NCBI GenBank assembly: GCA_009691245.1
Contig: SHUM01000005.1
Span: 1 to 64,000, forward strand
Direction: 5' to 3'
DNA length: 64,000 bases
Origin: Acidobacteriota bacterium
GTDB lineage: Bacteria; Acidobacteriota; Terriglobia; 2-12-FULL-54-10
Made by a program: the position numbers and the translations under genes. Below are positions 1 to 64,000 of the stretch, in pieces. The first letter of the stretch is position 1, and each line of letters begins with the position of its first letter. The notes under the pieces are model-generated. The model searched no databases. It was not told the DNA's origin and saw only the letters and a list, made by a program, of their open reading frames with translations.

Positions 1-76
1 GACCGTGAGGGAGCGGGGGTTGGGTTTGGCGGGCCCGGCGGTGAAAATCAAACCCAACCCCCACTCCCTCACGGTC
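1..76. repeat. Palindromic intergenic element, copy 1 (left edge cut)
   Basis: Two arms, about 1-27 and 50-76, are inverted copies with one mismatch in 27 nt and share the core GACCGTGAGGGAGCGGGG. The right arm continues into GCGGCTCCG, as in the other copies near 2.7, 17.5 and 46.4 kb; the matching left outer part lies outside the window. It sits just upstream of alr. It could fold into a long hairpin in RNA or be a REP-like mobile sequence. No transposase is nearby. Confidence 0.8.
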
Positions 77-131
77 GCGGCTCCGTAAAACACGCGGCTC
101 TGTTGGAAACCTCGAGTACAGGAAACCCTTA

Positions 132-1292
132 ATGTCCACGCGCCCGACCTGGGCTGATATCTCCATTCCGCAATTGCTGGAGAATTTCCGGATCATCCGC
201 GACCATGTGGGACGCGAGCGCGCCGTGATGGCTATTGTGAAGGCCGACGCGTATGGGCACGGGCTGCCTGAAATTTCGCTCGCCTTGGGCCGCGCCGGCG
301 TGGACTGGTTCGGCGTTACCTCAGCCGACGAAGGCGCGCAATTGCGCCACCTGGGGCTTACTCAGCCAATCCTGCTGCTGACCGGTTTCTGGACCGGTGA
401 GCAGAGCGCCATCACCGACTACGACCTTATTCCGGCCATCTACACCGAAGATCAGCTCGAAACCATCGAGGCCTGGGGCGCGCGGACTCAGAAGAAAATC
501 AGTTTCCATTTGAAGGTCAACACCGGCTTGGGCATGCTGGGTCTGCACTGGCAGGAGGTGGAGCCATTCCTCGACCGCTACCGGCGCATGTTGCATGTGG
601 AATTGGATGGATTGTTCGAGCAATTCGCCGCCGCCGAGGACTTCACGACGCGCATGACCGAGGAGCAGATGCAGCGGTTTGCCTCCGTGGAGAAGGCGCT
701 GGCGCGCGCGGGCATCACTCCGCGCTTCTGCCATCAGGCCAACAGTTCGGCCATCGTCAGCCGGCCCGAGTCGTGGGGCAATCTGGTCCGGCCGGGGCTG
801 CTGCTTTACGGCTATCACGCGCCCGTGAAGCTGCCGCCAGCCGCGCCGGAGCAAGTCGTGCCGGAAAACATTTGCCAGTCGCTGCCGGTGAAAGAAATTA
901 TGACCTTCCAAACCAAGGTCATCGCGGTGAAGGAGCGTCCGGCGGGAACTCCGTTGGGTTACGAGGGAAGCTATGTTACGCCGCGCTTCTCGCGTATCGC
1001 CACGCTGCCAGCGGGCTATGCGGACGGCATGAACCGGCGCTTGTCGGGTCGGGGCAAGGTTTTGATCGGCGGCCAGTTTGCTCCCATCGTGGGCAACATC
1101 AGCATGGATTTGACGCTGGTGGACGTAACCGAAATTCCCCATCTGAATGTCGGCGATGACGCCATTCTCATTGGGCGGCAGGGCGACAAAATGCTGACCG
1201 CTATCGACCATGCTCGCGATGCCGGAACGATTCCTTACGAGATTCTCTGCGGCATCGGTCACCGTGTGCCGCGGCGGTATCAATCTTCCTAA
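132..1292 (+). CDS. alr: Alanine racemase
   Basis: PLP-dependent enzyme that interconverts L- and D-alanine in the cytoplasm, supplying D-Ala for peptidoglycan. The 386-residue length is normal for the family. The PLP lysine lies in AIVKADAYGHG (about residue 37), the motif RPGLLLYGY is present, and the second-half catalytic tyrosine lies in LPAGYADGMNRR. It stands alone, with a palindromic repeat upstream and about 350 bases without a gene downstream, so it is probably a single transcription unit. The ATG at 132 is the first plausible start before the conserved N-terminal barrel; no strong ribosome binding site is seen. Family assignment is secure. Confidence 0.95.
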   Translation: MSTRPTWADISIPQLLENFRIIRDHVGRERAVMAIVKADAYGHGLPEISLALGRAGVDWFGVTSADEGAQLRHLGLTQPILLLTGFWTGEQSAITDYDLIPAIYTEDQLETIEAWGARTQKKISFHLKVNTGLGMLGLHWQEVEPFLDRYRRMLHVELDGLFEQFAAAEDFTTRMTEEQMQRFASVEKALARAGITPRFCHQANSSAIVSRPESWGNLVRPGLLLYGYHAPVKLPPAAPEQVVPENICQSLPVKEIMTFQTKVIAVKERPAGTPLGYEGSYVTPRFSRIATLPAGYADGMNRRLSGRGKVLIGGQFAPIVGNISMDLTLVDVTEIPHLNVGDDAILIGRQGDKMLTAIDHARDAGTIPYEILCGIGHRVPRRYQSS

Positions 1293-1643
1293 GTTCGGCT
1301 GCATAGTCTTGGCTTCCTAAGCCGGGTCGCCCGCTTCACCCGAGCACGTGCTGAACTATGGGTTTGCAGGCGGGGTTTCCACGCAGGGTTTTCGCGCAAG
1401 AAAAATCCAGCGGTTACGGGTGCGCGAGGCGAAGGTTTGTATGTTACACTCTGCCCGGGGATACTTCCCGTGCTGGGCTGACGGATGGAGTTGATGTGCA
1501 ATTATAAGACTAAGAACGAAGTTTCCGATGAGCGCAGGTGAGACTGAAAGACTAATGCACGCGTCCTGCTGACTGATCTAGCCCATCCTACGTGGCGGCA
1601 ACGGCGAATTCCCCGGTAGTTAAAGTGAAAGGGGGATACGTCT
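1293..1643. other. Intergenic region without a recognisable gene
   Basis: About 350 bases between alr and the PIN-TRAM gene. Short reading frames here have no protein-like composition. I see no tRNA, no T-tailed hairpin and no convincing promoter pair. The last 15 bases hold a purine-rich ribosome binding site (GGGGG) about 9 nt before the GTG start of the next gene. Confidence 0.5.
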
Positions 1644-2705
1644 GTGCTCGACTGGTTGATCATCCGCACCATATTCATCTCAATTCTTGCCGTTTCGTCT
1701 TATTATCTACAACCATTTAATCTGTCTCAGTCGATGGCGGGACTGACTGGCTCCCTCCTGGGCGCATCGGTCCTGGTCTTTGAGATGCGGCTAAACCAGG
1801 TCAGCCTGAAACGGCTGATCGGCGCGGCGGCCGGGTCGATCATGGGCATCATCGGGGCCTACATGATGGACCTGGTGCTAAATCTTTCCACCATCCCACG
1901 CAACACGCTTTCTTTCCTGCAGATCGCCACACTGCTGCTCATGACCTACATCGGCCTGGTGGTGGGCGCGGCCAAGGGCGATATGCTGAACCTGTCCGCG
2001 CTGGGCGGCCTGTTTGGCTCGGAGAAGCAGGACAAAAAGTCCTACAAGATTCTCGACACCAGCGTCATCATCGACGGACGCATCGCGGATATCTGCGAGT
2101 CCGGGTTCATGGATGGCGTGCTGGTCATTCCCAAATTTGTCTTGCGCGAGTTGCAGCAGGTAGCCGATTCCTCCGACAGCATGAAACGCAATCGCGGCCG
2201 GCGCGGCTTGGATATTTTGCAAAAAATGCAGAAGATGGCCCACCTGAACTTACAGCTCGTGGACGATGATTTCCCCACCGTGCGTGAAGTGGACCTGAAG
2301 CTGATCGAGTTGGCCAAGGTTTATGAGGGCAAGATTGTCACCAACGATTTCAACCTGAATAAGGTCGCGCAGTTGCAAGGCGTGGCCGTGCTGAATATCA
2401 ACGAGCTGGCTAACACGCTGAAGCCCATCGTATTGCCCGGCGAGATCATGCATGTCTTCATCCTGAAGGAAGGCAAGATGTACAACCAGGGTGTGGCCTA
2501 TCTCGACGATGGAACCATGGTGGTGGTGGACAACGCGCGCAAGATGATCTCCAAGACCATCGATATTTCCGTAACTAGCGTGATGCAGACCACCGCAGGC
2601 AAAATGATCTTCGGCAAATTCGACGATCTCCCTCCTCAACATCGGGACGCCCCGCCCGCCAAGCCGGAGCGAATGGACCGCCCGGAACAGGCCGTTAATC
2701 AGTAG
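1644..2705 (+). CDS. Membrane-anchored PIN-TRAM domain protein (YacL family)
   Basis: A 353-residue protein with a hydrophobic N-terminal part (about residues 1-115, several membrane segments), then a PIN nuclease-like domain beginning KILDTSVIIDGRI with further acidic residues in LRELQ and TNDF, and a C-terminal TRAM-like domain (about 270-335). This is the YacL architecture of many bacteria; the family is presumed to act on RNA, but its substrate is not established. The start is GTG, chosen because GGGGG lies about 9 nt upstream and the next residues begin the first membrane helix. It converges on the fused acyltransferase gene, with a palindromic repeat between them. Confidence 0.88.
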   Translation: MLDWLIIRTIFISILAVSSYYLQPFNLSQSMAGLTGSLLGASVLVFEMRLNQVSLKRLIGAAAGSIMGIIGAYMMDLVLNLSTIPRNTLSFLQIATLLLMTYIGLVVGAAKGDMLNLSALGGLFGSEKQDKKSYKILDTSVIIDGRIADICESGFMDGVLVIPKFVLRELQQVADSSDSMKRNRGRRGLDILQKMQKMAHLNLQLVDDDFPTVREVDLKLIELAKVYEGKIVTNDFNLNKVAQLQGVAVLNINELANTLKPIVLPGEIMHVFILKEGKMYNQGVAYLDDGTMVVVDNARKMISKTIDISVTSVMQTTAGKMIFGKFDDLPPQHRDAPPAKPERMDRPEQAVNQ

Positions 2706-2711
2706 AAATTA

Positions 2712-2811
2712 CAGAGCCGCGATCGTCAGGGAGCGGGGGTTGCTCTCCCCCATGTCTCCTCAATGTCTCCTCAATGAAACCAACCACCGCTCCCTGACGG
2801 TCGCGGCTCTG
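2712..2811. repeat. Palindromic intergenic element, copy 2
   Basis: Arms at 2712-2742 and 2781-2811 match as inverted copies at 29 of 31 positions, starting CAGAGCCGCG and containing GTCAGGGAGCGG. The loop has two direct copies of ATGTCTCCTCA. It fills the whole gap between two convergent genes, so in either direction its transcript would form a very stable hairpin; a role as a bidirectional terminator is possible but there is no long T tract. Confidence 0.85.
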
Positions 2812-2813
2812 TT

Positions 2814-5800
2814 CTAATTTGTGTTGGTCATTTGCCGCGCGAGTTCCCGTATGCGGCGCAAGTCCAGCTTCCCGCTGCCCAGATAGGGAATGGCTTCCAC
2901 GCGGTAGTACGCTCGCTTATCCGGCTTCCAGAGATTGGGCAGGGCGGGCGCGTCGGCAAGCCGCGCGACGCACTGAGTGATCTGCTCATCATTCAGCGTG
3001 TGCAACACCACCAGTCGTTCGCCTTTTTTCTCATCCGGAAGGCTGGCTACGGCGAAGACCTGCTCGGTGATCCCAGCGAGAGCCTGCAGAGTTTCTTCGA
3101 TCTTTATGTGGGGCACCATTTCGCCGCCAATCTTGCTGAAGCGGCTCAATCGGTCGGTGATCTCGATGAAGCCTTCTTCATCGACGAAGGCCATGTCGCC
3201 GGTGGAGTACCAGCCGTCGCGCAACACCTCCGCTGTCTTCTCGGGCATTCCCAGATAACCAGTCATTACGTTCGGACCGCGCACCAGCAGCAGTCCCGGC
3301 TGGCCCATGGAGACCGGCGCTCCTGTTTCTGGATCGACAATGCGCACGGCCATGCCCGGCACCGGCTGGCCGATCTTGCCGCGCCGCGCGCCCACCTGCC
3401 GCATCCCCGGTGCGCGGATGTCGCCCGTGTTGGCCGCCACCAACGGAGCGCACTCGGTGCAGCCGTAGCCTTCCAGCGGGCGCAGGCCGAAGCGCTCTTC
3501 AAAGGCTTCCACCACGCGCTGCGGCAGCTTCTCCGCGCCGGTGATGACGACGCGCAGGCTGCCGAACTCCTCCGGCTCGCAACGCCGGATATAGTTCTGC
3601 AGAAAGGTTGGAGTACTCATTAGAATCGTGACGGCGTACTTGCGCACCAATTCGCCGATGGCCTTGGCTTCGGTGGGATTGGGATGGAAGACGACTCCGA
3701 TGCGGACTGCCGGGGGCAGCCACAGGCAGGCCAGGAAGCCGAAGGAGTGGAAGAATGGCAGCACGCCCAGGATGCGGTCGGCAGGAAGGAAGTGAATGAT
3801 CTGACTGGCCTGCTCGAGGTTGGCCGCCAGGTTGAATTGCGTCAACACCACGCCCTTGGGCACGCCCGTGCTGCCGCTCGAGAAGATCACCGTCGCAATG
3901 TCATCAAGAGCAGCCGGTCGCCTGCTGCCGAGGGCGCGCTCGATTATCCGCGCGGGCGTGAACGCCAGCAGCAGGGCAAAAAGTTTTTCCGTGATTCGCG
4001 GATTCTGCGCCAGGTCTTCCAGAAATATCGTTTTGCCGGGAACCTGCATGGGAACTTTTTCGAGGAACAGGCGCGAGGTAATTACCGTTTTCAGATTGCA
4101 CTGCCGCGCGCAGTCGGCCACGATCTCGTTCGAGGCGGTGTAGTTCAGATTCACCGGCACCTTCCCCGCAATCAAGGCGGCATAGTTCACCAGCGCGCCG
4201 CCCACCGAGGGTGGCAGCAGAATTCCCACCTTTTCCTGACCAACCCAGACTTTCTTCAATCGTCGTCCGAGGAAGATGGTTTTCAGCAGCGTGGCGAACC
4301 AGGAAAGTTTTGGTACTCGCGCATCGGCCATGGCGAAGCGGAACGGATGCCGCCGCGCTGTCGAGAGAAAACATCGGTGCAGCGGCTGGAGCCATTCGCG
4401 GTGATGCTGGAAGGCATCGGGATGCAGCTCCTGCACGCGGACGCGCACTTCGGCGGGAGTCGCGGTGGCTGCCATGGGCTGGCCGTAACTGACAATCACC
4501 GGGTAGGGAATGCGGCGGGGCGGCTTCCACACGAACCGCCCGCGCTCGTAACTGAAGATGCTGCCCCAGAGATTATCGAGATGCACCGGGATGATCGGCG
4601 CATCGAGTGTTCCCTCCGGCCCACGCATAATGCGTTCGAAGCCGCGGCGAAAGGGCAGCAGATTTCCGGTGCGCGTAATCTGGCCCTCGGCGAAGATGCA
4701 GGCCACGCCGCCTCCGGCTACCACATCGTGCGCCTCGCGCAGGGAGTGCAGCAGGTCGCGCGCCGAGGAATGCGAGGACACGGGAATCACTTCGAGCAGC
4801 TTGACGAAGGGCTTCAGCCAGGGCTTGTCGTACCACTCGCGGTCCATCAGGAATCGAATCGTCCGGTCGCTGGAGGCCTGCACCAGAATGGCATCAATCA
4901 TCGAGAGATGATTGGAGACCAGCAACGCGCCGCCATTTTCCGGAATGTTGTCGCGCCCCAGCACGCGAATGCGGTAGATGGTTACGGTCAGCAGCCACAG
5001 CAGAAATCGTAGTAGCGCGGCTGGCAGCAGGATGAGCGCGTAGACGGCTCCGGCCAGTGTAAGGACGCCACCGAATAGAAATACGGTGGACGGAGCGAAC
5101 CCCGCCACGGACGATAGCAGGTAGTCCACACCCGCGGCGAGAAACGCCCCGGCCCAGGAAAGCCAGTTGGCGGCGGCGATGACGCCTCCCCGCTGGGATG
5201 CTTCAGGCCGGTACTGGATCAGCGCGCCGATGGGCACGATGAAGAACCCTCCGGCGAATCCCAGTCCCACCAGCGCGGCGGCAACTTGAAAAAACGTAAG
5301 GTCGGATTGCGATAATGTCGCTGACATCACCACCAAGCCGACGGCGCCGAGCGGGACCAGTCCGAGCTCGATCTTGTTGCCGGAGAGATATCCAGCCGCC
5401 AATGCTCCCACGCCAATGCCCACGGCCACTGCGGCCTGTAGATAGCCGTTCTGCGTGTCCCCCAGCTCCAGAACATCCTTGCCATAGCGCAGGATGTTGG
5501 CCTGCAGCAGCGTGGCCAGAAACAGGAAGTATCCGTTGCCCAGAACAGCGAGCGCCAGCGTGCGGTCGCTACGAATCGTCCGGAGCTGGACCATAAGCTC
5601 CGAAACCTGATTCAGACGAAACTGCCGCGATGGGTTTTCGACCGGCGTGCGGCGAATGCCGAACATGACCAGGAAGCCAAGAAACGCTGTTCCCACAAGG
5701 ATGGCCGCGCCCCAGTGCGTGCGGCCCTGATACGCTTCGGAGAGCGCGCCACCGGCAACCGTTCCCACGATGCCGGAGATGTAGGTGGCGAACTGAAGAA

Positions 5801-6260
5801 GGCCGTTGCCCCAGGACATTTTCTTTTCAGGCAGCAGCTCGGGCAGCAGGCCCCACTTGGATGGCCCGAACAGGGCGGACTGCGCGCTGATGAGAAACAC
5901 CACCGTCAGCAGCAGCGGCACGCTGCCCAGCGCCAGCGCCAGTACGCCCAGCGACATGGAGAACAGCTCAACGGCTTTTAGCGCGATCGAGACATCGCGC
6001 TTGCTGTAGCGGTCGGCGAGATAGCCGCCCATCATGGAAAACAGGATGAACGGAAGCGCGAACAGCGCGAGGGTCAGGGAGACCAGTGAGTTGCGATCCG
6101 CCTGCGAGAGTCCCAGCCCCAGCACGAAAAAAGTTACCAGCGTGCGGAATGAGAGATCGTTGAATGCTTCCTGAAACGAAGCCGCGAACAGACTCCAGAA
6201 TCCGCGCCTCTGGTAAACGATGGGATCACCGGTCGGCACGTTGGAGGTGGAAGTTGTCAT
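2814..6260 (-). CDS. aas: Fused lysophospholipid transporter / acyltransferase / acyl-ACP synthetase (LplT-Aas type)
   Basis: A 1148-residue three-part protein. Residues about 1-420 are a 12-helix major facilitator transporter like LplT. Residues about 430-640 are a glycerophospholipid acyltransferase with the HxxxxD motif in SNHLSMIDAI (about residue 450). Residues about 640-1148 are an AMP-binding acyl-ACP synthetase with signature FSSGSTGVPKGVV (about 790) and STGD near 990. In E. coli lplT and aas are separate neighbouring genes that flip lysophosphatidylethanolamine inward and re-acylate it; here they are one chain. The likely role is inner-membrane phospholipid repair. It lies 26 bases downstream of the prenyltransferase gene on the same strand and may be cotranscribed. 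The high-numbered ATG follows AGCTGAATTAC, a weak ribosome binding site. Confidence 0.92.
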   Translation of the reverse strand: MTTSTSNVPTGDPIVYQRRGFWSLFAASFQEAFNDLSFRTLVTFFVLGLGLSQADRNSLVSLTLALFALPFILFSMMGGYLADRYSKRDVSIALKAVELFSMSLGVLALALGSVPLLLTVVFLISAQSALFGPSKWGLLPELLPEKKMSWGNGLLQFATYISGIVGTVAGGALSEAYQGRTHWGAAILVGTAFLGFLVMFGIRRTPVENPSRQFRLNQVSELMVQLRTIRSDRTLALAVLGNGYFLFLATLLQANILRYGKDVLELGDTQNGYLQAAVAVGIGVGALAAGYLSGNKIELGLVPLGAVGLVVMSATLSQSDLTFFQVAAALVGLGFAGGFFIVPIGALIQYRPEASQRGGVIAAANWLSWAGAFLAAGVDYLLSSVAGFAPSTVFLFGGVLTLAGAVYALILLPAALLRFLLWLLTVTIYRIRVLGRDNIPENGGALLVSNHLSMIDAILVQASSDRTIRFLMDREWYDKPWLKPFVKLLEVIPVSSHSSARDLLHSLREAHDVVAGGGVACIFAEGQITRTGNLLPFRRGFERIMRGPEGTLDAPIIPVHLDNLWGSIFSYERGRFVWKPPRRIPYPVIVSYGQPMAATATPAEVRVRVQELHPDAFQHHREWLQPLHRCFLSTARRHPFRFAMADARVPKLSWFATLLKTIFLGRRLKKVWVGQEKVGILLPPSVGGALVNYAALIAGKVPVNLNYTASNEIVADCARQCNLKTVITSRLFLEKVPMQVPGKTIFLEDLAQNPRITEKLFALLLAFTPARIIERALGSRRPAALDDIATVIFSSGSTGVPKGVVLTQFNLAANLEQASQIIHFLPADRILGVLPFFHSFGFLACLWLPPAVRIGVVFHPNPTEAKAIGELVRKYAVTILMSTPTFLQNYIRRCEPEEFGSLRVVITGAEKLPQRVVEAFEERFGLRPLEGYGCTECAPLVAANTGDIRAPGMRQVGARRGKIGQPVPGMAVRIVDPETGAPVSMGQPGLLLVRGPNVMTGYLGMPEKTAEVLRDGWYSTGDMAFVDEEGFIEITDRLSRFSKIGGEMVPHIKIEETLQALAGITEQVFAVASLPDEKKGERLVVLHTLNDEQITQCVARLADAPALPNLWKPDKRAYYRVEAIPYLGSGKLDLRRIRELARQMTNTN

Positions 6261-6286
6261 GTAATTCAGCTTTTGCGGTTGCCTGA

Positions 6287-7198
6287 CTACCTTAAGAACC
6301 AGAGTATATCAGCGCTCCAGAAGAGCAACAAACTCAAGCCGATCCAGCCGTTGGTGGTGAAGAACGCGGCGTCCAACTTTGAAAGATCGTCCGGCTTCAC
6401 CAGGCTGTGCTCATAGACGAGCAGCGCGCCAACCACGCCGAGTCCCAGAAAACTGAGCCAGCGCAGTTGTGAAATCCAGGCCAGCCAGATCAGCAACGCC
6501 AGCATCACAATGTGAAACAAGATGGCGACATGAAGCGAGCGCGCAATCCCCCAGCGTTGCGGAATACTGTGCAGCCCCGTGCGCCGATCGAAGTCGATAT
6601 CCTGGCAGGCGTAGAGTACGTCGAAGCCGGCCGTCCACAGCGTTACCGCTCCGGTCAGCAGAAGGATCTCGCCGTTCAGCGTGCCGCGCACGGCGATCCA
6701 GGCGGCGGCGGGCGCGATGCCCAGGCAGAACCCGAGTACGAGATGCGAAAGGAAGGTGATGCGCTTGGTGTAGGAGTATGCGAATAATATGACCAGCGCC
6801 AAAGGCGAAAGTAACAATGCCAATGGATTCAGTTGCGCCGCGGCGAAGACCAGGACCGCGGAAGAAATCACAGCGAATCCTGCGACGTACGCTACGCTCA
6901 ATTGTCCGGCGGGCAGAGCGCGGCCGGCGGTGCGTGGATTGGCGGCGTCAATGCGGCGGTCCACGAGGCGGTTGAAACTCATCGCCGCCGAGCGCGCGCC
7001 GATCATGGCGACGATAATCCATAAAAGTTGATGGCCCGTAGGCCAGCCGCGCGCGGCAAGCAGTCCGCCAATCAACGCAAAGGGCAGCGCGAAGACGGAG
7101 TGCTCCACCTTGATCATCTCCAGCGTGACGCGAAGATTGCGCCAACCGGACAGGGGCCGGACCGAAGCGGAGTCTGGTGGTCTGGATTGCATAGTCAT
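6287..7198 (-). CDS. UbiA-family polyprenyltransferase (MqnP/UbiA type)
   Basis: Integral membrane prenyltransferase of about 303 residues that attaches an isoprenoid chain to an aromatic quinone precursor. The two Asp-rich motifs are visible: NRLVDRRIDAANPRT in the first half and DIDFDRRTGLHSIP in the second. About eight hydrophobic helices are present. In ubiquinone-lacking bacteria this subfamily (MqnP) acts in the futalosine route to menaquinone; whether that applies here cannot be settled, as no other mqn or ubi gene is in the window. I chose ATG at 7198; an in-frame start at 7240 would add an unusual basic leader. Divergent from larB. Confidence 0.85.
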   Translation of the reverse strand: MTMQSRPPDSASVRPLSGWRNLRVTLEMIKVEHSVFALPFALIGGLLAARGWPTGHQLLWIIVAMIGARSAAMSFNRLVDRRIDAANPRTAGRALPAGQLSVAYVAGFAVISSAVLVFAAAQLNPLALLLSPLALVILFAYSYTKRITFLSHLVLGFCLGIAPAAAWIAVRGTLNGEILLLTGAVTLWTAGFDVLYACQDIDFDRRTGLHSIPQRWGIARSLHVAILFHIVMLALLIWLAWISQLRWLSFLGLGVVGALLVYEHSLVKPDDLSKLDAAFFTTNGWIGLSLLLFWSADILWFLR

Positions 7199-7316
7199 CG
7201 TATAGTCTGGGCCATCCCGCCGGGCGCGGCCCGTGTACAATTAACGCTGGCGCTTGGCAACGCTGGCGCTTGGCCTACGCGGCGGAACTTTATTATACGG
7301 TATCGGGGCAATTCAG

Positions 7317-8063
7317 ATGACGGAACGGCAGATTCTCAAACTGCTCGAGGATGTGCGCAGCGGCAAGCTCACACCTCTGCGCGCCGCCGCCAAACTAAAG
7401 CATCTGCCGTTCGAGGACCTGGACTTCGCCAAAATCGATCATCATCGCATGTTGCGACAAGGCATGACCGAGACCGTCTACGGAGCGGGGAAGACGCCGG
7501 AACAGATCGAGCGGATTGTGCGGCAAATGATGAAGCGTTCGCCGAACGTGCTGGTAACGCGTGCCAGCGCGGCGGCGGCCGCACGCTTGAAACGGTTGAC
7601 GAAGCACGCCGTTTTTCACGCGCTCTCCGGCTGCATCGCCATTCATCGCGATCACGAGGTGCACGGCAAGGGAAAGATTCTGGTGGCCTCGGCGGGATCG
7701 TCGGATATTCCTGTGGCGGAAGAGGCGATCATCACGGCGGAACTGCTGGGCAATGAAGTCGCCCATATTTACGACGTGGGCGTGGCGGGGATTCACCGGC
7801 TGCTGCATCACCACGCACAGCTCGTGGAGGCCCGCGTGATCATCTGCGCTGCCGGGATGGAGGGCGCGCTGCCCAGCGTGGTCGCCGGACTGGTGGCCGT
7901 CCCGGTAATCGCCGTGCCCACCAGCATTGGTTACGGCGCCAGCTTCGGCGGCGTTGCCGCGCTGCTCGGTATGCTGAATAGCTGCTCGAGCAACGTGGCC
8001 GTAGTCAACATTGACAACGGCTTCGGCGCTGGCTGTCTGGCCGCGCTCATCAATCGTTTATAA
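7317..8063 (+). CDS. larB: Nickel pincer cofactor biosynthesis protein LarB
   Basis: LarB carboxylates the pyridinium ring of nicotinic acid adenine dinucleotide and hydrolyses the product, the first step of the nickel-pincer nucleotide cofactor. The 248-residue protein has a short N-terminal helical part and a PurE-like core with VASAGSSDIPVAEEA, then VICAAGMEGALPSVVAGL and VPTSIGYGASFGG. These glycine-rich motifs are typical of LarB. The ATG at 7317 is preferred; an extension to 7254 has no homologous look and covers the likely promoter, including a duplicated 13-mer CGCTGGCGCTTGG. larC lies at 19.7 kb, but larE and larA are not seen. Confidence 0.92.
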   Translation: MTERQILKLLEDVRSGKLTPLRAAAKLKHLPFEDLDFAKIDHHRMLRQGMTETVYGAGKTPEQIERIVRQMMKRSPNVLVTRASAAAAARLKRLTKHAVFHALSGCIAIHRDHEVHGKGKILVASAGSSDIPVAEEAIITAELLGNEVAHIYDVGVAGIHRLLHHHAQLVEARVIICAAGMEGALPSVVAGLVAVPVIAVPTSIGYGASFGGVAALLGMLNSCSSNVAVVNIDNGFGAGCLAALINRL

Positions 8064-8080
8064 CAGGCGTGTATAGCGGG

Positions 8081-8122
8081 CGATTGTAAACTGACGATTG
8101 GAAACCGGCGGTTGTAAACTGG
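8081..8122. repeat. Three tandem 14-bp iterons upstream of toxin-antitoxin genes
   Basis: Three head-to-tail copies of a 14-bp unit: CGATTGTAAACTGA (8081), CGATTGGAAACCGG (8095) and CGGTTGTAAACTGG (8109). They lie between the end of larB and the antitoxin start at 8144, just before the ribosome binding site GGGAGG. Position suggests an operator bound by the antitoxin (inference); a chance minisatellite is the alternative. Confidence 0.6.
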
Positions 8123-8143
8123 TGTCATCAGTGGGAGGTATGC

Positions 8144-8347
8144 ATGGCGTCGAGTGCAAAAGCTGCTTGTGAACAATATGTTGTAGACCGCATGGGCAAA
8201 AAGAAGGGAGTGATTCTGTCGCTGGCGAAATATGAGCAGTTGCTGGAGGATATCCACGACTTGGCTGTTGTCGCCGAACGCCGCGATGAAAGGCCCATCA
8301 ACCTGAAAGAGATGAGACGCCGACTCAAGCAAAATGGACCTGTATAG
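8144..8347 (+). CDS. Type II antitoxin, Phd/YefM- or RelB-like
   Basis: A 67-residue acidic-basic protein preceding a RelE-like toxin and overlapping it by 14 bases, the usual antitoxin-first order. The middle part, GVILSLAKYEQLLEDIHDL, resembles the segment of Phd/YefM-type antitoxins after their DNA-binding N-terminus; the tail is charged as expected of a toxin-wrapping segment. Ribosome binding site GGGAGG lies six bases before the ATG. The antitoxin probably represses its own promoter, and three 14-bp iterons lie just upstream. Exact family is uncertain because the protein is short. Confidence 0.75.
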   Translation: MASSAKAACEQYVVDRMGKKKGVILSLAKYEQLLEDIHDLAVVAERRDERPINLKEMRRRLKQNGPV

Positions 8348-8564
8348 CGTTGTCCTCAAGCCTACGGTTGAAAAAGATCTGCGTCGGCTGCCCGGCCCGA
8401 TCACCCTCCGCGTTATGGAACGCATCCAAGGCTTGGCGAGCGAGCCGTTCCCGCCTGGCAGCATAAAACTTTCCGGCACAGAGAAACTTTGTCGACTACG
8501 AGTAGGTGATTACCGGATCATCTATGAAGTAGATAGAGCCGCCCGCGTCGTTACAGTGGACTAA
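8334..8564 (+). CDS. RelE/ParE-family toxin, truncated by an in-frame TAA
   Basis: RelE-type toxins cleave mRNA on the ribosome. This 76-residue product has the family fold signatures (VVLKPTVEKDLRRLP near the start, then KLCRLRVGDYRIIYEVD). It stops after RVVTVD at TAA 8562-8564, whereas the same frame continues as VRHRRDAYRKLPH to a TGA at 8604-8606. That tail matches the expected RelE C-terminus, so one stop codon removes the last 13 residues, including the Arg/Tyr cluster that is catalytic in E. coli RelE. The toxin is probably inactive. It is translationally coupled to the antitoxin. Sequencing error cannot be excluded. Confidence 0.82.
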   Translation: MDLYSVVLKPTVEKDLRRLPGPITLRVMERIQGLASEPFPPGSIKLSGTEKLCRLRVGDYRIIYEVDRAARVVTVD

Positions 8565-8641
8565 GTCCGGCATCGGCGGGATGCTTATCGAAAGTTGCCG
8601 CATTGAATGTAGCGAGCACACACCGGCAGAACTGTATTTAG

Positions 8642-9622
8642 TTATTGATGAGCCGCCGGGGCGGGCGTTTCCGTGTAGCTGGTGGCCATGGAACGGAACG
8701 CAGGCAGATACTGTTCCCACTTTTCCGGTGAGACGAATCCTTCGATCACCATGTCATTCTTTGCCGTGCGTATGACCATAAGGTAGATGCGTACCGGGAC
8801 TTGCTGCGATGCTTCCTTGGCTTCCGCGGTGATTTCGTAAGCGTTGAATTCGCCAACCTTAGTGGCCCTTTCCATCAAGTTCGTGACTTCAGTGAACTGC
8901 GAGTTGGCGGTGAGTTCCGCCTTGGCGAAGGTCTCAATCGGCGCTACCACGGTGGCATCGGAGGGAAAAACCAATACGATCGGTTCGTCGGGCGTGAGCG
9001 CCTCTTCGGCTTCCTTGCGCACCAGCAGCACGCCGCCGGGGCGTCGTCCGCGAATCTCGAAGGCATCGTCAAAATTCAGTTTAAAGCTCAGTCCGGAGAA
9101 CGGATCAATCGTCCTGGTGGGGTCCCATTTGATGCCCAACATGCTGGCGCGCAGCGAGGATGCCAGCTCGGCTTCGGCCTTCTCCGGCACCGTTGCCGCG
9201 ATCATCACCGTGGATGAACCTTGACCAAACAGCAGCAGCCAGTTATGAAACACCGTCCCCTCGTCGGTGCGCGCGATGACCATGAGCGTGCCCTCCACGC
9301 CGTTCACCTGCACCTGCTCGGACTTCACCATGCGCATGGAACGGTCAGTTCCGACTCCCTGCGTGAAACTATCCATCACTTCAGTGAATGGCCCGGGCAC
9401 TTCCGTAATCACGATGGAGGCTCCGCGGTCGGCTCGGGTAACGCCGGGGAAGCCGGGCACGAGCGAGAAACCTTCCGGCACCACCATGCTGACGCGGGTG
9501 AGCGGAATGTCGGCATATACGCCGCCTGAGGCGGCAGCTGGCGCAGCCTCCTGCGCCACGGCCAGGCTTTGCATCGCCATCCACAACGCGATGGCCATCC
9601 CCCCGATCAGTTGCTTGCTCAT
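8642..9622 (-). CDS. Secreted protein of unknown function
   Basis: About 326 residues. An N-terminal signal peptide is clear: MSKQLIGGMAIALWMAMQ followed by SLAVAQEA with an Ala-rich cleavage region. The mature part has alternating beta-like and amphipathic stretches but no motif I recognise; two similar halves may exist (VVPEGFSLVPGFPGV and FSGLSFKLNFDDAFEI each open a segment). ATG at 9622 is preferred over 9643 because AGGAGA lies six bases upstream and it opens directly into the signal peptide. It is 62 bases downstream of purB on the same strand, so may share its transcript. Export to the periplasm is likely. Confidence 0.72.
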   Translation of the reverse strand: MSKQLIGGMAIALWMAMQSLAVAQEAAPAAASGGVYADIPLTRVSMVVPEGFSLVPGFPGVTRADRGASIVITEVPGPFTEVMDSFTQGVGTDRSMRMVKSEQVQVNGVEGTLMVIARTDEGTVFHNWLLLFGQGSSTVMIAATVPEKAEAELASSLRASMLGIKWDPTRTIDPFSGLSFKLNFDDAFEIRGRRPGGVLLVRKEAEEALTPDEPIVLVFPSDATVVAPIETFAKAELTANSQFTEVTNLMERATKVGEFNAYEITAEAKEASQQVPVRIYLMVIRTAKNDMVIEGFVSPEKWEQYLPAFRSMATSYTETPAPAAHQ

Positions 9623-9684
9623 TCTAATTCTCCTCTCCCGCACCAGTCGCGCTGGCTATTGGGTTCTTAAACTTTTTTCTCTCG

Positions 9685-10986
9685 CTAGGGCTCATTTGCA
9701 AACACGCGTTTGAAGATGGCATCGACGTTGCGCAACTGTCGCTGTACGGAAAAAGCCTTGTCGATCTCGGCTGAGCTAAGAGTGCGCGCGATGTCCTCAT
9801 CGGCACCGACCAGCGCGCGAAAATCCTCGCCGTTCTGCCAGGCGCGCATGGCGGTGCGCTGCACCCACAGATAAGCCTGCTCACGCAAGGCACCCTTGGT
9901 GGTCAGATCGAGCAGCAATTGGCCGGAGAAGACCAGTCCACGGGTCATCTCCAGGTTCTTTATCATGCGCTCGGGATAGACCAATAACTGATCCAGTACG
10001 CGCGTGGTGCGATCCAGCAGGTAGTCGGTGAGGATGGTGCTGTCGGGCAGGATGACGCGCTCGACGGACGAGTGGGAGATGTCGCGCTCGTGCCACAGCG
10101 CCACATTCTCGAGCGCTGCCTGCGCGTTGCCGCGGACCACGCGCGCCAGTCCGCAGATCTGCTCGCAGGTTACCGGATTGCGCTTATGCGGCATCGCCGA
10201 AGAACCCTTTTGCCCGCTGCCGAAAAACTCTTCCGCCTCGCGCACTTCGGTGCGTTGCAGGCCGCGAATCTCCAGCGCGATCTTGTCGAGCGTAGCGGTA
10301 ATCAAGGCCAGCGTGGAAACGTAATGCGCGTGGCGGTCGCGCTGAATCACCTGACTCGATATCGCCGCGGGCGCGAGTCCCAGCCGCGCGCAAATCTTAT
10401 CTTCCACCTCGGGGCCAACGTGCGCGAATGTACCCACCGCGCCGGAAATTTTCCCCACGGCCATCTGTGCGGAGGCGTCTTCCATGCGCGCGATATTGCG
10501 CTGCGTCTCGGAATACCAGTTGGCGAATTTTAATCCAAAGGTGATGGGCTCGGCGTGTACGCCGTGCGTGCGGCCAATCATGACCGTGTGCTGAAACTCC
10601 AGCGCGCGGCGCTTGAGCACGTCGCTCAGTTTGCGCAAGCCCTCCATGATGATCGCCGAGGCCTCGCGCAGCAGCAGGTTCTGCGCCGTATCCACCACGT
10701 CGTTCGAGGTCAGGCCATAGTGCAGGTAGCGCGACTCCGGGCCAAGATTTTCCGACACGGCGGTGGTGAAGGCGATGACGTCATGCTTCACCTCGGCCTC
10801 AATCTCGTTGATGCGGCGCACGTCGAAGCGCGCCTTCTCGCGGATGGCGCGGGCGGCCTCGGCGGGAATCTCGCCCTGCTCGGCAAGCACCTCGGCGGCG
10901 GCGGTCTCCACCTCCAGCCACTTGCGAAACTTGTTTTCCTCGCTCCAGACAGCGCCCATTGCCGGGCGCGTATAACGGGCTATCAA
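9685..10986 (-). CDS. purB: Adenylosuccinate lyase
   Basis: Cytoplasmic lyase that acts twice in purine synthesis, releasing fumarate from SAICAR and from adenylosuccinate. The 433-residue length is typical. The family signature [16 protein letters not shown] is intact, with [14 protein letters not shown] and [13 protein letters not shown] for the other active-site regions. The start codon is TTG, preceded by GAGGTGA. It follows the WalJ-type gene by about 30 bases on the same strand and precedes the secreted-protein gene, so a three-gene leftward operon is likely. Confidence 0.95.
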
Positions 10987-11016
10987 AGCATCACCTCTAA
11001 AAAGAATTGCTCTTCT

Positions 11017-11787
11017 TCAAAACTCAAATAATTCGCTGGCTTCGTCCTGCTGGCTGATTACCACGCGGGTCTGCGGGCGGCTGCGCGATTCCAGCGCGGC
11101 GGTGGCTTCCACTTGCGCGATCTGCGGATGATTATTCTGCTCGCTCAAATGCGCCAGGATGATCGTCTGCGCCTGACCGTCAAACTCGTCGCGCAGAAAT
11201 TCCCCGAGCGCCGTATTCGACAGATGCCCCGTCCGTCCCATCACCCGTTGCTTCAGATGCCACGGATACGGCCCGCTGCGCAGCATCTCCAGATCATGAT
11301 TCGACTCCAGGATCATGGCCGCGCAGCCGCGCAGGTAGTGCTTCACATTCTCCGGCAAATATCCCAAATCCGTCGCCAGCGCCACGCGAACCCCCGCCGC
11401 CGTGAAGCGATACGCCACCGGATCGACCGCGTCGTGCGGGATGGTGAACGGCTCAATGGTCAGATCGGCGATCTGAAATTCCTGGCCCGGCGCGATGGTC
11501 TCCACCACGGGCAATGCAATCTGGGGCGACAGCGCCGCGCGCGTCGCAGCCGTTATATATACCGGAATGCGGTACTTCTTGGCGAGCCGGCCCAGACCCC
11601 CGACATGGTCCGAGTGCTCGTGCGTAATCAAAATCGCCGACAGCGATTCCAGCCGCTCGCCGATGCCCGCCAACCGTCGCTCGGTCTCCCGGCCACTGAA
11701 GCCGGCGTCCACCAGAATCTTGGCTTGCTCCGTGGCCAGGAACGTGCAGTTTCCGCCGCTGCCGCTGCCCAGCACCGCAAAACGAAT
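11017..11787 (-). CDS. MBL-fold metallo-hydrolase, WalJ/YycJ type
   Basis: Metallo-beta-lactamase-fold protein with the metal motif ITHEHSDHVGG, a histidine in FTIPHDAVDPV and ESNHD near the third ligand. The family (YycJ/WalJ) is described as an exonuclease-like hydrolase; here the role is inferred only. The usual N-terminus of the family is MRFxVLGSGSxGN. The matching residues RFAVLGSGSGGN are preceded by an ATT codon at 11787-11785, with GGGAGG 11 bases upstream. The nearest standard start, GTG at 11775, would cut into the first beta strand. The start is therefore unresolved. It heads the purB operon and is divergent from manC. Confidence 0.82.
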   Translation of the reverse strand: MRFAVLGSGSGGNCTFLATEQAKILVDAGFSGRETERRLAGIGERLESLSAILITHEHSDHVGGLGRLAKKYRIPVYITAATRAALSPQIALPVVETIAPGQEFQIADLTIEPFTIPHDAVDPVAYRFTAAGVRVALATDLGYLPENVKHYLRGCAAMILESNHDLEMLRSGPYPWHLKQRVMGRTGHLSNTALGEFLRDEFDGQAQTIILAHLSEQNNHPQIAQVEATAALESRSRPQTRVVISQQDEASELFEF

Positions 11788-12018
11788 ACTGATGGCGTCC
11801 TCCCGCTGCGCCGCGCGCAGATTTCTAATTGCTCGCTTGAATTGGGCCGTGCGCCCTTAGTTTATCACTAGTCCCAAACAGGTGTCCGCTTGCCCAGTGG
11901 AAAAAACCGTTAGAATGGTAATTTGCCGCCCGACGATTGGCTTCCTTCAGTTCCTTATATTGCGGAGAGAGAATGCGCGCTGATAGCTGCTGGTCGCCAC
12001 GGGTAGAATGATTCGTTC

Positions 12019-13140
12019 ATGAAAACTACGAAGGTCGCATCCAACTCGACTTCGCTTAACGTGCACCTCTACGGCGTGATACTTGCCGGCGGTCGAGGCA
12101 CGCGCTTCTGGCCGCGCAGCCGCGCCGCGCATCCCAAACAGTTGATGAATTTTATCGGCGGAACGAGCCTGTTGCAGCAGACTGTTGCGCGATTGGCTCC
12201 GCTGATTCCCGCCGAGCGCATCTGGGTCTTCACCAACGAACTGCTGCTCAAGCAGGTCCGCAAGCAGTTGCCCGGCGTGCCGCCCGAGCAGATCATCGCC
12301 GAACCGGTCCAGCGCAACACAGGGCCGTGCGCGGGTCTGGCCGCCGAACTGATCCTGCGGCGTGATCCCGATGCGGTGCTCGGCATGTTTCCCTCCGATC
12401 AGACGATTGCAGACGAGCACGCATTTCTGAAAGTAGTCCGGCTGGCCGTGGCGCAGGCGGCGCGCCATAAGATTGTCGTGCTGGGGATTGCTCCGCGCTG
12501 GCCCGAGACGGGCTACGGCTACATGGAGTTTTCCAGGCGCCCGGCTCGCCGCAATTCGCAGGCGCTGCCCGTGTTGCGTTTCCGCGAGAAGCCCAAGTTG
12601 AGCGTGGCCCAGCGCTATCTGAAGGCCGGACGCTTTTTCTGGAACAGTGGAATGTTTTTTTGGCGAGCATCGTTGCTTCGTGAACAATTGCAACAGCACC
12701 TTCCCGCCACCGCATCCGTGCTGAATCAGATCGCTGAACGCATGGCGGCATCCTCCGTGGGCCGCGGCCAGCGCGTGTTGAGGGAGCTGTATCCGGACTG
12801 CGAGAATATCTCGGTGGACTTCGCGGTGCTTGAAAAAGCGCGCGGCATTGTGGGCATCCCGTGCGAGGTGGGCTGGAGCGATGTAGGCAGTTGGAACGCG
12901 GTCTACGACCTGCTCCAGAAAGATTCACGGGCCAATGTTTTGCGCAGCGAATCCTTGCTGATCGATTCCAGCGGCCTGCTGGTGGATGTGCCCGGAAAAT
13001 TATTCGCGGCCATCGGGATTGCTGATCTGATCGTGGTTGAAACCGGTGGCGCCCTGTTGGTGGCTCGGCGCGATCGCGCGCAGGACGTTTCACGATTAGT
13101 GAAGCAGCTTGAATTGGCGCGGAGGAACGAGTTGCTGTGA
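12019..13140 (+). CDS. manC: Mannose-1-phosphate guanylyltransferase
   Basis: Makes GDP-mannose from GTP and mannose-1-phosphate for surface polysaccharides. The 373-residue protein has the nucleotidyltransferase signature GVILAGGRGTRFWPRS near residue 20, the motif REKPKLSVAQRYLKAG and FFWNSGMFFWRAS; it lacks the extra isomerase domain of bifunctional ManC proteins. Its stop overlaps the GTG start of the phosphohexomutase gene (GTGA), so the two are translationally coupled and together convert mannose-6-phosphate to GDP-mannose. Confidence 0.9.
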   Translation: MKTTKVASNSTSLNVHLYGVILAGGRGTRFWPRSRAAHPKQLMNFIGGTSLLQQTVARLAPLIPAERIWVFTNELLLKQVRKQLPGVPPEQIIAEPVQRNTGPCAGLAAELILRRDPDAVLGMFPSDQTIADEHAFLKVVRLAVAQAARHKIVVLGIAPRWPETGYGYMEFSRRPARRNSQALPVLRFREKPKLSVAQRYLKAGRFFWNSGMFFWRASLLREQLQQHLPATASVLNQIAERMAASSVGRGQRVLRELYPDCENISVDFAVLEKARGIVGIPCEVGWSDVGSWNAVYDLLQKDSRANVLRSESLLIDSSGLLVDVPGKLFAAIGIADLIVVETGGALLVARRDRAQDVSRLVKQLELARRNELL

Positions 13141-14558
13141 CCTCTCCAACCTGTCCCATTAAATTCGGCACCGACGGCTGGCGCGCGCTGATCGCCGAGG
13201 ATTACACGTTCGATAACGTCCGCTGGGCCGCGCGCGGCGTGGCCCAATATCTGATCGACACGGGAGATGCGGATAAGGGCGTGGCCATTGGTTATGACTG
13301 CCGCTTCATGAGCGAGCGCTTTGCGCGCGCCGCCGCCGAAACCATCGCCGCCGCGGGCATTCCCGCGCATCTCGGATCGAGTTACGCTCCCACTCCGGCG
13401 GTGGCCTGCGCCATCCGCCAGCATCAGCTCGCCGGAGGCATCGTCATCACCGCCAGCCACAATCCCTGGGCCTGGAACGGATTCAAGTTCAAGGCCAGCT
13501 ACGGCGGTTCAGCGGGCCCGGAGATCATCAAAAAAGTTGAAGCCGTTTTGCCCCAGGTGGCCGCCGCGGATTCTTTGCGCCGCCCGCCCGCCGCTCTCGA
13601 AGAGGTCGATCTCGTTGCGCCGTACGTGGCGCATCTCGAAAAGGTAATTCATCTGGATGCCATCGCCCGGCGCGGTTTTCAGTTTGTCGTCGATCCGCTG
13701 TACGGAGCGGCGCGTGGCCATTTCCAGCAGCTATTCACGCGCTACAAAATTCGCAGCACGGAGATACATGGCGAGGCGGACCCACTCTTCGGCGGCCTGA
13801 ATCCCGAGCCGATTGAGCCGCACATCGCCGCATTGCAAAAAGCGGTGGTGGAGCGGCGCGCCGATGCTGGCTTCACCACCGACGGCGACGCCGACCGCAT
13901 CGGCGCGGTGGATCGCGACGGACGGTTCATCGACTCACACCGGATTTTTTCCATCCTGCTGCAATATCTGGTGGAGGTGCGCGGACTGAAGGGCGCGGTG
14001 ATCAAGACGTTTTCCACCACCAAGCTGGTGGATCAACTGGCGAAGAAACACGCGTTGGAGCTCATCGAGACGCCCATCGGCTTCAAACATATCTGCGACC
14101 ACATGCTGGCGCGCGAGGTGATCATCGGCGGTGAAGAGAGCGGCGGCATCGGCGTTCCCTCGCTCGGCGGGCCGGAGCGCGACGGCATGATGAACGGCTT
14201 GCTGCTGGCCGAGGCCATGGCTCATTATGGGAAGTCGCTTGGCGAATTGGTGGATGAGTTGCACCGCGAGTTCGGCCCGCATTACTACGGACGCGTCGAT
14301 CTCCATCTGAAAGCAGGCCAGAAGGAACGCGCCATCGAGCAGGCCTCGGCGGATGGTTTAACGACGTTCGCTGGCATCGGCGTGGAGAAGCGCGAGATGC
14401 TGGATGGCGTGAAGCTGTATTTCGATGCCGGGCGCGGCTGGCTGTTGGTTCGCCCGTCAGGCACCGAGCCGTTGCTGCGCGTTTACTGCGAGGCCCGTTC
14501 CGAAAATCTGGTGCATGACGCGCTGGCCGCCACCGAGAAGCTGATTCGCGCTCTGTGA
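13137..14558 (+). CDS. Phosphomannomutase / phosphoglucomutase
   Basis: Alpha-D-phosphohexomutase of 473 residues that shifts phosphate between C6 and C1 of hexoses. The phosphoserine loop ITASHNPWAWNGFK, the metal loop TTDGDADRIGAVD and the C-terminal sugar-phosphate loop RPSGTEPLLRVY are all present. The four-base overlap with the manC stop favours a mannose role, but the family often accepts glucose too. Start GTG is set by that overlap and by the conserved KFGTDGWRA motif that follows at once. Confidence 0.9.
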   Translation: MTSPTCPIKFGTDGWRALIAEDYTFDNVRWAARGVAQYLIDTGDADKGVAIGYDCRFMSERFARAAAETIAAAGIPAHLGSSYAPTPAVACAIRQHQLAGGIVITASHNPWAWNGFKFKASYGGSAGPEIIKKVEAVLPQVAAADSLRRPPAALEEVDLVAPYVAHLEKVIHLDAIARRGFQFVVDPLYGAARGHFQQLFTRYKIRSTEIHGEADPLFGGLNPEPIEPHIAALQKAVVERRADAGFTTDGDADRIGAVDRDGRFIDSHRIFSILLQYLVEVRGLKGAVIKTFSTTKLVDQLAKKHALELIETPIGFKHICDHMLAREVIIGGEESGGIGVPSLGGPERDGMMNGLLLAEAMAHYGKSLGELVDELHREFGPHYYGRVDLHLKAGQKERAIEQASADGLTTFAGIGVEKREMLDGVKLYFDAGRGWLLVRPSGTEPLLRVYCEARSENLVHDALAATEKLIRAL

Positions 14559-14580
14559 GCGCGGTTTTAGGTTCACCGTA

Positions 14581-14612
14581 TTCGCACGGGTCAGCAAGCG
14601 GACCCGTGCGAA
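14581..14612 (+). terminator. Perfect hairpin between the phosphohexomutase gene and murA
   Basis: A perfect 12-bp inverted repeat, TTCGCACGGGTC at 14581-14592 and GACCCGTGCGAA at 14601-14612, with an 8-nt loop. It lies 23 bases after the mutase stop and 33 before murA. No T tract follows, so it is not a standard intrinsic terminator; it may dampen read-through or protect the 3' end. Confidence 0.4.
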
Positions 14613-14644
14613 GTCACGAGTTAGCAATCGACGACTGAGGTCTT

Positions 14645-15943
14645 ATGGATCGTTTTCGAATTCAAGGCGGAACGCCGCTGCGAGGAACGGTGCGCACCAG
14701 TGGCGCAAAGAATGCCGCTCTGCCGTGTCTCGCCGCGAGCCTGCTGACCGATGAGCCGGTCATACTCCGCAACCTTCCTTCTGTCCGTGATATCCGCACC
14801 ACCTGCGGCTTGCTGAAATCGCTGGGCGTGGAGATCGCGGAAGACGAGCAAAGCTGGGCCTGGCCGCCGACCTCGGCGCGGCAACTCAAGATTCACGCCG
14901 CGCAGTTGCCCTCTGTCGAAGTTCCCTGGGAACAGGTACGCACCATGCGCGCCTCCACGCTGATTCTTGGCCCACTCGTTGCCCGCTGCGGCGAGGCCCG
15001 CGTGTCGCTGCCGGGCGGCTGCGCCATCGGCGCGCGGCCGATTGATCTGCACATCAAGGGCCTCGAAAAACTGGGGGCCGAGATTACCACCGAGCACGGC
15101 ATGGTCATCGCGCGCGCGCAGCGCCTGCGCGGCGGACGCATCTACTTTGACCGCATCACGGTTACCGGCACGGAAGATTTGCTGATGGCGGCCACGCTCG
15201 CCGAGGGCGAGACGATTCTCGACAACGCCGCGCGCGAGCCCGAGGTGGAAGACCTGGCCAATCTGCTCATCAAGATGGGCGCGAAGATCGAAGGCGCGGG
15301 CACCTCCACGATTCGCGTCGTGGGCGTTGAGCGGCTGCGCGGCGCGGAGCATACCATCATCCCGGATCGCATCGAGGCTGGAACGTTTCTGGCCGCTTCA
15401 GGCATCACCGGCGGCGACATTGTGGTGGAAGATTGCTGTCCCGACCACCTCACGGCGGCCATCGAGAAGTTTCGCGCGGCGGGCATGACCATTACCTCGC
15501 CCACGCCAACCAGCCTGCGCGCGACCGGGCCGGCCCCAGGAGGAATGTTGCGCGCCGCCGATATGACCACCGCCGAGCATCCCGGCTTTCCCACCGACAT
15601 GCAGGCGCAGTACATGGCGCTGGCCACGCAGGCCGAAGGAATTTCAGTAATTACCGAAAATATTTTCGAGAATCGCTTCATGCACGCGCCGGAACTGGCG
15701 CGCATGGGCGCCGACATTCGCGTGGAGGGCAATCGCGCCGTGGTGCGCGGCAAGACCCCACTAAGCGGCGCGGGCATCACCGCCAGCGACCTGCGCGCCA
15801 GCGCGTCGCTGGTGCTGGCGGGCCTGGCCGCCGAAGGCGAGACCATCCTCGAGCGCGTCTACCACATCGACCGCGGCTACGAGCGCATCGAAGAAAAACT
15901 GAATAGTCTCGGCGCCCGCATCATCCGCGAACCCTCCGAGTAA
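14645..15943 (+). CDS. murA: UDP-N-acetylglucosamine 1-carboxyvinyltransferase
   Basis: First committed enzyme of peptidoglycan synthesis; transfers enolpyruvate from PEP to UDP-GlcNAc in the cytoplasm. Length 432 is normal. The lysine of SGAKNA near residue 22 is present, and the loop [16 protein letters not shown] carries the catalytic cysteine, so fosfomycin sensitivity is expected by analogy (family knowledge). The motif [15 protein letters not shown] and the C-terminal [13 protein letters not shown] are also intact. Its 3' end converges on the HigA-type antitoxin gene with a gap of six bases. Confidence 0.96.
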
Positions 15944-15949
15944 TTCTTG

Positions 15950-16210
15950 CTAAGCAACGGAATGTCGGGCGACTTCCCATCCGGGGAAGAGCAGGACGGC
16001 GGGGTGGCACTGCAATGCGCGGGCCAGGACTTTGGCGCGCTCCACACCCAGGCGCACGCGATCATTTTCGATTGCAGAAAGCGCTGCCTGGGATAAGCCG
16101 GTCAACTGGGCCAGTTCGTTTTGGCTGTAACCCTGCAACTCGCGCAGGATTCGAACGGATTCTCCTGCGGAAACCTGAATGCGCTTTTTGGCGGGCAGAA
16201 ACGATTTCAT
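15950..16210 (-). CDS. HigA-like XRE-family antitoxin
   Basis: An 86-residue protein with one helix-turn-helix domain: SVRILRELQGYSQNELAQLTG is followed by SQAALSAIENDRVRLG, the recognition helix region of Cro/C1 proteins. It follows a RelE-like gene by one base, giving the toxin-first order of HigBA modules. The ATG at 16210 is chosen because GGAGGGA lies six bases upstream, within the end of the toxin gene; an earlier in-frame ATG at 16231 overlaps the toxin. Likely neutralises the toxin and represses the shared promoter. Confidence 0.85.
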   Translation of the reverse strand: MKSFLPAKKRIQVSAGESVRILRELQGYSQNELAQLTGLSQAALSAIENDRVRLGVERAKVLARALQCHPAVLLFPGWEVARHSVA

Positions 16211-16211
16211 G

Positions 16212-16493
16212 CTAATCCCTCCGGTAATCATGCGGCGTAATATGCAGCACGCGGTATAGAAGTTCTTCCGGCAAGACCTGATAGATCACCCGAAACTGCA
16301 ATCCTAAACATGAAGACCGATACCCCTTCCATTGGCCTTGCAGGGCCTCGTCGTGGAAACCCTTAATCAGACGGAGTCCTATGGGCCCAGATATTTCTGC
16401 GATGTCCTTCCACTTTTCATAACGCTTCAGGATTTCTTTCGGCATCACGTCGAGCTGTTTATCCACGCGCCGGTGCTCGACGATTTGCCACAT
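16212..16493 (-). CDS. HigB/RelE-like mRNA interferase toxin
   Basis: A 93-residue basic protein of the RelE superfamily: MPKEILKRYEKWKDIAEISG, then GLQFRVIYQVLPEELLYRVL and a C-terminal HDYRRD. Such toxins cleave mRNA in the ribosomal A site. It precedes the XRE antitoxin gene. The ATG at 16493 lies only five bases from the -10 box of a consensus promoter, so the message is probably leaderless; no ribosome binding site is possible upstream. The C-terminal His-Asp-Tyr-Arg-Arg cluster suggests an intact active site, unlike the truncated RelE at 8.3 kb. Confidence 0.85.
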   Translation of the reverse strand: MWQIVEHRRVDKQLDVMPKEILKRYEKWKDIAEISGPIGLRLIKGFHDEALQGQWKGYRSSCLGLQFRVIYQVLPEELLYRVLHITPHDYRRD

Positions 16494-16498
16494 ATCTT

Positions 16499-16528
16499 AT
16501 TATATATATGTCGTATTTAAGATGTCAA
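16499..16528 (-). promoter_or_regulatory. Consensus sigma-70 promoter of the HigBA-like operon
   Basis: Read leftward, a perfect -35 TTGACA (16528-16523) and perfect -10 TATAAT (16504-16499) are separated by 18 bases. The predicted start of transcription falls at or next to the toxin ATG at 16493. The surrounding AT-rich stretch with TATATATA stands out from the GC-rich neighbours and may also be the repressor site. Confidence 0.8.
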
Positions 16529-16533
16529 GACGG

Positions 16534-17310
16534 CTATGGCTTACTTATAAACCTAAGTAAATTAGCGGTGGTGGCGGCGCCGATTTCTTCCGGCGTGACA
16601 TTCTGCGCGGCGGCCAGGGTAGCGGCGACGAGTGATATGAATGACGGTTCGTTGCGCTTGCCGCGATGGGGGACGGGGGCGAGGAACGGCGCGTCGGTTT
16701 CGGTCAGGAGCACGTTGCGCGGGAGTTGCGCGGCGACTTCGCGGAGGTTGGCGGCCTTGGGGAAAGTGATGTTGCCGGCGAATGAGATGTAGAAGCCCAT
16801 GTCCATGCCGCGCCGCGCATCCGCCAGCGTGCCGCTGAAGCAGTGCAGAATGCCGCCGAGGCCGGTGCGTTTCCAGTGTTGCTCCATCAGCATGAGGCAG
16901 TCGGACCAGGCGTCGCGGCAGTGGATGACGATGGGCAGGCGCGCGGCGGCGGCCAGCTCCATCTGCTGAATGAAAACCTTGTACTGGATGTCGCGCGGTG
17001 AGTGGTCGTGGAAGTAGTCGAGGCCGATCTCGCCGATGGCGACGATCCTGGGATGCGCGGCGAGCGCGGACATCTCAGCAAAGTGCTCGTCGCGCGCGTC
17101 CTTGGCGTCGTGGGGATGAATGCCTGTGGTGGCCCAAACGTTTTCGCGGCCTTCGGCGATGGTGAGGCCCGAGCGCAGATGCGCGGGACCGTTCGCTCCG
17201 CCCATGGCGATGATGTATTCCACTCCGGCGGCGCGGGCGCGCGCGAAGACTTCTTCGCGGTCGGCGTCGAAGTCGGGGAATTCGAGATGGCAGTGTGAGT
17301 CGACGAACAT
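16534..17310 (-). CDS. tatD: TatD-family metal-dependent hydrolase
   Basis: TIM-barrel amidohydrolase-type nuclease of 258 residues. The DxH motif is in FVDSHCHLEFPDFD at the N-terminus; GEIGLDYFHDHSP carries the conserved acidic residue, IVIHCRDAW and ILHCFSG the further histidines, and LLTETDAPFLAP the C-terminal Asp. TatD proteins act as 3'-5' DNA exonucleases in several bacteria. It is the gene downstream of metG, a common pairing in bacteria, separated here by a palindromic repeat. Its 3' end lies within a few bases of the HigBA promoter. Confidence 0.93.
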   Translation of the reverse strand: MFVDSHCHLEFPDFDADREEVFARARAAGVEYIIAMGGANGPAHLRSGLTIAEGRENVWATTGIHPHDAKDARDEHFAEMSALAAHPRIVAIGEIGLDYFHDHSPRDIQYKVFIQQMELAAAARLPIVIHCRDAWSDCLMLMEQHWKRTGLGGILHCFSGTLADARRGMDMGFYISFAGNITFPKAANLREVAAQLPRNVLLTETDAPFLAPVPHRGKRNEPSFISLVAATLAAAQNVTPEEIGAATTANLLRFISKP

Positions 17311-17562
17311 AGAAGTCAGGAGACAGGAGTTAGAAGTCAGAATGAAAACCGAAAGCAGATTCCTCGCTGCGCTCGGAATGACAACGTTACAAAAGCAGGT
17401 CCTTCGCTCCGCTCAGGATGATGACGCGACGGCGCCGTTATGTAATCAGAGCCCCGACCGCCAGGGAGTGGGCACGTTAGACGATTGTCCCTGACTGCGG
17501 GAAGTGCCCCCTCCCTGGCGGTCGGGGCTCTGATACTCAGACAAATACACAGACAAAATGCG
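17311..17562. other. Repeat-bearing gap between metG and tatD
   Basis: This gap has no gene. It contains two related short segments, CTCGCTGCGCTCGGAATGAC and CTTCGCTCCGCTCAGGATGA, and then the palindromic element at 17446-17533. Upstream of the tatD start I see no clear promoter. Confidence 0.5.
17446..17533. repeat. Palindromic intergenic element, copy 3
   Basis: Arms at 17446-17475 and 17504-17533 match as inverted copies at 29 of 30 positions; core CCGACCGCCAGGGAGTGGG. Same family as the copies near 0, 2.7 and 46.4 kb. Here it separates two genes on the same strand. Confidence 0.85.
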
Positions 17563-19638
17563 TTAACGCAGGCGCGCGCCGTTCGGCACGTCCTTGAATA
17601 CGTTGTCGGCGAAGCCCATCAGCACGGGGCGGTCCTCCTTGCCGACCGAGGCCGCCAGCAACATGCCGTTCGATTCGAGGCCGCGCATCTTGCGTGGTTG
17701 CAGGTTGGCGAGGATCACCACTTTGCGGCCGATCAGTTGCTCCGGCTCGTAGAATTCAGCGATGCCCGCGAGCACTTGCCGGACCTCGACCCCGATGTCG
17801 ATCTCCAGACGCAAAAGTTTCGACGCGCCCTTGATGCGCTCGGCGACGCGCACTTCGCCGACGCGCAGATCCCATTTGACGAATTCGTCGATGGTCAATT
17901 TTTCGGCGACGAGCGGCGCGAGGAAGCTTTCCTCGGGCGAAGCAGGCTCGGGCGATGCCGGCGAACTGGCGGCAGCCAGCTTGGCGGCGGCAAGCTGTGC
18001 GGCAAACTTCTCCTGAGCCTCGGAGAGTTTCTGCAGAGTCTCCGCTTTTATCAGTCGGGGAAACACCGGCTCGACCTTGCCGATCTTCGAACCTACGTCG
18101 AGCGATGAGGCGACCAACTGGTCGAAGGTCAGCGCGGAAAGGTCGCTGCTAAGTCCGAGTTGCCGCCAAATTTTCTCCGCTGAATTAGGGATCACCGGCC
18201 AGAGCAAGCCCGTAACCAGCCGCAACGCTTCGGCGGAGGTGTACAGGATGGTGGCCAGGCGCGAAAGATCCTCGTCCGTGCCGCGCTCGGCGAGTGTCCA
18301 CGGTTCCATTTCCACGAGGTACTTATTCACGGCGGCGACCAGTTCCCAGACGGCTTCGAGGCCAATGCCGAACTCCATGCGCGAAAACGTCGCCTGATAG
18401 CGCTCCGCCACTTGAACACCCAAATCAGATATGCGGCGATCGCCGGCGGTCCGCTGCTGCACGGCCGAGGCATAGGGAATCTCGCCATGGAAATAGCGCG
18501 TGATCATGGCCAGCACGCGGCTGGAGAGATTGCCGAGATCGTTCGCCAGATCGGAGTTGTAGCGGCTGACGAGCGAGTCGAACGAAAAGTTTCCATCATT
18601 GCCGAACGGCACTTCGCGCAACAGGAAGTAGCGCAGCGGATCGATGCCCAGCACATCGACGATGGGCTCGGCGCGGACCACGTTGCCGCGCGACTTGCTC
18701 ATCTTGCTTTCTTCAAACAGCAGCCAGCCGTGGGCGAACACGCCGCCGGGCAGCGGCAGTCCCGCGGCCATCAGGAAGGCGGGCCAGTAGACGGTGTGGA
18801 AGCGCAGAATCTCCTTGCCGACCAGATGCACATCCGCAGGCCACAGTTTTTCAAATTGCTTGCCGGCGGCGCCATCCTGGCCATAGCCGATGCCACTCAT
18901 GTAGCCGGTCAGCGCGTCCAGCCAAACGTAAAAAACATGTTCAGCAGAGCCACTGGCTTCACCAGCCGCTTTCGGCACGGGGATGCCCCACTTGATGGTG
19001 GAGCGGCTGATGGAGAGATCGCGCAGTCCGGACTTCACGAATGAAGTTACCTCGTTGCGGCGCGTCTCGGGCCGGATGAAATCGGGATTGGTTTCGTAAT
19101 GCGCCAGCAGCGCGTTCTGATAGGCGGAGAGGCGGAAGAAATAATTCTCCTCCTCGGTCCACTCACACGGACGGTCATGATCCGGGCAGATGTTGCCGGG
19201 CTGGCGCAACTCCGTTTCGTCCTTGAAAACTTCGCAGGGCTGGCAATACCATCCGCCGTATTTTCCCCGGTAGATGGCCGATTGCCCGTCGGGGGTTTTT
19301 CCTTGCAGCAGGCGGGCCCACAGCGCCAGCACGCTTTGTTTGTGGCGGTCTTCGGTGGTGCGGATAAACGTGTCGTGCCCGATGCCCAGCTTTTCCCAAA
19401 GCGCGCGGAACACGGCGTTATTCTCATCGCAATGCTGCTGTGGAGGAATGCCGCGGTCGCGCGCGATACGCTCGATGTTCTGGCCATGCTCGTCGGTGCC
19501 GGTGAGCAGGAACGCGTCAATGCCCTGCATGCGCTTGAAGCGCCGGATGGTGTCGGCGACCAGAGTGCTGTAGGCGTGGCCCAGATGGGGCGCGGCATTG
19601 ACGTAGTAGAGCGGTGTGGTCAGGTAGAACTTTGCCAT
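17563..19638 (-). CDS. metG: Methionyl-tRNA synthetase
   Basis: Charges tRNA-Met. About 691 residues. The HIGH-type motif is PHLGHAY near residue 15, the KMSKS motif is ESKMSKSRGNVV, and a metal-binding knuckle is suggested by CQPCEVF and CPDHDRPCEW. The C-terminal 110 residues, from VKWDLRVGEVRVAERIKGAS, are the EMAP/Arc1p-like tRNA-binding domain of the dimeric long form. ATG at 19638 is chosen because it opens MAKFYLTTPLYYVNAAPH; 42 upstream bases could extend the frame but look non-coding. larC lies 67 bases upstream on the same strand. Confidence 0.96.
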   Translation of the reverse strand: MAKFYLTTPLYYVNAAPHLGHAYSTLVADTIRRFKRMQGIDAFLLTGTDEHGQNIERIARDRGIPPQQHCDENNAVFRALWEKLGIGHDTFIRTTEDRHKQSVLALWARLLQGKTPDGQSAIYRGKYGGWYCQPCEVFKDETELRQPGNICPDHDRPCEWTEEENYFFRLSAYQNALLAHYETNPDFIRPETRRNEVTSFVKSGLRDLSISRSTIKWGIPVPKAAGEASGSAEHVFYVWLDALTGYMSGIGYGQDGAAGKQFEKLWPADVHLVGKEILRFHTVYWPAFLMAAGLPLPGGVFAHGWLLFEESKMSKSRGNVVRAEPIVDVLGIDPLRYFLLREVPFGNDGNFSFDSLVSRYNSDLANDLGNLSSRVLAMITRYFHGEIPYASAVQQRTAGDRRISDLGVQVAERYQATFSRMEFGIGLEAVWELVAAVNKYLVEMEPWTLAERGTDEDLSRLATILYTSAEALRLVTGLLWPVIPNSAEKIWRQLGLSSDLSALTFDQLVASSLDVGSKIGKVEPVFPRLIKAETLQKLSEAQEKFAAQLAAAKLAAASSPASPEPASPEESFLAPLVAEKLTIDEFVKWDLRVGEVRVAERIKGASKLLRLEIDIGVEVRQVLAGIAEFYEPEQLIGRKVVILANLQPRKMRGLESNGMLLAASVGKEDRPVLMGFADNVFKDVPNGARLR

Positions 19639-19704
19639 GCGTGTAAATGTCCTGTTCTGCAACGGGGTGGTCAGGACCATCTTAAGCTGTCCGGCGGGAA
19701 GGGT

Positions 19705-20967
19705 TCAAGACTGCGTCTTGAGAAACGCGGCGCTGGCTTCCTGCATGACCGACTGCAGGGCCACTCCGCGCTCGGCGGCGATGCGGCGGCAATCATCAAA
19801 CTCCGGGGCGAAATTCACCACCTTGCCGTTTTGCCGAGCCACTTTAATCGGGATCGGTCCGTAGCGGGTAGCGACTTCAATCATCTCGCGCCCCAGCGCA
19901 CGGCGCAGCACTTCGCTGCTGCGCACGCCGAGAGTGGTGGTCTCCTGGAAGACGATCTCCGTGATCGCATCGGCCTGCTCAGGACGGCACAGCACGCTGA
20001 GCAAAACGCCCGGACGATTCTTCTTCATCTGCACGGCGGAGAAATAGACATCCAGCGCACCGGCGGCGAAGGCGCGCTCCGCGACATAATCGAAGAGCTG
20101 AGGATTCATATCGTCGAGATTGGCTTCAAGCACCAGCAGGCGTTCCAGCGAATCGCTCCCTTGTTGAGACAGACGTTGAAACAAACGCTGAGTCAAAAGG
20201 ACGCTCGCCGATGCGCCGCCCATGGTTGCGCCGCCAAGCGCTTCGCCGCTAATCGCTTCGCCTAATGTCACTCGGACCATGTTGGGCTGCTCGCGCAGTT
20301 CGCGCTTTCCCGCGCCGTAACCCGTGGCGAGAACCTTCATGGCGGGCAGCGGCCCGAATCCGCGGCCCAGGGTGGCCACGATGGCCGCGCCGGTGGGTGT
20401 TACCAACTCGGCCTGGATGCCGGAGGAGTAGATCGGCAGGCCCTTCAAGAGTTCCACGGTGGCTGGCGCGGGGACGGGCAGCGTGCCGTGATCGCACTGG
20501 ACAGTCCCGCCGCCGACGTTCAGTGGCGAGCAATGCAGTTCATCAATGCCGAGTTGCTCGATCGCGGCGCAGTTGCCCACAATGTCGGCGATGGAATCGA
20601 GCGCGCCCACTTCGTGGAAGTGAACTTTCTCGATCGTGGTCCCGTGAATCGCAGCCTCCACTTCGCCAAGGCGACGGAAGATGCTGGTGGCCTGCTCCTT
20701 GACGCGCGCGGAGAGCGGCGCTTTCTCGATCATCGCCGCGATGTGCGTGAAGTGCCGGTGCGACTTCTGCGGTGGAGCCTCAAACACCGCGCGCGTGCCG
20801 ACCAGCGCACCGCGCTTGACCGTCTCGATGGTCAAGCGCAACTCCTGCAAGCCCAACGAATGGATATCGGCCTCGATGCGGCTAGGATCAGCGCCGCAGG
20901 CGATCAGCGCGCCGAGCAGCATGTCGCCACTCACACCCGAGAAGCAATCCAGATAGGCTAACTTCAT
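19705..20967 (-). CDS. larC: Nickel pincer cofactor biosynthesis protein LarC
   Basis: LarC inserts nickel into the pincer nucleotide in a CTP-dependent cyclometallation. The 420-residue protein begins LAYLDCFSGVSGDMLLGAL, the family hallmark, and has HFHEVGALDSIADIVG, NVGGGTVQCDHGTLPVPAPA and a C-terminal half with ANLDDMNPQLFDYVAE. In Lactobacillus plantarum the protein is split by a programmed frameshift; here it is one uninterrupted frame. ATG at 20967 is preferred to the in-frame start at 21012. larB is 11 kb away on the other strand; larE and larA are absent from the window. Confidence 0.93.
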   Translation of the reverse strand: MKLAYLDCFSGVSGDMLLGALIACGADPSRIEADIHSLGLQELRLTIETVKRGALVGTRAVFEAPPQKSHRHFTHIAAMIEKAPLSARVKEQATSIFRRLGEVEAAIHGTTIEKVHFHEVGALDSIADIVGNCAAIEQLGIDELHCSPLNVGGGTVQCDHGTLPVPAPATVELLKGLPIYSSGIQAELVTPTGAAIVATLGRGFGPLPAMKVLATGYGAGKRELREQPNMVRVTLGEAISGEALGGATMGGASASVLLTQRLFQRLSQQGSDSLERLLVLEANLDDMNPQLFDYVAERAFAAGALDVYFSAVQMKKNRPGVLLSVLCRPEQADAITEIVFQETTTLGVRSSEVLRRALGREMIEVATRYGPIPIKVARQNGKVVNFAPEFDDCRRIAAERGVALQSVMQEASAAFLKTQS

Positions 20968-21012
20968 TGGCGATTTCTCAACAGATGCGAAGCAGGAATT
21001 TGAGCAAGGCAA

Positions 21013-21337
21013 TATGATGACTCACATGGACGGCGCGGCGCAAACCAGAGCCGGTTGGCGCAGGCGCTGTCCGGTCGTCTCGGCTGCCGGGACTCTGCGT
21101 GGAAGCGGATTCGGTACAGGTAGGGACAGGTCTCCAGACCTGTCCTACGGAGGGCAGGCAGGAATGCCTGCCCCACTTGCTAGCGCTGCATCCGCGTCAG
21201 CAGGATGCGGTGCATTGACGGCGATCACGGGCGGCAAGGGAGTAATGATGAATAGCGCCAAAAAGCGAAATGTGGGACAAAGTGAAGAACAATGAAAAAT
21301 GTCCGTGGATACCTCAGGAAGAAATCACACTTGCGTC
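21013..21337. other. Gene-free region with short palindromes
   Basis: About 325 bases between larC and the helicase gene hold no convincing reading frame. The middle part (21109-21215) is made of consecutive short hairpins; flanks are plain sequence. Confidence 0.5.
21124..21173. repeat. Tandem short palindromes
   Basis: Two hairpins in a row: GGACAGGTCT (21124-21133) with AGACCTGTCC (21136-21145), and GGGCAGGCA (21152-21160) with TGCCTGCCC (21165-21173). A weaker third pair, CATCC and GGATG, follows near 21190-21210. The perfect pairing and intergenic position suggest a REP-like dispersed element. Confidence 0.7.
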
Positions 21338-23407
21338 TCATCGCTCTAGTGCGGGCTCTAGTACGGGCAACCCAAGCTCCAACAGGTACCTAAACGTGGA
21401 ATCGTAGTAGGCGGGTGCACGGGTGGCGTCGATACTATCTCCCGGCGGGACGAAGATGACCATTCCCTGCCGCGCTCGCGTGAGAAGCACACGGTATGCA
21501 TTCCGCAGGTACTGCTGGCGGTCCAACTTGTGTATGGATGTCCACTTGCTTCCACGAAACTCGTTGCAACTCCATCCCGACTGCGCAAACCGGAGGTCCG
21601 CATCCCACGTCATGCAGACCCAGTCGAGCTCGAGTCCTTGCACTTGGAATTCCGTCGCGGCATCTTCGAGGTACCAACTAGACCGCGTGTCGTCAGAAGT
21701 GTTCAGAAACCAGTGCACCGGGTTGATCTCGACTCGAACATCGATAGCGTGCGGCTTGAGGCGCTGAGCCCCAGATGAGGCAACCATTCCAAAACGTTCC
21801 GAGCCGCGGGCATGATCTCGGATCCATTGCTTAGCCAGTTGCAGATCGCGAGTCAGAGCGATGGGGTATCGTTTGGATATCTGGGTTAGGAGTTCACTGG
21901 CCGTACTGTCCTCGCAATCCAGAACCGCCTTCACAAATTGCGACACTGACTCGGCGCGGAATGATCTCATCGAAACGGCGAGATGAAGTTTTTCGTCTTG
22001 AACGACAATGGCGCTTCCGGCAATGGTTTCGAGCGCGTGTCCCGCTGCATACTCGCTGTCAGTAAGATTCGGAGAAATATAAGCGTGCCAGTCTGGAAAT
22101 TTCTCTCGCACGGCATCCAGCCAAGCGGAGATTCCCGCTTCGCCGTCGTTGATTTCCTGCCCGCCTCCCACGAGGCAGATCACTACCGCCCAATCTATGT
22201 GACGGTCAAGATAGGAGATGAGAAATTCCGGTTCTGATTGTGAGAATCCTGGTCGCTTCTTCCTTCTTAGCATGAAATCCGCGGTCTTCCTTTTGTTCCA
22301 CGCCCGTTGCGCTTCGTCGAAGATTACAACGTGATCGACTGGTGGTGCCTGAAGCCTGAGTCCCTCATCCCGAAAATGATGGACGTTCTGGATGAATGCC
22401 TTGATAGGCTGCCCAATGACTCCACGTCGCGTGCTAACTCCTTTTTCACGAAGTCGCGTGATTTCATCGCGCGTGAGCGCTTCCCGAAGCACGGCCACCA
22501 ATGGGCCATTTCCAGACAGAAAAACGGCATGAGTGGGCTGTTCTTCATTACGTTTTTTCGTGGCGACATTGAGGCCAACCAGTGTCTTGCCCGCGCCGGG
22601 CACGCCGGTTACAAACACAATTATCTTGCGCCCACATTGTCTTGCTTCGTCAATGAGTTCCTCCACTCGTTGCGAGGTGACCGTCAGGTTACGAGCGCCG
22701 GCATCGTGTCGGGCAATCGCCTCGACGGAGTGCTGCGAGTAAAGTGCCTGCGCAGCTTCGATAATGGTTGGAGTGGGTTGGTACGGAGACGAGGCCCACG
22801 CTATCGCATCGAGCGGCTTTTCTGTCGCGTGAGATAGGCCCTCCTTTATGAGCTGCGCCAGGCCGTCGGCGTTGGACCGGCTGGGTGGATAGACGCCATC
22901 CGGATGCGGCATGGGCAAGGCCGTGTCAGACCAATGCGATTCGGTCGCGACGAGGATGGGGATGATCGGCGCTTCTTGGCTACCCTTGTGGAAGTTTTTC
23001 AGGTCCAACGAGTAGTCCCAGACTTGATTGAGGTCAGCTCGATGGTATTCCGATTCACCGATCTTAAATTCGATGGCGAAGATGACGTTGCCTGCAATCA
23101 AGACTGCGTCGAGGCGACTGCCGATGCGGGGAACGACGAACTCCAGAAAGAGCGTCCCCTCCACGCCAACTAGAGCAGACTTCAGGACAGTGATCTGAAG
23201 GAGCCAAGCATTCCGCTGGGCCAGCTCAACTGAGAAGTTGCTGTTTGTGATAAGGGCGCCGATGATTTCTTCAGGCGTTGCACGGATCAGTGCCGCAACA
23301 TCTGCGGAGTAATAGGAGTTCGACAGCGGTGGGATTGACGAAGAGGAAGTCGGGAGCACAGGAACATTTTCCATTAGTGGATATCTTTCGCCGTCATCAT
23401 CATACAC
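21338..23407 (-). CDS. PD-(D/E)XK nuclease-like domain fused to DUF2075 superfamily 1 helicase
   Basis: 689 residues. The N-terminal part (about 60-160) has a nuclease-like pattern, RLDAVLIAG (Asp100) followed by AIEFKIGE (Glu113-x-Lys115) and QVWDYSLDLK, the D...ExK arrangement of PD-(D/E)XK enzymes. The C-terminal part is a DUF2075/Schlafen-3-like helicase: Walker A FVTGVPGAGKTLVGL (268-275), Walker B VVIFDEAQRAW (DEAQ 364-367) and a motif VI-like NAYRVLLTRARQGMVIF near the end. Such fusions suggest a nucleic-acid-degrading motor, possibly anti-phage; this is inference. No partner gene is adjacent. Start GTG 23407 or ATG 23374 are both possible. Flanked by repeats and lower in GC than its neighbours. 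Confidence 0.85.
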   Translation of the reverse strand: MYDDDGERYPLMENVPVLPTSSSSIPPLSNSYYSADVAALIRATPEEIIGALITNSNFSVELAQRNAWLLQITVLKSALVGVEGTLFLEFVVPRIGSRLDAVLIAGNVIFAIEFKIGESEYHRADLNQVWDYSLDLKNFHKGSQEAPIIPILVATESHWSDTALPMPHPDGVYPPSRSNADGLAQLIKEGLSHATEKPLDAIAWASSPYQPTPTIIEAAQALYSQHSVEAIARHDAGARNLTVTSQRVEELIDEARQCGRKIIVFVTGVPGAGKTLVGLNVATKKRNEEQPTHAVFLSGNGPLVAVLREALTRDEITRLREKGVSTRRGVIGQPIKAFIQNVHHFRDEGLRLQAPPVDHVVIFDEAQRAWNKRKTADFMLRRKKRPGFSQSEPEFLISYLDRHIDWAVVICLVGGGQEINDGEAGISAWLDAVREKFPDWHAYISPNLTDSEYAAGHALETIAGSAIVVQDEKLHLAVSMRSFRAESVSQFVKAVLDCEDSTASELLTQISKRYPIALTRDLQLAKQWIRDHARGSERFGMVASSGAQRLKPHAIDVRVEINPVHWFLNTSDDTRSSWYLEDAATEFQVQGLELDWVCMTWDADLRFAQSGWSCNEFRGSKWTSIHKLDRQQYLRNAYRVLLTRARQGMVIFVPPGDSIDATRAPAYYDSTFRYLLELGLPVLEPALER

Positions 23408-23442
23408 CTGTCAGATGAAGGTTAGGGAACGTCTGCCTCTGC

Positions 23443-23684
23443 TTGCCCGGAGGGCAAGGCTGTGAATAGCCGTAGGTGCCAACCTACGGACCGCGCGCCA
23501 AGAATTGACAGCAACCCCGGACAGGGGTTGACCTCCGCTGGTGGAGTCTGCGTCCGCATCCTGCGACGCGGATCGTGTTGCCGGATCGCGGGAAACGTCC
23601 GGCCCTGTCAGGGCCGCAATCTGGTTTGGTCATTCATTCCGTAGGTTTCACCTACGGCTATTCACGGGGTTGCCCTCCGGGCAA
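23443..23684. repeat. About 240-bp element with 46-nt terminal inverted repeats
   Basis: Left arm 23443-23489 and right arm 23639-23684 are near-perfect inverted copies. They contain TGAATAGCCGTAGGT and TTGCCCGGAGGGCAA; each arm is itself partly self-complementary (CCGTAGGT with ACCTACGG). Weaker pairing continues outward to about 23428 and 23702. The interior has further hairpins, for example CAACCCC with GGGGTTG at 23512-23530 and GGCCCTG with CAGGGCC near 23601-23615. No protein is encoded. It resembles a REPIN- or MITE-like element. Confidence 0.8.
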
Positions 23685-23795
23685 CGGCGGAGGTCTGCGT
23701 TAATGCCCGCTTCCCGCCTCCCATTTTCCACATCTTGATTGCTTGTCCCTTACTCCCTATTCCCCACTCACTACTCCCTGATTTTCATCCGCCCC

Positions 23796-23879
23796 GCCGA
23801 TGGAACCGCAAACTCTAACGATTTGGTGGATTCGGAAAAATTGGCGGCCGATGGAACCGCAAGCTCTGACGATTTGGTG
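23796..23879. repeat. 51-bp-period tandem repeat, two copies
   Basis: GCCGATGGAACCGCAA opens both copies, at 23796 and 23847; 31 of 33 positions match over the conserved part ending GATTTGGTG. A degenerate run of TTTGG-rich units follows to about 23925. Confidence 0.7.
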
Positions 23880-24175
23880 AAATTGGAATATTTGGTCAGG
23901 TTGAAATATTTGGATTCTTTGGAGGCGGGTGGGGGCAAAATGTCGATCCGGGATTTCCCAAATCTCCAATCCCTAATCCCCAATTTCCAACCCCCAACCT
24001 CCATTCGCTGGTTTGTCAATCTGGCCAGAGTGGTCAGAACCGTGAACGTGTGCACTTTGGGCTGGGCTGATTCTTCCGCAGATTTTGGGAGTGGCGGAGT
24101 GGGACCAAATTGGAAGAAATGGATGCCCAATTTTCCTCGCCGCGGGTTTTTTGAAATGATCGGAAATGGATGCGA

Positions 24176-24204
24176 TTGACCCGGTGCAACCCCCGCGTTA
24201 TCCT
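24176..24204 (+). promoter_or_regulatory. Probable promoter of uvrA
   Basis: TTGACC (24176-24181) and TATCCT (24199-24204) are separated by 17 bases, giving a plausible sigma-70 promoter about 80 bases before the uvrA start. No clear LexA box was recognised around it. Confidence 0.5.
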
Positions 24205-24220
24205 AATAGGTTCCGGTCTT

Positions 24221-24248
24221 GTCACCAGATGGCGCTATCCCTGGTGAC
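24221..24248 (+). promoter_or_regulatory. Hairpin in the uvrA leader
   Basis: Perfect 8-bp inverted repeat GTCACCAG (24221-24228) and CTGGTGAC (24241-24248), lying between the predicted promoter and the uvrA start. It could be an operator or an mRNA leader structure; function is not known. Confidence 0.4.
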
Positions 24249-24286
24249 GATCCTTCAGAGATCGAACCGGAGGGCGCAGGTACGCG

Positions 24287-27181
24287 ATGAGCATAGACCG
24301 GCTGACGGTCCGAGGGGCCCGCCAGCACAATCTGCAAGACATCACGGTGGAGATTCCCCGCAACTCGCTGACCGTGGTCACGGGGTTGAGCGGCTCGGGG
24401 AAGTCCTCGCTCGCCTTTGACACCATCTACGCGGAGGGCCAGCGGCGGTATGTCGAGACACTTTCCACCTACGCGCGGCAGTTCCTCGATCAGATGGAGC
24501 GGCCCGACGTGGACACCATCGAGGGCCTCAGCCCGGCCATCTCCATCGACCAGAAGACCACTTCACGCAGCCCGCGCTCCACCGTGGGAACCATCACGGA
24601 AATCTACGATTATCTGCGACTGCTCTTCGCCACCATCGGCGTTCCGCACTGTCCGCAATGCAATCGTCCGATTACGCGGCAGCCGGTGGCGCAGATTGTC
24701 GCGCAGATTCTGGCGCTGAAGGGCAGCGACCGGATCATGATTCTGGCGCCGCTGGTGCGGGGCCGCAAAGGCGAGTTCAGGAAAGAGCTGGAAAAGCTGG
24801 GCCGCGATGGCTACATCCGCGCGCGCATTGACGGCGAGCTGCGCGGCTTGGACGATCCCGATCAGCCGATCATTCTCGACAAGCGCAAGAACCACACGAT
24901 CGAAGTGCTGGTGGATCGCGTGTTGCTCAAGCCCGGCATTGAAAAGCGTCTGGAAGCCTCCATTGCCACGGCGATGAAGTTGGCGAGCGGTCTGGTTCAG
25001 GTGGCCGTGGTGGATGGCGAAGAGTTTCTATTTTCCGAATCGCTGGCCTGCGCCGAGTGTGGCACCAGCGTCCCTGTATTTGAACCGCGCTCATTTTCAT
25101 TCAACAGCAAGTACGGCGCGTGCGAATCCTGCCAGGGGTTGGGCAGTAAGTGGGATTTTGATCCCGCAAAATTGATCGTCGATTGGTCGAAGCCTTTGCT
25201 CGATGGCGCGCTGGGACCCGCGCTGGGCGCACTCTATCCGCAGCGCATGATAGAAGAATTGGCCACGGAGCAGAAGGTTGACCTGAAGATCGCGTTCAGC
25301 GAATTACCGCAGCGAGTGCAGGATATGGCTCTCTACGGGAATATTCCTGGAAAGCCTGGAACCAAGTCGAGCAAAAAAGTCACGGGATTGATTCCTCTGC
25401 TGCGAGAGAATCTTGAATCCAGCACTTCTGAGGGGTACCGAGAATGGCTGACGCAATACATGTCGGCTAGTCCCTGCGGCGTATGTCACGGCAAACGCCT
25501 GCGACCGGAGAGTCTGGCGGTAAAGGTGCAAGGACTGTCGATTGGCGATCTGACGGCAGCGCCCGTCAGCCGCGCTCATGAAGTATTCTCACGCGTGAAG
25601 CTGAGTGAGCGAGAAGAGCGCATCGCTGGACGCATCGTCAGTGAGATACGGAATCGTTTGAATTTCCTGCTGGCCGTGGGGCTTGGCTACCTCAGCCTGG
25701 ACCGCTCCGCGCCGACGCTATCGGGTGGGGAAGGTCAGCGCATTCGTCTGGCGGCGCAAATCGGTTCGAAATTGCGCGGCGTGCTCTATGTGCTGGACGA
25801 GCCGTCGATTGGGCTGCACCATCGAGACAACTCGAAGTTGATTGAGACACTCGAAAATTTGAGAGACCTGGGCAATACGGTTCTGGTGGTCGAGCACGAT
25901 GAAGACACCATTCGTCGCGCCGATTATGTGGTGGACCTTGGCCCCGGCGCAGGACGGCATGGTGGCCACGTGGTAGCCACTGGCACGCCGCGTGATATTG
26001 AGGCATCCGAGGCCTCACTCACCGGCCAGTATCTTTCCGGCAAGCTCTCCATTCCAATGGCGGCGAAGCGCCGCTCCCCCAATGGCCGTCAGCTCATCAT
26101 CCACACGGCGCGTGCCAACAATCTAAAAGGCATTGATGTCACGTTTCCACTCGGACTGATGATCGTTATCACTGGCGTATCGGGCTCCGGAAAGTCAACG
26201 CTGGTGAACGATATCCTCTACCGGTCGCTATCGCAGAAACTTTACGGGGCGAAAGAAGCTCCGGGAGCGCATGGCCGGATCGAGGGTGTCGAGCATATTG
26301 ATAAAGTGATCTGTATTGATCAGACGCCAATCGGGCGCACGCCGCGCTCGAACCCGGCGACTTACACGGGAGTCTTCACGCCACTGCGTGAATTGTTCGC
26401 CATGCTGCCGGAGTCGCGCGAGCGAGGATACAAGCCGGGCCGCTTCAGCTTCAACGTGCGCGGCGGACGTTGTGAAGCCTGTCAGGGAGATGGCCAGCGG
26501 CGGATTGAAATGAACTTTCTTCCCGACGTTTACGTAACGTGCGACATCTGCCGAGGCCGCCGCTACAACGCCGAGACGCTCTCGGTTCGCTATAAGAATC
26601 ATTCCATCGCGGACCTGTTGGAGACCACGGCTCAGGATAGCCTCCCGCTGCTGGAGAATATCCCCACCATTGCGCAACGGCTGCGCACGGTGGTGGAGGT
26701 CGGGCTTGGCTATTTGCATCTGGGGCAGTCCTCCACGACGCTTTCCGGCGGCGAAGCGCAGCGCATGAAGCTGGCCCGCGAGTTGAGCCGGCGACAGACC
26801 GGCAAGACGCTGTATATATTGGATGAGCCGACCACCGGGTTGCACTTCGACGATATCCGTAAATTGCTGGAAGTCTTGCAACGCTTGACGGAGCTGGGCA
26901 ACACCGTCATCATCATCGAGCATCACCTCGACGTGGTGAAGTCCGCCGACTGGGTGATTGATTTAGGGCCCGATGGTGGCGACGGTGGAGGTCGCGTGGT
27001 AGCCGCGGGCACTCCCGAGCAAGTCGCGCGCGTGGAGCAATCTCACACAGGCGCGGCGCTCCGGCAGATATTTGCCAAGGCTGCAGCGGCTATCAAGACT
27101 AAAGGCTCGTCCGGAAGTGGGACACGTTCGCGAGCGAAAAAAGTCGTGGGAGCAAGTAAGGCAGGCAGGCCGAAAGGGTAG
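24287..27181 (+). CDS. uvrA: Excinuclease ABC subunit A
   Basis: DNA damage sensor of nucleotide excision repair; a dimer that loads UvrB on lesions. The 964-residue protein has two ABC modules. The first Walker A is [12 protein letters not shown] near residue 32, the second [12 protein letters not shown] near 628. Zinc-finger cysteines are visible in [20 protein letters not shown], and CEACQGDG and [10 protein letters not shown] in the second half. ABC signatures [12 protein letters not shown] and [12 protein letters not shown] are intact. The last 45 residues are a basic Lys/Arg/Ser-rich tail. The next gene begins 15 bases downstream. Confidence 0.97.
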
Positions 27182-27195
27182 GCGAATATTTTTCC

Positions 27196-28185
27196 ATGAG
27201 TATCTACCGCCAGAAACCGCTGGACCGCACGGGATTGCAGACGATCTCCCTGGAAGGACGTCCAGCCAAGGTAACGGTGAAAGAGTTTGCGCGTGCTTAT
27301 CGCAAGGGGCAGGGCATTACCGGCCTGATTGATTCCTTGCCGGCGATTCTTGCCGGGGATCGCTTGCGTGGCGTCATCGCGGCGATTCTGAAAGCTCGCG
27401 AACTGGGTAAGCCGATCCTGTGGGGGCTTGGCGGGCATGTGATCAAGGTGGGCCTTGCTCCTGTATTGATTGATTTGATGGCACATGGATTTGTCTCTGG
27501 AGTAGCCATGAACGGGTCCACGGCGATCCATGATTTTGAGATCGCGCTGGCTGGCTCAACTTCCGAAGAAGTGGACACGCAGCTTCCCGACGGGAAATTC
27601 GGCATGGCCGAAGAGACCGGCGCATGGATGAATCAGGCCATCATCAGCGCCGACGATCAGGGAATCGGGATGGGCGAAGGACTGGGTGCGTTTCTCGAGG
27701 ACAAAGCGAAGCAGAAGCCTGGGCCCGGCCTGCAAGGAGTCCCCCATGCGGACGCCAGTCTGCTGCTTTCCACCTACCGGAGGAAAATTCCGGTTACAGT
27801 CCATGTGGCGATTGGGACGGATACGCCGCACAATCACCCTCTGGCCGATGGCAGGGCGATCGGTGGGGCATCTCACCGGGATTTTCTATTGTTCGCAAGC
27901 TTAGTGCGGGAACTGGAAGGCGGCGGAATTTATCTCAACGTGGGGTCAGCTGTGATCCTGCCCGAGGTTTTCCTGAAAGCAGTTTCAGCGGTGAGAAATC
28001 TGGGGCACGAGTTGCGAAACTTCTCCACCGTCAATATGGATTTCCTCCAGCACTACCGGCCGCTGGAAAATGTTGTGCGGCGACCTACATTAAATTCAGA
28101 AGGCTCGGGACGCGGGTACGCATTGACGGGGCATCATGAGATCATGCTTCCATTGCTGGCCGCCGCACTTCTGGAGCAAGCCTGA
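27196..28185 (+). CDS. Conserved protein with deoxyhypusine synthase-like fold (inferred)
   Basis: A 329-residue soluble protein. Gly-rich and acidic motifs such as ILWGLGGHVIKVGLAPVL, VAMNGSTAIHDFEIAL, HVAIGTDTPHNHPLADG and YLNVGSAVILPEVFLKA read like a conserved enzyme; the first resembles the NAD-site strand-loop of deoxyhypusine synthase-like (DHS) Rossmann proteins. I recall similar proteins annotated as uncharacterised in Acidobacteria and Deltaproteobacteria. Bacteria lack eIF5A, so a true deoxyhypusine role is unlikely. It lies 15 bases after uvrA and 14 before a CPBP protease gene. Function unknown. Confidence 0.7.
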   Translation: MSIYRQKPLDRTGLQTISLEGRPAKVTVKEFARAYRKGQGITGLIDSLPAILAGDRLRGVIAAILKARELGKPILWGLGGHVIKVGLAPVLIDLMAHGFVSGVAMNGSTAIHDFEIALAGSTSEEVDTQLPDGKFGMAEETGAWMNQAIISADDQGIGMGEGLGAFLEDKAKQKPGPGLQGVPHADASLLLSTYRRKIPVTVHVAIGTDTPHNHPLADGRAIGGASHRDFLLFASLVRELEGGGIYLNVGSAVILPEVFLKAVSAVRNLGHELRNFSTVNMDFLQHYRPLENVVRRPTLNSEGSGRGYALTGHHEIMLPLLAAALLEQA

Positions 28186-28199
28186 GGACCGCATCCTCC

Positions 28200-29069
28200 A
28201 TGTCCGATCCTAGCCAGGAATTCAACCATCAAGAAGCTGCCAGCCCTTTCGGAAAAGGAAGGGGCACAGTGGAGGCGGCAATCGCTCCGCAGGAACATCC
28301 CAACTCCACGGATGCCGAGCCGTGGCCGCCGCTCCCGGAAGATCGCCTTTGGACATTGACAGATGTCGGCAGCTTCTTCCTGTTTGCCCTGGTGACGATG
28401 GTGGTGGCCTTGGGAATTGTTATGGGCAGCTTCACCCTGCTGAACAGCGGACTGAACTGGGGTCTTACGCTTAGCCATCCCCAAGTCCAGACACCCATCG
28501 CGGTGTTGGTTCAGAGCGTTTGGGAACTATTCTGGATTTTGTTTATCTATCAGATTGTGGTGGTGAAATACGGCCTGAAGTTTTGGGAGAGATTGCAATG
28601 GAAGCAGGCTGGAGTGCCGATGTTTCGCTACCTGCTAGCTGGATCCATGATGTCGTTGGCCATTCAGTTGTCATTCCAATTTATTCCCGGCCGACCTGAA
28701 TTGCCCATAGAAAAACTGTTTGATACTCCGGCATCGGCCTATTTAATGGCTTTCTTTGGAATTGGCGTCGCTCCTTTTGTCGAAGAGCTGGTCTTTCGGG
28801 GGTTCTTCCTGCCGGTGTTTGAACGCCGCTGGGGGGCTGCTGTTGCGGTGGTCATGACAGGCACGCTCTTTGCCGCCATCCATGCTGCCCAGCTTGGTGG
28901 AGTCGGTCCGGAGTTATTGGCGCTGTTGCTGGTGGGTCTGATTCTTTCGTTTGTGCGCGTGCACACGGGCTCGTTGGTGCCCTCTTTTCTGATGCACTTG
29001 GGATATAATTCCACGCTATTTCTATTGCTGTTTGTTGCCACGAACCGTTTTCAGACCTTAAAGGGGTGA
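28200..29069 (+). CDS. CPBP-family intramembrane metalloprotease
   Basis: Integral membrane protein of 289 residues with a long hydrophilic N-terminus (about 60 residues) and six to eight helices. The CAAX protease/Abi motif [11 protein letters not shown] (Glu-Glu-x-x-x-Arg) is present, with the two histidine segments [11 protein letters not shown] and [12 protein letters not shown]. Family members cleave prenylated or bacteriocin-like substrates, or act in immunity; the substrate here is unknown. It sits in the same direction as uvrA and mtnA with short gaps, so is probably cotranscribed. Confidence 0.88.
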
Positions 29070-29130
29070 TGGTCACTGTACATTTGGGACTGGCGGAATT
29101 GGCGACGAAGAAGAAGCGAGGAGTGAGACA

Positions 29131-30228
29131 TTGGCGGATTCGAGGAATGAAATGTTGCAGGGTGGCGTAAAGACAATCGAGTGGACCAACGAAGGCGTTC
29201 GTCTGATTGACCAACGGATTCTTCCGGGCCGCGAGGAGTACTTCGTCTGCCGCAATTGCGAGGAAGTTGCCACGGCGATACGCGAGATGGTGGTACGCGG
29301 AGCGCCGGCCATCGGCGTTACGGCGGCGATGGGCATTGCGCTTGGCATGATGCAATCACCGGCCGCAACTCTGGAAGGATGGCAGAAAGACTTTACGCGA
29401 ATCACCGACTTATTGGCGGCGACCCGGCCTACGGCGGTGAATCTTTTCTGGGCGATCGGACGGATGCGGGAACGCTTTGAGCAGTGGCTTGCCAGCGATT
29501 TGGGGCGGGCGCAGATCGCGAAGCAATTGATCGCGGAGGCCCAGCTTATTCTGGAAGAGGATATTGCCGCATGCAGGGCCATGGGGGATTTTGGCTCTAG
29601 TCTGGTTCCCGCCGGGCAGACCGTGATGACTATCTGTAACGCGGGCGCGCTGGCCACGGCTGGATATGGAACGGCCCTTGGCGTGATCCGATCTGCCGTC
29701 CGGGAAGGCAAGGGGATTGACGTGCTCTCGCTCGAGACCCGGCCCTTCCTGCAAGGGGCACGTCTGACGGCCTGGGAACTGCAGAAGGATGGCATCCCGA
29801 CGACGTTAATTACGGACAACATGGCGGGACATTTTTTGCGGACTGGCTTGAACTCGCGCAAGATAGGTTGCGTGGTGGTGGGCGCTGATCGCATTGCCGC
29901 CAATGGGGATACAGCGAATAAAATAGGAACATACGGAGTGGCGGTGCTGGCCAGAGAGAACAATGTGCCGTTCTACGTTGCTGCTCCGCTATCGACCATT
30001 GATCTGAACATGGCCTCTGGAGAGCAAATCCCCATCGAGCAACGGGCAGAGAAGGAAGTCGCTGAAATTCAAGGAGTTAGCATCGCCCCCGAAGGGATCG
30101 CCATTCAGAATCCGGCGTTTGATATGACTCCGCACCGCTACATCGCGGCCATCATCACGGAGCGCGGAATCGCCCAGCCCCCCTACACGGAGAGCTTAGC
30201 TCGGTTGAAGCAAACCCCGACCGCGTGA
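29131..30228 (+). CDS. mtnA: S-methyl-5-thioribose-1-phosphate isomerase
   Basis: Methionine salvage enzyme converting methylthioribose-1-phosphate to methylthioribulose-1-phosphate. 365 residues. [15 protein letters not shown], the catalytic cysteine region [18 protein letters not shown] and the aspartate region [21 protein letters not shown] are intact, separating it from the eIF2B-like relatives. The start is TTG with GAGGAG nine bases upstream; ATG at 29149 is an alternative. No other mtn gene is in the window. It ends the uvrA cluster. Confidence 0.93.
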
Positions 30229-30469
30229 AGACGAGGCGCCCACAATGAAATCTTCACGGGAGCTAGATTTGCCCCCCCTAGGCTTGTAACAACCCCAGAC
30301 TTGCTGGCAACCAATGGGTTGTTAAATGTTGCACATACAGCATTATCTATGGGTGCCGTTATCTTTGTGCATGAGGTGAAATATGGTATTATTCTATCGA
30401 GTAGCTTCGATGTGCGACAGAGCTCAATTGTGCCACCGTTCGCATGAGTAGGTTGCTCAGGAGGATTGA
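30229..30469. other. Intergenic region upstream of the OmpA-like gene
   Basis: About 240 bases with no gene. The first 100 bases hold nothing recognisable; the AT-richer second half carries the probable promoter at 30365-30392, leaving a leader of about 70 nt. Confidence 0.5.
30365..30392 (+). promoter_or_regulatory. Probable promoter of the OmpA-like gene
   Basis: TTGTGC (30365-30370) and TATTAT (30387-30392) are separated by 16 bases in an AT-rich stretch about 80 bases before the coding start. The -35 box is a moderate match. Confidence 0.45.
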
Positions 30470-32551
30470 ATGTTCAAAAGTAGCATGCGCCTATTAGCGC
30501 TTTCAGGAATTCTATTCGCTGCAGTGGCTGCACAGGCTCAGGATGAGTCGAGATTTTTGAAGCCAACGGCGTCTCTCTCTGGCAATACCGGCCTATGGAA
30601 AGTGCATAGCCCCGATGGCCTGCGGGCAAAAGAATTGGCGTTTTCGATTTGGTACGATCGCATCAACCGGAATCCCGGAGAGCTGCGGCTGTCCACCATG
30701 GGTTTTGGCGGTGGTGTTGGAATTAAAGACTGGCTCGAACTGGGCATTAACTTCGAAGTGAACCGCCGAGTTTCCGTGGGCGATTCCTCGCAGCTCAGTT
30801 TTGGTCAGCAGCAGTTGGGCTTTTTCGGCGTTGGTGGCCCCAATGCAACTCCGTTGGCTTCGGAGTTGGTGTCCGGAAGCGCCGCAATGGCGCGCCTACG
30901 CGCTCCCGCGGCCCGGACCGGTGCTTTGACAAATACTGCCGGATACTTTAATAATGCGCCGTTCGCCAGCGCAGGTTCACGCAACGGCGTCGGCGGGGTG
31001 AACGTGGGCCTCAAATTCAACATCCTTTCGGAGAACAAGGGCAACCCTTTCGGCTTCGGCTTCCGCACCTATGCCTTGGTTCCCACGCATCGTTCATTGA
31101 ATTTCCTCCGTTTCCGTCCGACGCAGACCGGCGATTGGCAGTGGGGAACCGATTATCTCTTGAGCAAAAACCTGGGTGAGATGGCGACCTTATACGGAAA
31201 CGCCGGATATCGCGGCGTCTCTAGTCCCGATAATGGCCGTGTTGTCCGGCTTTCAGACGTGATCCCGCTCGGCTTTGGAATTGAGATCCCTCGCCACACT
31301 CGCTTCCAGTTCCTGGGTGAGCTTGGTTCGGAGATTTATGTGAGGGAAGCCACAGCAAATGCGAGTCCCGACTCGGAGAATCCGATTGACCTGACGCTCG
31401 GGTTGCGTGCTTTCATTAATCGTTACGTCAACTTCAGCGCTGGTTATCGCCGCCCGCTCAACATGAATGGCGGAGATAAAAATGGCTTTGTGTTTCAACT
31501 CGGCTATAACTATGGTCCTCCGCTGGAGACCGCTGCTCCCGCGCCACCTAGCCTGAGTTGTTCAGCCAGCCCCACTGAAGTGCAGATTGGTCAGATGATC
31601 AGCCTGACTTCTCAAGGGACTTCCTCCACCGGTGCTGCGTTAACTTACGCATGGACTACCACCGGAGGAACCATCCAGGGAAGCGGACAGAATGTTCAGA
31701 TTTCCACTTCTGGCGCAACTCCTGGCACCTACGTCTCAACGGTGCGCGCTACCGAAGCAGCCGGCCTGTTCGCCGATTGCAGCGCTCGCTTTACCGTGGT
31801 TGCTCCTCCGCCACCGCCCATGCCTCCGACGGTATCTTGTAACGTGGATCGTGGTCGCGTGCAGATCGGCGAAGCGGTGAATCTGTCGGCCACCGCCGCC
31901 AGCGCTCAGAACCGCCCAGTTACCGTTCAGTGGACCACCTCGGCTGGAACCATCGTTGGTTCAGGCGCTGCGGTTCGCTTGGATACTGCCGGTACTCGCG
32001 CAGGTACAATCACGGCGCGTGCCCGTGCCACGGACGATCGCAATCTCTCAGCCGAATGCACGAGCACCGTTACCGTGGAAGCCGCGCCTGCGCCGCCGCC
32101 GGTTGCTCAAGCACAGCTGCTTGACACCTGCACCTTCGCCAATAACTCGGCTCGCGTGGACAACATTTGCAAGGCCAAGCTGGACTCCACCGCGCTGCGT
32201 TTACAGAGCGAGCCGGAATCGGCGCTGGTCGTGGTGGGATCTGCTGCCGGCACAGAGCGGAACGCGCAAGGTTTGTCGCAATCACGCGCGGATAACATCC
32301 GTGCATATTTGACACGCGAAAAGGGTATCGCCGAAGGTCGCCTGACTTCGCGCACTTCCGCTGCCGGTACGGGGGCTGCCGCTCGCAAGGCGGATATCCA
32401 CCTTGTACCCCGTGGCGCAACCTTCACCGCCTACAATCAGACGCTGGATCATCAGCGGATGGAAGCTGCGAAGGCCATTCCCGTTCAGACGCCAGCTAGC
32501 GCAGTGGCCGGTACTTCCTCCAAGAGGACCGTGCTAGTCTCGCTTCGCTAA
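30470..32551 (+). CDS. OmpA-family outer-membrane protein with PKD/Ig-like repeats
   Basis: 693 residues. A signal peptide is clear (SMRLLALSGILFAAVAAQAQ). Residues about 25-360 look like a beta-barrel or porin-like domain with alternating aromatic strands. Two Ig/PKD-like repeats follow: SCSASPTEVQIGQMISLT and SCNVDRGRVQIGEAVNLS each open one, separated by proline-rich linkers. The C-terminal domain resembles OmpA: CTFANNSARVDNICKAKLDS and the peptidoglycan-binding motif NAQGLSQSRADNIRAYL. It probably links outer membrane and peptidoglycan. Single gene between its own promoter and a strong terminator. Confidence 0.83.
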   Translation: MFKSSMRLLALSGILFAAVAAQAQDESRFLKPTASLSGNTGLWKVHSPDGLRAKELAFSIWYDRINRNPGELRLSTMGFGGGVGIKDWLELGINFEVNRRVSVGDSSQLSFGQQQLGFFGVGGPNATPLASELVSGSAAMARLRAPAARTGALTNTAGYFNNAPFASAGSRNGVGGVNVGLKFNILSENKGNPFGFGFRTYALVPTHRSLNFLRFRPTQTGDWQWGTDYLLSKNLGEMATLYGNAGYRGVSSPDNGRVVRLSDVIPLGFGIEIPRHTRFQFLGELGSEIYVREATANASPDSENPIDLTLGLRAFINRYVNFSAGYRRPLNMNGGDKNGFVFQLGYNYGPPLETAAPAPPSLSCSASPTEVQIGQMISLTSQGTSSTGAALTYAWTTTGGTIQGSGQNVQISTSGATPGTYVSTVRATEAAGLFADCSARFTVVAPPPPPMPPTVSCNVDRGRVQIGEAVNLSATAASAQNRPVTVQWTTSAGTIVGSGAAVRLDTAGTRAGTITARARATDDRNLSAECTSTVTVEAAPAPPPVAQAQLLDTCTFANNSARVDNICKAKLDSTALRLQSEPESALVVVGSAAGTERNAQGLSQSRADNIRAYLTREKGIAEGRLTSRTSAAGTGAAARKADIHLVPRGATFTAYNQTLDHQRMEAAKAIPVQTPASAVAGTSSKRTVLVSLR

Positions 32552-32572
32552 GTTCGTGTTTCCTTTAACCAG

Positions 32573-32606
32573 GCTCCCGGAAGTTCTAAACTTCCGGGAG
32601 CTTTTT
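32573..32606 (+). terminator. Intrinsic terminator after the OmpA-like gene
   Basis: Perfect 12-bp stem, GCTCCCGGAAGT (32573-32584) and ACTTCCGGGAGC (32590-32601), five-base loop, followed by TTTTT and soon another T run. It begins 21 bases after the stop codon. The best rho-independent terminator in the window. Confidence 0.95.
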
Positions 32607-32643
32607 CATTTTTTCGGAACCTCTGCACAACTGAGAAAGTCGT

Positions 32644-32649
32644 TATAAT
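32644..32649 (+). promoter_or_regulatory. Perfect -10 box before the DsbA-like gene
   Basis: TATAAT lies 45 bases before the ATG at 32694. The -35 region is a poor match. Together with the terminator just upstream, it suggests that a new transcript starts here. Confidence 0.45.
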
Positions 32650-32693
32650 GGGCGAAGCCGGGCAACTGGAATATCTGAAATGGAGAATGTCCA

Positions 32694-33335
32694 ATGCAGA
32701 CAGTAGGCAATGAATTTAGTTGGTTCACTCGCATGGTGCTTGCGGGCATGATGGTGGCGGGCGTGCTCCTGAACTCCAATCCCGTTCGAGCGGCTGAAAG
32801 CGGCGACTGCGTCCGTGGAAAGCCAACGGCTCCCATTAAGATCGAGGTGTTTTCGGACTTCCAGTGTCCGGCCTGCCGCGCATTTTACCTCGAAACGATG
32901 AAGCAGGTGATGACTGAATACGGCGACACCGGCAAGGTCTGCATCGTGTACCGGGAGTTCCCGCTCAGTATGCATGCTCATGCCCGCAAGGCCGCGCGCT
33001 ACGGACATGCAGCGATGAAGCTGGGTACGCAGCAGTGGGGAAAGGTCGCCGATGCGCTGTTTCAAAATCAGGAAGAATGGGGACGGACTGGCGAAATTGA
33101 ATTGTCCTTGGCCAAAACGATTTCACCGAAAGAACTGGCGGAACTTAAGAAAATAGTCGGGAACCCCGGTCCCCTTGATGCCGCTATTGCCGCCGACATC
33201 AAACTGGGCGAAGCAGGGGAGATTAATTCGACTCCAACATTTTTCGTTACTGCCGCTGGCAAGACTGAAAAGGTGCCCGGTTTTATTCGGTTTCCCATCT
33301 TGAAGCGCTACTTGGACACGCGGTCGGGGCAATAA
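32694..33335 (+). CDS. DsbA-like thioredoxin-fold exported protein
   Basis: 213 residues, with an N-terminal membrane or signal segment (FTRMVLAGMMVAGVLL, then VRAAES). The thioredoxin active site is FSDFQCPACRAFYLE, a CPAC motif near residue 56, and the cis-proline region is INSTPTFFV. This is the DSBA-like/thioredoxin-4 group, which oxidises or reduces periplasmic cysteines. A MauE/DoxX-type membrane protein gene follows three bases downstream, a frequent pairing in which the membrane partner is thought to handle electrons or quinone. Start ATG is preceded by GGAGA. Confidence 0.88.
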   Translation: MQTVGNEFSWFTRMVLAGMMVAGVLLNSNPVRAAESGDCVRGKPTAPIKIEVFSDFQCPACRAFYLETMKQVMTEYGDTGKVCIVYREFPLSMHAHARKAARYGHAAMKLGTQQWGKVADALFQNQEEWGRTGEIELSLAKTISPKELAELKKIVGNPGPLDAAIAADIKLGEAGEINSTPTFFVTAAGKTEKVPGFIRFPILKRYLDTRSGQ

Positions 33336-33338
33336 GTC

Positions 33339-33788
33339 GTGATCGGGCCGATGGGGAGGGTCCTGCAGTGGATTTGCCGCCTTTTTCTAGGCGGGCTTTT
33401 CATCGTGGCTGGATACGTAAAGATTGCGGAGCCATTCCAGTTTGAGATGGCCATCGAGTCTTATCAACTGTTACCGGTTTGGGGAGTCATCGCCGTAGCC
33501 CGCATGCTGCCATGGATCGAAGTGGCACTTGGACTGTTGCTGGTACGTGGCTGGAAGCTCCACTGGTTTGCTTCATTTTGTGCCGCGTTGCTTGGATTCT
33601 TCCTGGTTACCATGACGATCACCTACGCTCGTGGCATCGAGGCCACCTGCGGATGCTTCGGGCTGGGAGAGCCGGTCAGCCCGCGCACCTTGGCACGGGA
33701 CACGGGCTTCTTCGTAGCCGCTGCTTATCTCGCGGTGGTGTCCTGGAGGCGTGTAAGACCCGCCTCCAGTCTGAATAACTCCCAGTAA
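33339..33788 (+). CDS. MauE/DoxX-like redox membrane protein
   Basis: 149 residues, four hydrophobic helices. The conserved loop GIEATCGCFGLGEPVS has the CxC cysteines of MauE-like proteins, and the first helix begins RLFLGGLFIVAGYVKI. MauE family members support disulfide formation in methylamine dehydrogenase and related systems. Here the partner is the DsbA-like gene three bases upstream. The start is GTG at 33339; an ATG a few codons in would also work. Function beyond redox is not established. Confidence 0.85.
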   Translation: MIGPMGRVLQWICRLFLGGLFIVAGYVKIAEPFQFEMAIESYQLLPVWGVIAVARMLPWIEVALGLLLVRGWKLHWFASFCAALLGFFLVTMTITYARGIEATCGCFGLGEPVSPRTLARDTGFFVAAAYLAVVSWRRVRPASSLNNSQ

Positions 33789-33818
33789 GAATTACTGATT
33801 ACGCCATGGTTTCCGCCA

Positions 33819-34118
33819 ATGTCTCAAAACTCCTTCCCTCGCAAAGAGCACGTCGAAATCCTGATCCAACGGATTTCCTCCCGCCTGCGATCATTGGATG
33901 TTCCGCTTGAGATTGTAGAATCAGGGGAGGATCGCTTCCACTGCCGGTACCGTTTTAACGCGAAGGATTGCGCTGGGTTGCAGCCGGAAGAATTAATGAT
34001 TCACTTTCAAATTGCGGAGCGTTTATTAGCCGGAGGGGCGGACCAGGAGTTAAACCGTTTGGTCGATTCCTTCGCGCGGAAACTAATACGAACTCAAGGA
34101 TCGAATTTTGTGGAGTAG
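33819..34118 (+). CDS. Small protein of unknown function
   Basis: A 99-residue charged soluble protein (SRLRSLDVPLEIVESGEDRF then HCRYRFNAKDC). No signal peptide or membrane segment. It starts 30 bases after the MauE-like gene and runs in the same direction, so is probably part of that transcript. No family recognised. It converges on the 94-residue gene to its right. Confidence 0.6.
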   Translation: MSQNSFPRKEHVEILIQRISSRLRSLDVPLEIVESGEDRFHCRYRFNAKDCAGLQPEELMIHFQIAERLLAGGADQELNRLVDSFARKLIRTQGSNFVE

Positions 34119-34147
34119 TCAGAAGTGGGAATTAACCAGGGCATCGA

Positions 34148-34432
34148 CTACTTGCGCTCTGCCTGCTTCTTCTGTATCCGTTCAATATTGTGAATCGCGG
34201 CGCGGATGGGACTCAGAACGAACTGCTCATTGCCGGTCTGGGTATAACGCTGCACCGCCACGATATCCAGAAATACCTGTTCCCGCACGGTGCCTTTTTC
34301 CAGCAAGACCGTGTACCTGCTGCCTCCTCCACTCCCACCTGGTGGAAATACACGGCAAATAACTCCCCTCATCCCTTTATGCAGGAGGAGCTTCTCGATC
34401 AAGACTCGAACTTTTTCGGCTGCTTCGGACAT
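34148..34432 (-). CDS. Small conserved-looking protein of unknown function
   Basis: 94 residues, basic, with a coil-forming start (MSEAAEKVRVLIEKLLLHKG), a central strand-rich part (GSRYTVLLEKGTVREQVFLD) and a helical C-terminus. No known motif. It lies downstream of the DUF971 gene on the same strand, at the far end of the leftward SUF-containing gene string. Confidence 0.6.
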   Translation of the reverse strand: MSEAAEKVRVLIEKLLLHKGMRGVICRVFPPGGSGGGSRYTVLLEKGTVREQVFLDIVAVQRYTQTGNEQFVLSPIRAAIHNIERIQKKQAERK

Positions 34433-34501
34433 GAATGGCTCCGCATTTGTCTATGACTCGTCAGAAAATTACGGTATCTCTCTCAGGATCGGAGACGGCG
34501 A

Positions 34502-34828
34502 TCAACGCTGCGCCAATCCGTAAAGCTTCTCCCACGTGTAGATTCCTGTGCTGTGTCCATCGCTCCAATGGATACAGATGCCGTAACGCCCGACTGGCTC
34601 AATCGCAGCAGGACGCACGTCCATCGGGATGGCTGGTTCCTTCAGTATGCGCCGGCCGGTAGTTTCGTCCACGCAATGCGCGCAGGGACATTCCATCCGT
34701 AGCTTCCGAGCGATATATATAGACTCGGAACTGTCGTTCCATCGAATGCGAATGTCGTGCTCGCCAGCCCTGCCGACTTCCAAGGGCACGAGAATTTTTT
34801 CAAGTTTCTTGCCATCTGCCAAAGTCAT
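34502..34828 (-). CDS. DUF971 (gamma-butyrobetaine hydroxylase-like N-terminal) domain protein
   Basis: 108 residues, composed of the DUF971 domain: IRIRWNDSSESIYIARKLRMECP, cysteines in ECPCAHCVDE, then GRYGICIHWSDGHSTGIYTW. The CxCxxC cluster suggests metal binding. Stand-alone copies are often encoded beside Fe-S and mrp/suf genes, which fits this location just beyond the SUF string, so an Fe-S-related role is plausible (inference). It starts 41 bases after the broken decarboxylase gene. Confidence 0.88.
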   Translation of the reverse strand: MTLADGKKLEKILVPLEVGRAGEHDIRIRWNDSSESIYIARKLRMECPCAHCVDETTGRRILKEPAIPMDVRPAAIEPVGRYGICIHWSDGHSTGIYTWEKLYGLAQR

Positions 34829-34868
34829 AACTCCTGAAAATCATCTGGTTCCATTATGCCCTCTCAAA

Positions 34869-36218
34869 CTATGACGACGCGACACGAATCATCGCGGCCA
34901 TGCTCTTTTCCACATCGTCGTCCGTCGTTGCCCAGGAGGAGATGCTGATGCGCATCGCGGTTCGTCCCTGCCATACCGTGCCGCCGCACCAGCATGTTCC
35001 GTCCGCCTGAATCCCCGCAATCACACGCTGTGTAGTCTCCGGATCGCCGAACGAAACCAGAACCTGGTTCAATACAACATCATTCAGAATCTCAAATCCT
35101 GCCGCGCTGATGGCTTCTGCGAATCGGCGTGCGTGACGACAGCAGCGATCAATCAATTCTGCCAATCCGATGCGCCCCAGCGAATAGAGTGCCGCCCAAA
35201 CTTCCACACCGCGTGCGCGCCGAGAGAGTTCCGGCGTGTAATAACTCGGCGTGCGCGAGACCTCCTGGGGAAGATAGGCGGCCGTTACCGCCATCGCCTG
35301 GCGCAGTGCCGTAGCATCTCGTACCAGGGCAATTCCACAGTCGTACGGGACGTTTAGCCATTTATGCGCGTCTGTCGCCCACGAGTCCGCTTTCTCAAAA
35401 CCCGCTGCCAGATTCGCTAAACTTGGCGTCGCCTTCGCCCATAACCAAAATGCTCCGTCCACATGCACCCATGCGCCGGCAGCGTGCGCCGGAGTGATGA
35501 CATCTGCGGCGGGATCAAACGAGCCAGTGTTGACGTTGCCAGCTTGTAGACAAACGATGCAGGGAAGCGTGAACTTCGGTAATGCATCAGCGCGCATGCG
35601 TCCCTGGCCGTCGCAAGGAACACGCAAGACCCGGTCGCGCCCCAGCCCCAGCAGTCCGAGCGACTTAAGAAGAGTGGGATGAACCTCGTCGCCTACGACT
35701 ACAGTGATGGGCGGTGCGCCAAACAGTCCTTGGGAGTCTACATCTCAGCCGACTCGCTGGAGCACGGCACGCCGAGCGGCAGCGAGCGCGGTGAAGTTGG
35801 CCATGGTGCCGCCGGTTACAAATCCGCCTCCACAATCGGCCGGCAGTCCGAAGATTTCCAGTAGCCAGCGTAGCGCAATCTCCTCCAGGCGTCCTGCCAC
35901 AGGGGAGATCGCTGAACTGCCCGCATTCTGATCCCACGCTCCGGCCAGCCAGTTTGCCGCGAGAGCCGCAGGCAACGCGCCGCCGATGACGAAACCAAAA
36001 TACCGGCTTCCCGCCGTCGACGATGTCGCTGGCGATCCAACTTCATCCAGCAGCGCCAGGACTTGCGCCGGCGGAGTTGCATGATTGGGAAGTGGAATTT
36101 CCAATTCCTTCAGTCGCGCGATGGCTTCGGATGTTGGAGCTACCGCGCGCCGATCCAAGCTAGTTAGATAGCGGGCGGCGCGCTCGGCAGCATTTTCAAG
36201 CAAGTCTGGAGTGTTCAT
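34869..36218 (-). pseudogene. PLP-dependent group II decarboxylase, interrupted by an in-frame TGA
   Basis: The reading frame encodes a 449-codon glutamate/aromatic amino-acid decarboxylase-like protein. The N-terminal part runs from MNTPDLLENAAERAARYL to GGGFVTGGTMANFTALAAAR; the C-terminal part has SWATDAHKWLNVPYDCG with the PLP lysine. At 35747-35745 a TGA follows VLQRVG, then the same frame continues DVDSQGLFGAPPITVVVG without shift. Relatives usually have Trp here (TGG), so this looks like one nonsense mutation. Start ATG 36218 is 12 bases after mrp stops. Either half alone would be inactive. Confidence 0.88.
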
Positions 36219-36229
36219 CAAGATGGTGG

Positions 36230-37306
36230 CTAAAAAGTGATCTTGACCAGCGGCTCTTCCTGTTCCTGCATGTTGCGAATGCTGATCTGAGCTGCAAGAT
36301 TGCGAGCAATTTCGGCGAACACTGCCGCTTCCGGTGATCCGGGCTCTACCAGTCCGATGGGGCGCCCGTTGTCGGAAGCTTCGCGAATATTTTTGGCCAG
36401 GGGAATCTTGCCCAGCACCGGAACCTTCCATTTTGCGGCCGCGCGCTCGGCTCCACCGGAGGAAAAGATTTCCTCGCGCTCACCGCAATGCTTGCAGATG
36501 TAATAGCTCATGTTCTCGATGATGCCGAGCGTCGCGCATTTCAACTGCTGGAACATGATGTGCGCCTTCTCGGCGACGTTCAGCGCGACGTCCTGTGGCG
36601 TCGAAACAATCACCGCGCCGGTCAGCGGAATGCGTTGGCAGAGAGTGAGTTGCACGTCGCCGGTTCCTGGCGGCAGATCAATGATCAGATAGTCCAGCTC
36701 GCCCCACTCAACGTTGCGCAGAAACTCATCGACTAACTTCGAGAGCATTGGCCCACGCCAGATCACTGCTTGATCCGGCTTGATGAAAAAGCCGGCGGAG
36801 ATGACTTTCACTCCATAGGCAACTGGGGGGATCAATCCGCGCTGGCCCGGTTTGGGCTGCTCCGTAATGCCGAGAATTGTGGGGATGCTGGGTCCGTAAA
36901 TATCGGCGTCCATCAATCCAACGCGCGCGCCCGTGCCAGCCAACGCGACAGCCAAATTGGCGGCGACGGTCGATTTGCCAACGCCTCCCTTGCCCGATCC
37001 TACGGGCACGATGTTTTTCACGCCGGGGATGGTGAACTGTCCCGTGGGCATGGCCATCGATCGCACTTCCGCGCGCATGTCCACCTGCACGGATTTCACA
37101 CCACTTATTTTCTTGACCGCTTCCTCCGCCTGGGCTTTCAGTTGATCCTTCACGGGGCAGGCTGGTGTGGTCAAGTTGATGGCGAAACTGACGTCTCCAC
37201 CAATAATCTTCATATCCTGGATGAATCCGAGCGAGACGATATCGCGATGCAGATCGGGGTCCTGTACGCTGCGCAGAGCGTCTAACACTTGCTGTTCGGT
37301 GGCCAT
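36230..37306 (-). CDS. mrp: Mrp/ApbC-family Fe-S carrier P-loop ATPase
   Basis: 358-residue scaffold or carrier for Fe-S clusters. Residues 1-90 are a MIP18/DUF59 domain (LRSVQDPDLHRDIVSLGFI). The ATPase part begins near 105 with the deviant Walker A PVGSGKGGVGKSTVAANLA; LIIDLPPGTGDVQLTL and a C-terminal CKHCGE (CxxC, cluster binding) follow. It lies in the tail of the SUF operon after the Rrf2 gene. Start ATG 37306 opens the DUF59 domain. Confidence 0.94.
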   Translation of the reverse strand: MATEQQVLDALRSVQDPDLHRDIVSLGFIQDMKIIGGDVSFAINLTTPACPVKDQLKAQAEEAVKKISGVKSVQVDMRAEVRSMAMPTGQFTIPGVKNIVPVGSGKGGVGKSTVAANLAVALAGTGARVGLMDADIYGPSIPTILGITEQPKPGQRGLIPPVAYGVKVISAGFFIKPDQAVIWRGPMLSKLVDEFLRNVEWGELDYLIIDLPPGTGDVQLTLCQRIPLTGAVIVSTPQDVALNVAEKAHIMFQQLKCATLGIIENMSYYICKHCGEREEIFSSGGAERAAAKWKVPVLGKIPLAKNIREASDNGRPIGLVEPGSPEAAVFAEIARNLAAQISIRNMQEQEEPLVKITF

Positions 37307-37348
37307 TCTTGATCCCTGGTTAGAAATTTATCTAAAAATTCATTGAAG

Positions 37349-37834
37349 TTAAAGAGCGTTTTGCAGCGGACGCTGCGTGGCGATCTGCACCAGATTGCTT
37401 GCCGATGTGGTCATCTCCTGCTCGCTGCCGAGCAGGTCCTGCAGCGTGGTGCGGCTGAGAACGTGATCCACCTCGCGCTGCACGGCTTGCCAAAGCGAGC
37501 GGATGGAGCAGTCGATGGAGTGCGTGCACATGTCTTCGGTACCGTGATAACGCCCGCAAGTATCGCTGTCGAAGATGCGTCCGCCCAGGGCGTTCAGCAC
37601 ATCGCCGACGAGTATTCCGTCAGGGGAGTGGGTCAATGCATATCCACCACTTTGTCCGCGGCTGCTCTTCACAAATCCATCCTGGCGCAGAATCCGCACC
37701 AGCTTGGCGACATAAGCAACCGAGAGGCCCTCGGCCGTGGCGATCTCTGGAATGGTGAGACTCGCGCCTGCGTCGCGTCGCGCCAGTTGCAGCAGACAGC
37801 GAAGCCCGTACTCTTCCTGCGAACTGAATTTCAT
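37349..37834 (-). CDS. Rrf2-family regulator with cluster-ligand cysteines
   Basis: 161 residues. The winged-helix part begins MKFSSQEEYGLRCLLQLARR and includes SVAYVAKLVRILRQDGFVKS; a cysteine region, DTCGRYHGTEDMCTHSIDC, has the three-cysteine spacing typical of [2Fe-2S]-binding IscR/SufR-type proteins. It probably senses Fe-S status and represses the SUF operon. Unusually it lies near the distal end, after sufT and before mrp, rather than first. ATG 37834 is chosen over an in-frame upstream start because it opens the HTH domain. Confidence 0.92.
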   Translation of the reverse strand: MKFSSQEEYGLRCLLQLARRDAGASLTIPEIATAEGLSVAYVAKLVRILRQDGFVKSSRGQSGGYALTHSPDGILVGDVLNALGGRIFDSDTCGRYHGTEDMCTHSIDCSIRSLWQAVQREVDHVLSRTTLQDLLGSEQEMTTSASNLVQIATQRPLQNAL

Positions 37835-37869
37835 TGCGTTACGCCTCCACTGTAAAACCACCACTCCAT

Positions 37870-38298
37870 CTAATACAAAACTCCGAGTTGCAGCTTGGCT
37901 GCTTCCGACATGCGCGCGGGCGTCCACGCCGGCTCCCAGACCAGCTCGACCTTAGCGTCCGTTACGCCCTCGACGCTGCGCACTGCGGTCTCCACGCGTC
38001 CGGGGATAGCGCCGGCCTCGGGGCAACTGGGTGCCGTAAGAGTCATCTGAATATTTACCTTGCCCTCCGGATCCACCGTCAACTCATAGATCAGGCCGAG
38101 CTCGTAGACATTCACCGGAATCTCCGGATCATAGACCATGCGGACGGCTTCAGTGACGCGCGACTCCAGATCCAGCTTGGAAACTGGATTGTCGACGGGT
38201 GGAGTATTCTCCATTCCTGGTGCTTCCGTGGCCACAAGATTTTCTCCAGTACTACTCGTGGGGTCTACCCCCAGTTTTTTGCTAATCCAATCAAACAC
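37870..38298 (-). CDS. sufT: SufT-type MIP18/DUF59 Fe-S maturation protein
   Basis: 142 residues, with a nonconserved N-terminal extension of about 45 residues followed by the MIP18 domain: VYDPEIPVNVYELGLIYELT, then MTLTAPSCPEAGAIPGRVE with the conserved cysteine. SufT helps transfer clusters to target proteins. It lies 47 bases after sufU and 35 before rrf2 on the same strand, as expected in a SUF operon. Confidence 0.9.
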   Translation of the reverse strand: MFDWISKKLGVDPTSSTGENLVATEAPGMENTPPVDNPVSKLDLESRVTEAVRMVYDPEIPVNVYELGLIYELTVDPEGKVNIQMTLTAPSCPEAGAIPGRVETAVRSVEGVTDAKVELVWEPAWTPARMSEAAKLQLGVLY

Positions 38299-38345
38299 GC
38301 TGATTCGTCTCCCACGATTTCCATTTCATCAATCAATATTCCGGA

Positions 38346-38798
38346 CTACTCCACGGAGATGTCTGGTTCTTCGCCGCGCATGGCGGCGCGGAAAGTGTGC
38401 CAGGCCAGCGTGGCGCACTTGACGCGCATCGGAAACTCCCTGAGCCCCGAGAACGCCTGAAGTTTGCCCAAATGTTCCTGAGCCGCCGCGTCGGCGGTGC
38501 CTTGCGTTACCAATCCGTGGAACTCGGTGAAGAGCTTCTCTGCATCGGCCTGCGACTTGCCCTTCAAGCGCTCGGTCATCAGTGAAGCCGAAGCGGTTGA
38601 AATGGCGCAGCCGACGCCATGAAACTGCACATCTTTGACTACATTGTTTTCCATCTGCAGGAAGACCGTTACTTTGTCGCCGCACAGCGGGTTGTATCCG
38701 GTGGCTTCGTGGTCATGCGGCTCCAGCTTGCCGAAGTTACGCGGATTCTTGCTGTGATCGACGATCAATTCCTGATACAGATTGTCGAGTTCGCTCAT
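38346..38798 (-). CDS. sufU: SUF-type scaffold/sulfurtransferase SufU
   Basis: 150-residue IscU-like protein. Conserved cysteines are in NPLCGDKVTVFL, HGVGCAISTASASLM and RVKCATLAWHTF. The insertion between the second and third cysteines marks SufU rather than IscU. It is thought to accept sulfur from SufS. Its ATG overlaps the sufS stop by four bases, so expression is coupled. Confidence 0.94.
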   Translation of the reverse strand: MSELDNLYQELIVDHSKNPRNFGKLEPHDHEATGYNPLCGDKVTVFLQMENNVVKDVQFHGVGCAISTASASLMTERLKGKSQADAEKLFTEFHGLVTQGTADAAAQEHLGKLQAFSGLREFPMRVKCATLAWHTFRAAMRGEEPDISVE

Positions 38799-40081
38799 TG
38801 CCCAAAGACCTCCCGCGCTTTTTGAATGGCAGCTACCAGCGTATCCACTTCCTCGCGCGTATTGTAAAACGCAAAGGAGGCTCGAGTCGTTCCGGCCAGT
38901 CCAAATAGTTCCATCACCGGCATGGCGCAGTGGTGTCCCGCGCGCACGGCGACTCCCTGCCGATCCATGATGGTGCCCAGATCATGCGGATGCACTCCAT
39001 CCATCACGAATGACACGAGGCCGGCCTTCTCTCTGGCGGTGCCGATAATGCGCAGGCCCGGCAGAGAACTCACGCGTTGCGTCGCATATTCCAGCAGTTC
39101 CTGCTCATAGGCGGCAATGCGGTCCAAACCGATGGCGTTGACGTAGTCGATCGCCGCGCCGAGGCCGATGACGCCTGCGATATCCGGCGTGCCCGCCTCG
39201 AATTTGTAAGGCAGGCTGTTGTAGGTTGTCTTGGTGAAGCTGACGGTGCGGATCATGTCCCCGCCGCCCTGGTAAGGAGGCATGGCCTCCAGAAGCTGCG
39301 CCTTTCCGTATAGCACGCCGATGCCCGTCGGGCCGTACAGTTTATGCCCGGAGAAGGCGTAGAAATCGCAGTCCAGAGCCTGCACGTTGACGGCGGCATG
39401 AGGCGCCGCCTGCGCGCCATCCACCAGCACGGGCACATTCTTCCGGTGCGCCATCTCGATCATGTGAGCAATCGGGTTCACCGTGCCGAGTGCATTGGAG
39501 ATGTGGCAGATCGCCGCCAGCTTGGTGCGCGGCGTCAGTAGTCTCTCGAATTCTTCGATGATTAACTCGCCGCTGGTGGTAATGGGAGCCACGCGCAGCG
39601 TTGCGCCTTTTTCATCGCAGAGCATCTGCCAGGGGACGATATTCGAGTGATGCTCCATGGCCGTGATCAAAACCTCGTCGCCCGCGCAAATATTTTTGCG
39701 GCCATATGTAGCCGCGACCAAATTAATGGATTCGGTCGCGCCGCGCGTGAAGATAATTTCCTTGGAGTGGGCTGCTCCGAGAAACCGCTGGACCTTCTGC
39801 CGCGCCGCGTCAAAACTATCCGATGCACGCTGGCTCAGCAGATGTACGCCGCGATGGACATTGGCGCAGTCTTCGGTGTAGTAGCGCCCGAGAGCGTCCA
39901 GCACCGCGCGAGGTTTTTGCGATGTGGCGGCATTATCCAGATAGACCAGCGGCTGGCCGTGAACCATCTGATGCAGCGCCTGGAAGTCCTGACGGATGCG
40001 CGCAACGTCAGTGGAAGTTAATGTTTCGCTCGATGGCGCAGAAGTGGAATGTACCGCGAGGGGCAAGCCTGTTATCGCCAT
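38795..40081 (-). CDS. sufS: Cysteine desulfurase SufS
   Basis: Group II class-V aminotransferase that mobilises sulfur from cysteine; about 428 residues. QPLVYLDNAATSQKPRAVLD at the N-terminus, the PLP lysine in FYAFSGHKLYGPTGIG and RAGHHCAMPVMELFG with the catalytic cysteine. The start at 40081 is decided by a perfect AAAGGAGGTCCT ribosome binding site just before ATG; an earlier ATG at 40096 lies upstream of that site. It follows sufD by 27 bases. Confidence 0.95.
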   Translation of the reverse strand: MAITGLPLAVHSTSAPSSETLTSTDVARIRQDFQALHQMVHGQPLVYLDNAATSQKPRAVLDALGRYYTEDCANVHRGVHLLSQRASDSFDAARQKVQRFLGAAHSKEIIFTRGATESINLVAATYGRKNICAGDEVLITAMEHHSNIVPWQMLCDEKGATLRVAPITTSGELIIEEFERLLTPRTKLAAICHISNALGTVNPIAHMIEMAHRKNVPVLVDGAQAAPHAAVNVQALDCDFYAFSGHKLYGPTGIGVLYGKAQLLEAMPPYQGGGDMIRTVSFTKTTYNSLPYKFEAGTPDIAGVIGLGAAIDYVNAIGLDRIAAYEQELLEYATQRVSSLPGLRIIGTAREKAGLVSFVMDGVHPHDLGTIMDRQGVAVRAGHHCAMPVMELFGLAGTTRASFAFYNTREEVDTLVAAIQKAREVFGQ

Positions 40082-40108
40082 AGGACCTCCTTTCATTCAT
40101 TGCGGCTG

Positions 40109-41479
40109 TTACTTTTTCCCGGCAACCGAAGCATTCGAGGATTCCGTGCGCAAAGCGCCTTCCAGCCAATGGCGAAGTCCTTCCGGTTTCACCTTATCCA
40201 ATATTTCGCCGGCAAAGGCCTGAATCAGCAGCGCCACCGCTTCCTCGCGCTGCAATCCGCGGGAGCGCAGGAAGAAGAGAGCTTCCGGGTCCATTTGTCC
40301 TACGGTTGCGCCATGCGTGCAGCGGACATCGTTGGCGGAAATTTCCAGCTGTGGTTTGGTGTCGATCGTCGCGTCGGCGGACAGCAGCAGGTTGCGATTC
40401 CTCTGATTGGCATCGGTCTTCTGCGCGTCGGGACGGACAATGACACGCCCATTGAATACCGCAGTGGCATGGCCGTCGAGTATGCCGTTATAGACCTGGC
40501 GGCTGGAGCCGTGTGGTTTAGCGTGATCGATGGTGGTGTGGTTGTCCACATGCTGCACGCCGTTCGCCAGGTACAACCCGTTGAGCGTGCAATCCGCGCC
40601 TTCCGCATCCAGCACTGCGCGAACTTCGTTGCGCACCAACGCACCGCTCAGAGAGACGGACAAGGCTGAAATCTGCGCGGCGTGTCCTGCATAAGCCTGC
40701 ACAAGCCCTATATGAAAGGACCGGTTGTTCTCCCGTACCGAGTGGTAGTAATCGACCACGGCGTTTTCTCCGGCAACCATTTCGGTAACTGCATTCGAGA
40801 AGCAAATGCCGTCATCGCCCGCCTGGAAAGTTTCCGCCACCGTTACCTCCGCGTTGCGCTCGGCGACGATCAGCGTTCTGGAATGCGCGGCGGTTGGAGC
40901 ACCCTGCGCTGTCGAGAGATAAACCAATTGAACCGGGTCCGTCAGCGCGACGTTCTGCGGAACAAGCACGAATGCGCCGTCCTGCCACAAAGCAGCATTC
41001 AGCGAAGTGAATGCCTGACGCCGAAGGTTCAGCGTGCGGCCCAGATAAACTCGCAGCCCGTCGGCATCCTTTGCCATCAGGAGTGCCCGCAAACTTCCGA
41101 TGCGCACGCCAGCCGGTAACGATCCGATGCTGCTGTGCTTCTCGCTGTAATGACCATTCACAAACACCAAGCGCGCCGCCACCGGCCCATCCCCGCCGAT
41201 GGACTTGGCCTGCGCGGAAACTCCTGCACTCTCAGGTGATGATTTCCCGCCCAAGCCTTCATATCGAAAGGCGGTCTGAGTGATGGGACTGACGTTGGTG
41301 TAGCGCCAATCCTCATCCTGAGTGGTGGGGAATCCGGCATCTTGAAATGACTGGATCGCGTCCTGCCGTTGCGCCGTCAGCCACGCGGGCTCGCTGGCCA
41401 GCAGTTGCGCCTCTTGCTGGCGGAAGTGCGACAGAAACAGTTCCTGCCGCTCGGTAATTTCAAGTTCAGTTGGCATCAT
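40109..41479 (-). CDS. sufD: SUF scaffold protein SufD
   Basis: 456-residue beta-helix protein that forms the SufBC2D scaffold. The N-terminal part has DEDWRYTNVSPITQTAF; the C-terminal half has QLEISANDVRCTHGATVGQM and ALFFLRSRGLQREEAVALL, typical of SufD. Divergence from SufB is expected, as SufD does not need all scaffold residues. It lies between sufC and sufS on the same strand. Confidence 0.93.
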   Translation of the reverse strand: MMPTELEITERQELFLSHFRQQEAQLLASEPAWLTAQRQDAIQSFQDAGFPTTQDEDWRYTNVSPITQTAFRYEGLGGKSSPESAGVSAQAKSIGGDGPVAARLVFVNGHYSEKHSSIGSLPAGVRIGSLRALLMAKDADGLRVYLGRTLNLRRQAFTSLNAALWQDGAFVLVPQNVALTDPVQLVYLSTAQGAPTAAHSRTLIVAERNAEVTVAETFQAGDDGICFSNAVTEMVAGENAVVDYYHSVRENNRSFHIGLVQAYAGHAAQISALSVSLSGALVRNEVRAVLDAEGADCTLNGLYLANGVQHVDNHTTIDHAKPHGSSRQVYNGILDGHATAVFNGRVIVRPDAQKTDANQRNRNLLLSADATIDTKPQLEISANDVRCTHGATVGQMDPEALFFLRSRGLQREEAVALLIQAFAGEILDKVKPEGLRHWLEGALRTESSNASVAGKK

Positions 41480-41551
41480 TACAATTCCGTTTTCCTGTTG
41501 TCCCCGACATCCTGGTGGCGATTTCTTTAGTGGTAATTGCCGTTACGCGCA

Positions 41552-42307
41552 TTAGACATGGACTGCTTCGCTCTCCAGCCAGGCGTAACCTTTTTCCTCC
41601 AGTTCCAGCGCCAGCTCCTTGCCGCCGGAGCGCACAATGCGCCCGTTCAACAACACGTGGACAAAGTCGGGAATGATGTAGTTCAACAGCCGTTGATAGT
41701 GCGTAACCACGATTATGGCGCGCTCGGGCGAGCGCAACGCATTCACGCCATCGGCGACAACGCGTAGCGCGTCAATGTCCAGACCGGAATCCGTCTCATC
41801 GAGGACGGCGAGCTTCGGCTCCAGCATGGCCATCTGGAAAATCTCATTGCGTTTCTTCTCGCCCCCGGAGAAGCCGACGTTCACCGCGCGTTCGCGGAAG
41901 GCCGCGTCCATCTGCAGCAGTCCCATCTTTTTCTTAGCCGTTTCGAGAAAGTCGAATGCGTCCAGTTCCGGAATGCCCCGGTGCTTGCGCACGGCGTTTA
42001 CCGCAGCGCGCATGAAGTACATGTTGCTGACGCCAGGAATCTCCACCGGATACTGAAAGGCCAGGAAAACTCCTTCGCGCGCCCGCTCCTCTGGTTTCAT
42101 GTCGAGCAAATTCTTGCCCATGAAATCGACCGAGCCGCCCGTTACGTGGTAGGTGTCGCGCCCGGCAAGCACCTGTGCCAGCGTGCTCTTGCCGGAGCCG
42201 TTCGGACCCATGATGGCATGCACTTCTCCGGCCTTCACTTCCAGGCTCAGACCGCGCAAAATCTCACGATCCGCCGCGGTTACTTGCAAATTCTTTACAC
42301 TAAGCAT
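41552..42307 (-). CDS. sufC: SUF ATPase SufC
   Basis: ABC-type ATPase of about 251 residues that drives the SufBC2D scaffold. Walker A is MGPNGSGKSTLAQVL; the signature is GFSGGEKKRNEIFQMAML; Walker B is KLAVLDETDSGLDIDAL, the SufC-specific form. ATG 42307 is chosen because it opens LSVKNLQVTAADREIL, with GGAG nine bases upstream; a frame start at 42331 is possible. Confidence 0.96.
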   Translation of the reverse strand: MLSVKNLQVTAADREILRGLSLEVKAGEVHAIMGPNGSGKSTLAQVLAGRDTYHVTGGSVDFMGKNLLDMKPEERAREGVFLAFQYPVEIPGVSNMYFMRAAVNAVRKHRGIPELDAFDFLETAKKKMGLLQMDAAFRERAVNVGFSGGEKKRNEIFQMAMLEPKLAVLDETDSGLDIDALRVVADGVNALRSPERAIIVVTHYQRLLNYIIPDFVHVLLNGRIVRSGGKELALELEEKGYAWLESEAVHV

Positions 42308-42371
42308 TTCATTGCGCTCCGCTGGGGTCATTTCGCCCGCTATAAATTGCTCTCAATTGTCGCTGAATCGC

Positions 42372-43820
<1,449 letters not shown>

Positions 43821-43846
43821 AAAAAGTTTCTCCTCAGCCAAGGCCC

Positions 43847-43875
43847 ATAATACAAACAAAATACTTTTTTGTCAA
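43847..43875 (-). promoter_or_regulatory. Sigma-70 promoter of the SUF operon
   Basis: Read leftward: perfect TTGACA (43875-43870), 17-base spacer, TATTAT (43852-43847). Transcription would start about 20 bases before the sufB ATG, leaving room for the ribosome binding site GAGGAGA. Confidence 0.85.
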
Positions 43876-43901
43876 GATTGCTATACAGAATAGTCAAGAT
43901 T
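43870..43901 (-). promoter_or_regulatory. Possible Rrf2 operator upstream of sufB
   Basis: Two copies of AATCTTGAC lie 22 bases apart (43879-43871 and 43901-43893), with the small palindrome CTATTCTGTATAG (43893-43881) between them. One copy overlaps the -35 box. Position and symmetry fit a repressor site; assignment to the operon's own Rrf2 protein is inference. Confidence 0.45.
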
Positions 43902-44033
43902 AATTTCGTCGCAGTTTAGCTTGTGCAATGGGTCAATTTCTATTGCATACACTTTGCCTGAGTTATGATGTTGGATTGTCCTTGAGGAAGCATGGAGATG
44001 CCAACCGATTGTCCTCCAAGCTAAAGAGATGGA

Positions 44034-44969
44034 ATGAGCCTAAGAGCCAAAATTCACAAATCGTCCGAACCGTTAGTTTTTTATGAAATTGTTCCTCCCA
44101 GCGTAGACGATTCGTCCGAGATGGAGGATCGACTGAAGCTCGCGGGCGACGTGGCGAGCCTGGTCGATGTGATCAACATCCCGGAGATTCGCGACGAGTT
44201 GGCCCGTGGCCCGCGCCGGGGGAATTTCCGCGAGCGCATCGAGCCGAGAGTGTTTGCCAAGGCTATCCACGACCGGCATTCGCTGGAAACTTCCGTGAAT
44301 CGCGTGACGGTCCATGATTCGCTGGATGAACAACGCAGGTGGTTGAAGGAGTCGGCTGAAGTCTACGGCGTGCGGGATCTCATTCTGGTCGGGGGTGAAT
44401 CTGTGCAGTTTACCTATCCCGGTCCTAGTGTTTCTGAAACTGCAAAGCTCGCCAACGCGGAAAAGTTGGATTTACTGCTGGGAGGGATCACCATACCTTC
44501 GCGGCCACGCGAAGCGGAGCGCATACTTGCCAAGCATAAAAGCGGTATCGAGTTCTTCACCACTCAGGTATTGCTGGATGCCGCGCCCACGGTCCGTCTT
44601 CTGCAGGCGCTGGATGGCGTGAAAGCGCATTTGATACTTAGCTTCACGCCTGTCAGCCATCCCCGCGATCTGACCTTTTTGAAGTGGCTGGGCGTGGGCG
44701 TGCCGGAGTCGCTTGCAATCAGTATAGATCAGGCCCCGGAAAGGGAATCGGCTGCTACTTTGTCCATTGAACTGGCTAAGCGGATTCTTCAGGAGGTCTT
44801 CAGCCACCTCACCCCGCTTTCTCCTGCCATCGGTATTCAGGTGGAGCGCATCACCAAGCGCAATTCCGCCGCTGCTTTACAGATGCTTATCGAGCTTGCG
44901 GATTTTTATCCTAAACTATTGCGTCAAACAGTGTCCGCAATGCCTGTAGATACTACTCAGCCGAAATGA
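44034..44969 (+). CDS. Methylenetetrahydrofolate reductase-like protein
   Basis: 311 residues, resembling the MetF TIM barrel: VFYEIVPPSVDDSSEMEDR at the start, LILVGGESVQFTYPGPSV in the middle and SGIEFFTTQVLLDAAPTV later. Shorter and less conserved than true MetF, so substrate is uncertain; it may belong to the MetF-related group of unknown partner. Divergent from the SUF operon with about 210 bases between. It precedes the nucleotide-sugar dehydrogenase gene by 37 bases on the same strand. Confidence 0.72.
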   Translation: MSLRAKIHKSSEPLVFYEIVPPSVDDSSEMEDRLKLAGDVASLVDVINIPEIRDELARGPRRGNFRERIEPRVFAKAIHDRHSLETSVNRVTVHDSLDEQRRWLKESAEVYGVRDLILVGGESVQFTYPGPSVSETAKLANAEKLDLLLGGITIPSRPREAERILAKHKSGIEFFTTQVLLDAAPTVRLLQALDGVKAHLILSFTPVSHPRDLTFLKWLGVGVPESLAISIDQAPERESAATLSIELAKRILQEVFSHLTPLSPAIGIQVERITKRNSAAALQMLIELADFYPKLLRQTVSAMPVDTTQPK

Positions 44970-45006
44970 CGCCTTCTCCGGGTGCGGCTTATAGGGAGAA
45001 AAACGC

Positions 45007-46344
45007 TTGGATTCAGAAGTCGAATCTCCAGACCAAATGCCCGCAGCGTACCGGGAGCAGCGCGAAAAGATTGCCGCCAAGTCGGCCAGCGTGGGTGTCC
45101 TCGGACTTGGCTATGTGGGGCTTCCGCTGGCGATGGAACTGGCGCGGGCTGGATTTCGTGTTACGGGAATCGATATTGATGCGAGCAAGGTACGTGATAT
45201 CCGGGCCGGGAAATCCTACATTGCAGATGTTTCATCGGAAGAGCTTGCCGCTCTCGTTCAGTCAGGACGTTTGAGCGCTACTGAGAACTACGAGGCCTTG
45301 GCGTCCTGCGATGTAGTTGACATTTGCGTGCCTACCCCGCTGCGCAAGACCAAAGATCCAGACCTGTCGTTCATCCTCTCCGCCGTCGAGCAAATTCAGC
45401 GGTTTCTGCATCCGGGAATGCTGGTGATACTCGAGAGTACGACCTACCCGGGCACCACCGAAGAGCTTGTTCTGCCACGGCTGGCCGAAAGCGGGTTACG
45501 GGTTGGGGAACAATTTTTCCTCTGCTTTTCACCAGAGCGAGTTGATCCCGGCAATGCCAGCTACCATACTCACAATATCCCGAAGGTAGTGGGCGGCGTA
45601 ACCAGGCGTTGCGCAGAACTGGGTGTATTGTTCTATCAGCAGGCCATAGAGACCGTGGTCCCGGTCTCTTCCACTAAAGTGGCGGAGATGGTGAAACTGC
45701 TTGAGAACACCTACCGCTCCATCAACATCGGGTTGGCCAACGAGATGGCCATGCTTTGCGATCGCATGGGAATCGATGTCTGGGAAGTTATTGACGCGGC
45801 GGCCACCAAACCTTTCGGTTTCATGCCCTTCTATCCCGGGCCTGGACTTGGTGGTCACTGCATCCCTGTTGACCCTTTTTATCTTTCCTGGAAGGCAAGG
45901 ATGGATGGCACCACGGCCTACTTTATCGAGTTGGCGGGACGCGTCAATTCTTCCATGCCTCAGTTTGTGGTCCAGAAAATTCAGTCTGCACTCAATCAGC
46001 GCACGCTTACCGTGAACGGTGCGCGCATTCACCTGTTGGGTGTGGCCTATAAACGCGATGTCGCCGATACCCGCGAATCGCCAGCGCTGGACGTGATGAT
46101 TTTGCTCGATCGGCTGGGTGCCCGGTTGTCCTACAGCGACCCGCACGTGCCTCGCATCAGCCTGGACGGTTGTACTTGTGAGGCGGCACCGGTCTTCCCT
46201 GCATGCCGCGATGCAGCGTGCGTCGTGCTCCTCACCGATCACACCGCATTCGACTACGCCGCGATTGCGCAGCAGTCGCCATTGATTGTAGATTCACGCA
46301 ATGCCTTCCGTGACTTTCCATCCCCGCACATTATTAAGTTATAG
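45007..46344 (+). CDS. Nucleotide-sugar dehydrogenase (UDP-GlcNAc/UDP-glucose type)
   Basis: 445-residue NAD-dependent enzyme that oxidises the C6 of a UDP-sugar to a uronate. Rossmann motif GVLGLGYVGLPLAMELA near residue 33; catalytic region GPGLGGHCIPVDPFYLSW carries the essential cysteine; the C-terminal part has AYKRDVADTRESPALDV. The substrate could be UDP-GlcNAc (WbpA/WecC) or another sugar. The start is TTG with AGGGAG nine bases upstream. Likely supplies exopolysaccharide or O-antigen precursors. Confidence 0.92.
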   Translation: MDSEVESPDQMPAAYREQREKIAAKSASVGVLGLGYVGLPLAMELARAGFRVTGIDIDASKVRDIRAGKSYIADVSSEELAALVQSGRLSATENYEALASCDVVDICVPTPLRKTKDPDLSFILSAVEQIQRFLHPGMLVILESTTYPGTTEELVLPRLAESGLRVGEQFFLCFSPERVDPGNASYHTHNIPKVVGGVTRRCAELGVLFYQQAIETVVPVSSTKVAEMVKLLENTYRSINIGLANEMAMLCDRMGIDVWEVIDAAATKPFGFMPFYPGPGLGGHCIPVDPFYLSWKARMDGTTAYFIELAGRVNSSMPQFVVQKIQSALNQRTLTVNGARIHLLGVAYKRDVADTRESPALDVMILLDRLGARLSYSDPHVPRISLDGCTCEAAPVFPACRDAACVVLLTDHTAFDYAAIAQQSPLIVDSRNAFRDFPSPHIIKL

Positions 46345-46369
46345 ACCATTTTCCTGGATCGTGTAATCG

Positions 46370-46449
46370 AGCCGCGACCGAGAGGGAGCGGTCCGGTGCA
46401 ACGGTCGCTGATAATCGTCCAGCGGGATAGCTCCCGCTCGGTTGTGGCT
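46370..46449. repeat. Palindromic intergenic element, copy 4 (diverged)
   Basis: Arms AGCCGCGACCGAGAGGGAGC (46370-46389) and its diverged inverse (46430-46449, 17 of 20 positions matching). Sits between two convergent genes, ugd-like and comEC. The loop contains no recognisable feature. Confidence 0.75.
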
Positions 46450-46468
46450 GGGTCGAGCAACAAGACGG

Positions 46469-49225
46469 CTAAGGTAAGAACTGTGGCCAATCGTGAAACT
46501 TATCGCGATGGGTATCGATCTGTATGCGCCACCCGTCCGTGCGGATACTCAAGGCTCCTTGCTTGGCGGTGCTGTATACCGGAATGCCGGCGGCAGAAAG
46601 GGCTTCGATCACTTGGGGGCTGGGATGCCCGAATCGCCCGAAGGCGCCGACTGACATGAATGCGAAACCTGGATTTACTTGCGCAAGAAACTCGGGAGTC
46701 GTGGATGTCCGGCTGCCGTGATGCGCGACTTTCAGGACATCGCTGGCAAGCTGCTTGCCACTGCCAGTAAGTAATTGCTCCATGCGGGACTCAATGTCTC
46801 CCGCGAGCAGAATGCTCCGTTGGCCCATTGCCAACCGCAACACAATCGAGTCGTCGTTGCTGACTTTTCGCGGTGCCCAATCAGGTGGCGGCGACAATAC
46901 TTCCACTTGAACCCCGTCGATTTTCCGTGCGCTGTTCTCCGTTTGGCTAGTTACCGGCCAAATGATTTGGGCTCCCGCGGCACGGGCGAGATTACGCAGC
47001 CGGTCCATTTTTCGGTCCGCGGCGTCCGGACCCATCCAGAATTCCCCTAGCGAAAAATTTTCAAATATGGCCTCGAGGCCGCCCATGTGATCAAAATGAT
47101 CGTGGGAGAGAACCACATAGTCGAGCCGTGTGATGCCACGATTCCAGAGGTAGGAGGAAACCACCGTTTCGCCTATGTCCTGCCTGCGAACGGGAGAGCC
47201 AGGGATGGGGATGCTTCCTCCCGCATCAATCAGCATCGTGGTGCCCTGGGGAAAGCAGACCAACAGCGCGTCGCCCTGACCCACATCGATTGATGTAACT
47301 TCGAGTTGGCCTGAGGCGCAACTCGTCCCCGGTCGCATCCACGTCAGCGCAACGCAACAGGCGATCAACAGGGCGGCCGTCGCGCCACTCCATTTTGAAC
47401 GGAGGGCAATTAGTGCAGCCAGCGAAACTGTCGTCAAAAGAAAAACCAGTGAAAGCCAAAATGGAGGAGTGGCCACCCGGCTGTTGAGGGCCGTTAATTC
47501 CGCCGCGAGTTCTGTTGTTGTCGTCAGCGCCGCGATAGTCCAGCCAAGCAGTGGAGCCAATAGTTGAGCCAGCGGCGGGGCCAGGTAGACCAGCGGCACG
47601 AGGATGATCCCGAGCATCACGATGCAGCTAGCCGTGGGCAGGATCAGCAGATTGGCCAGTACGCCGGACCACGTCAGCCGGTGGAAATAGAGTGCGGTTA
47701 CCAGAGCATATCCAGCTTGCATGGTCGCGGTGAAAAGAAGCGCCTCCGCCAGACTGATTACCATCCATGCGCTGGATCGCAGTGTCTCCCGAATCCCCCG
47801 CTGCAGCCTGCTGGATTCGCGTGATGGAACAACCAGATAATCGATCAGCGTTCGCAGATCCATGCGGAATTGCGCTTGGGTCGGCGTGAATCGGCTGTCG
47901 CCATTTTCGTCGAATAATTCCCGTAGCGCGGAACGGAGCGGTGAGATAGTCCACTCGACAGCGGGCAGGGCAATTGCGGCCAGCGTCAACACGGCAAGGA
48001 AAGAAAGTTGGAATCCCCAATCCCACAGATCGGATGGATGCAGTATCAACAACAATAGCGCGGTTGCGGCCAGTGAATTAATTAGAGCGCGGCGTCGGAA
48101 GAACAATCGTGCTATGAGATAAACGAGAAACATCAGGGAGGCGCGAACAATGGGAATCTCCGATTGCGCCAGCAGAGCAAAGCTGGCCACTGATCCAAAC
48201 ACGATTAGTGAAGAAAGCCAGTTCGGAAGGCACAGGCGTATGAGTAGTAGCAGCAACGGCACGGCGAAGACGGCTACGTTCCACCCCGAAATTACCAGTA
48301 CATGGTACGTGCCGCTTTCCTGAAAGGCACGCTCAGTGCGCGGGTCGAGCCAGCTATCATCGCCCAGGAGCATGGCTTTCAGAATGCTCTGCTTTACGGG
48401 CTGTCCCGCAAACAAACGCTCGATGGCTTTCAGCGAACCTTCGCGAGCGCGGAAAACTACGCCACGCCATCGGGATCCAGCTTGGCCGGGCAACACTTGC
48501 AGGTCGGTCTTGCGGTTCCGCAACAAGGCGGTAAAGGAGATGCCTTGCCGACGCATGGAACCAGCGTAATCAAAGGAGCCGGGGTTGCCAAAGTTGCGGG
48601 GCGCGCGCAGATCACGTAACGAGATCGCCACGCGCGAACCGTAGTCGAGACGGAGCGGAGGCTCCTCCTGGTTGCGCGGATAATAGTAGACGCGAATTGC
48701 TCCCGAGGTAGGGAAGAGCAGTTCATTCTGCTCGATTTGCTCAACAGCAAGGTCAATGACGTAAGTCCCCGGACGCGCCTGACTGGGAGTGAGAGCCCAG
48801 CCGTGAATTTTTACTTGTTGCCCAGGATTAATACTCCCGTTGCGCGAAAGTGATTCGATATGATTCGGCGGCGGATTAATGCGCTCAAAGGACGCAAGAA
48901 ACGCGCCGCCAACAAAGACGCCAATCCACGCGCCGAGCAGCGCGGGCCACAACTTTTTTTTGAAGCTTAGTAATGATGCCAGCAGAACGGAAGCAATCAG
49001 TACAGCTAGTTGTTCATGAGCGCGAAGATGGAAGTAGGGAGCTGTGGCGATTCCGCCGGCAAACGCCAGCGCAACGGGAAGTAGAGGCGAATAAGTCAAT
49101 CCAGCCGGTCCCCGGTCTGAGGAATGTGAACTATCGCCATCGTCCGGCAGTGTGAACGAGCGCTTACGCAGGCCGCGCCATGTGGACAATGGCCTCCAGA
49201 TGATACGTCTGCGGGAACAGATCAA
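46469..49225 (-). CDS. comEC: ComEC/Rec2-type DNA uptake channel protein
   Basis: Large membrane protein of about 876-918 residues. The N-terminal part has a conserved KIHGWALTPSQARPGTYVID-type OB-like region; the middle, after LVISGWNVAVFAVPLLLLL, is the multi-helix Competence domain; the C-terminal part is an MBL-fold domain, SIDVGQGDALLVCF, LSHDHFDHMGGLEAI and VAHHGSRTSTTPEFL. It imports single-stranded DNA in naturally competent bacteria. The start is uncertain: the first frame start at 49225 overlaps rlmD by 62 bases, while TTG at 49099 starts at the membrane part. It follows rlmD on the same strand. Confidence 0.88.
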   Translation of the reverse strand: MICSRRRIIWRPLSTWRGLRKRSFTLPDDGDSSHSSDRGPAGLTYSPLLPVALAFAGGIATAPYFHLRAHEQLAVLIASVLLASLLSFKKKLWPALLGAWIGVFVGGAFLASFERINPPPNHIESLSRNGSINPGQQVKIHGWALTPSQARPGTYVIDLAVEQIEQNELLFPTSGAIRVYYYPRNQEEPPLRLDYGSRVAISLRDLRAPRNFGNPGSFDYAGSMRRQGISFTALLRNRKTDLQVLPGQAGSRWRGVVFRAREGSLKAIERLFAGQPVKQSILKAMLLGDDSWLDPRTERAFQESGTYHVLVISGWNVAVFAVPLLLLLIRLCLPNWLSSLIVFGSVASFALLAQSEIPIVRASLMFLVYLIARLFFRRRALINSLAATALLLLILHPSDLWDWGFQLSFLAVLTLAAIALPAVEWTISPLRSALRELFDENGDSRFTPTQAQFRMDLRTLIDYLVVPSRESSRLQRGIRETLRSSAWMVISLAEALLFTATMQAGYALVTALYFHRLTWSGVLANLLILPTASCIVMLGIILVPLVYLAPPLAQLLAPLLGWTIAALTTTTELAAELTALNSRVATPPFWLSLVFLLTTVSLAALIALRSKWSGATAALLIACCVALTWMRPGTSCASGQLEVTSIDVGQGDALLVCFPQGTTMLIDAGGSIPIPGSPVRRQDIGETVVSSYLWNRGITRLDYVVLSHDHFDHMGGLEAIFENFSLGEFWMGPDAADRKMDRLRNLARAAGAQIIWPVTSQTENSARKIDGVQVEVLSPPPDWAPRKVSNDDSIVLRLAMGQRSILLAGDIESRMEQLLTGSGKQLASDVLKVAHHGSRTSTTPEFLAQVNPGFAFMSVGAFGRFGHPSPQVIEALSAAGIPVYSTAKQGALSIRTDGWRIQIDTHRDKFHDWPQFLP

Positions 49226-50495
49226 TCAAGTGGACCGAAGTGATTTTGTACGAAGCCAGCTGAAACACCGCTAGATCTCGAGCCAGCGTAGTCGGATCGC
49301 AGGAAACGTACACCATGCGGCGCGGGCGCATCGCGACGATCGCATCACGCACTGGAGGGGATAAGCCATGTCGTGGCGGGTCTACCAGGACCAAATCCCA
49401 CGGCTGGCGTGAGGGTTTGGATGCGATGAAAGATTCGGCGGTGATGGGGTAGACATAAACCTGCGAAGCAGCGACACCGGAATTGGTCTGGAGGTCGCCG
49501 GATGCGGATGGATGCGACTCCACTGCGATCACATGCTCGAAGCGACGCGATAGCGGCAGTGTGAAGAATCCTACTCCCGCGAACAAGTCGAGCGCGCGCA
49601 CGCCGCGCGCATCGCCCAGCGCGGCGTCAATCATCTTTGCCAGCAGGCGGCGGTTGGTCTGGAAAAACGAGTGGTGGCTGACACGGTAATGAAACTCACC
49701 AGACTTCATGGTGACTGCGCCGGAGCCCCATATCCTGTTGTGCGGTGGTTCACGATGCACCAGGCGGTTCCTGGCGCCTTGCCGAATGGGCTCAAATTGT
49801 TGCGTCCAGCATACCGACTCAAATTTTGGCAGTGCGGCCATCCATGCGTCGCCAAATACTCCGGGCCCTGAATCACGCGCGGTAATTGTCGCCATCAAGG
49901 AACGGTCCTCATCGGTGGCGAATAGTTCAATCTCCACGGCGCCGTCTGGGAAAATGGAAGTTAGTTCACCAGCGGCCAGCGAACGAATCGCCGCCTGCAG
50001 GCCGGGCGAGCTGATGGCACAGGCGTCGACCGGACACAGTTGCTGCGACTGGCTTTCGAGATACCCCAGACGAAACTCGTTGCCATTCTTTCGCGCATGG
50101 AGACGGATGCGATTCCGGTACTCCCACGGCTCGGCGGAGATGGTTTCGATGGGCACGTCGAACTTTAGCTTGCCGATGCGCTCGAAGCACTCGGCGAGAA
50201 TATCGCGCTTCCATTCGAGTTGGCGGGTGTAGGGAATCTGCTGATGATGGCAGCCGCCACAGTTCGTAAAGAACGGGCAGGGCGGTTCGATGCGATCCAG
50301 GCTGGCCGCGAGAACCTGGATCAGTCGCGCCCGCCGAACGCCTTTCTTGGCCGGTTCGATCTCCACCGCCACGCGTTCGCCCGGAAGCGCGCCCGGCACC
50401 AGTACGATGCCCTCCGGCGTGCGCGCCAGCCCTTCGCCGCCATAAACAAGCTTCTCGATGGTTACTTCGCTCGCTGCTGTCTCTGCCGTTGTCAT
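49164..50495 (-). CDS. TrmA/RlmD-family RNA (uracil-C5) methyltransferase
   Basis: 443 residues. N-terminal TRAM domain (EVTIEKLVYGGEGLARTPEG), a [4Fe-4S] cluster region with PCPFFTNCGGCHHQQIPY plus a later CPVDACAIS, and a C-terminal SAM-dependent domain with ALDLFAGVGFFTLPLS and the catalytic cysteine in MVYVSCDPTTLARDLA. Closest to RlmD (23S U1939) or RlmCD; exact target site is not deducible. It precedes comEC on the same strand. Confidence 0.9.
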   Translation of the reverse strand: MTTAETAASEVTIEKLVYGGEGLARTPEGIVLVPGALPGERVAVEIEPAKKGVRRARLIQVLAASLDRIEPPCPFFTNCGGCHHQQIPYTRQLEWKRDILAECFERIGKLKFDVPIETISAEPWEYRNRIRLHARKNGNEFRLGYLESQSQQLCPVDACAISSPGLQAAIRSLAAGELTSIFPDGAVEIELFATDEDRSLMATITARDSGPGVFGDAWMAALPKFESVCWTQQFEPIRQGARNRLVHREPPHNRIWGSGAVTMKSGEFHYRVSHHSFFQTNRRLLAKMIDAALGDARGVRALDLFAGVGFFTLPLSRRFEHVIAVESHPSASGDLQTNSGVAASQVYVYPITAESFIASKPSRQPWDLVLVDPPRHGLSPPVRDAIVAMRPRRMVYVSCDPTTLARDLAVFQLASYKITSVHLIDLFPQTYHLEAIVHMARPA

Positions 50496-50543
50496 TGAAA
50501 TGGGCGCTTCTTTCTCATCAGGTTCACAGATAGAACATAGGTC

Positions 50544-51239
50544 TTACAAATAGAACAAACTTAGGCGCGGCAGTTCGGATATCTCCAGAATCTTCCGAAT
50601 CTCAAACTGCTTTTCCAAATCTCTAAGCTGGGCGCTGGACATTTTGCCACGGAACGGCGCGAGTTGACGGTCGCGCTCGCCGCGTATGACCACCAAAGCC
50701 TCCTCTGCGCAGCCCTGCATCAGGATGGAGAACATCTTCTCCTCCAAAATGCTCATGCGCTGCTCCATAGCCTGCAAGTCCAGCGCCTGACCCGCGCGCG
50801 TCAGCGCAGATTGTTCGCGCAAAGAGGCCGCAATCGCCGACAGGTTGGTGGCGGATTCCGCGCGCCCTTGCTCGAACATTCCTTCCGCTGCCCGAGCCAC
50901 CGCCGAGGCGTTCTTCTCCAGATAATCCGCCAGCGCTTCGTGCGGAAACGGCGGTGGCGTGGCCGCATGGGGCAGACCCGCATGATCCTTTTCCTCGGCC
51001 GCCTCCAGCACCGCCTGATGACAATAGGCCAGCCCATTCACGCGGCGCGTCTTTCCTTTACGCTGTTCATACTTTTCAAAAGTGTGGTCGATGCCCTTCA
51101 ATATGGCCTCGATGGGAATGTCGGCCTGCTTCCACGAGTCGATCAACGCCCAGTCGAGCGTGGTCAGCAGGATGGCTGTGCCGCGCTTTTTCCAGAAGTA
51201 CTCTTCAATCTCGGTGAAATAGTTGAAGTAGTTTTCCAT
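50544..51239 (-). CDS. Conserved-looking protein of unknown function
   Basis: 231 residues, no signal peptide or membrane segment. The N-terminal 60 residues (EIEEYFWKKRGTAILLTTLD, then WALIDSWKQADIPIEAILKG) look like a compact helical domain ending in a basic KYEQRKGKTRRVNG; the middle and C-terminal parts are predicted helical with heptad-like Leu/Ala spacing. I recall similar proteins beside coaX and birA in Acidobacteria but know no function. It lies between rlmD and coaX, all leftward, and may be cotranscribed. Confidence 0.7.
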   Translation of the reverse strand: MENYFNYFTEIEEYFWKKRGTAILLTTLDWALIDSWKQADIPIEAILKGIDHTFEKYEQRKGKTRRVNGLAYCHQAVLEAAEEKDHAGLPHAATPPPFPHEALADYLEKNASAVARAAEGMFEQGRAESATNLSAIAASLREQSALTRAGQALDLQAMEQRMSILEEKMFSILMQGCAEEALVVIRGERDRQLAPFRGKMSSAQLRDLEKQFEIRKILEISELPRLSLFYL

Positions 51240-51315
51240 AGAAGCATTGGTTGGATCGGCCTGGAGGTGGCCGAGGTCGGCATGCGGATGAGTCGATGTT
51301 GCCGCGGGATGTAGG

Positions 51316-52104
51316 TCAGCGTTTACGGGAGGACTCCTTGCGCGAGCGCTGTTTTTTCCCTTGCTCCCAGTACAGGCGAAGCCCTTCCAGCGTCAGATGT
51401 TCATCGACTGCTTCGATGTATTTGGACCCTCCTGCGATCAGCGCCGCCTGTCCGCCTGTGGCTACCACATGCGTGCGCGGTCCCAGCTCGTTTTTCAGGC
51501 GCTCCAGGATGCCGTCCACCATGCCGACAAATCCATAAAAAAAGCCGGCTTGCAGCGAACGGGCCGTGTTGGTGCCGATGATCTCTCCCGGATCGCTGAT
51601 CTCCACGCGAAACAAACGCGCGGCGCGTGCCGACAAGGCATCGGCGGCAATGCCGATGCCGGGCGCGAGTACTCCGCCCATGTACTCGCCATTCCGCGAG
51701 ACCACATCAAAATTGATCGCCGTGCCGAAGTCGACCACCACGCAGGGGCCGCCGTACTTGGCGTATGCCGCAATGCCGTTGGCGATGCGATCCGCGCCCA
51801 CCTCGAGCGGATTGTCATAGAGCACCGGCATCACCGTGCTCTCTCCCGCGGAAACAAAAATGGCCTGGCGTTTGAAGTAGCGCTCCGCCATCTGGGCCAG
51901 TGTGCTATTGAGCGGCGGGACTACACTGGCGATCACAACACCTTCGATACGCGCATGCGCCATTCCCGCCAGCCGGAACAGGTCGCGGGTGAGGATTCCG
52001 TACTCGTCCACAGTCTGCTCACGCGCGGTGCGCAGCCGCCAGTCGGCGACCAGCTTGTCGCCGGAATACACGCCTAGCACGGTATTGGTGTTGCCGACAT
52101 CCAT
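51316..52104 (-). CDS. coaX: Type III pantothenate kinase
   Basis: First enzyme of coenzyme A synthesis, in the CoaX form, which is not feedback-inhibited by CoA. 262 residues. The phosphate-1 motif is MDVGNTNTVLGVY, later VVDFGTAINFDVV, and GGVLAPGIGIAADAL. The usual CoaX N-terminus has three or four residues before MDVGN; here ATG 52104 is the first standard codon, preceded by three CTG codons. It follows birA by about 110 bases on the same strand, a common coaX-birA pairing. Confidence 0.95.
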   Translation of the reverse strand: MDVGNTNTVLGVYSGDKLVADWRLRTAREQTVDEYGILTRDLFRLAGMAHARIEGVVIASVVPPLNSTLAQMAERYFKRQAIFVSAGESTVMPVLYDNPLEVGADRIANGIAAYAKYGGPCVVVDFGTAINFDVVSRNGEYMGGVLAPGIGIAADALSARAARLFRVEISDPGEIIGTNTARSLQAGFFYGFVGMVDGILERLKNELGPRTHVVATGGQAALIAGGSKYIEAVDEHLTLEGLRLYWEQGKKQRSRKESSRKR

Positions 52105-52215
52105 GGCCAGCAGCAGCTTGTTGGATGCACTGGTTTGTTTTGTGGCTGGTTTCAGCGGATCATCCTCTACTCTATGGAATTCCTGCGGCGAAGTTCCTGC
52201 AGAGGCCGCACTTAC

Positions 52216-53043
52216 TTACAGTGGTCTTACGTGGCCCGCAATTATTTTTTCCAACCCACCGTCATCGCGGCGCAAAAGCAGAACGCCCTCTGGCGTTAGA
52301 CCCTCTGTTGTTCCGGTTATAAAATGCCCGTCTTCACCGGCGCGGACGCGTTTGCCGCTGGCATAACTGGAGATGGTTGAAAATCGCTTCAGTATCGGTT
52401 GCGCGCCGTCCACCAGTAATGAATTATAGTCCTCCTCCAGCCGCTTCAGGACGGAAATCAGCAGATCCACACGCGGGATGGGCTGCCCGGCCTCCAATAA
52501 TAACGATGTTGGCTCCGTCTCCAGCCCTTCCGGAAACTCCGTGTTGTTCACGTTGATGCCAATGCCCAGCAGCACGTGCCACCGTCGCTCCGATTGGGCG
52601 CGTTCTGGATCGGCGCGCATCTCTACCAGTATTCCGGCGCATTTTTTCTCGCTAATCAATAAATCGTTGGGCCAGCGCAGGTCCACTCTGTCGGAAACGA
52701 ACGGCCGCACGGCTTCGGCCAGACTAACGCCTGCCATCAGTGTCAGCATCGGCGTGGCCGCGGGCGCGAGAGTGGGGCGAAGAATCAGCGTGAAGTAGAG
52801 ACCCGCGCCGGACTCGGAGACCCACTGCCGCCCGAGCCGCCCTCGCCCAGCGGTCTGTTCCTCCGCCATCACCAGAGTGCCGGTGGGAGCGCCCGCTTCC
52901 GCGAGACGCGCGGCCTCCGTCATGGTCGAGTCCATGGTCTCGTAAAAATGAAACGGGCACCCGAATCGTTCATGACGGGCATCGCCTGCGCCACTGGAAG
53001 CCAATGACTGCCGGACGGCTGCGGCAATGTAATTCTCCGGCAT
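52216..53043 (-). CDS. birA: Biotin-[acetyl-CoA-carboxylase] ligase
   Basis: About 275 residues. Attaches biotin to the BCCP subunit of acetyl-CoA carboxylase. The nucleotide/biotin motif is TAGRGRLGRQWVSESGAGLY; LRWPNDLLISEKKCAGILVE and IGINVNNTEFP follow. It lacks the N-terminal winged-helix repressor domain, so it is catalytic only. ATG 53043 is preferred to 53079 because it opens the conserved part. It starts 50 bases after the valS stop. Confidence 0.94.
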   Translation of the reverse strand: MPENYIAAAVRQSLASSGAGDARHERFGCPFHFYETMDSTMTEAARLAEAGAPTGTLVMAEEQTAGRGRLGRQWVSESGAGLYFTLILRPTLAPAATPMLTLMAGVSLAEAVRPFVSDRVDLRWPNDLLISEKKCAGILVEMRADPERAQSERRWHVLLGIGINVNNTEFPEGLETEPTSLLLEAGQPIPRVDLLISVLKRLEEDYNSLLVDGAQPILKRFSTISSYASGKRVRAGEDGHFITGTTEGLTPEGVLLLRRDDGGLEKIIAGHVRPL

Positions 53044-53092
53044 GAATATTCTCGGGGTGCGGCGATTCGATGTGGCCAAAAAGTTGGTCTGG

Positions 53093-55780
53093 CTAGTTCA
53101 GGGTTCTAAGAGTCTCAGTGATCTTGGTTATCAAAATTGAGACTTCCTCGCTGCGCTTGCGCATTCCTGCAACGATATGCGCCGGGGCCTTGGCAAGAAA
53201 GTTCTCATTGCCGAGCTGGTTCGCGAGCGAGATTGTTTCCTTCTCAAGTTTCTGCAATTCCTTTTCGAGACGAATGCGCTCGGCGGCGGGGTCAACGGCG
53301 TCCGACAGCGCGATACGCAGCGCATATCGTGGCATGGATCGCACGGCCCCACCGGCCTCCGCCAGCGGTTCGTTGCTGACTTCGAGCGCGCTGACCGTGC
53401 TGAGTCTCTCGATGGCATTGCGGTAACGCGTCGCCGCTTGATTCGTAGCATCGTCCCTGCCGCGGAGCTGCACAGGGATTTTTTTCTTGGCATCCACCTT
53501 CATTTCGGCGCGCATGTTGCGGATATTGACGATGATGTCTTGGAGCAATTGCATATCCTGCTCGGCCGCTTCGTTGATCCATGTAGGATCGGCGGCGGGA
53601 TATTTTGCACGAGAAATGGAGCCGTCGCGCGGGGCCAGACGCTGCCAGAGTTCTTCCGTGATGAACGGCATCATCGGATGCAGCAGGCGCAGCGCAAGGT
53701 CAAGCGCGCGACAGAGGTTGTCGGCGGATGCGGCCAAGCGCGCGGGATTTCCCGCGTCGGCTTCAAAGCTGAGCTTCTTCAGTTCCAGATACCAGTCGCA
53801 GAACTCGCCCCAGAAGAAGTGATAGACCTCATGCGCGGCATCGTGGAAGCGGAACGCGTTCCACGCATCAGCGGTAGTGGCGGCGAGTCGGGAGAGGCGC
53901 GAGAATATCCAGCGATCCTCGAAGGAAACTTCTTCGTCACCAGCGCTGGAAGCCGCGACGGGACGAAAATCGCCGTTTGACGGCGGCGTCCATTCGGTGA
54001 TGCCCGCCTTTTCAAGCGACATGGTCAGGAAGCGCGACGCGTTCCAAATCTTATTGGCGAACGCGCGATAACCCTCCATGCGATCTTCCGACAAGGCAAT
54101 GTCGGTGCCCGGCGCGGCCATTACGGCGAGGGTGAAGCGCACCGCGTCCGTGCCGTATTTTTCCGTGACTACCAAAGGATCAATCACGTTGCCCTTGGTC
54201 TTCGACATTTTTTGTTTATCGGCGTCGCGCACGAGCTGGTGGATGTAAACCGTCTCGAACGGAACTTTGCCCATGAATTCGATGCCCATCATCATCATGC
54301 GCGCCACCCAGAAAAACAGGATGTCGAAGCCGGTGATCAGCAGTGATGTCGGATAGAACGTGGCCAGGTCGCGTGTCTGCTCGGGCCAGCCGAGTGTGGA
54401 GAATGGCCACAACGCGGAGCTGAACCAAGTGTCAAGAACGTCGGTGTCCTGCCGCAGCGCCGAGCCGCCGCACTGCGAACATTGGGCCGGCGTCTCGCGC
54501 GCAACGATCACTTCGTTGCAGCCCTCGCAGTGCCACGCGGGGATGCGGTGGCCCCACCAGAGTTGGCGCGAGATGCACCAGTCGTGAATGTTGCGCATCC
54601 ACTCGAAATAAATCTTAGCGTAATTTTCGGGAACGAATTTGGTGCGGCCATCTTCCACTGCTTTGATCGCCGCGTCGGCCAGTGGGGCGACCTTGACGAA
54701 CCATTGTGTGGACAGGCGTGGCTCAACGGGGGTCTTGCAGCGTTGACAGCGGCCCAACGGCAGCGCGTGCGGCTCCAACTTTTCGAGCAGGCCCTGCTGC
54801 TTCAGGTCTTCGAGTATCCGCTTGCGCGCTTCGTAACGGTCAAGATCGGCATACGCTCCGGCGTTTATGTTCATCCGGCCCGTTTCGTCCATCACGTCGA
54901 TCTGCGGCAGGTTGTGGCGCAGGCCAGCCTGGAAATCGTTGGCGTCGTGAGCGGGGGTTACCTTCACCACGCCGGTGCCGAACTCTGGGTCGGCCAGTTC
55001 GTCGAGGATGAAGGGTATCTCACGATTCATCAGCGGCAAGCGCACCGACTTGCCGTGAAACTTCGTGTAGCGCTCGTCGCGCGGATTGACGCAAACGGCG
55101 GTGTCGCCGAGCATCGTCTCGGGCCGCGTCGTTGCCACGATCACAAATTCGTCGCTACCGATCACCGGATAGCGAATGTGATAGAGATGCCCGGGCTCCT
55201 GCTCGTGGACGGTCTCGAGATCGGAGATGGCCGTCTGGCAGCGCGGGCACCAGTTGACGATGTACTTGCCGCGATAGATGAGCTTCTTTTCGTAGAGCGT
55301 GACGAAGACTTCGCGCACCGCGGCAGAGAGGCCGGGGTCCAGCGTGAAGCGCTCACGCGACCAGTCACAGGACGCGCCGAGGCGCAGCATCTGCCGCTTA
55401 ATCGTGTCACCACTCTGGCCCTTCCACTCCCAAACCTTTTCCTCGAACTTTTCGCGGCCTAGGTCGCGCCGCTTGACGCCCTGCTCGGCAAGCTGGCGCT
55501 CCACCACCATCTGCGTGGCGATGCCAGCGTGGTCCGTGCCCGGCAGCCACAGTGTGTTGAAGCCCTGCATGCGCTTCCAGCGCACGATGATGTCGATGAG
55601 CGTATGCTCCAGCATGTGTCCCATGTGTAGCGAGCCGGTAACGTTCGGCGGCGGAATTACCAGCGAAAACATGGGTCGATTGGAGTCGGCATCGGCCGTG
55701 TAAAGGCCTTTCTCCACCCACTCGCTCGCCCAGCGCGGCTCAATCTCACCCGGATTATAAGCTTTCGCAATCTCAGCCAT
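53093..55780 (-). CDS. valS: Valyl-tRNA synthetase
   Basis: 895-residue class I enzyme charging tRNA-Val. HIGH motif in PPPNVTGSLHMGHMLEHT near residue 45, KMSKS-type motif QKMSKTKGNVIDPLV, editing-domain sequence VATTRPETMLGDTAV, and a C-terminal coiled coil (RIRLEKELQKLEKETISLAN). A zinc-binding CEGCNEVIVARETPAQCSQC segment lies in the middle. ATG 55780 opens AEIAKAYNPGEIEPRW; the nine codons upstream look non-coding. Start of the valS-birA-coaX leftward run. Confidence 0.96.
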   Translation of the reverse strand: MAEIAKAYNPGEIEPRWASEWVEKGLYTADADSNRPMFSLVIPPPNVTGSLHMGHMLEHTLIDIIVRWKRMQGFNTLWLPGTDHAGIATQMVVERQLAEQGVKRRDLGREKFEEKVWEWKGQSGDTIKRQMLRLGASCDWSRERFTLDPGLSAAVREVFVTLYEKKLIYRGKYIVNWCPRCQTAISDLETVHEQEPGHLYHIRYPVIGSDEFVIVATTRPETMLGDTAVCVNPRDERYTKFHGKSVRLPLMNREIPFILDELADPEFGTGVVKVTPAHDANDFQAGLRHNLPQIDVMDETGRMNINAGAYADLDRYEARKRILEDLKQQGLLEKLEPHALPLGRCQRCKTPVEPRLSTQWFVKVAPLADAAIKAVEDGRTKFVPENYAKIYFEWMRNIHDWCISRQLWWGHRIPAWHCEGCNEVIVARETPAQCSQCGGSALRQDTDVLDTWFSSALWPFSTLGWPEQTRDLATFYPTSLLITGFDILFFWVARMMMMGIEFMGKVPFETVYIHQLVRDADKQKMSKTKGNVIDPLVVTEKYGTDAVRFTLAVMAAPGTDIALSEDRMEGYRAFANKIWNASRFLTMSLEKAGITEWTPPSNGDFRPVAASSAGDEEVSFEDRWIFSRLSRLAATTADAWNAFRFHDAAHEVYHFFWGEFCDWYLELKKLSFEADAGNPARLAASADNLCRALDLALRLLHPMMPFITEELWQRLAPRDGSISRAKYPAADPTWINEAAEQDMQLLQDIIVNIRNMRAEMKVDAKKKIPVQLRGRDDATNQAATRYRNAIERLSTVSALEVSNEPLAEAGGAVRSMPRYALRIALSDAVDPAAERIRLEKELQKLEKETISLANQLGNENFLAKAPAHIVAGMRKRSEEVSILITKITETLRTLN

Positions 55781-55899
55781 AGAAACTCTGATTATGCAGT
55801 CTGGCATGGCGGAGCGTCAATTGGACTACAGCGAGGCATTTTTTCAGATAATACCATTTGTGCTCGATAATGATCCGCATATTAGGCAGGAAGGCCCCG

Positions 55900-56244
55900 A
55901 TGGACGCCAAAAGGATAATCGAAGAGTTTCAGGATTACCTGGCACCCAAGCTCGATGTTTATGAGCAGGCCATATATCTATACGTTCTGAGACATAGCCG
56001 CCTTCAAGGTATTGACGAAATCGTCATAGGATTCAAATCCGCGAAACAAAGAATGGCATTGGGGGTAGGGGCGAAGGGCACGCCAATAGCCGATAATACA
56101 TGCTATGAAAAACTGCAATCACTCAAGCAAAAAGGCTGTCTCGCAATTCTCGGAACGGAACGAAATGGAACTCGCATCAAGCTTTCATTAGCTTCAGAAA
56201 TGGGGGGGGGTAATTCCAAAAGGTGGAAGCTACCTCGCCATTGA
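55900..56244 (+). CDS. N-terminal part of a split HNH endonuclease
   Basis: 114 residues: a helical domain starting MDAKRIIEEFQDYLAPKLDV, then TCYEKLQSLKQKGCLAILGT and a winged-helix-like end. I recall an intact family in which this part is fused to an HNH domain; here the frame is lost at a run of nine G (56202-56210), giving an out-of-frame tail ending at 56244. AGGAAGG precedes the ATG. AT-richer than its neighbours, suggesting transfer. Could still be made as a separate subunit with the overlapping HNH frame. Confidence 0.7.
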   Translation: MDAKRIIEEFQDYLAPKLDVYEQAIYLYVLRHSRLQGIDEIVIGFKSAKQRMALGVGAKGTPIADNTCYEKLQSLKQKGCLAILGTERNGTRIKLSLASEMGGGNSKRWKLPRH

Positions 56245-56573
56245 GTCTTGACGATATGGATTTTTTCAATCTTCCTGCAAATCGTCCGCTAATTGTCAAA
56301 AGAGAGGGTCATGCTTGCTTCTATTGTTTGCGCAAGCTCAATGACGAGAACTACGTAATTGAACACACGACCTCTCGCCCAACAGGCAATTCTTCATATC
56401 GCAATGTGGTCGCAGCATGCCGCGACTGCAATAACCAGAAGGGAAGCACTTCGGCAGAATATTTTCTTGGAGACTTGTGCCGTCGTGGGCACCTCAATAC
56501 GGAGGAATTGGAACATCGGCTAGGCCGTTTGGAAATGCTGCGTAATGGTGAGCTTACACCTGTTCTCGTATGA
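56223..56573 (+). CDS. HNH endonuclease domain (C-terminal part of split gene)
   Basis: 116 residues. HNH core: HACFYCLRKLNDENYVIEHT, then RNVVAACRDCNNQKGS, with both CxxC pairs, the catalytic His and the NN. The frame overlaps the upstream one by 22 bases, with GTG as the first start. If the upstream frame is corrected at the G run and at one extra G near 56222, a continuous VIPKVEATSPLSL junction forms. Either a pseudogene or two coupled chains; also a homopolymer error. Promiscuous HNH nicking or cleaving activity is inferred from the family. Confidence 0.78.
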   Translation: MEATSPLSLDDMDFFNLPANRPLIVKREGHACFYCLRKLNDENYVIEHTTSRPTGNSSYRNVVAACRDCNNQKGSTSAEYFLGDLCRRGHLNTEELEHRLGRLEMLRNGELTPVLV

Positions 56574-56582
56574 TGATATAAT
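56553..56582 (+). promoter_or_regulatory. Promoter for the small coiled-coil gene
   Basis: CTTACA (56553-56558) and a perfect TATAAT (56577-56582) are 18 bases apart. The predicted start of RNA lies one to three bases before the ATG at 56591, so the message may be leaderless. It lies inside the last codons of the HNH gene. Confidence 0.55.
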
Positions 56583-56590
56583 CGCCCGAC

Positions 56591-56911
56591 ATGGAACTAA
56601 ACGAACAAAACCTCCGGCAACTCCTCGTTGAGCAACGCGACGAATACCAGCGTTATCTGGAGGTATTCGCCGAAGACCTTGGTTCAAAAGTCCAGGCGGT
56701 CGGCGAAGGACATCAAGTGGTCCGCCAGGAAATGGCCGAGGGTTTCCGAGATGCGAAACTGGATATGGAGCAGGTTCGCTTTGAAATGGAGCTGGTGCGA
56801 TCCGAGCTTTCCATCATTCGCAACGATCTGAAACAGAAAGTGGACCGGGACGAATTGGCGGTTCTGGAAGCGGGCGTTGCGAAGCTGGAGCATGAAGTGC
56901 GGACAAGGTAG
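56591..56911 (+). CDS. Small coiled-coil protein of unknown function
   Basis: 106 residues, strongly charged and Leu/Val-periodic (VRQEMAEGFRDAKLDMEQVR, then SELSIIRNDLKQKVDRDELA). This is coiled coil almost throughout, with no enzyme motif. No Shine-Dalgarno sequence precedes the ATG. It lies between the HNH gene and the SBBP propeller gene. A structural or regulatory partner role is possible but not shown. Confidence 0.6.
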   Translation: MELNEQNLRQLLVEQRDEYQRYLEVFAEDLGSKVQAVGEGHQVVRQEMAEGFRDAKLDMEQVRFEMELVRSELSIIRNDLKQKVDRDELAVLEAGVAKLEHEVRTR

Positions 56912-56965
56912 TGCCTGCGGATTTGAGACGCTCGGCTCGTTGCGCCAAATATAAGGAGGGTGACG

Positions 56966-59089
56966 ATGACGCGATTGCGTATCCATCTAGGATGGTCGTT
57001 CGGCCTGCTCTTGCTGCTTGGGCTGGCTACCGTAACCTCCTCGCCGCAACATTCTCTCCCAAGGACCGCAAGGGAACGAGCCGGCAGCGGCGCCAGACTG
57101 GCTGGGATGCCGCTCTACTTTGAACCCAACCTGGGCCAGGCGAACCAGCAGGTGAAGATGCTGGCGCGCGGAGCCGGGATGTTTTTTCAAAGCGACCATG
57201 TCGTGCTGGCATTGCCTTCCGGCCATGCACAGAACACGCCGGTCATGGAGATGCGATGGATCGGTGGCAACTCGTCCGCAGAGATTCTCGGCGAGAGTCC
57301 GACGGTCGGGCGATCCAATTATTTTATTGGCGATGATCCGCAGGCATGGGTAACCGATGTGGCCCAGTTTTCCGGTGTCCGCTACCGCGAAGTGTACTCC
57401 GGCATTGACGTTGTGTTTCATGCTACTCATGGACAAATTGAATACGATTATATGGTGCAGCCCGGAGCCGACCCCGCGCAAATCAAAATGGAACTCTCGG
57501 GAGGCGAGGATTTTAATCTGGATGGTGCGGGGAATCTGACTATTCACACCGCAGGCAACACATTCACGCATCGCGCTCCGGTTGTGTATCAGATGGATCA
57601 AGGCGAACGGCAATTGATTGCGGGCGCGTTCCGCGTTTTGTCGGCTGATCCGCTGCAAGTAGGATTCGATCTGGCTGAGTATGACCGCAGCCGCGAGTTG
57701 GTGATCGATCCGGTGATTGAGTACGGGCGGTTTTTCGGCGGCAGCCAGGAAGAGGAAATTCTCTCCATCGCCGTCGATAAAGATGGTTTCATCTATATGT
57801 CAGGCGAAACGTCGTCGCCGGATCTGCCGCTTTCGGCTGGCAAGCTCGCTCATCCCGCAAGCGTTTTTCAAACGAAGGGCAACACCCTGGCGTTTGTGGC
57901 CAAGCTCGATCCCACAGGCACGAAATTGATCTATTGCGCATATCTCGGCGGCAGCAAGACGGCTGTTGGCCACAATCTCAAGATCGACGCCGCTGGCAAC
58001 GCTTACATCGGCGGGCGCACCGAGGCCAGCGATTTTCCGTTGATGAAACCCATTCAGGCCAAGTTTGGCGGCGGGTCGGATGATGGATTCATCACCAAGC
58101 TGAATGCCGCGGGCAACGCGCTGATTTACTCCACCTATCTCGGCGGCAGCGAATACGACCAAGCTCGCGCAATGGCTGTGGACAGCGCAGGCAATGCCTA
58201 TTTGACGGGGATCACCGAGTCGGCTAATTTTCCGGTGAAGAATCCCCTTCAGGCGAAATACGCAGGCAAGCAGGACACCTTCGCCCTGAAGATCAATCCC
58301 GCCGGATCGGCGCTGGTCTATTCCACATATCTCGGCGGAGCAGGCGATGATGTGGGGCACGCCATAACCTTGGATGCTGCGGGCAGCGCGTACATTACCG
58401 GCCTGACTAACTCGGCTGATTTTCCCACCGCGAATCCGTTGCAACGAACATTCAAGGGTGGCGAGGGCGACGACGCCATCGTGGTGAAGATCAATCCCGC
58501 CGGAACCGCGCTCACGTATTCGACTTTTCTGGGCGGCAGCAAGGATGACGAGAGCCGCGCGATCGCAGTGGACGCTGCGGGCAACGCCACCATCACCGGT
58601 TACACCCAATCGCCTGACTTTCCCACCGCGAAGCCGTTGCAAGCGAAGTTTGGCGGCGGGGCGCAGGATATCTTCGTGTCCTCGCTGCGCGCCGATGGCG
58701 CCGCGCTCAACTTTTCGACATTCCTCGGCGGCGGCGGAGCTGACTACGGTCGTGGCCTCGCGCTCGACGCGGCGGGAAATGTCTATCTCACCGGCTACAC
58801 GGACTCTAAAAACTTTCCTCAAAAGAATCCGTTGCAGCCCAATTACGCCGGGGGGACTGCCGACGCTTTTTACGCAAAGCTTGACCGCGCGGGGGCTACG
58901 CTAGTCATTTCCAGCTTTCTTGGTGGTGACCTGTATGAGCGAGGGCGAGGCATTGCGGTAAGCGCGCGTGGCGATGTCTACATTTCGGGGCGCACGGAAT
59001 CGAAGAATTTCCCGGTTACCAAGCCGCATTCACCAGCATTTGGCGGTGGACCGAACGATGCGTTTTTGGTAAAGATTCGGGAGAAGTAA
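56966..59089 (+). CDS. Secreted SBBP-repeat beta-propeller protein
   Basis: About 707 residues. An N-terminal signal segment (HLGWSFGLLLLLGLATVT) leads to a domain of about 200 residues (YFEPNLGQANQQVKMLARGA, YIFIGDD-like NYFIGDDPQAW), then seven SBBP repeats, each with a YSTYLGGS-type strand, AVDAAGNAYLTG-type turn and DFP motif. The count is from LGG/FGG hallmarks at about residues 250 to 680. Such proteins are extracytoplasmic propellers found widely in Acidobacteria, Planctomycetes and others; ligands are not known. ATG 56966 has AGGAGGG five bases upstream; GTG 56960 is the alternative. Confidence 0.85.
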   Translation: MTRLRIHLGWSFGLLLLLGLATVTSSPQHSLPRTARERAGSGARLAGMPLYFEPNLGQANQQVKMLARGAGMFFQSDHVVLALPSGHAQNTPVMEMRWIGGNSSAEILGESPTVGRSNYFIGDDPQAWVTDVAQFSGVRYREVYSGIDVVFHATHGQIEYDYMVQPGADPAQIKMELSGGEDFNLDGAGNLTIHTAGNTFTHRAPVVYQMDQGERQLIAGAFRVLSADPLQVGFDLAEYDRSRELVIDPVIEYGRFFGGSQEEEILSIAVDKDGFIYMSGETSSPDLPLSAGKLAHPASVFQTKGNTLAFVAKLDPTGTKLIYCAYLGGSKTAVGHNLKIDAAGNAYIGGRTEASDFPLMKPIQAKFGGGSDDGFITKLNAAGNALIYSTYLGGSEYDQARAMAVDSAGNAYLTGITESANFPVKNPLQAKYAGKQDTFALKINPAGSALVYSTYLGGAGDDVGHAITLDAAGSAYITGLTNSADFPTANPLQRTFKGGEGDDAIVVKINPAGTALTYSTFLGGSKDDESRAIAVDAAGNATITGYTQSPDFPTAKPLQAKFGGGAQDIFVSSLRADGAALNFSTFLGGGGADYGRGLALDAAGNVYLTGYTDSKNFPQKNPLQPNYAGGTADAFYAKLDRAGATLVISSFLGGDLYERGRGIAVSARGDVYISGRTESKNFPVTKPHSPAFGGGPNDAFLVKIREK

Positions 59090-59161
59090 GTAAAAGCAGA
59101 TACCGCGCTTCCCGATAAATCGGGGCAGGCTGATCAGGATGACAGCGGTTTCAGAGATCGA

Positions 59162-60547
59162 CTAGATGACAGGCGGGCGGCGGGTGTGCCATTCGGTGGC
59201 TTGCTCGTAGGCGTAGCCGGCGTGCAGCACGCTGGCTTCGTCCCACATGCGTCCGACAATCTGCAACCCAACTGGCAGGCTGTCCGCGTCGAATCCACAA
59301 CAAACTGAAAGCGCGGGGTGGCCGGAGGCGTTGAAGCAGCGCGTAAAACGTGTTGCCGCCGTCCTCGCGTCCTCCTCGGTCTTACCTAGCATTACGTTCC
59401 TGGTCCCAATGGGAAACGCCGTGAGCGGCGTGGCGGGCGTGATGAGTACATCCACGCTTGCGAATACTTTTTCGAGCGCGATACGAAATTGGTTGCGGGC
59501 CAGTTGAGCCAGTACGTAATCGCGGGCGGAGATTTCCTTGCCACGCTCGATGATGAGCCGTACGTCCGCGCCAAGTTCATCAGGCCGCTCGGCAAGATGC
59601 TGCGCGTGTCCCGCATGTCCTTCCACCAGCAAAGCCGTGCGGCTGACTTCCGTCAGCGCGGCCATGTCCGGCAGTTTCACAGTGGAGATGCTCGCGCCGA
59701 GGTCTTCCATCACCGCTGGCACGCGGCTGAACAGTCGCGCGACTTCCGGGTGTACATCGCGATTGAAGTAATCCTCCGCGACTCCCACGCGCAGGCCTTG
59801 CAGGGATTTCCGCAGACTGATCTCCGTCGCCGGGCGGTCGGCGGAGTAGCCATCCTCGGGATCGAATCCAGACAGCACTTGATAGAGGATGCCCGCGTCC
59901 ACCACGGAGCGGGCCATCGGTCCCACGTGATCGAGCGTCGGTCCCAGCGGATAGACGCCGCGGCAACTGATGCGCCCGAAGCTAGGCTTGAGTCCGGCGA
60001 CGCCGCAGAACGATCCGGGGATGCGGATGGAGCCGCCGGTGTCTGTGCCGAGAGCGGCGAAGCACATCTCGGTGGCCACGGCCACGCCGGCGCCGCCGCT
60101 CGATCCGCCAGAAACACGCTGTGGGTTCCAAGGATTGCGGGTTGGGCCGTAGTGAGGATTATCGTTGGTAATCCCGTAAGCGAACTCGTGCATAGCGGTC
60201 TTGCCCACCATCACTGCGCCGGCCTCGCGCAATTTCGTAACTACGACTGCGTCGTGATCGGGGATGAAGTCCGCCATTATCTTCGAGCCTGCCGTGGTGC
60301 GCACGCCGGCGGTGTACATCAAATCTTTCACGCTAATGGGAATGCCGTGCAAGGGTCCGCGATTTTCGCCCTTCATGATTTCGCTCTCAGCCTGGCGGGC
60401 TTCGCGCAGCGCGGACTCGGCGGTGATGGTAATGAAGGCGTTCAGAAGAGGATTGAGTTGTGCGATGCGCTGGAGCGCCTGCTCGGTCAGCTCGACTGGC
60501 GAAATTTGTTTATTGCGCACCTGCGCGGCGACATCGGCTAGATTCAT
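59162..60547 (-). CDS. Amidase signature family enzyme, GatA-like
   Basis: 461 residues with the amidase triad region: GGSSGGAGVAVATEMCFAAL (catalytic Ser), GTDTGGSIRIPGSFCGVAG, and the lysine earlier in ISVKDLMYTAGVRTT. Length and sequence suit GatA, which releases ammonia for the Glu-tRNA/Asp-tRNA amidotransferase, but gatB and gatC are not near, so another amidase is possible. Placed downstream of an APC permease on the same strand, separated by a long inverted repeat. Start ATG 60547. Confidence 0.88.
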   Translation of the reverse strand: MNLADVAAQVRNKQISPVELTEQALQRIAQLNPLLNAFITITAESALREARQAESEIMKGENRGPLHGIPISVKDLMYTAGVRTTAGSKIMADFIPDHDAVVVTKLREAGAVMVGKTAMHEFAYGITNDNPHYGPTRNPWNPQRVSGGSSGGAGVAVATEMCFAALGTDTGGSIRIPGSFCGVAGLKPSFGRISCRGVYPLGPTLDHVGPMARSVVDAGILYQVLSGFDPEDGYSADRPATEISLRKSLQGLRVGVAEDYFNRDVHPEVARLFSRVPAVMEDLGASISTVKLPDMAALTEVSRTALLVEGHAGHAQHLAERPDELGADVRLIIERGKEISARDYVLAQLARNQFRIALEKVFASVDVLITPATPLTAFPIGTRNVMLGKTEEDARTAATRFTRCFNASGHPALSVCCGFDADSLPVGLQIVGRMWDEASVLHAGYAYEQATEWHTRRPPVI

Positions 60548-60561
60548 GCGTTAACACCTTG

Positions 60562-60673
60562 ATTGCCACGGAGGCACGGAGACACAGAGAAAAACCTGTT
60601 GGGGATAAAAGCAACAAGCCGTAGCAAGGTACTTACACAAAAACTCTCCGTGTCTCTGTGCCTCCGTGGCAAT
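60562..60673. repeat. Long inverted repeat in the permease-amidase gap
   Basis: Arms at 60562-60590 and 60645-60673 are inverse copies with 27 of 29 positions matching; core TTGCCACGGAGGCACGGAG. The loop is about 54 nt with no feature. It lies wholly between two genes on the same strand. A stable hairpin or REP-like element is likely. Confidence 0.85.
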
Positions 60674-60679
60674 GCGAAA

Positions 60680-62590
60680 TTACTGCTTCATGTGGCGGCG
60701 GACGCTGGTTACCACCACGTTGGGCTTGAAGGAGAGAGCGCCGCGCAGGATCAGGCCATTCTGATTATGCAGCAGGCGGTGCCACCACCGGGATGGAACG
60801 AACTCAGGCAGCAGCACGGTGACCACATCATTTTCCTTGAACGCGCCAACCTCATCGATAAAGCGCAGCAAAGGTTTCAGCATGGAGCGGTACGGGGAAT
60901 TGAGAACGATGAGCGGCACGTCCTCGACCCAATGCTGCCATTGAGCGATCAGCTTTTCCGGGTCGTCGTTGTCGACATTTACCTGCACGGCCAGCACATC
61001 TTTGGAGAGTGAGCGGGCGTACTCAATGGCACCCAGGCTGGCGCGATTGACGCCAGGCACGGGGACGACGACGGTATGCCGCAGTACGCTGAGACGGTCA
61101 TAGGTGGCAACCGAGAGTTCCGTGGCGACTTCAAAGTAATGCCGTCGGATGCGCATAAACATCCATACGAGCGCTGGGATAGTCACCAGAACCATCCATG
61201 CCCCATGAGTAAATTTGGCCGCCGCCACGATCACCAGAACGGTCGAGGTGGTGAAAGCCCCTAATCCATTCAGGCACATTCGCCAGATATAACCATTGCC
61301 GCGCACACGCCACCAGTGAGCAACCATGCCGGCCTGCGACAAAGTGAACGCCACGAAAACGCCCACCGTGTAGAGGGGAATCAGATTGTGCTCGCTGGCG
61401 TCATAGAGCACTACCAGGGCGGCTGCGGTAAAACCGAGAAAGATGATGCCGTTGGAAAAAACGAGCCGATCACCCAGGTTGGCGAACTGCCGGGGCAGAA
61501 AGCGGTCGCTGGCAATGTAGGAAGTCAAACGTGGAAATCCGGCAAAGGCGGTGTTCGCGGCTAGAACTAGAATGCCCATCGTCGCGGCCTGAAATATGTA
61601 ATAGATCGTGCCATGCCCAAAACTCAAGCGAGCTAGTTGCGAAAGAATGGTCTCGCCCTCCACCGGCGACAGGTGGTGGTGGGCAGTGGCGGCGGTAATA
61701 CCCAGGAAGAGTGAGCCGAGAATCACGCCCATGACCATTTGCGTAATCTTGGCGTTGCGTGCTGCGGGTTCCTTGAAAGCCTGCACGCCGTTGGCGACGG
61801 CCTCCACGCCGGTCAGCGCGGTGCAGCCAGAGGCAAAGGCTTTCAACAAAATGAAGAACGAGAATGCCTCCCCGGAGGTCGCTGCGGCCTGCACAGGGGT
61901 GGCCAGGGACTCCGCGCTGCCGGGCGAAACGAATAAAGCGATGACGCAAAGCCCGTACGCGGCAGCGATGAAAAGATAGACCGGGCCGGCCAGCACACCG
62001 GCTGATTCTTTCACTCCGCGCAGGTTCAGCCACATCATGACGCCAATGGCCAGCAGGCACAGTGCCACACGATGAGGGAACATGGAAGGAAACGCCGAAG
62101 TGATGGCGGCAATGCCCGCCGCAACGCTCACGGCGACGGTGAGAATGTAGTCGATCAGCAGCGCAGCGCCGCCCACCAGTGCCGCGTACACGCCAAGGTT
62201 TTCCTTGGCTACGGTATAGGCGCCGCCGCCGGTGGGATAAGTTTCCAGCGTCTGCCCGTAGGAGATGACCACAATCCACAGCAGGACAATGATCATGATC
62301 GCGGCGGGAACGGCCAACTGGAAGGTCGCCGTGCCCGCCGCCACCAGCGCCAATAGAATTGCCTCAGTTGCATAGGCAGTCGACGACAGGCTGTCCGATG
62401 CGAAGACGGCCAGGGCGGCCTTCTTGGAAAGTTTCTGCTCGCCCTCCTCGGAAGAGTCGAGCGGGCGACCAACTAATAGATGCTTAAGCCATGTGATCAA
62501 TGCGTTTCTCTCGGCTCCGGCGCTCCGCATGTGCCTGAATGCATGGGGAATGTAATTAGCAATTCTACTGAGAAACCCGACCAGCGACAA
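60680..62590 (-). CDS. APC-superfamily permease
   Basis: 636 residues, about 12 membrane helices, followed by a soluble C-terminal domain of about 150 residues (VVVPVPGVNRASLGAIEYAR, then HWVEDVPLIVLNS). The first helix is preceded by LSKKAALAVFASDSLSSTAY, a motif of amino acid/polyamine permeases, and helix 3 has TYPTGGGAYTVAKENLG. The substrate is not predictable; potassium or amino acid uptake are both possible. Start ATG 62590 is near the first hydrophilic segment. It follows prfB by 17 bases. Confidence 0.85.
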   Translation of the reverse strand: MSLVGFLSRIANYIPHAFRHMRSAGAERNALITWLKHLLVGRPLDSSEEGEQKLSKKAALAVFASDSLSSTAYATEAILLALVAAGTATFQLAVPAAIMIIVLLWIVVISYGQTLETYPTGGGAYTVAKENLGVYAALVGGAALLIDYILTVAVSVAAGIAAITSAFPSMFPHRVALCLLAIGVMMWLNLRGVKESAGVLAGPVYLFIAAAYGLCVIALFVSPGSAESLATPVQAAATSGEAFSFFILLKAFASGCTALTGVEAVANGVQAFKEPAARNAKITQMVMGVILGSLFLGITAATAHHHLSPVEGETILSQLARLSFGHGTIYYIFQAATMGILVLAANTAFAGFPRLTSYIASDRFLPRQFANLGDRLVFSNGIIFLGFTAAALVVLYDASEHNLIPLYTVGVFVAFTLSQAGMVAHWWRVRGNGYIWRMCLNGLGAFTTSTVLVIVAAAKFTHGAWMVLVTIPALVWMFMRIRRHYFEVATELSVATYDRLSVLRHTVVVPVPGVNRASLGAIEYARSLSKDVLAVQVNVDNDDPEKLIAQWQHWVEDVPLIVLNSPYRSMLKPLLRFIDEVGAFKENDVVTVLLPEFVPSRWWHRLLHNQNGLILRGALSFKPNVVVTSVRRHMKQ

Positions 62591-62607
62591 CTGGCGCGTG
62601 AGACGCG

Positions 62608-63718
62608 CTACTCCGCCGGGGCGGTTCCTGAGCGCAGGCTCAGCAGATAAGCGCGGATGAACGGATCGATGTTGCCGTCCAGCACGCTGTCGGCGTCGCC
62701 CACTTCCACCTTGGTGCGAACATCCTTCACCAAACGGTAAGGGTGAAGCACATAGGAGCGAATCTGGCTGCCGAAGTTGATGCCCATTTTGGCGTCTTCC
62801 ACTTTCCTGGAAACAGCCTGCTTCTTGGCCAGTTCATGCTCATAGATGCGCGCGCGCAGAATCTTCAACGCGGTGGCGCGGTTCTTGTGCTGGGAACGTT
62901 CGTTCTGGCACTGTGCGATCAGCCCGGTGGGCAGATGGGTCATGCGCACTGCCGAGTCCGTAGTGTTGACGTGCTGCCCGCCAGCTCCGCCGGAGCGGTA
63001 GGTGTCGATCTTCAGGTCCTCTTCGCGGATGTCCACGGCGATGTTGTCGTCGATCTCAGGAATTACGAAGACGCTCGCAAAGGAAGTGTGGCGCTTTTTC
63101 AGTGCATCGAACGGCGAGAGCCGCACCAGGCGGTGAACGCCCACCTCGCTTTTCGCCAAACCGAAGGCGTACTCTCCGGTGATTTCAACCGTGGCAGACT
63201 TGTAGCCGGTTTCCTCGCCCTCGCTGAACTCCACCAAATCGGCGCGGAAGCCCTGACGCTCCGCCCATCGAATATACATGCGCAGCAGCATCTCGGCCCA
63301 GTCGCAGGCCTCGGTGCCGCCCGCTCCCGCGTGGATGGTCAGAATCGCATTCGAGTGGTCCGTTTCGCCGGAGAGCAGAATGCGCGTTTCCGTCGCCAGG
63401 ACTTTGTCTTTTAGCAGATCGTATTGAGTGGCCAGATCCTTGGCGACGTCCTCGCCTTCGTGCGCGAGTTCGAACATCACTTCGATGTCCGACTGGCCAC
63501 GCGCCAACTCCGCATCCTGATGGATGACTTCTTCCAGGCGCTTGCGGCGCTGGAGTATTTTCTGGGTTTGGGTAGGGTCGTTCCAGAACGCGGGGTCGGC
63601 GATCTGCTTCTCTAGCGCGGCGAACTCCTCCCGCTTGCCAGGAGCGTCAAAGATAACTCCGAATATCGATGATCTTGCTTTTGAGTTCTACAAACTCCCG
63701 CTCGCGTTCGTCGATCAT
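62608..63718 (-). CDS. prfB: Peptide chain release factor 2 with programmed +1 frameshift
   Basis: Recognises UAA and UGA stops. The frame opens at ATG 63718 and, after 23 codons, meets CTT TGA C (CTT 63652-63650, TGA 63649-63647), the RF2 autoregulation site. A +1 shift skipping 63649 resumes at GAC 63648 and continues to 62608, giving about 369 residues. The SD-like GGAG lies four bases upstream of CTT, as needed to promote the shift. Motifs: RF2 anticodon-like SPFDALKKRH and YRSGGAGGQHVNTTDSAVR (the GGQ). lnt ends four bases before the ATG. Confidence 0.97.
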
Positions 63719-63722
63719 AAGA

Positions 63723-64000
63723 TTACTTCCTCTTCTTGTCAGCTTTCTTCAGTGGGTGGGCACTTTTAGCGTCGCCACGCTTGCCACGCCCTGCGCCTTC
63801 CTCGCGTTGGGCGAGTGCAAAAAAACAGCCCAGCAGCGCGAGGCCGCTGGAGCCCATGGCGAACAGGTCGCCGTACTCGGTGTAAAACGTCCGGGCCGTG
63901 CCAAACGCCCAGCTAGCCTTCAACACGCCAGCCTGATCCGGCGGCAACTCCGAGACAATCCGGCCATCCGGGGCTATCACGGCGGTCATGCCCGTATTGG
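63723..64000 (-). CDS. lnt: Apolipoprotein N-acyltransferase, C-terminal part only
   Basis: Only the last 92 or so codons are in the window; the gene continues past 64000. NTGMTAVIAPDGRIVSELPP followed by RTFYTEYGDLFA matches the end of the nitrilase-like domain of Lnt, which acylates lipoproteins at the inner membrane. The last membrane helix (SSGLALLGCFFALA) and a basic tail follow. The rightmost visible residues are at the edge. Stop codon at 63725-63723, four bases before prfB, suggests an lnt-prfB operon. Confidence 0.85.
   Translation of the reverse strand, partial: NTGMTAVIAPDGRIVSELPPDQAGVLKASWAFGTARTFYTEYGDLFAMGSSGLALLGCFFALAQREEGAGRGKRGDAKSAHPLKKADKKRK

Follow-up and report, generated by a model that had tools for sequence, protein, structure and literature searches.

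Anatomy and folding of the element

The window, which is the whole stretch of 64,000 nucleotides analysed, contains a gene for a Schlafen group 3 helicase-domain protein (21338..23407, minus strand; PF09848, 265 bits) and, divergent from it, the excinuclease UvrA gene (24287..27181, plus strand), both given as context only. Between them, upstream of the Schlafen gene, a repeat search and a covariance model of the repeat unit delimited an intergenic element (23442..23685, no strand assigned) made of two inverted three-hairpin units and a middle of about 70 nt. It is free of overlapping ORFs of at least 80 aa, in agreement with its initial annotation as non-coding. The unit model, R1, matched the window at 23441-23490 on the minus strand (69.8 bits) and at 23638-23686 on the plus strand (73.9 bits).

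The unit is about 92 bp long and its parts follow a fixed order, hp1 being the inner hairpin and hp3 the outer one: GTC and hp1, about 22-25 nt, hp2 (CCGTAGGT..ACCTACGG), a CTATTCAC spacer and hp3. In the left unit (minus strand), hp3 (CTTGCCC-GGA-GGGCAAG, 23442..23458) forms the outer end of the element and is supported by covariation and column conservation; it is followed by a spacer defined by column conservation (GCTGTGAATAG, 23459..23469), ending in ATAG (23466-23469), the four bases that form the foot on the 5' side of hp2 and occupy the position matched in REPs by the GTAG tag. Left hp2 (CCGTAGGT-GCCA-ACCTACGG, 23470..23489) is supported by covariation and by comparison of orthologs, and left hp1 (CAACCCC-GGACA-GGGGTTG, 23512..23530) is of the CAA type and GTC-tagged on the unit strand. 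The middle (23531..23599, no strand assigned) was found by blast to recur at other loci. The right unit (plus strand) consists of a CGG-type hp1 preceded by GTC (CGGCCCT-GTC-AGGGCCG, 23600..23616), an hp2 supported by covariation (CCGTAGGT-TTC-ACCTACGG, 23639..23657), a conserved single-stranded spacer identified by column conservation (CTATTCACGGG, 23658..23668) and an hp3 (GTTGCCC-TCC-GGGCAAC, 23669..23685) that forms the other outer end, again supported by covariation and column conservation.

Across the family, hp1 is either CAACCCC..GGGGTTG or CGGCCCC..GGGGCCG, hp3 conforms to NNTGCCC..GGGCANN, and the CTATTCACGG spacer between hp2 and hp3 is nearly invariant. The foot of hp2 is ATAG in 64 of 68 units and GTAG in the other four (CTAT and CTAC on the unit strand). 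In the same 68 units, conservation stops at the outer base of hp3, with columns just beyond it carrying about 0.1-0.3 bits. By-eye counts showed that nearly all doublets of the window's own genome (G000), of its sister species (G001) and of genome G003 combine one CAA-type with one CGG-type hp1, so that the two ends of a doublet are unlike; in the doublets of genome G024, hp1 is of the CAA type at both ends.

The terminal inverted repeat initially described here is present. The arms 23443-23478 and 23649-23684 are 92% complementary over 36 nt without a gap, and the proposed 46-nt repeat matches at 90% with one gap (23443-23490 against 23638-23684); its reading as a single long stem did not hold, as the arms are two copies of one unit. 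The palindromic character noted for the arms corresponds to two complete hairpins in each, and the internal hairpins to a third one just inside each arm. The weaker pairing said to continue outwards falls outside the element: conservation drops past hp3, and an orthologous copy has a different left outer flank. The degree of order is beyond chance, DNA and RNA folds of 23425-23705 being about 11 s.d. below dinucleotide shuffles, with none of 200 shuffles as good.

In an alignment of 49 units the hairpins covary: 93.1% of cells are paired and the covariation score is 0.151, compared to 0.060 in shuffled and 0.016-0.057 in slid controls. These figures are to be read as support and not as probabilities, since the shuffle control leaves relatedness in. 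The basal pair of hp3 alternates between CG (17 units), GC (17) and AU (2). When the same positions were compared in 12 doublets, complementarity within hairpins was retained at 64/72 whereas identity from arm to arm was retained at 30/72. Local pairing is thus kept and arm-to-arm matching is not, which indicates that what is conserved is each local hairpin, the long inverted repeat being a by-product of carrying two units; the idea that one long stem joining the ends is the functional unit was rejected.

Copies, distribution and change between orthologs

The 3.43 Mb genome carrying the window gave 39 blast matches, corresponding to 22 units at 14 places, so the element is not the single copy that would have spoken against a repeat family; 22 units is a low copy number for REPs. 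Among 399 genomes of the class, the unit covariance model matched 23, in three families. In 35 of 36 close pairs the units are in -/+ orientation with hp3 outward, and the spacers of most close pairs lie 102-183 nt apart. When 84,980 species genomes, a set that possibly leaves out the genome of the window, were scanned for the pattern, real matches came only from three Acidobacteriota metagenome-assembled genomes. A wide spread across phyla was considered and rejected, the sole Deltaproteobacteria match (L042) having no surrounding hairpins and being due to chance. Viral, phage or plasmid carriage was searched for and none was found. The middle of the window copy, which lies outside the hairpins, is found again at locus L015 and at two places in locus L039 of the sister species, and stretches containing the middle are 72-84% identical at other loci of the own and sister genomes. 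As copies that are not orthologous share this non-hairpin middle, doublets must have been copied in one piece.

Other repeats occur in the vicinity of the copies. An interspersed repeat (GATGGAACCGCAAACTCT..., GTCAGAACCGTGAACGTGTGCACTTTGGGC), separate from the element, lies at 23790-24075 of the window and also at L015 1519-1780, L039 5306-5599, L048 2374-2453 and L130 1971-2036, often beside hairpin elements. A further repeat of about 100 bp (L023 253-352) has dozens of matches in each of G001 and G003. Arrays of the form AGCCCC..GGGGCG - GTAG - CCCGGGC..GCCCGGG - AGCCCC..GGGGCG were seen at L016 900-1010 and L018 1220-1400. The AGCCCC..GGGGCG and GTAG CCCGGGC.. repeats beside several copies of the own genome conform to the hairpin arrangement seen in the flanks of related transposases and resemble the flanks of a transposase gene of that genome (C18, locus L125); the arrays represent a second three-hairpin family, of which this gene is likely the transposase.

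An orthologous copy (L049) is present at the same site in the sister species, at about 90% identity. Comparison of the five clear ortholog pairs revealed a structural difference at hp2 in all of them. In the window/L049 and L024/L132 pairs, hp2 was exchanged whole in both arms at once with the surroundings unchanged, CCGTAGGT..ACCTACGG standing for CCGTCCCGGC..GCCGGGACGG; left hp2 of the window (23470-23489) is replaced whole by CCGTCCCGGCGTGCCGGGACGG in the ortholog (L049 4440-4490). An extra module is joined at hp2 in the L018/L128 pair, the remainder of the element is lost directly after hp2 in L021/L129, and homology stops at hp2 in L015/L039, where a transposase copy starts. The element at L021 1200-1390 is interrupted by a cluster of hairpins of the kind GGCACGGT..ACCGTGCC and similar; this hairpin kind is seen on the flanks of a different Y1 transposase encoded in that genome (L032), so that one repeat family lies inside another. 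TnpAREP cuts adjacent to its GTAG-hairpin (PMC8266576), and by analogy the breakpoints would fit cutting at hp2; recombination between near-identical palindromes could also yield them.

Insertion sites were examined in several ways. In G107, a genome of the same genus as G024, the intergenic region syntenic to L044 of G024 (L180) lacks the element, with flanks too diverged for its exact ends to be placed. The search gave no precise empty site and no readable target sequence. Comparison of concatenated flanks with the sister genome gave only shared copies as readable sites; at L023 the left flank matched another repeat; and on the topA side there was no clean empty site, the neighbouring gene differing in G003 and topA not being found in G001. 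With a close transposase missing from its genome and its ortholog at the same site in the sister species, the window copy is probably old and now immobile, a stranded relic.

The linked Y1 transposase and its three-hairpin ends

At L039 of the sister species, an intact gene for a Y1 transposase of 148 aa (5908-6354) lies between units, hp1 beginning about 10 nt past its stop codon. Homologues bracketed by units are found in G107, G081, G151 and G187, and G024 has one that has decayed; units are present on both sides at all six loci (L039, L082, L099-L102), and all six genomes are among the 23 matched by the unit model. In G081, G151 and G187 the hairpin sequences are altered (CCACGGGT.., CCGTGGGT.., with spacer CTATTCATG or CTAATGATATTGG) and their order is kept. 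The six bracketed transposases constitute one subfamily with 56-100% identity, the next relatives in the class being at most 46% identical; in the class-wide search, CTATTCAC units were absent at the 25 loci of these relatives that were examined. The same search found no member of the subfamily in the own genome, where the best match has 40% identity. The six Y1 transposases of the own genome were rejected as candidate mobilisers, since none is accompanied by CTATTCAC units; several have hairpins of their own.

The linked protein passes the cut-offs of PF01797 (88.8 vs 23) and of the NCBIfam IS200 model NF033573 (75.6 vs 55) and fails that of NCBIfam REP_Tyr_transpos (32.7 vs 80). H54 and H56 of the HUH motif and Y114 are invariant in aligned relatives. 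The tyrosine motifs (YIKHQPEHH, YIKRQEEHH, YIKNQEEHH, YVKAQEEHH and YVKGQEEHH) have the form Y---Q--HH, and by this motif the transposase is subclass 1.2-like.

Related transposases were found in 94 of the 399 class genomes (clan match at E<=1e-15). For 30 such loci, the upstream flank was compared with the reverse complement of the downstream flank, with 870 mismatched pairs as control. At 24 of the 30 loci, the score reached at least the 95th percentile of mismatched pairs (46), and some were far above it. By eye, most flanks are composed of hp3, about 10 nt, N[T/C]AG and hp2, about 20-25 nt, hp1 and the gene. Judged on these alignments, mirror-image three-hairpin ends appear to be general for the transposase clan in this class; as far as we can tell, such ends of transposases of this kind are undescribed in the openly accessible literature.

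Origin of the element and relation to known systems

Combined, these results point to the element being non-autonomous, REPIN/MITE-like and derived from a Y1-transposase element, a reading to which we assign a probability of roughly 85%. In structure, it has both ends of an IS200-like Y1-transposase element but not the gene, with three hairpins per end in mirror image. We propose that a Y1 (HUH) transposase of the linked family (P0001) would act on single-stranded DNA, for instance the lagging-strand template, recognise the foot and hp2, cleave adjacent to them and move or copy the doublet, with hp1 and hp3 as markers of either side. It is the breakpoints that suggest cleavage at hp2.

The REPIN/MITE half of the initial proposal agrees with the dispersal of the element, its doublet geometry, the covariation and the bracketed Y1 genes, whereas the structured-RNA half found no positive support. 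An RNA kept for its fold (a regulatory leader, a small RNA or a terminator-like structure) would account for the strong RNA fold (z about -10.9), and the covariation of the hairpins is also expected from RNA selection. However, the element is mirror-symmetric and hence presents the same structure on both strands, its long-range pairing is not conserved, 23000-24300 matched no Rfam covariance model at E<=1, the copies have unrelated genes as neighbours, several copies lying between facing gene 3' ends on a rough ORF reading, and units bracket a transposase of single-stranded DNA in six genomes; we regard this explanation as very improbable. A classical MITE with long terminal inverted repeats, mobilised by a DDE transposase, scarcely deserves credence: long inverted ends and a non-coding interior would suit it, but the ends are arrays of short hairpins in which local pairing and not end-to-end complementarity is conserved, the gene found elsewhere between the same ends is a Y1 transposase, and visual inspection of the two ends of the window copy showed no target-site duplication.

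REPs have chromosomal roles in other bacteria, such as gyrase or IHF binding, transcription end or fork pausing, and the units could be a REP/REPIN population kept for a role of this sort, with the transposase as ancestral source only. The retention of the sister-species ortholog and the lack of a close transposase in the own genome favour this possibility, which is nevertheless unlikely given the patchy distribution (4 of 41 genomes searched) and the hp2 exchanges, truncations and interruptions seen between orthologs.

The preferred reading, a derivative of a Y1-transposase element, brings the element close to several known systems. With REPIN/BIME and their RAYT (TnpAREP, 'REPtron'; PMC3116915, PMC8266576, PMC6006769) it shares dispersed palindromic units paired in inverted orientation, a hairpin with an NTAG foot immediately on its 5' side and, elsewhere, a Y1 gene bracketed by the same units. 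The REPIN/BIME unit is one hairpin of 20-40 nt, whereas the unit here has three hairpins in about 92 nt, and RAYTs and their REPs have a GTAG foot and the class 2 Y---NP motif; with a Y---Q--HH transposase and a mostly ATAG foot, strict membership of RAYT/REPIN fails. The Y---Q--HH signature (YIKHQPEHH here) and the single intact gene copy in the genome carrying it are shared with subclass 1.2 of the IS200/IS605 TnpA (PMC6006769), and the subterminal hairpins on both sides of the gene, seen at six loci, with IS200/IS605 Y1 transposons. Typical terminal structures are generally missing from subclass 1.2 as described by Quentin et al. (2018, PMC6006769), who place it mostly in Cyanobacteria and Bacteroidetes, whereas these Acidobacteriota relatives have mirror-image three-hairpin ends and non-autonomous doublets.

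TIRtrons/TIRYTs, known from Acidobacteria among others, are Y1 transposases with long flanking TIRs, of which some are self-complementary and some belong to repeat families (Di Nocera et al. 2013, PMC3733652), and have in common with the present case a Y1 transposase flanked by long terminal inverted repeats. Of 26 TIRYTs, 20 belong to subclass 2.1 (HTH or DnaA-like C-terminus), six to 2.2 and 2.5 and none to 1.2, and the majority of their flanking repeats carry the motif GGGG[AT][CG]A[CG] (PMC6006769); unlike subclass 2.1, the present 148-aa protein has the core and no such C-terminal extension. The class 3 TnpAY1 of Solibacter usitatus, with about 600 dispersed hairpins, several atypical ones flanking the Y1 gene (PMC6006769), resembles the present system in its Acidobacteria host and in having several hairpins beside the gene, but it uses a CnGA foot and the Y-motif YV[VI][AENY]EQ in place of the NTAG foot and Y---Q--HH. 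Hairpin-ended Y1 elements and their passengers are known in outline; relative to the openly accessible literature, the present variant is new as far as we can judge.

A broader proposal, which we hold tentatively and at slightly less than even odds, is that this subclass-1.2-like clan of Acidobacteriota is a third kind beside IS200/IS605 and RAYT/REPIN, with three-hairpin compound ends, an NTAG/NCAG foot on the middle hairpin, doublets proper to each family, and the middle hairpin as the point of cutting and exchange.

In this system, Y1 transposases with the subclass 1.2 motif, described as devoid of typical termini or IS properties, are associated with elaborate conserved ends and with passenger elements, and this in a phylum outside the main hosts named for that subclass. 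The foot and hp2, set between hp1 and hp3, provide a concrete DNA substrate for in vitro testing of the action of the enzyme, and the same substrate also bears on how REP-like repeats arise from IS-like elements.
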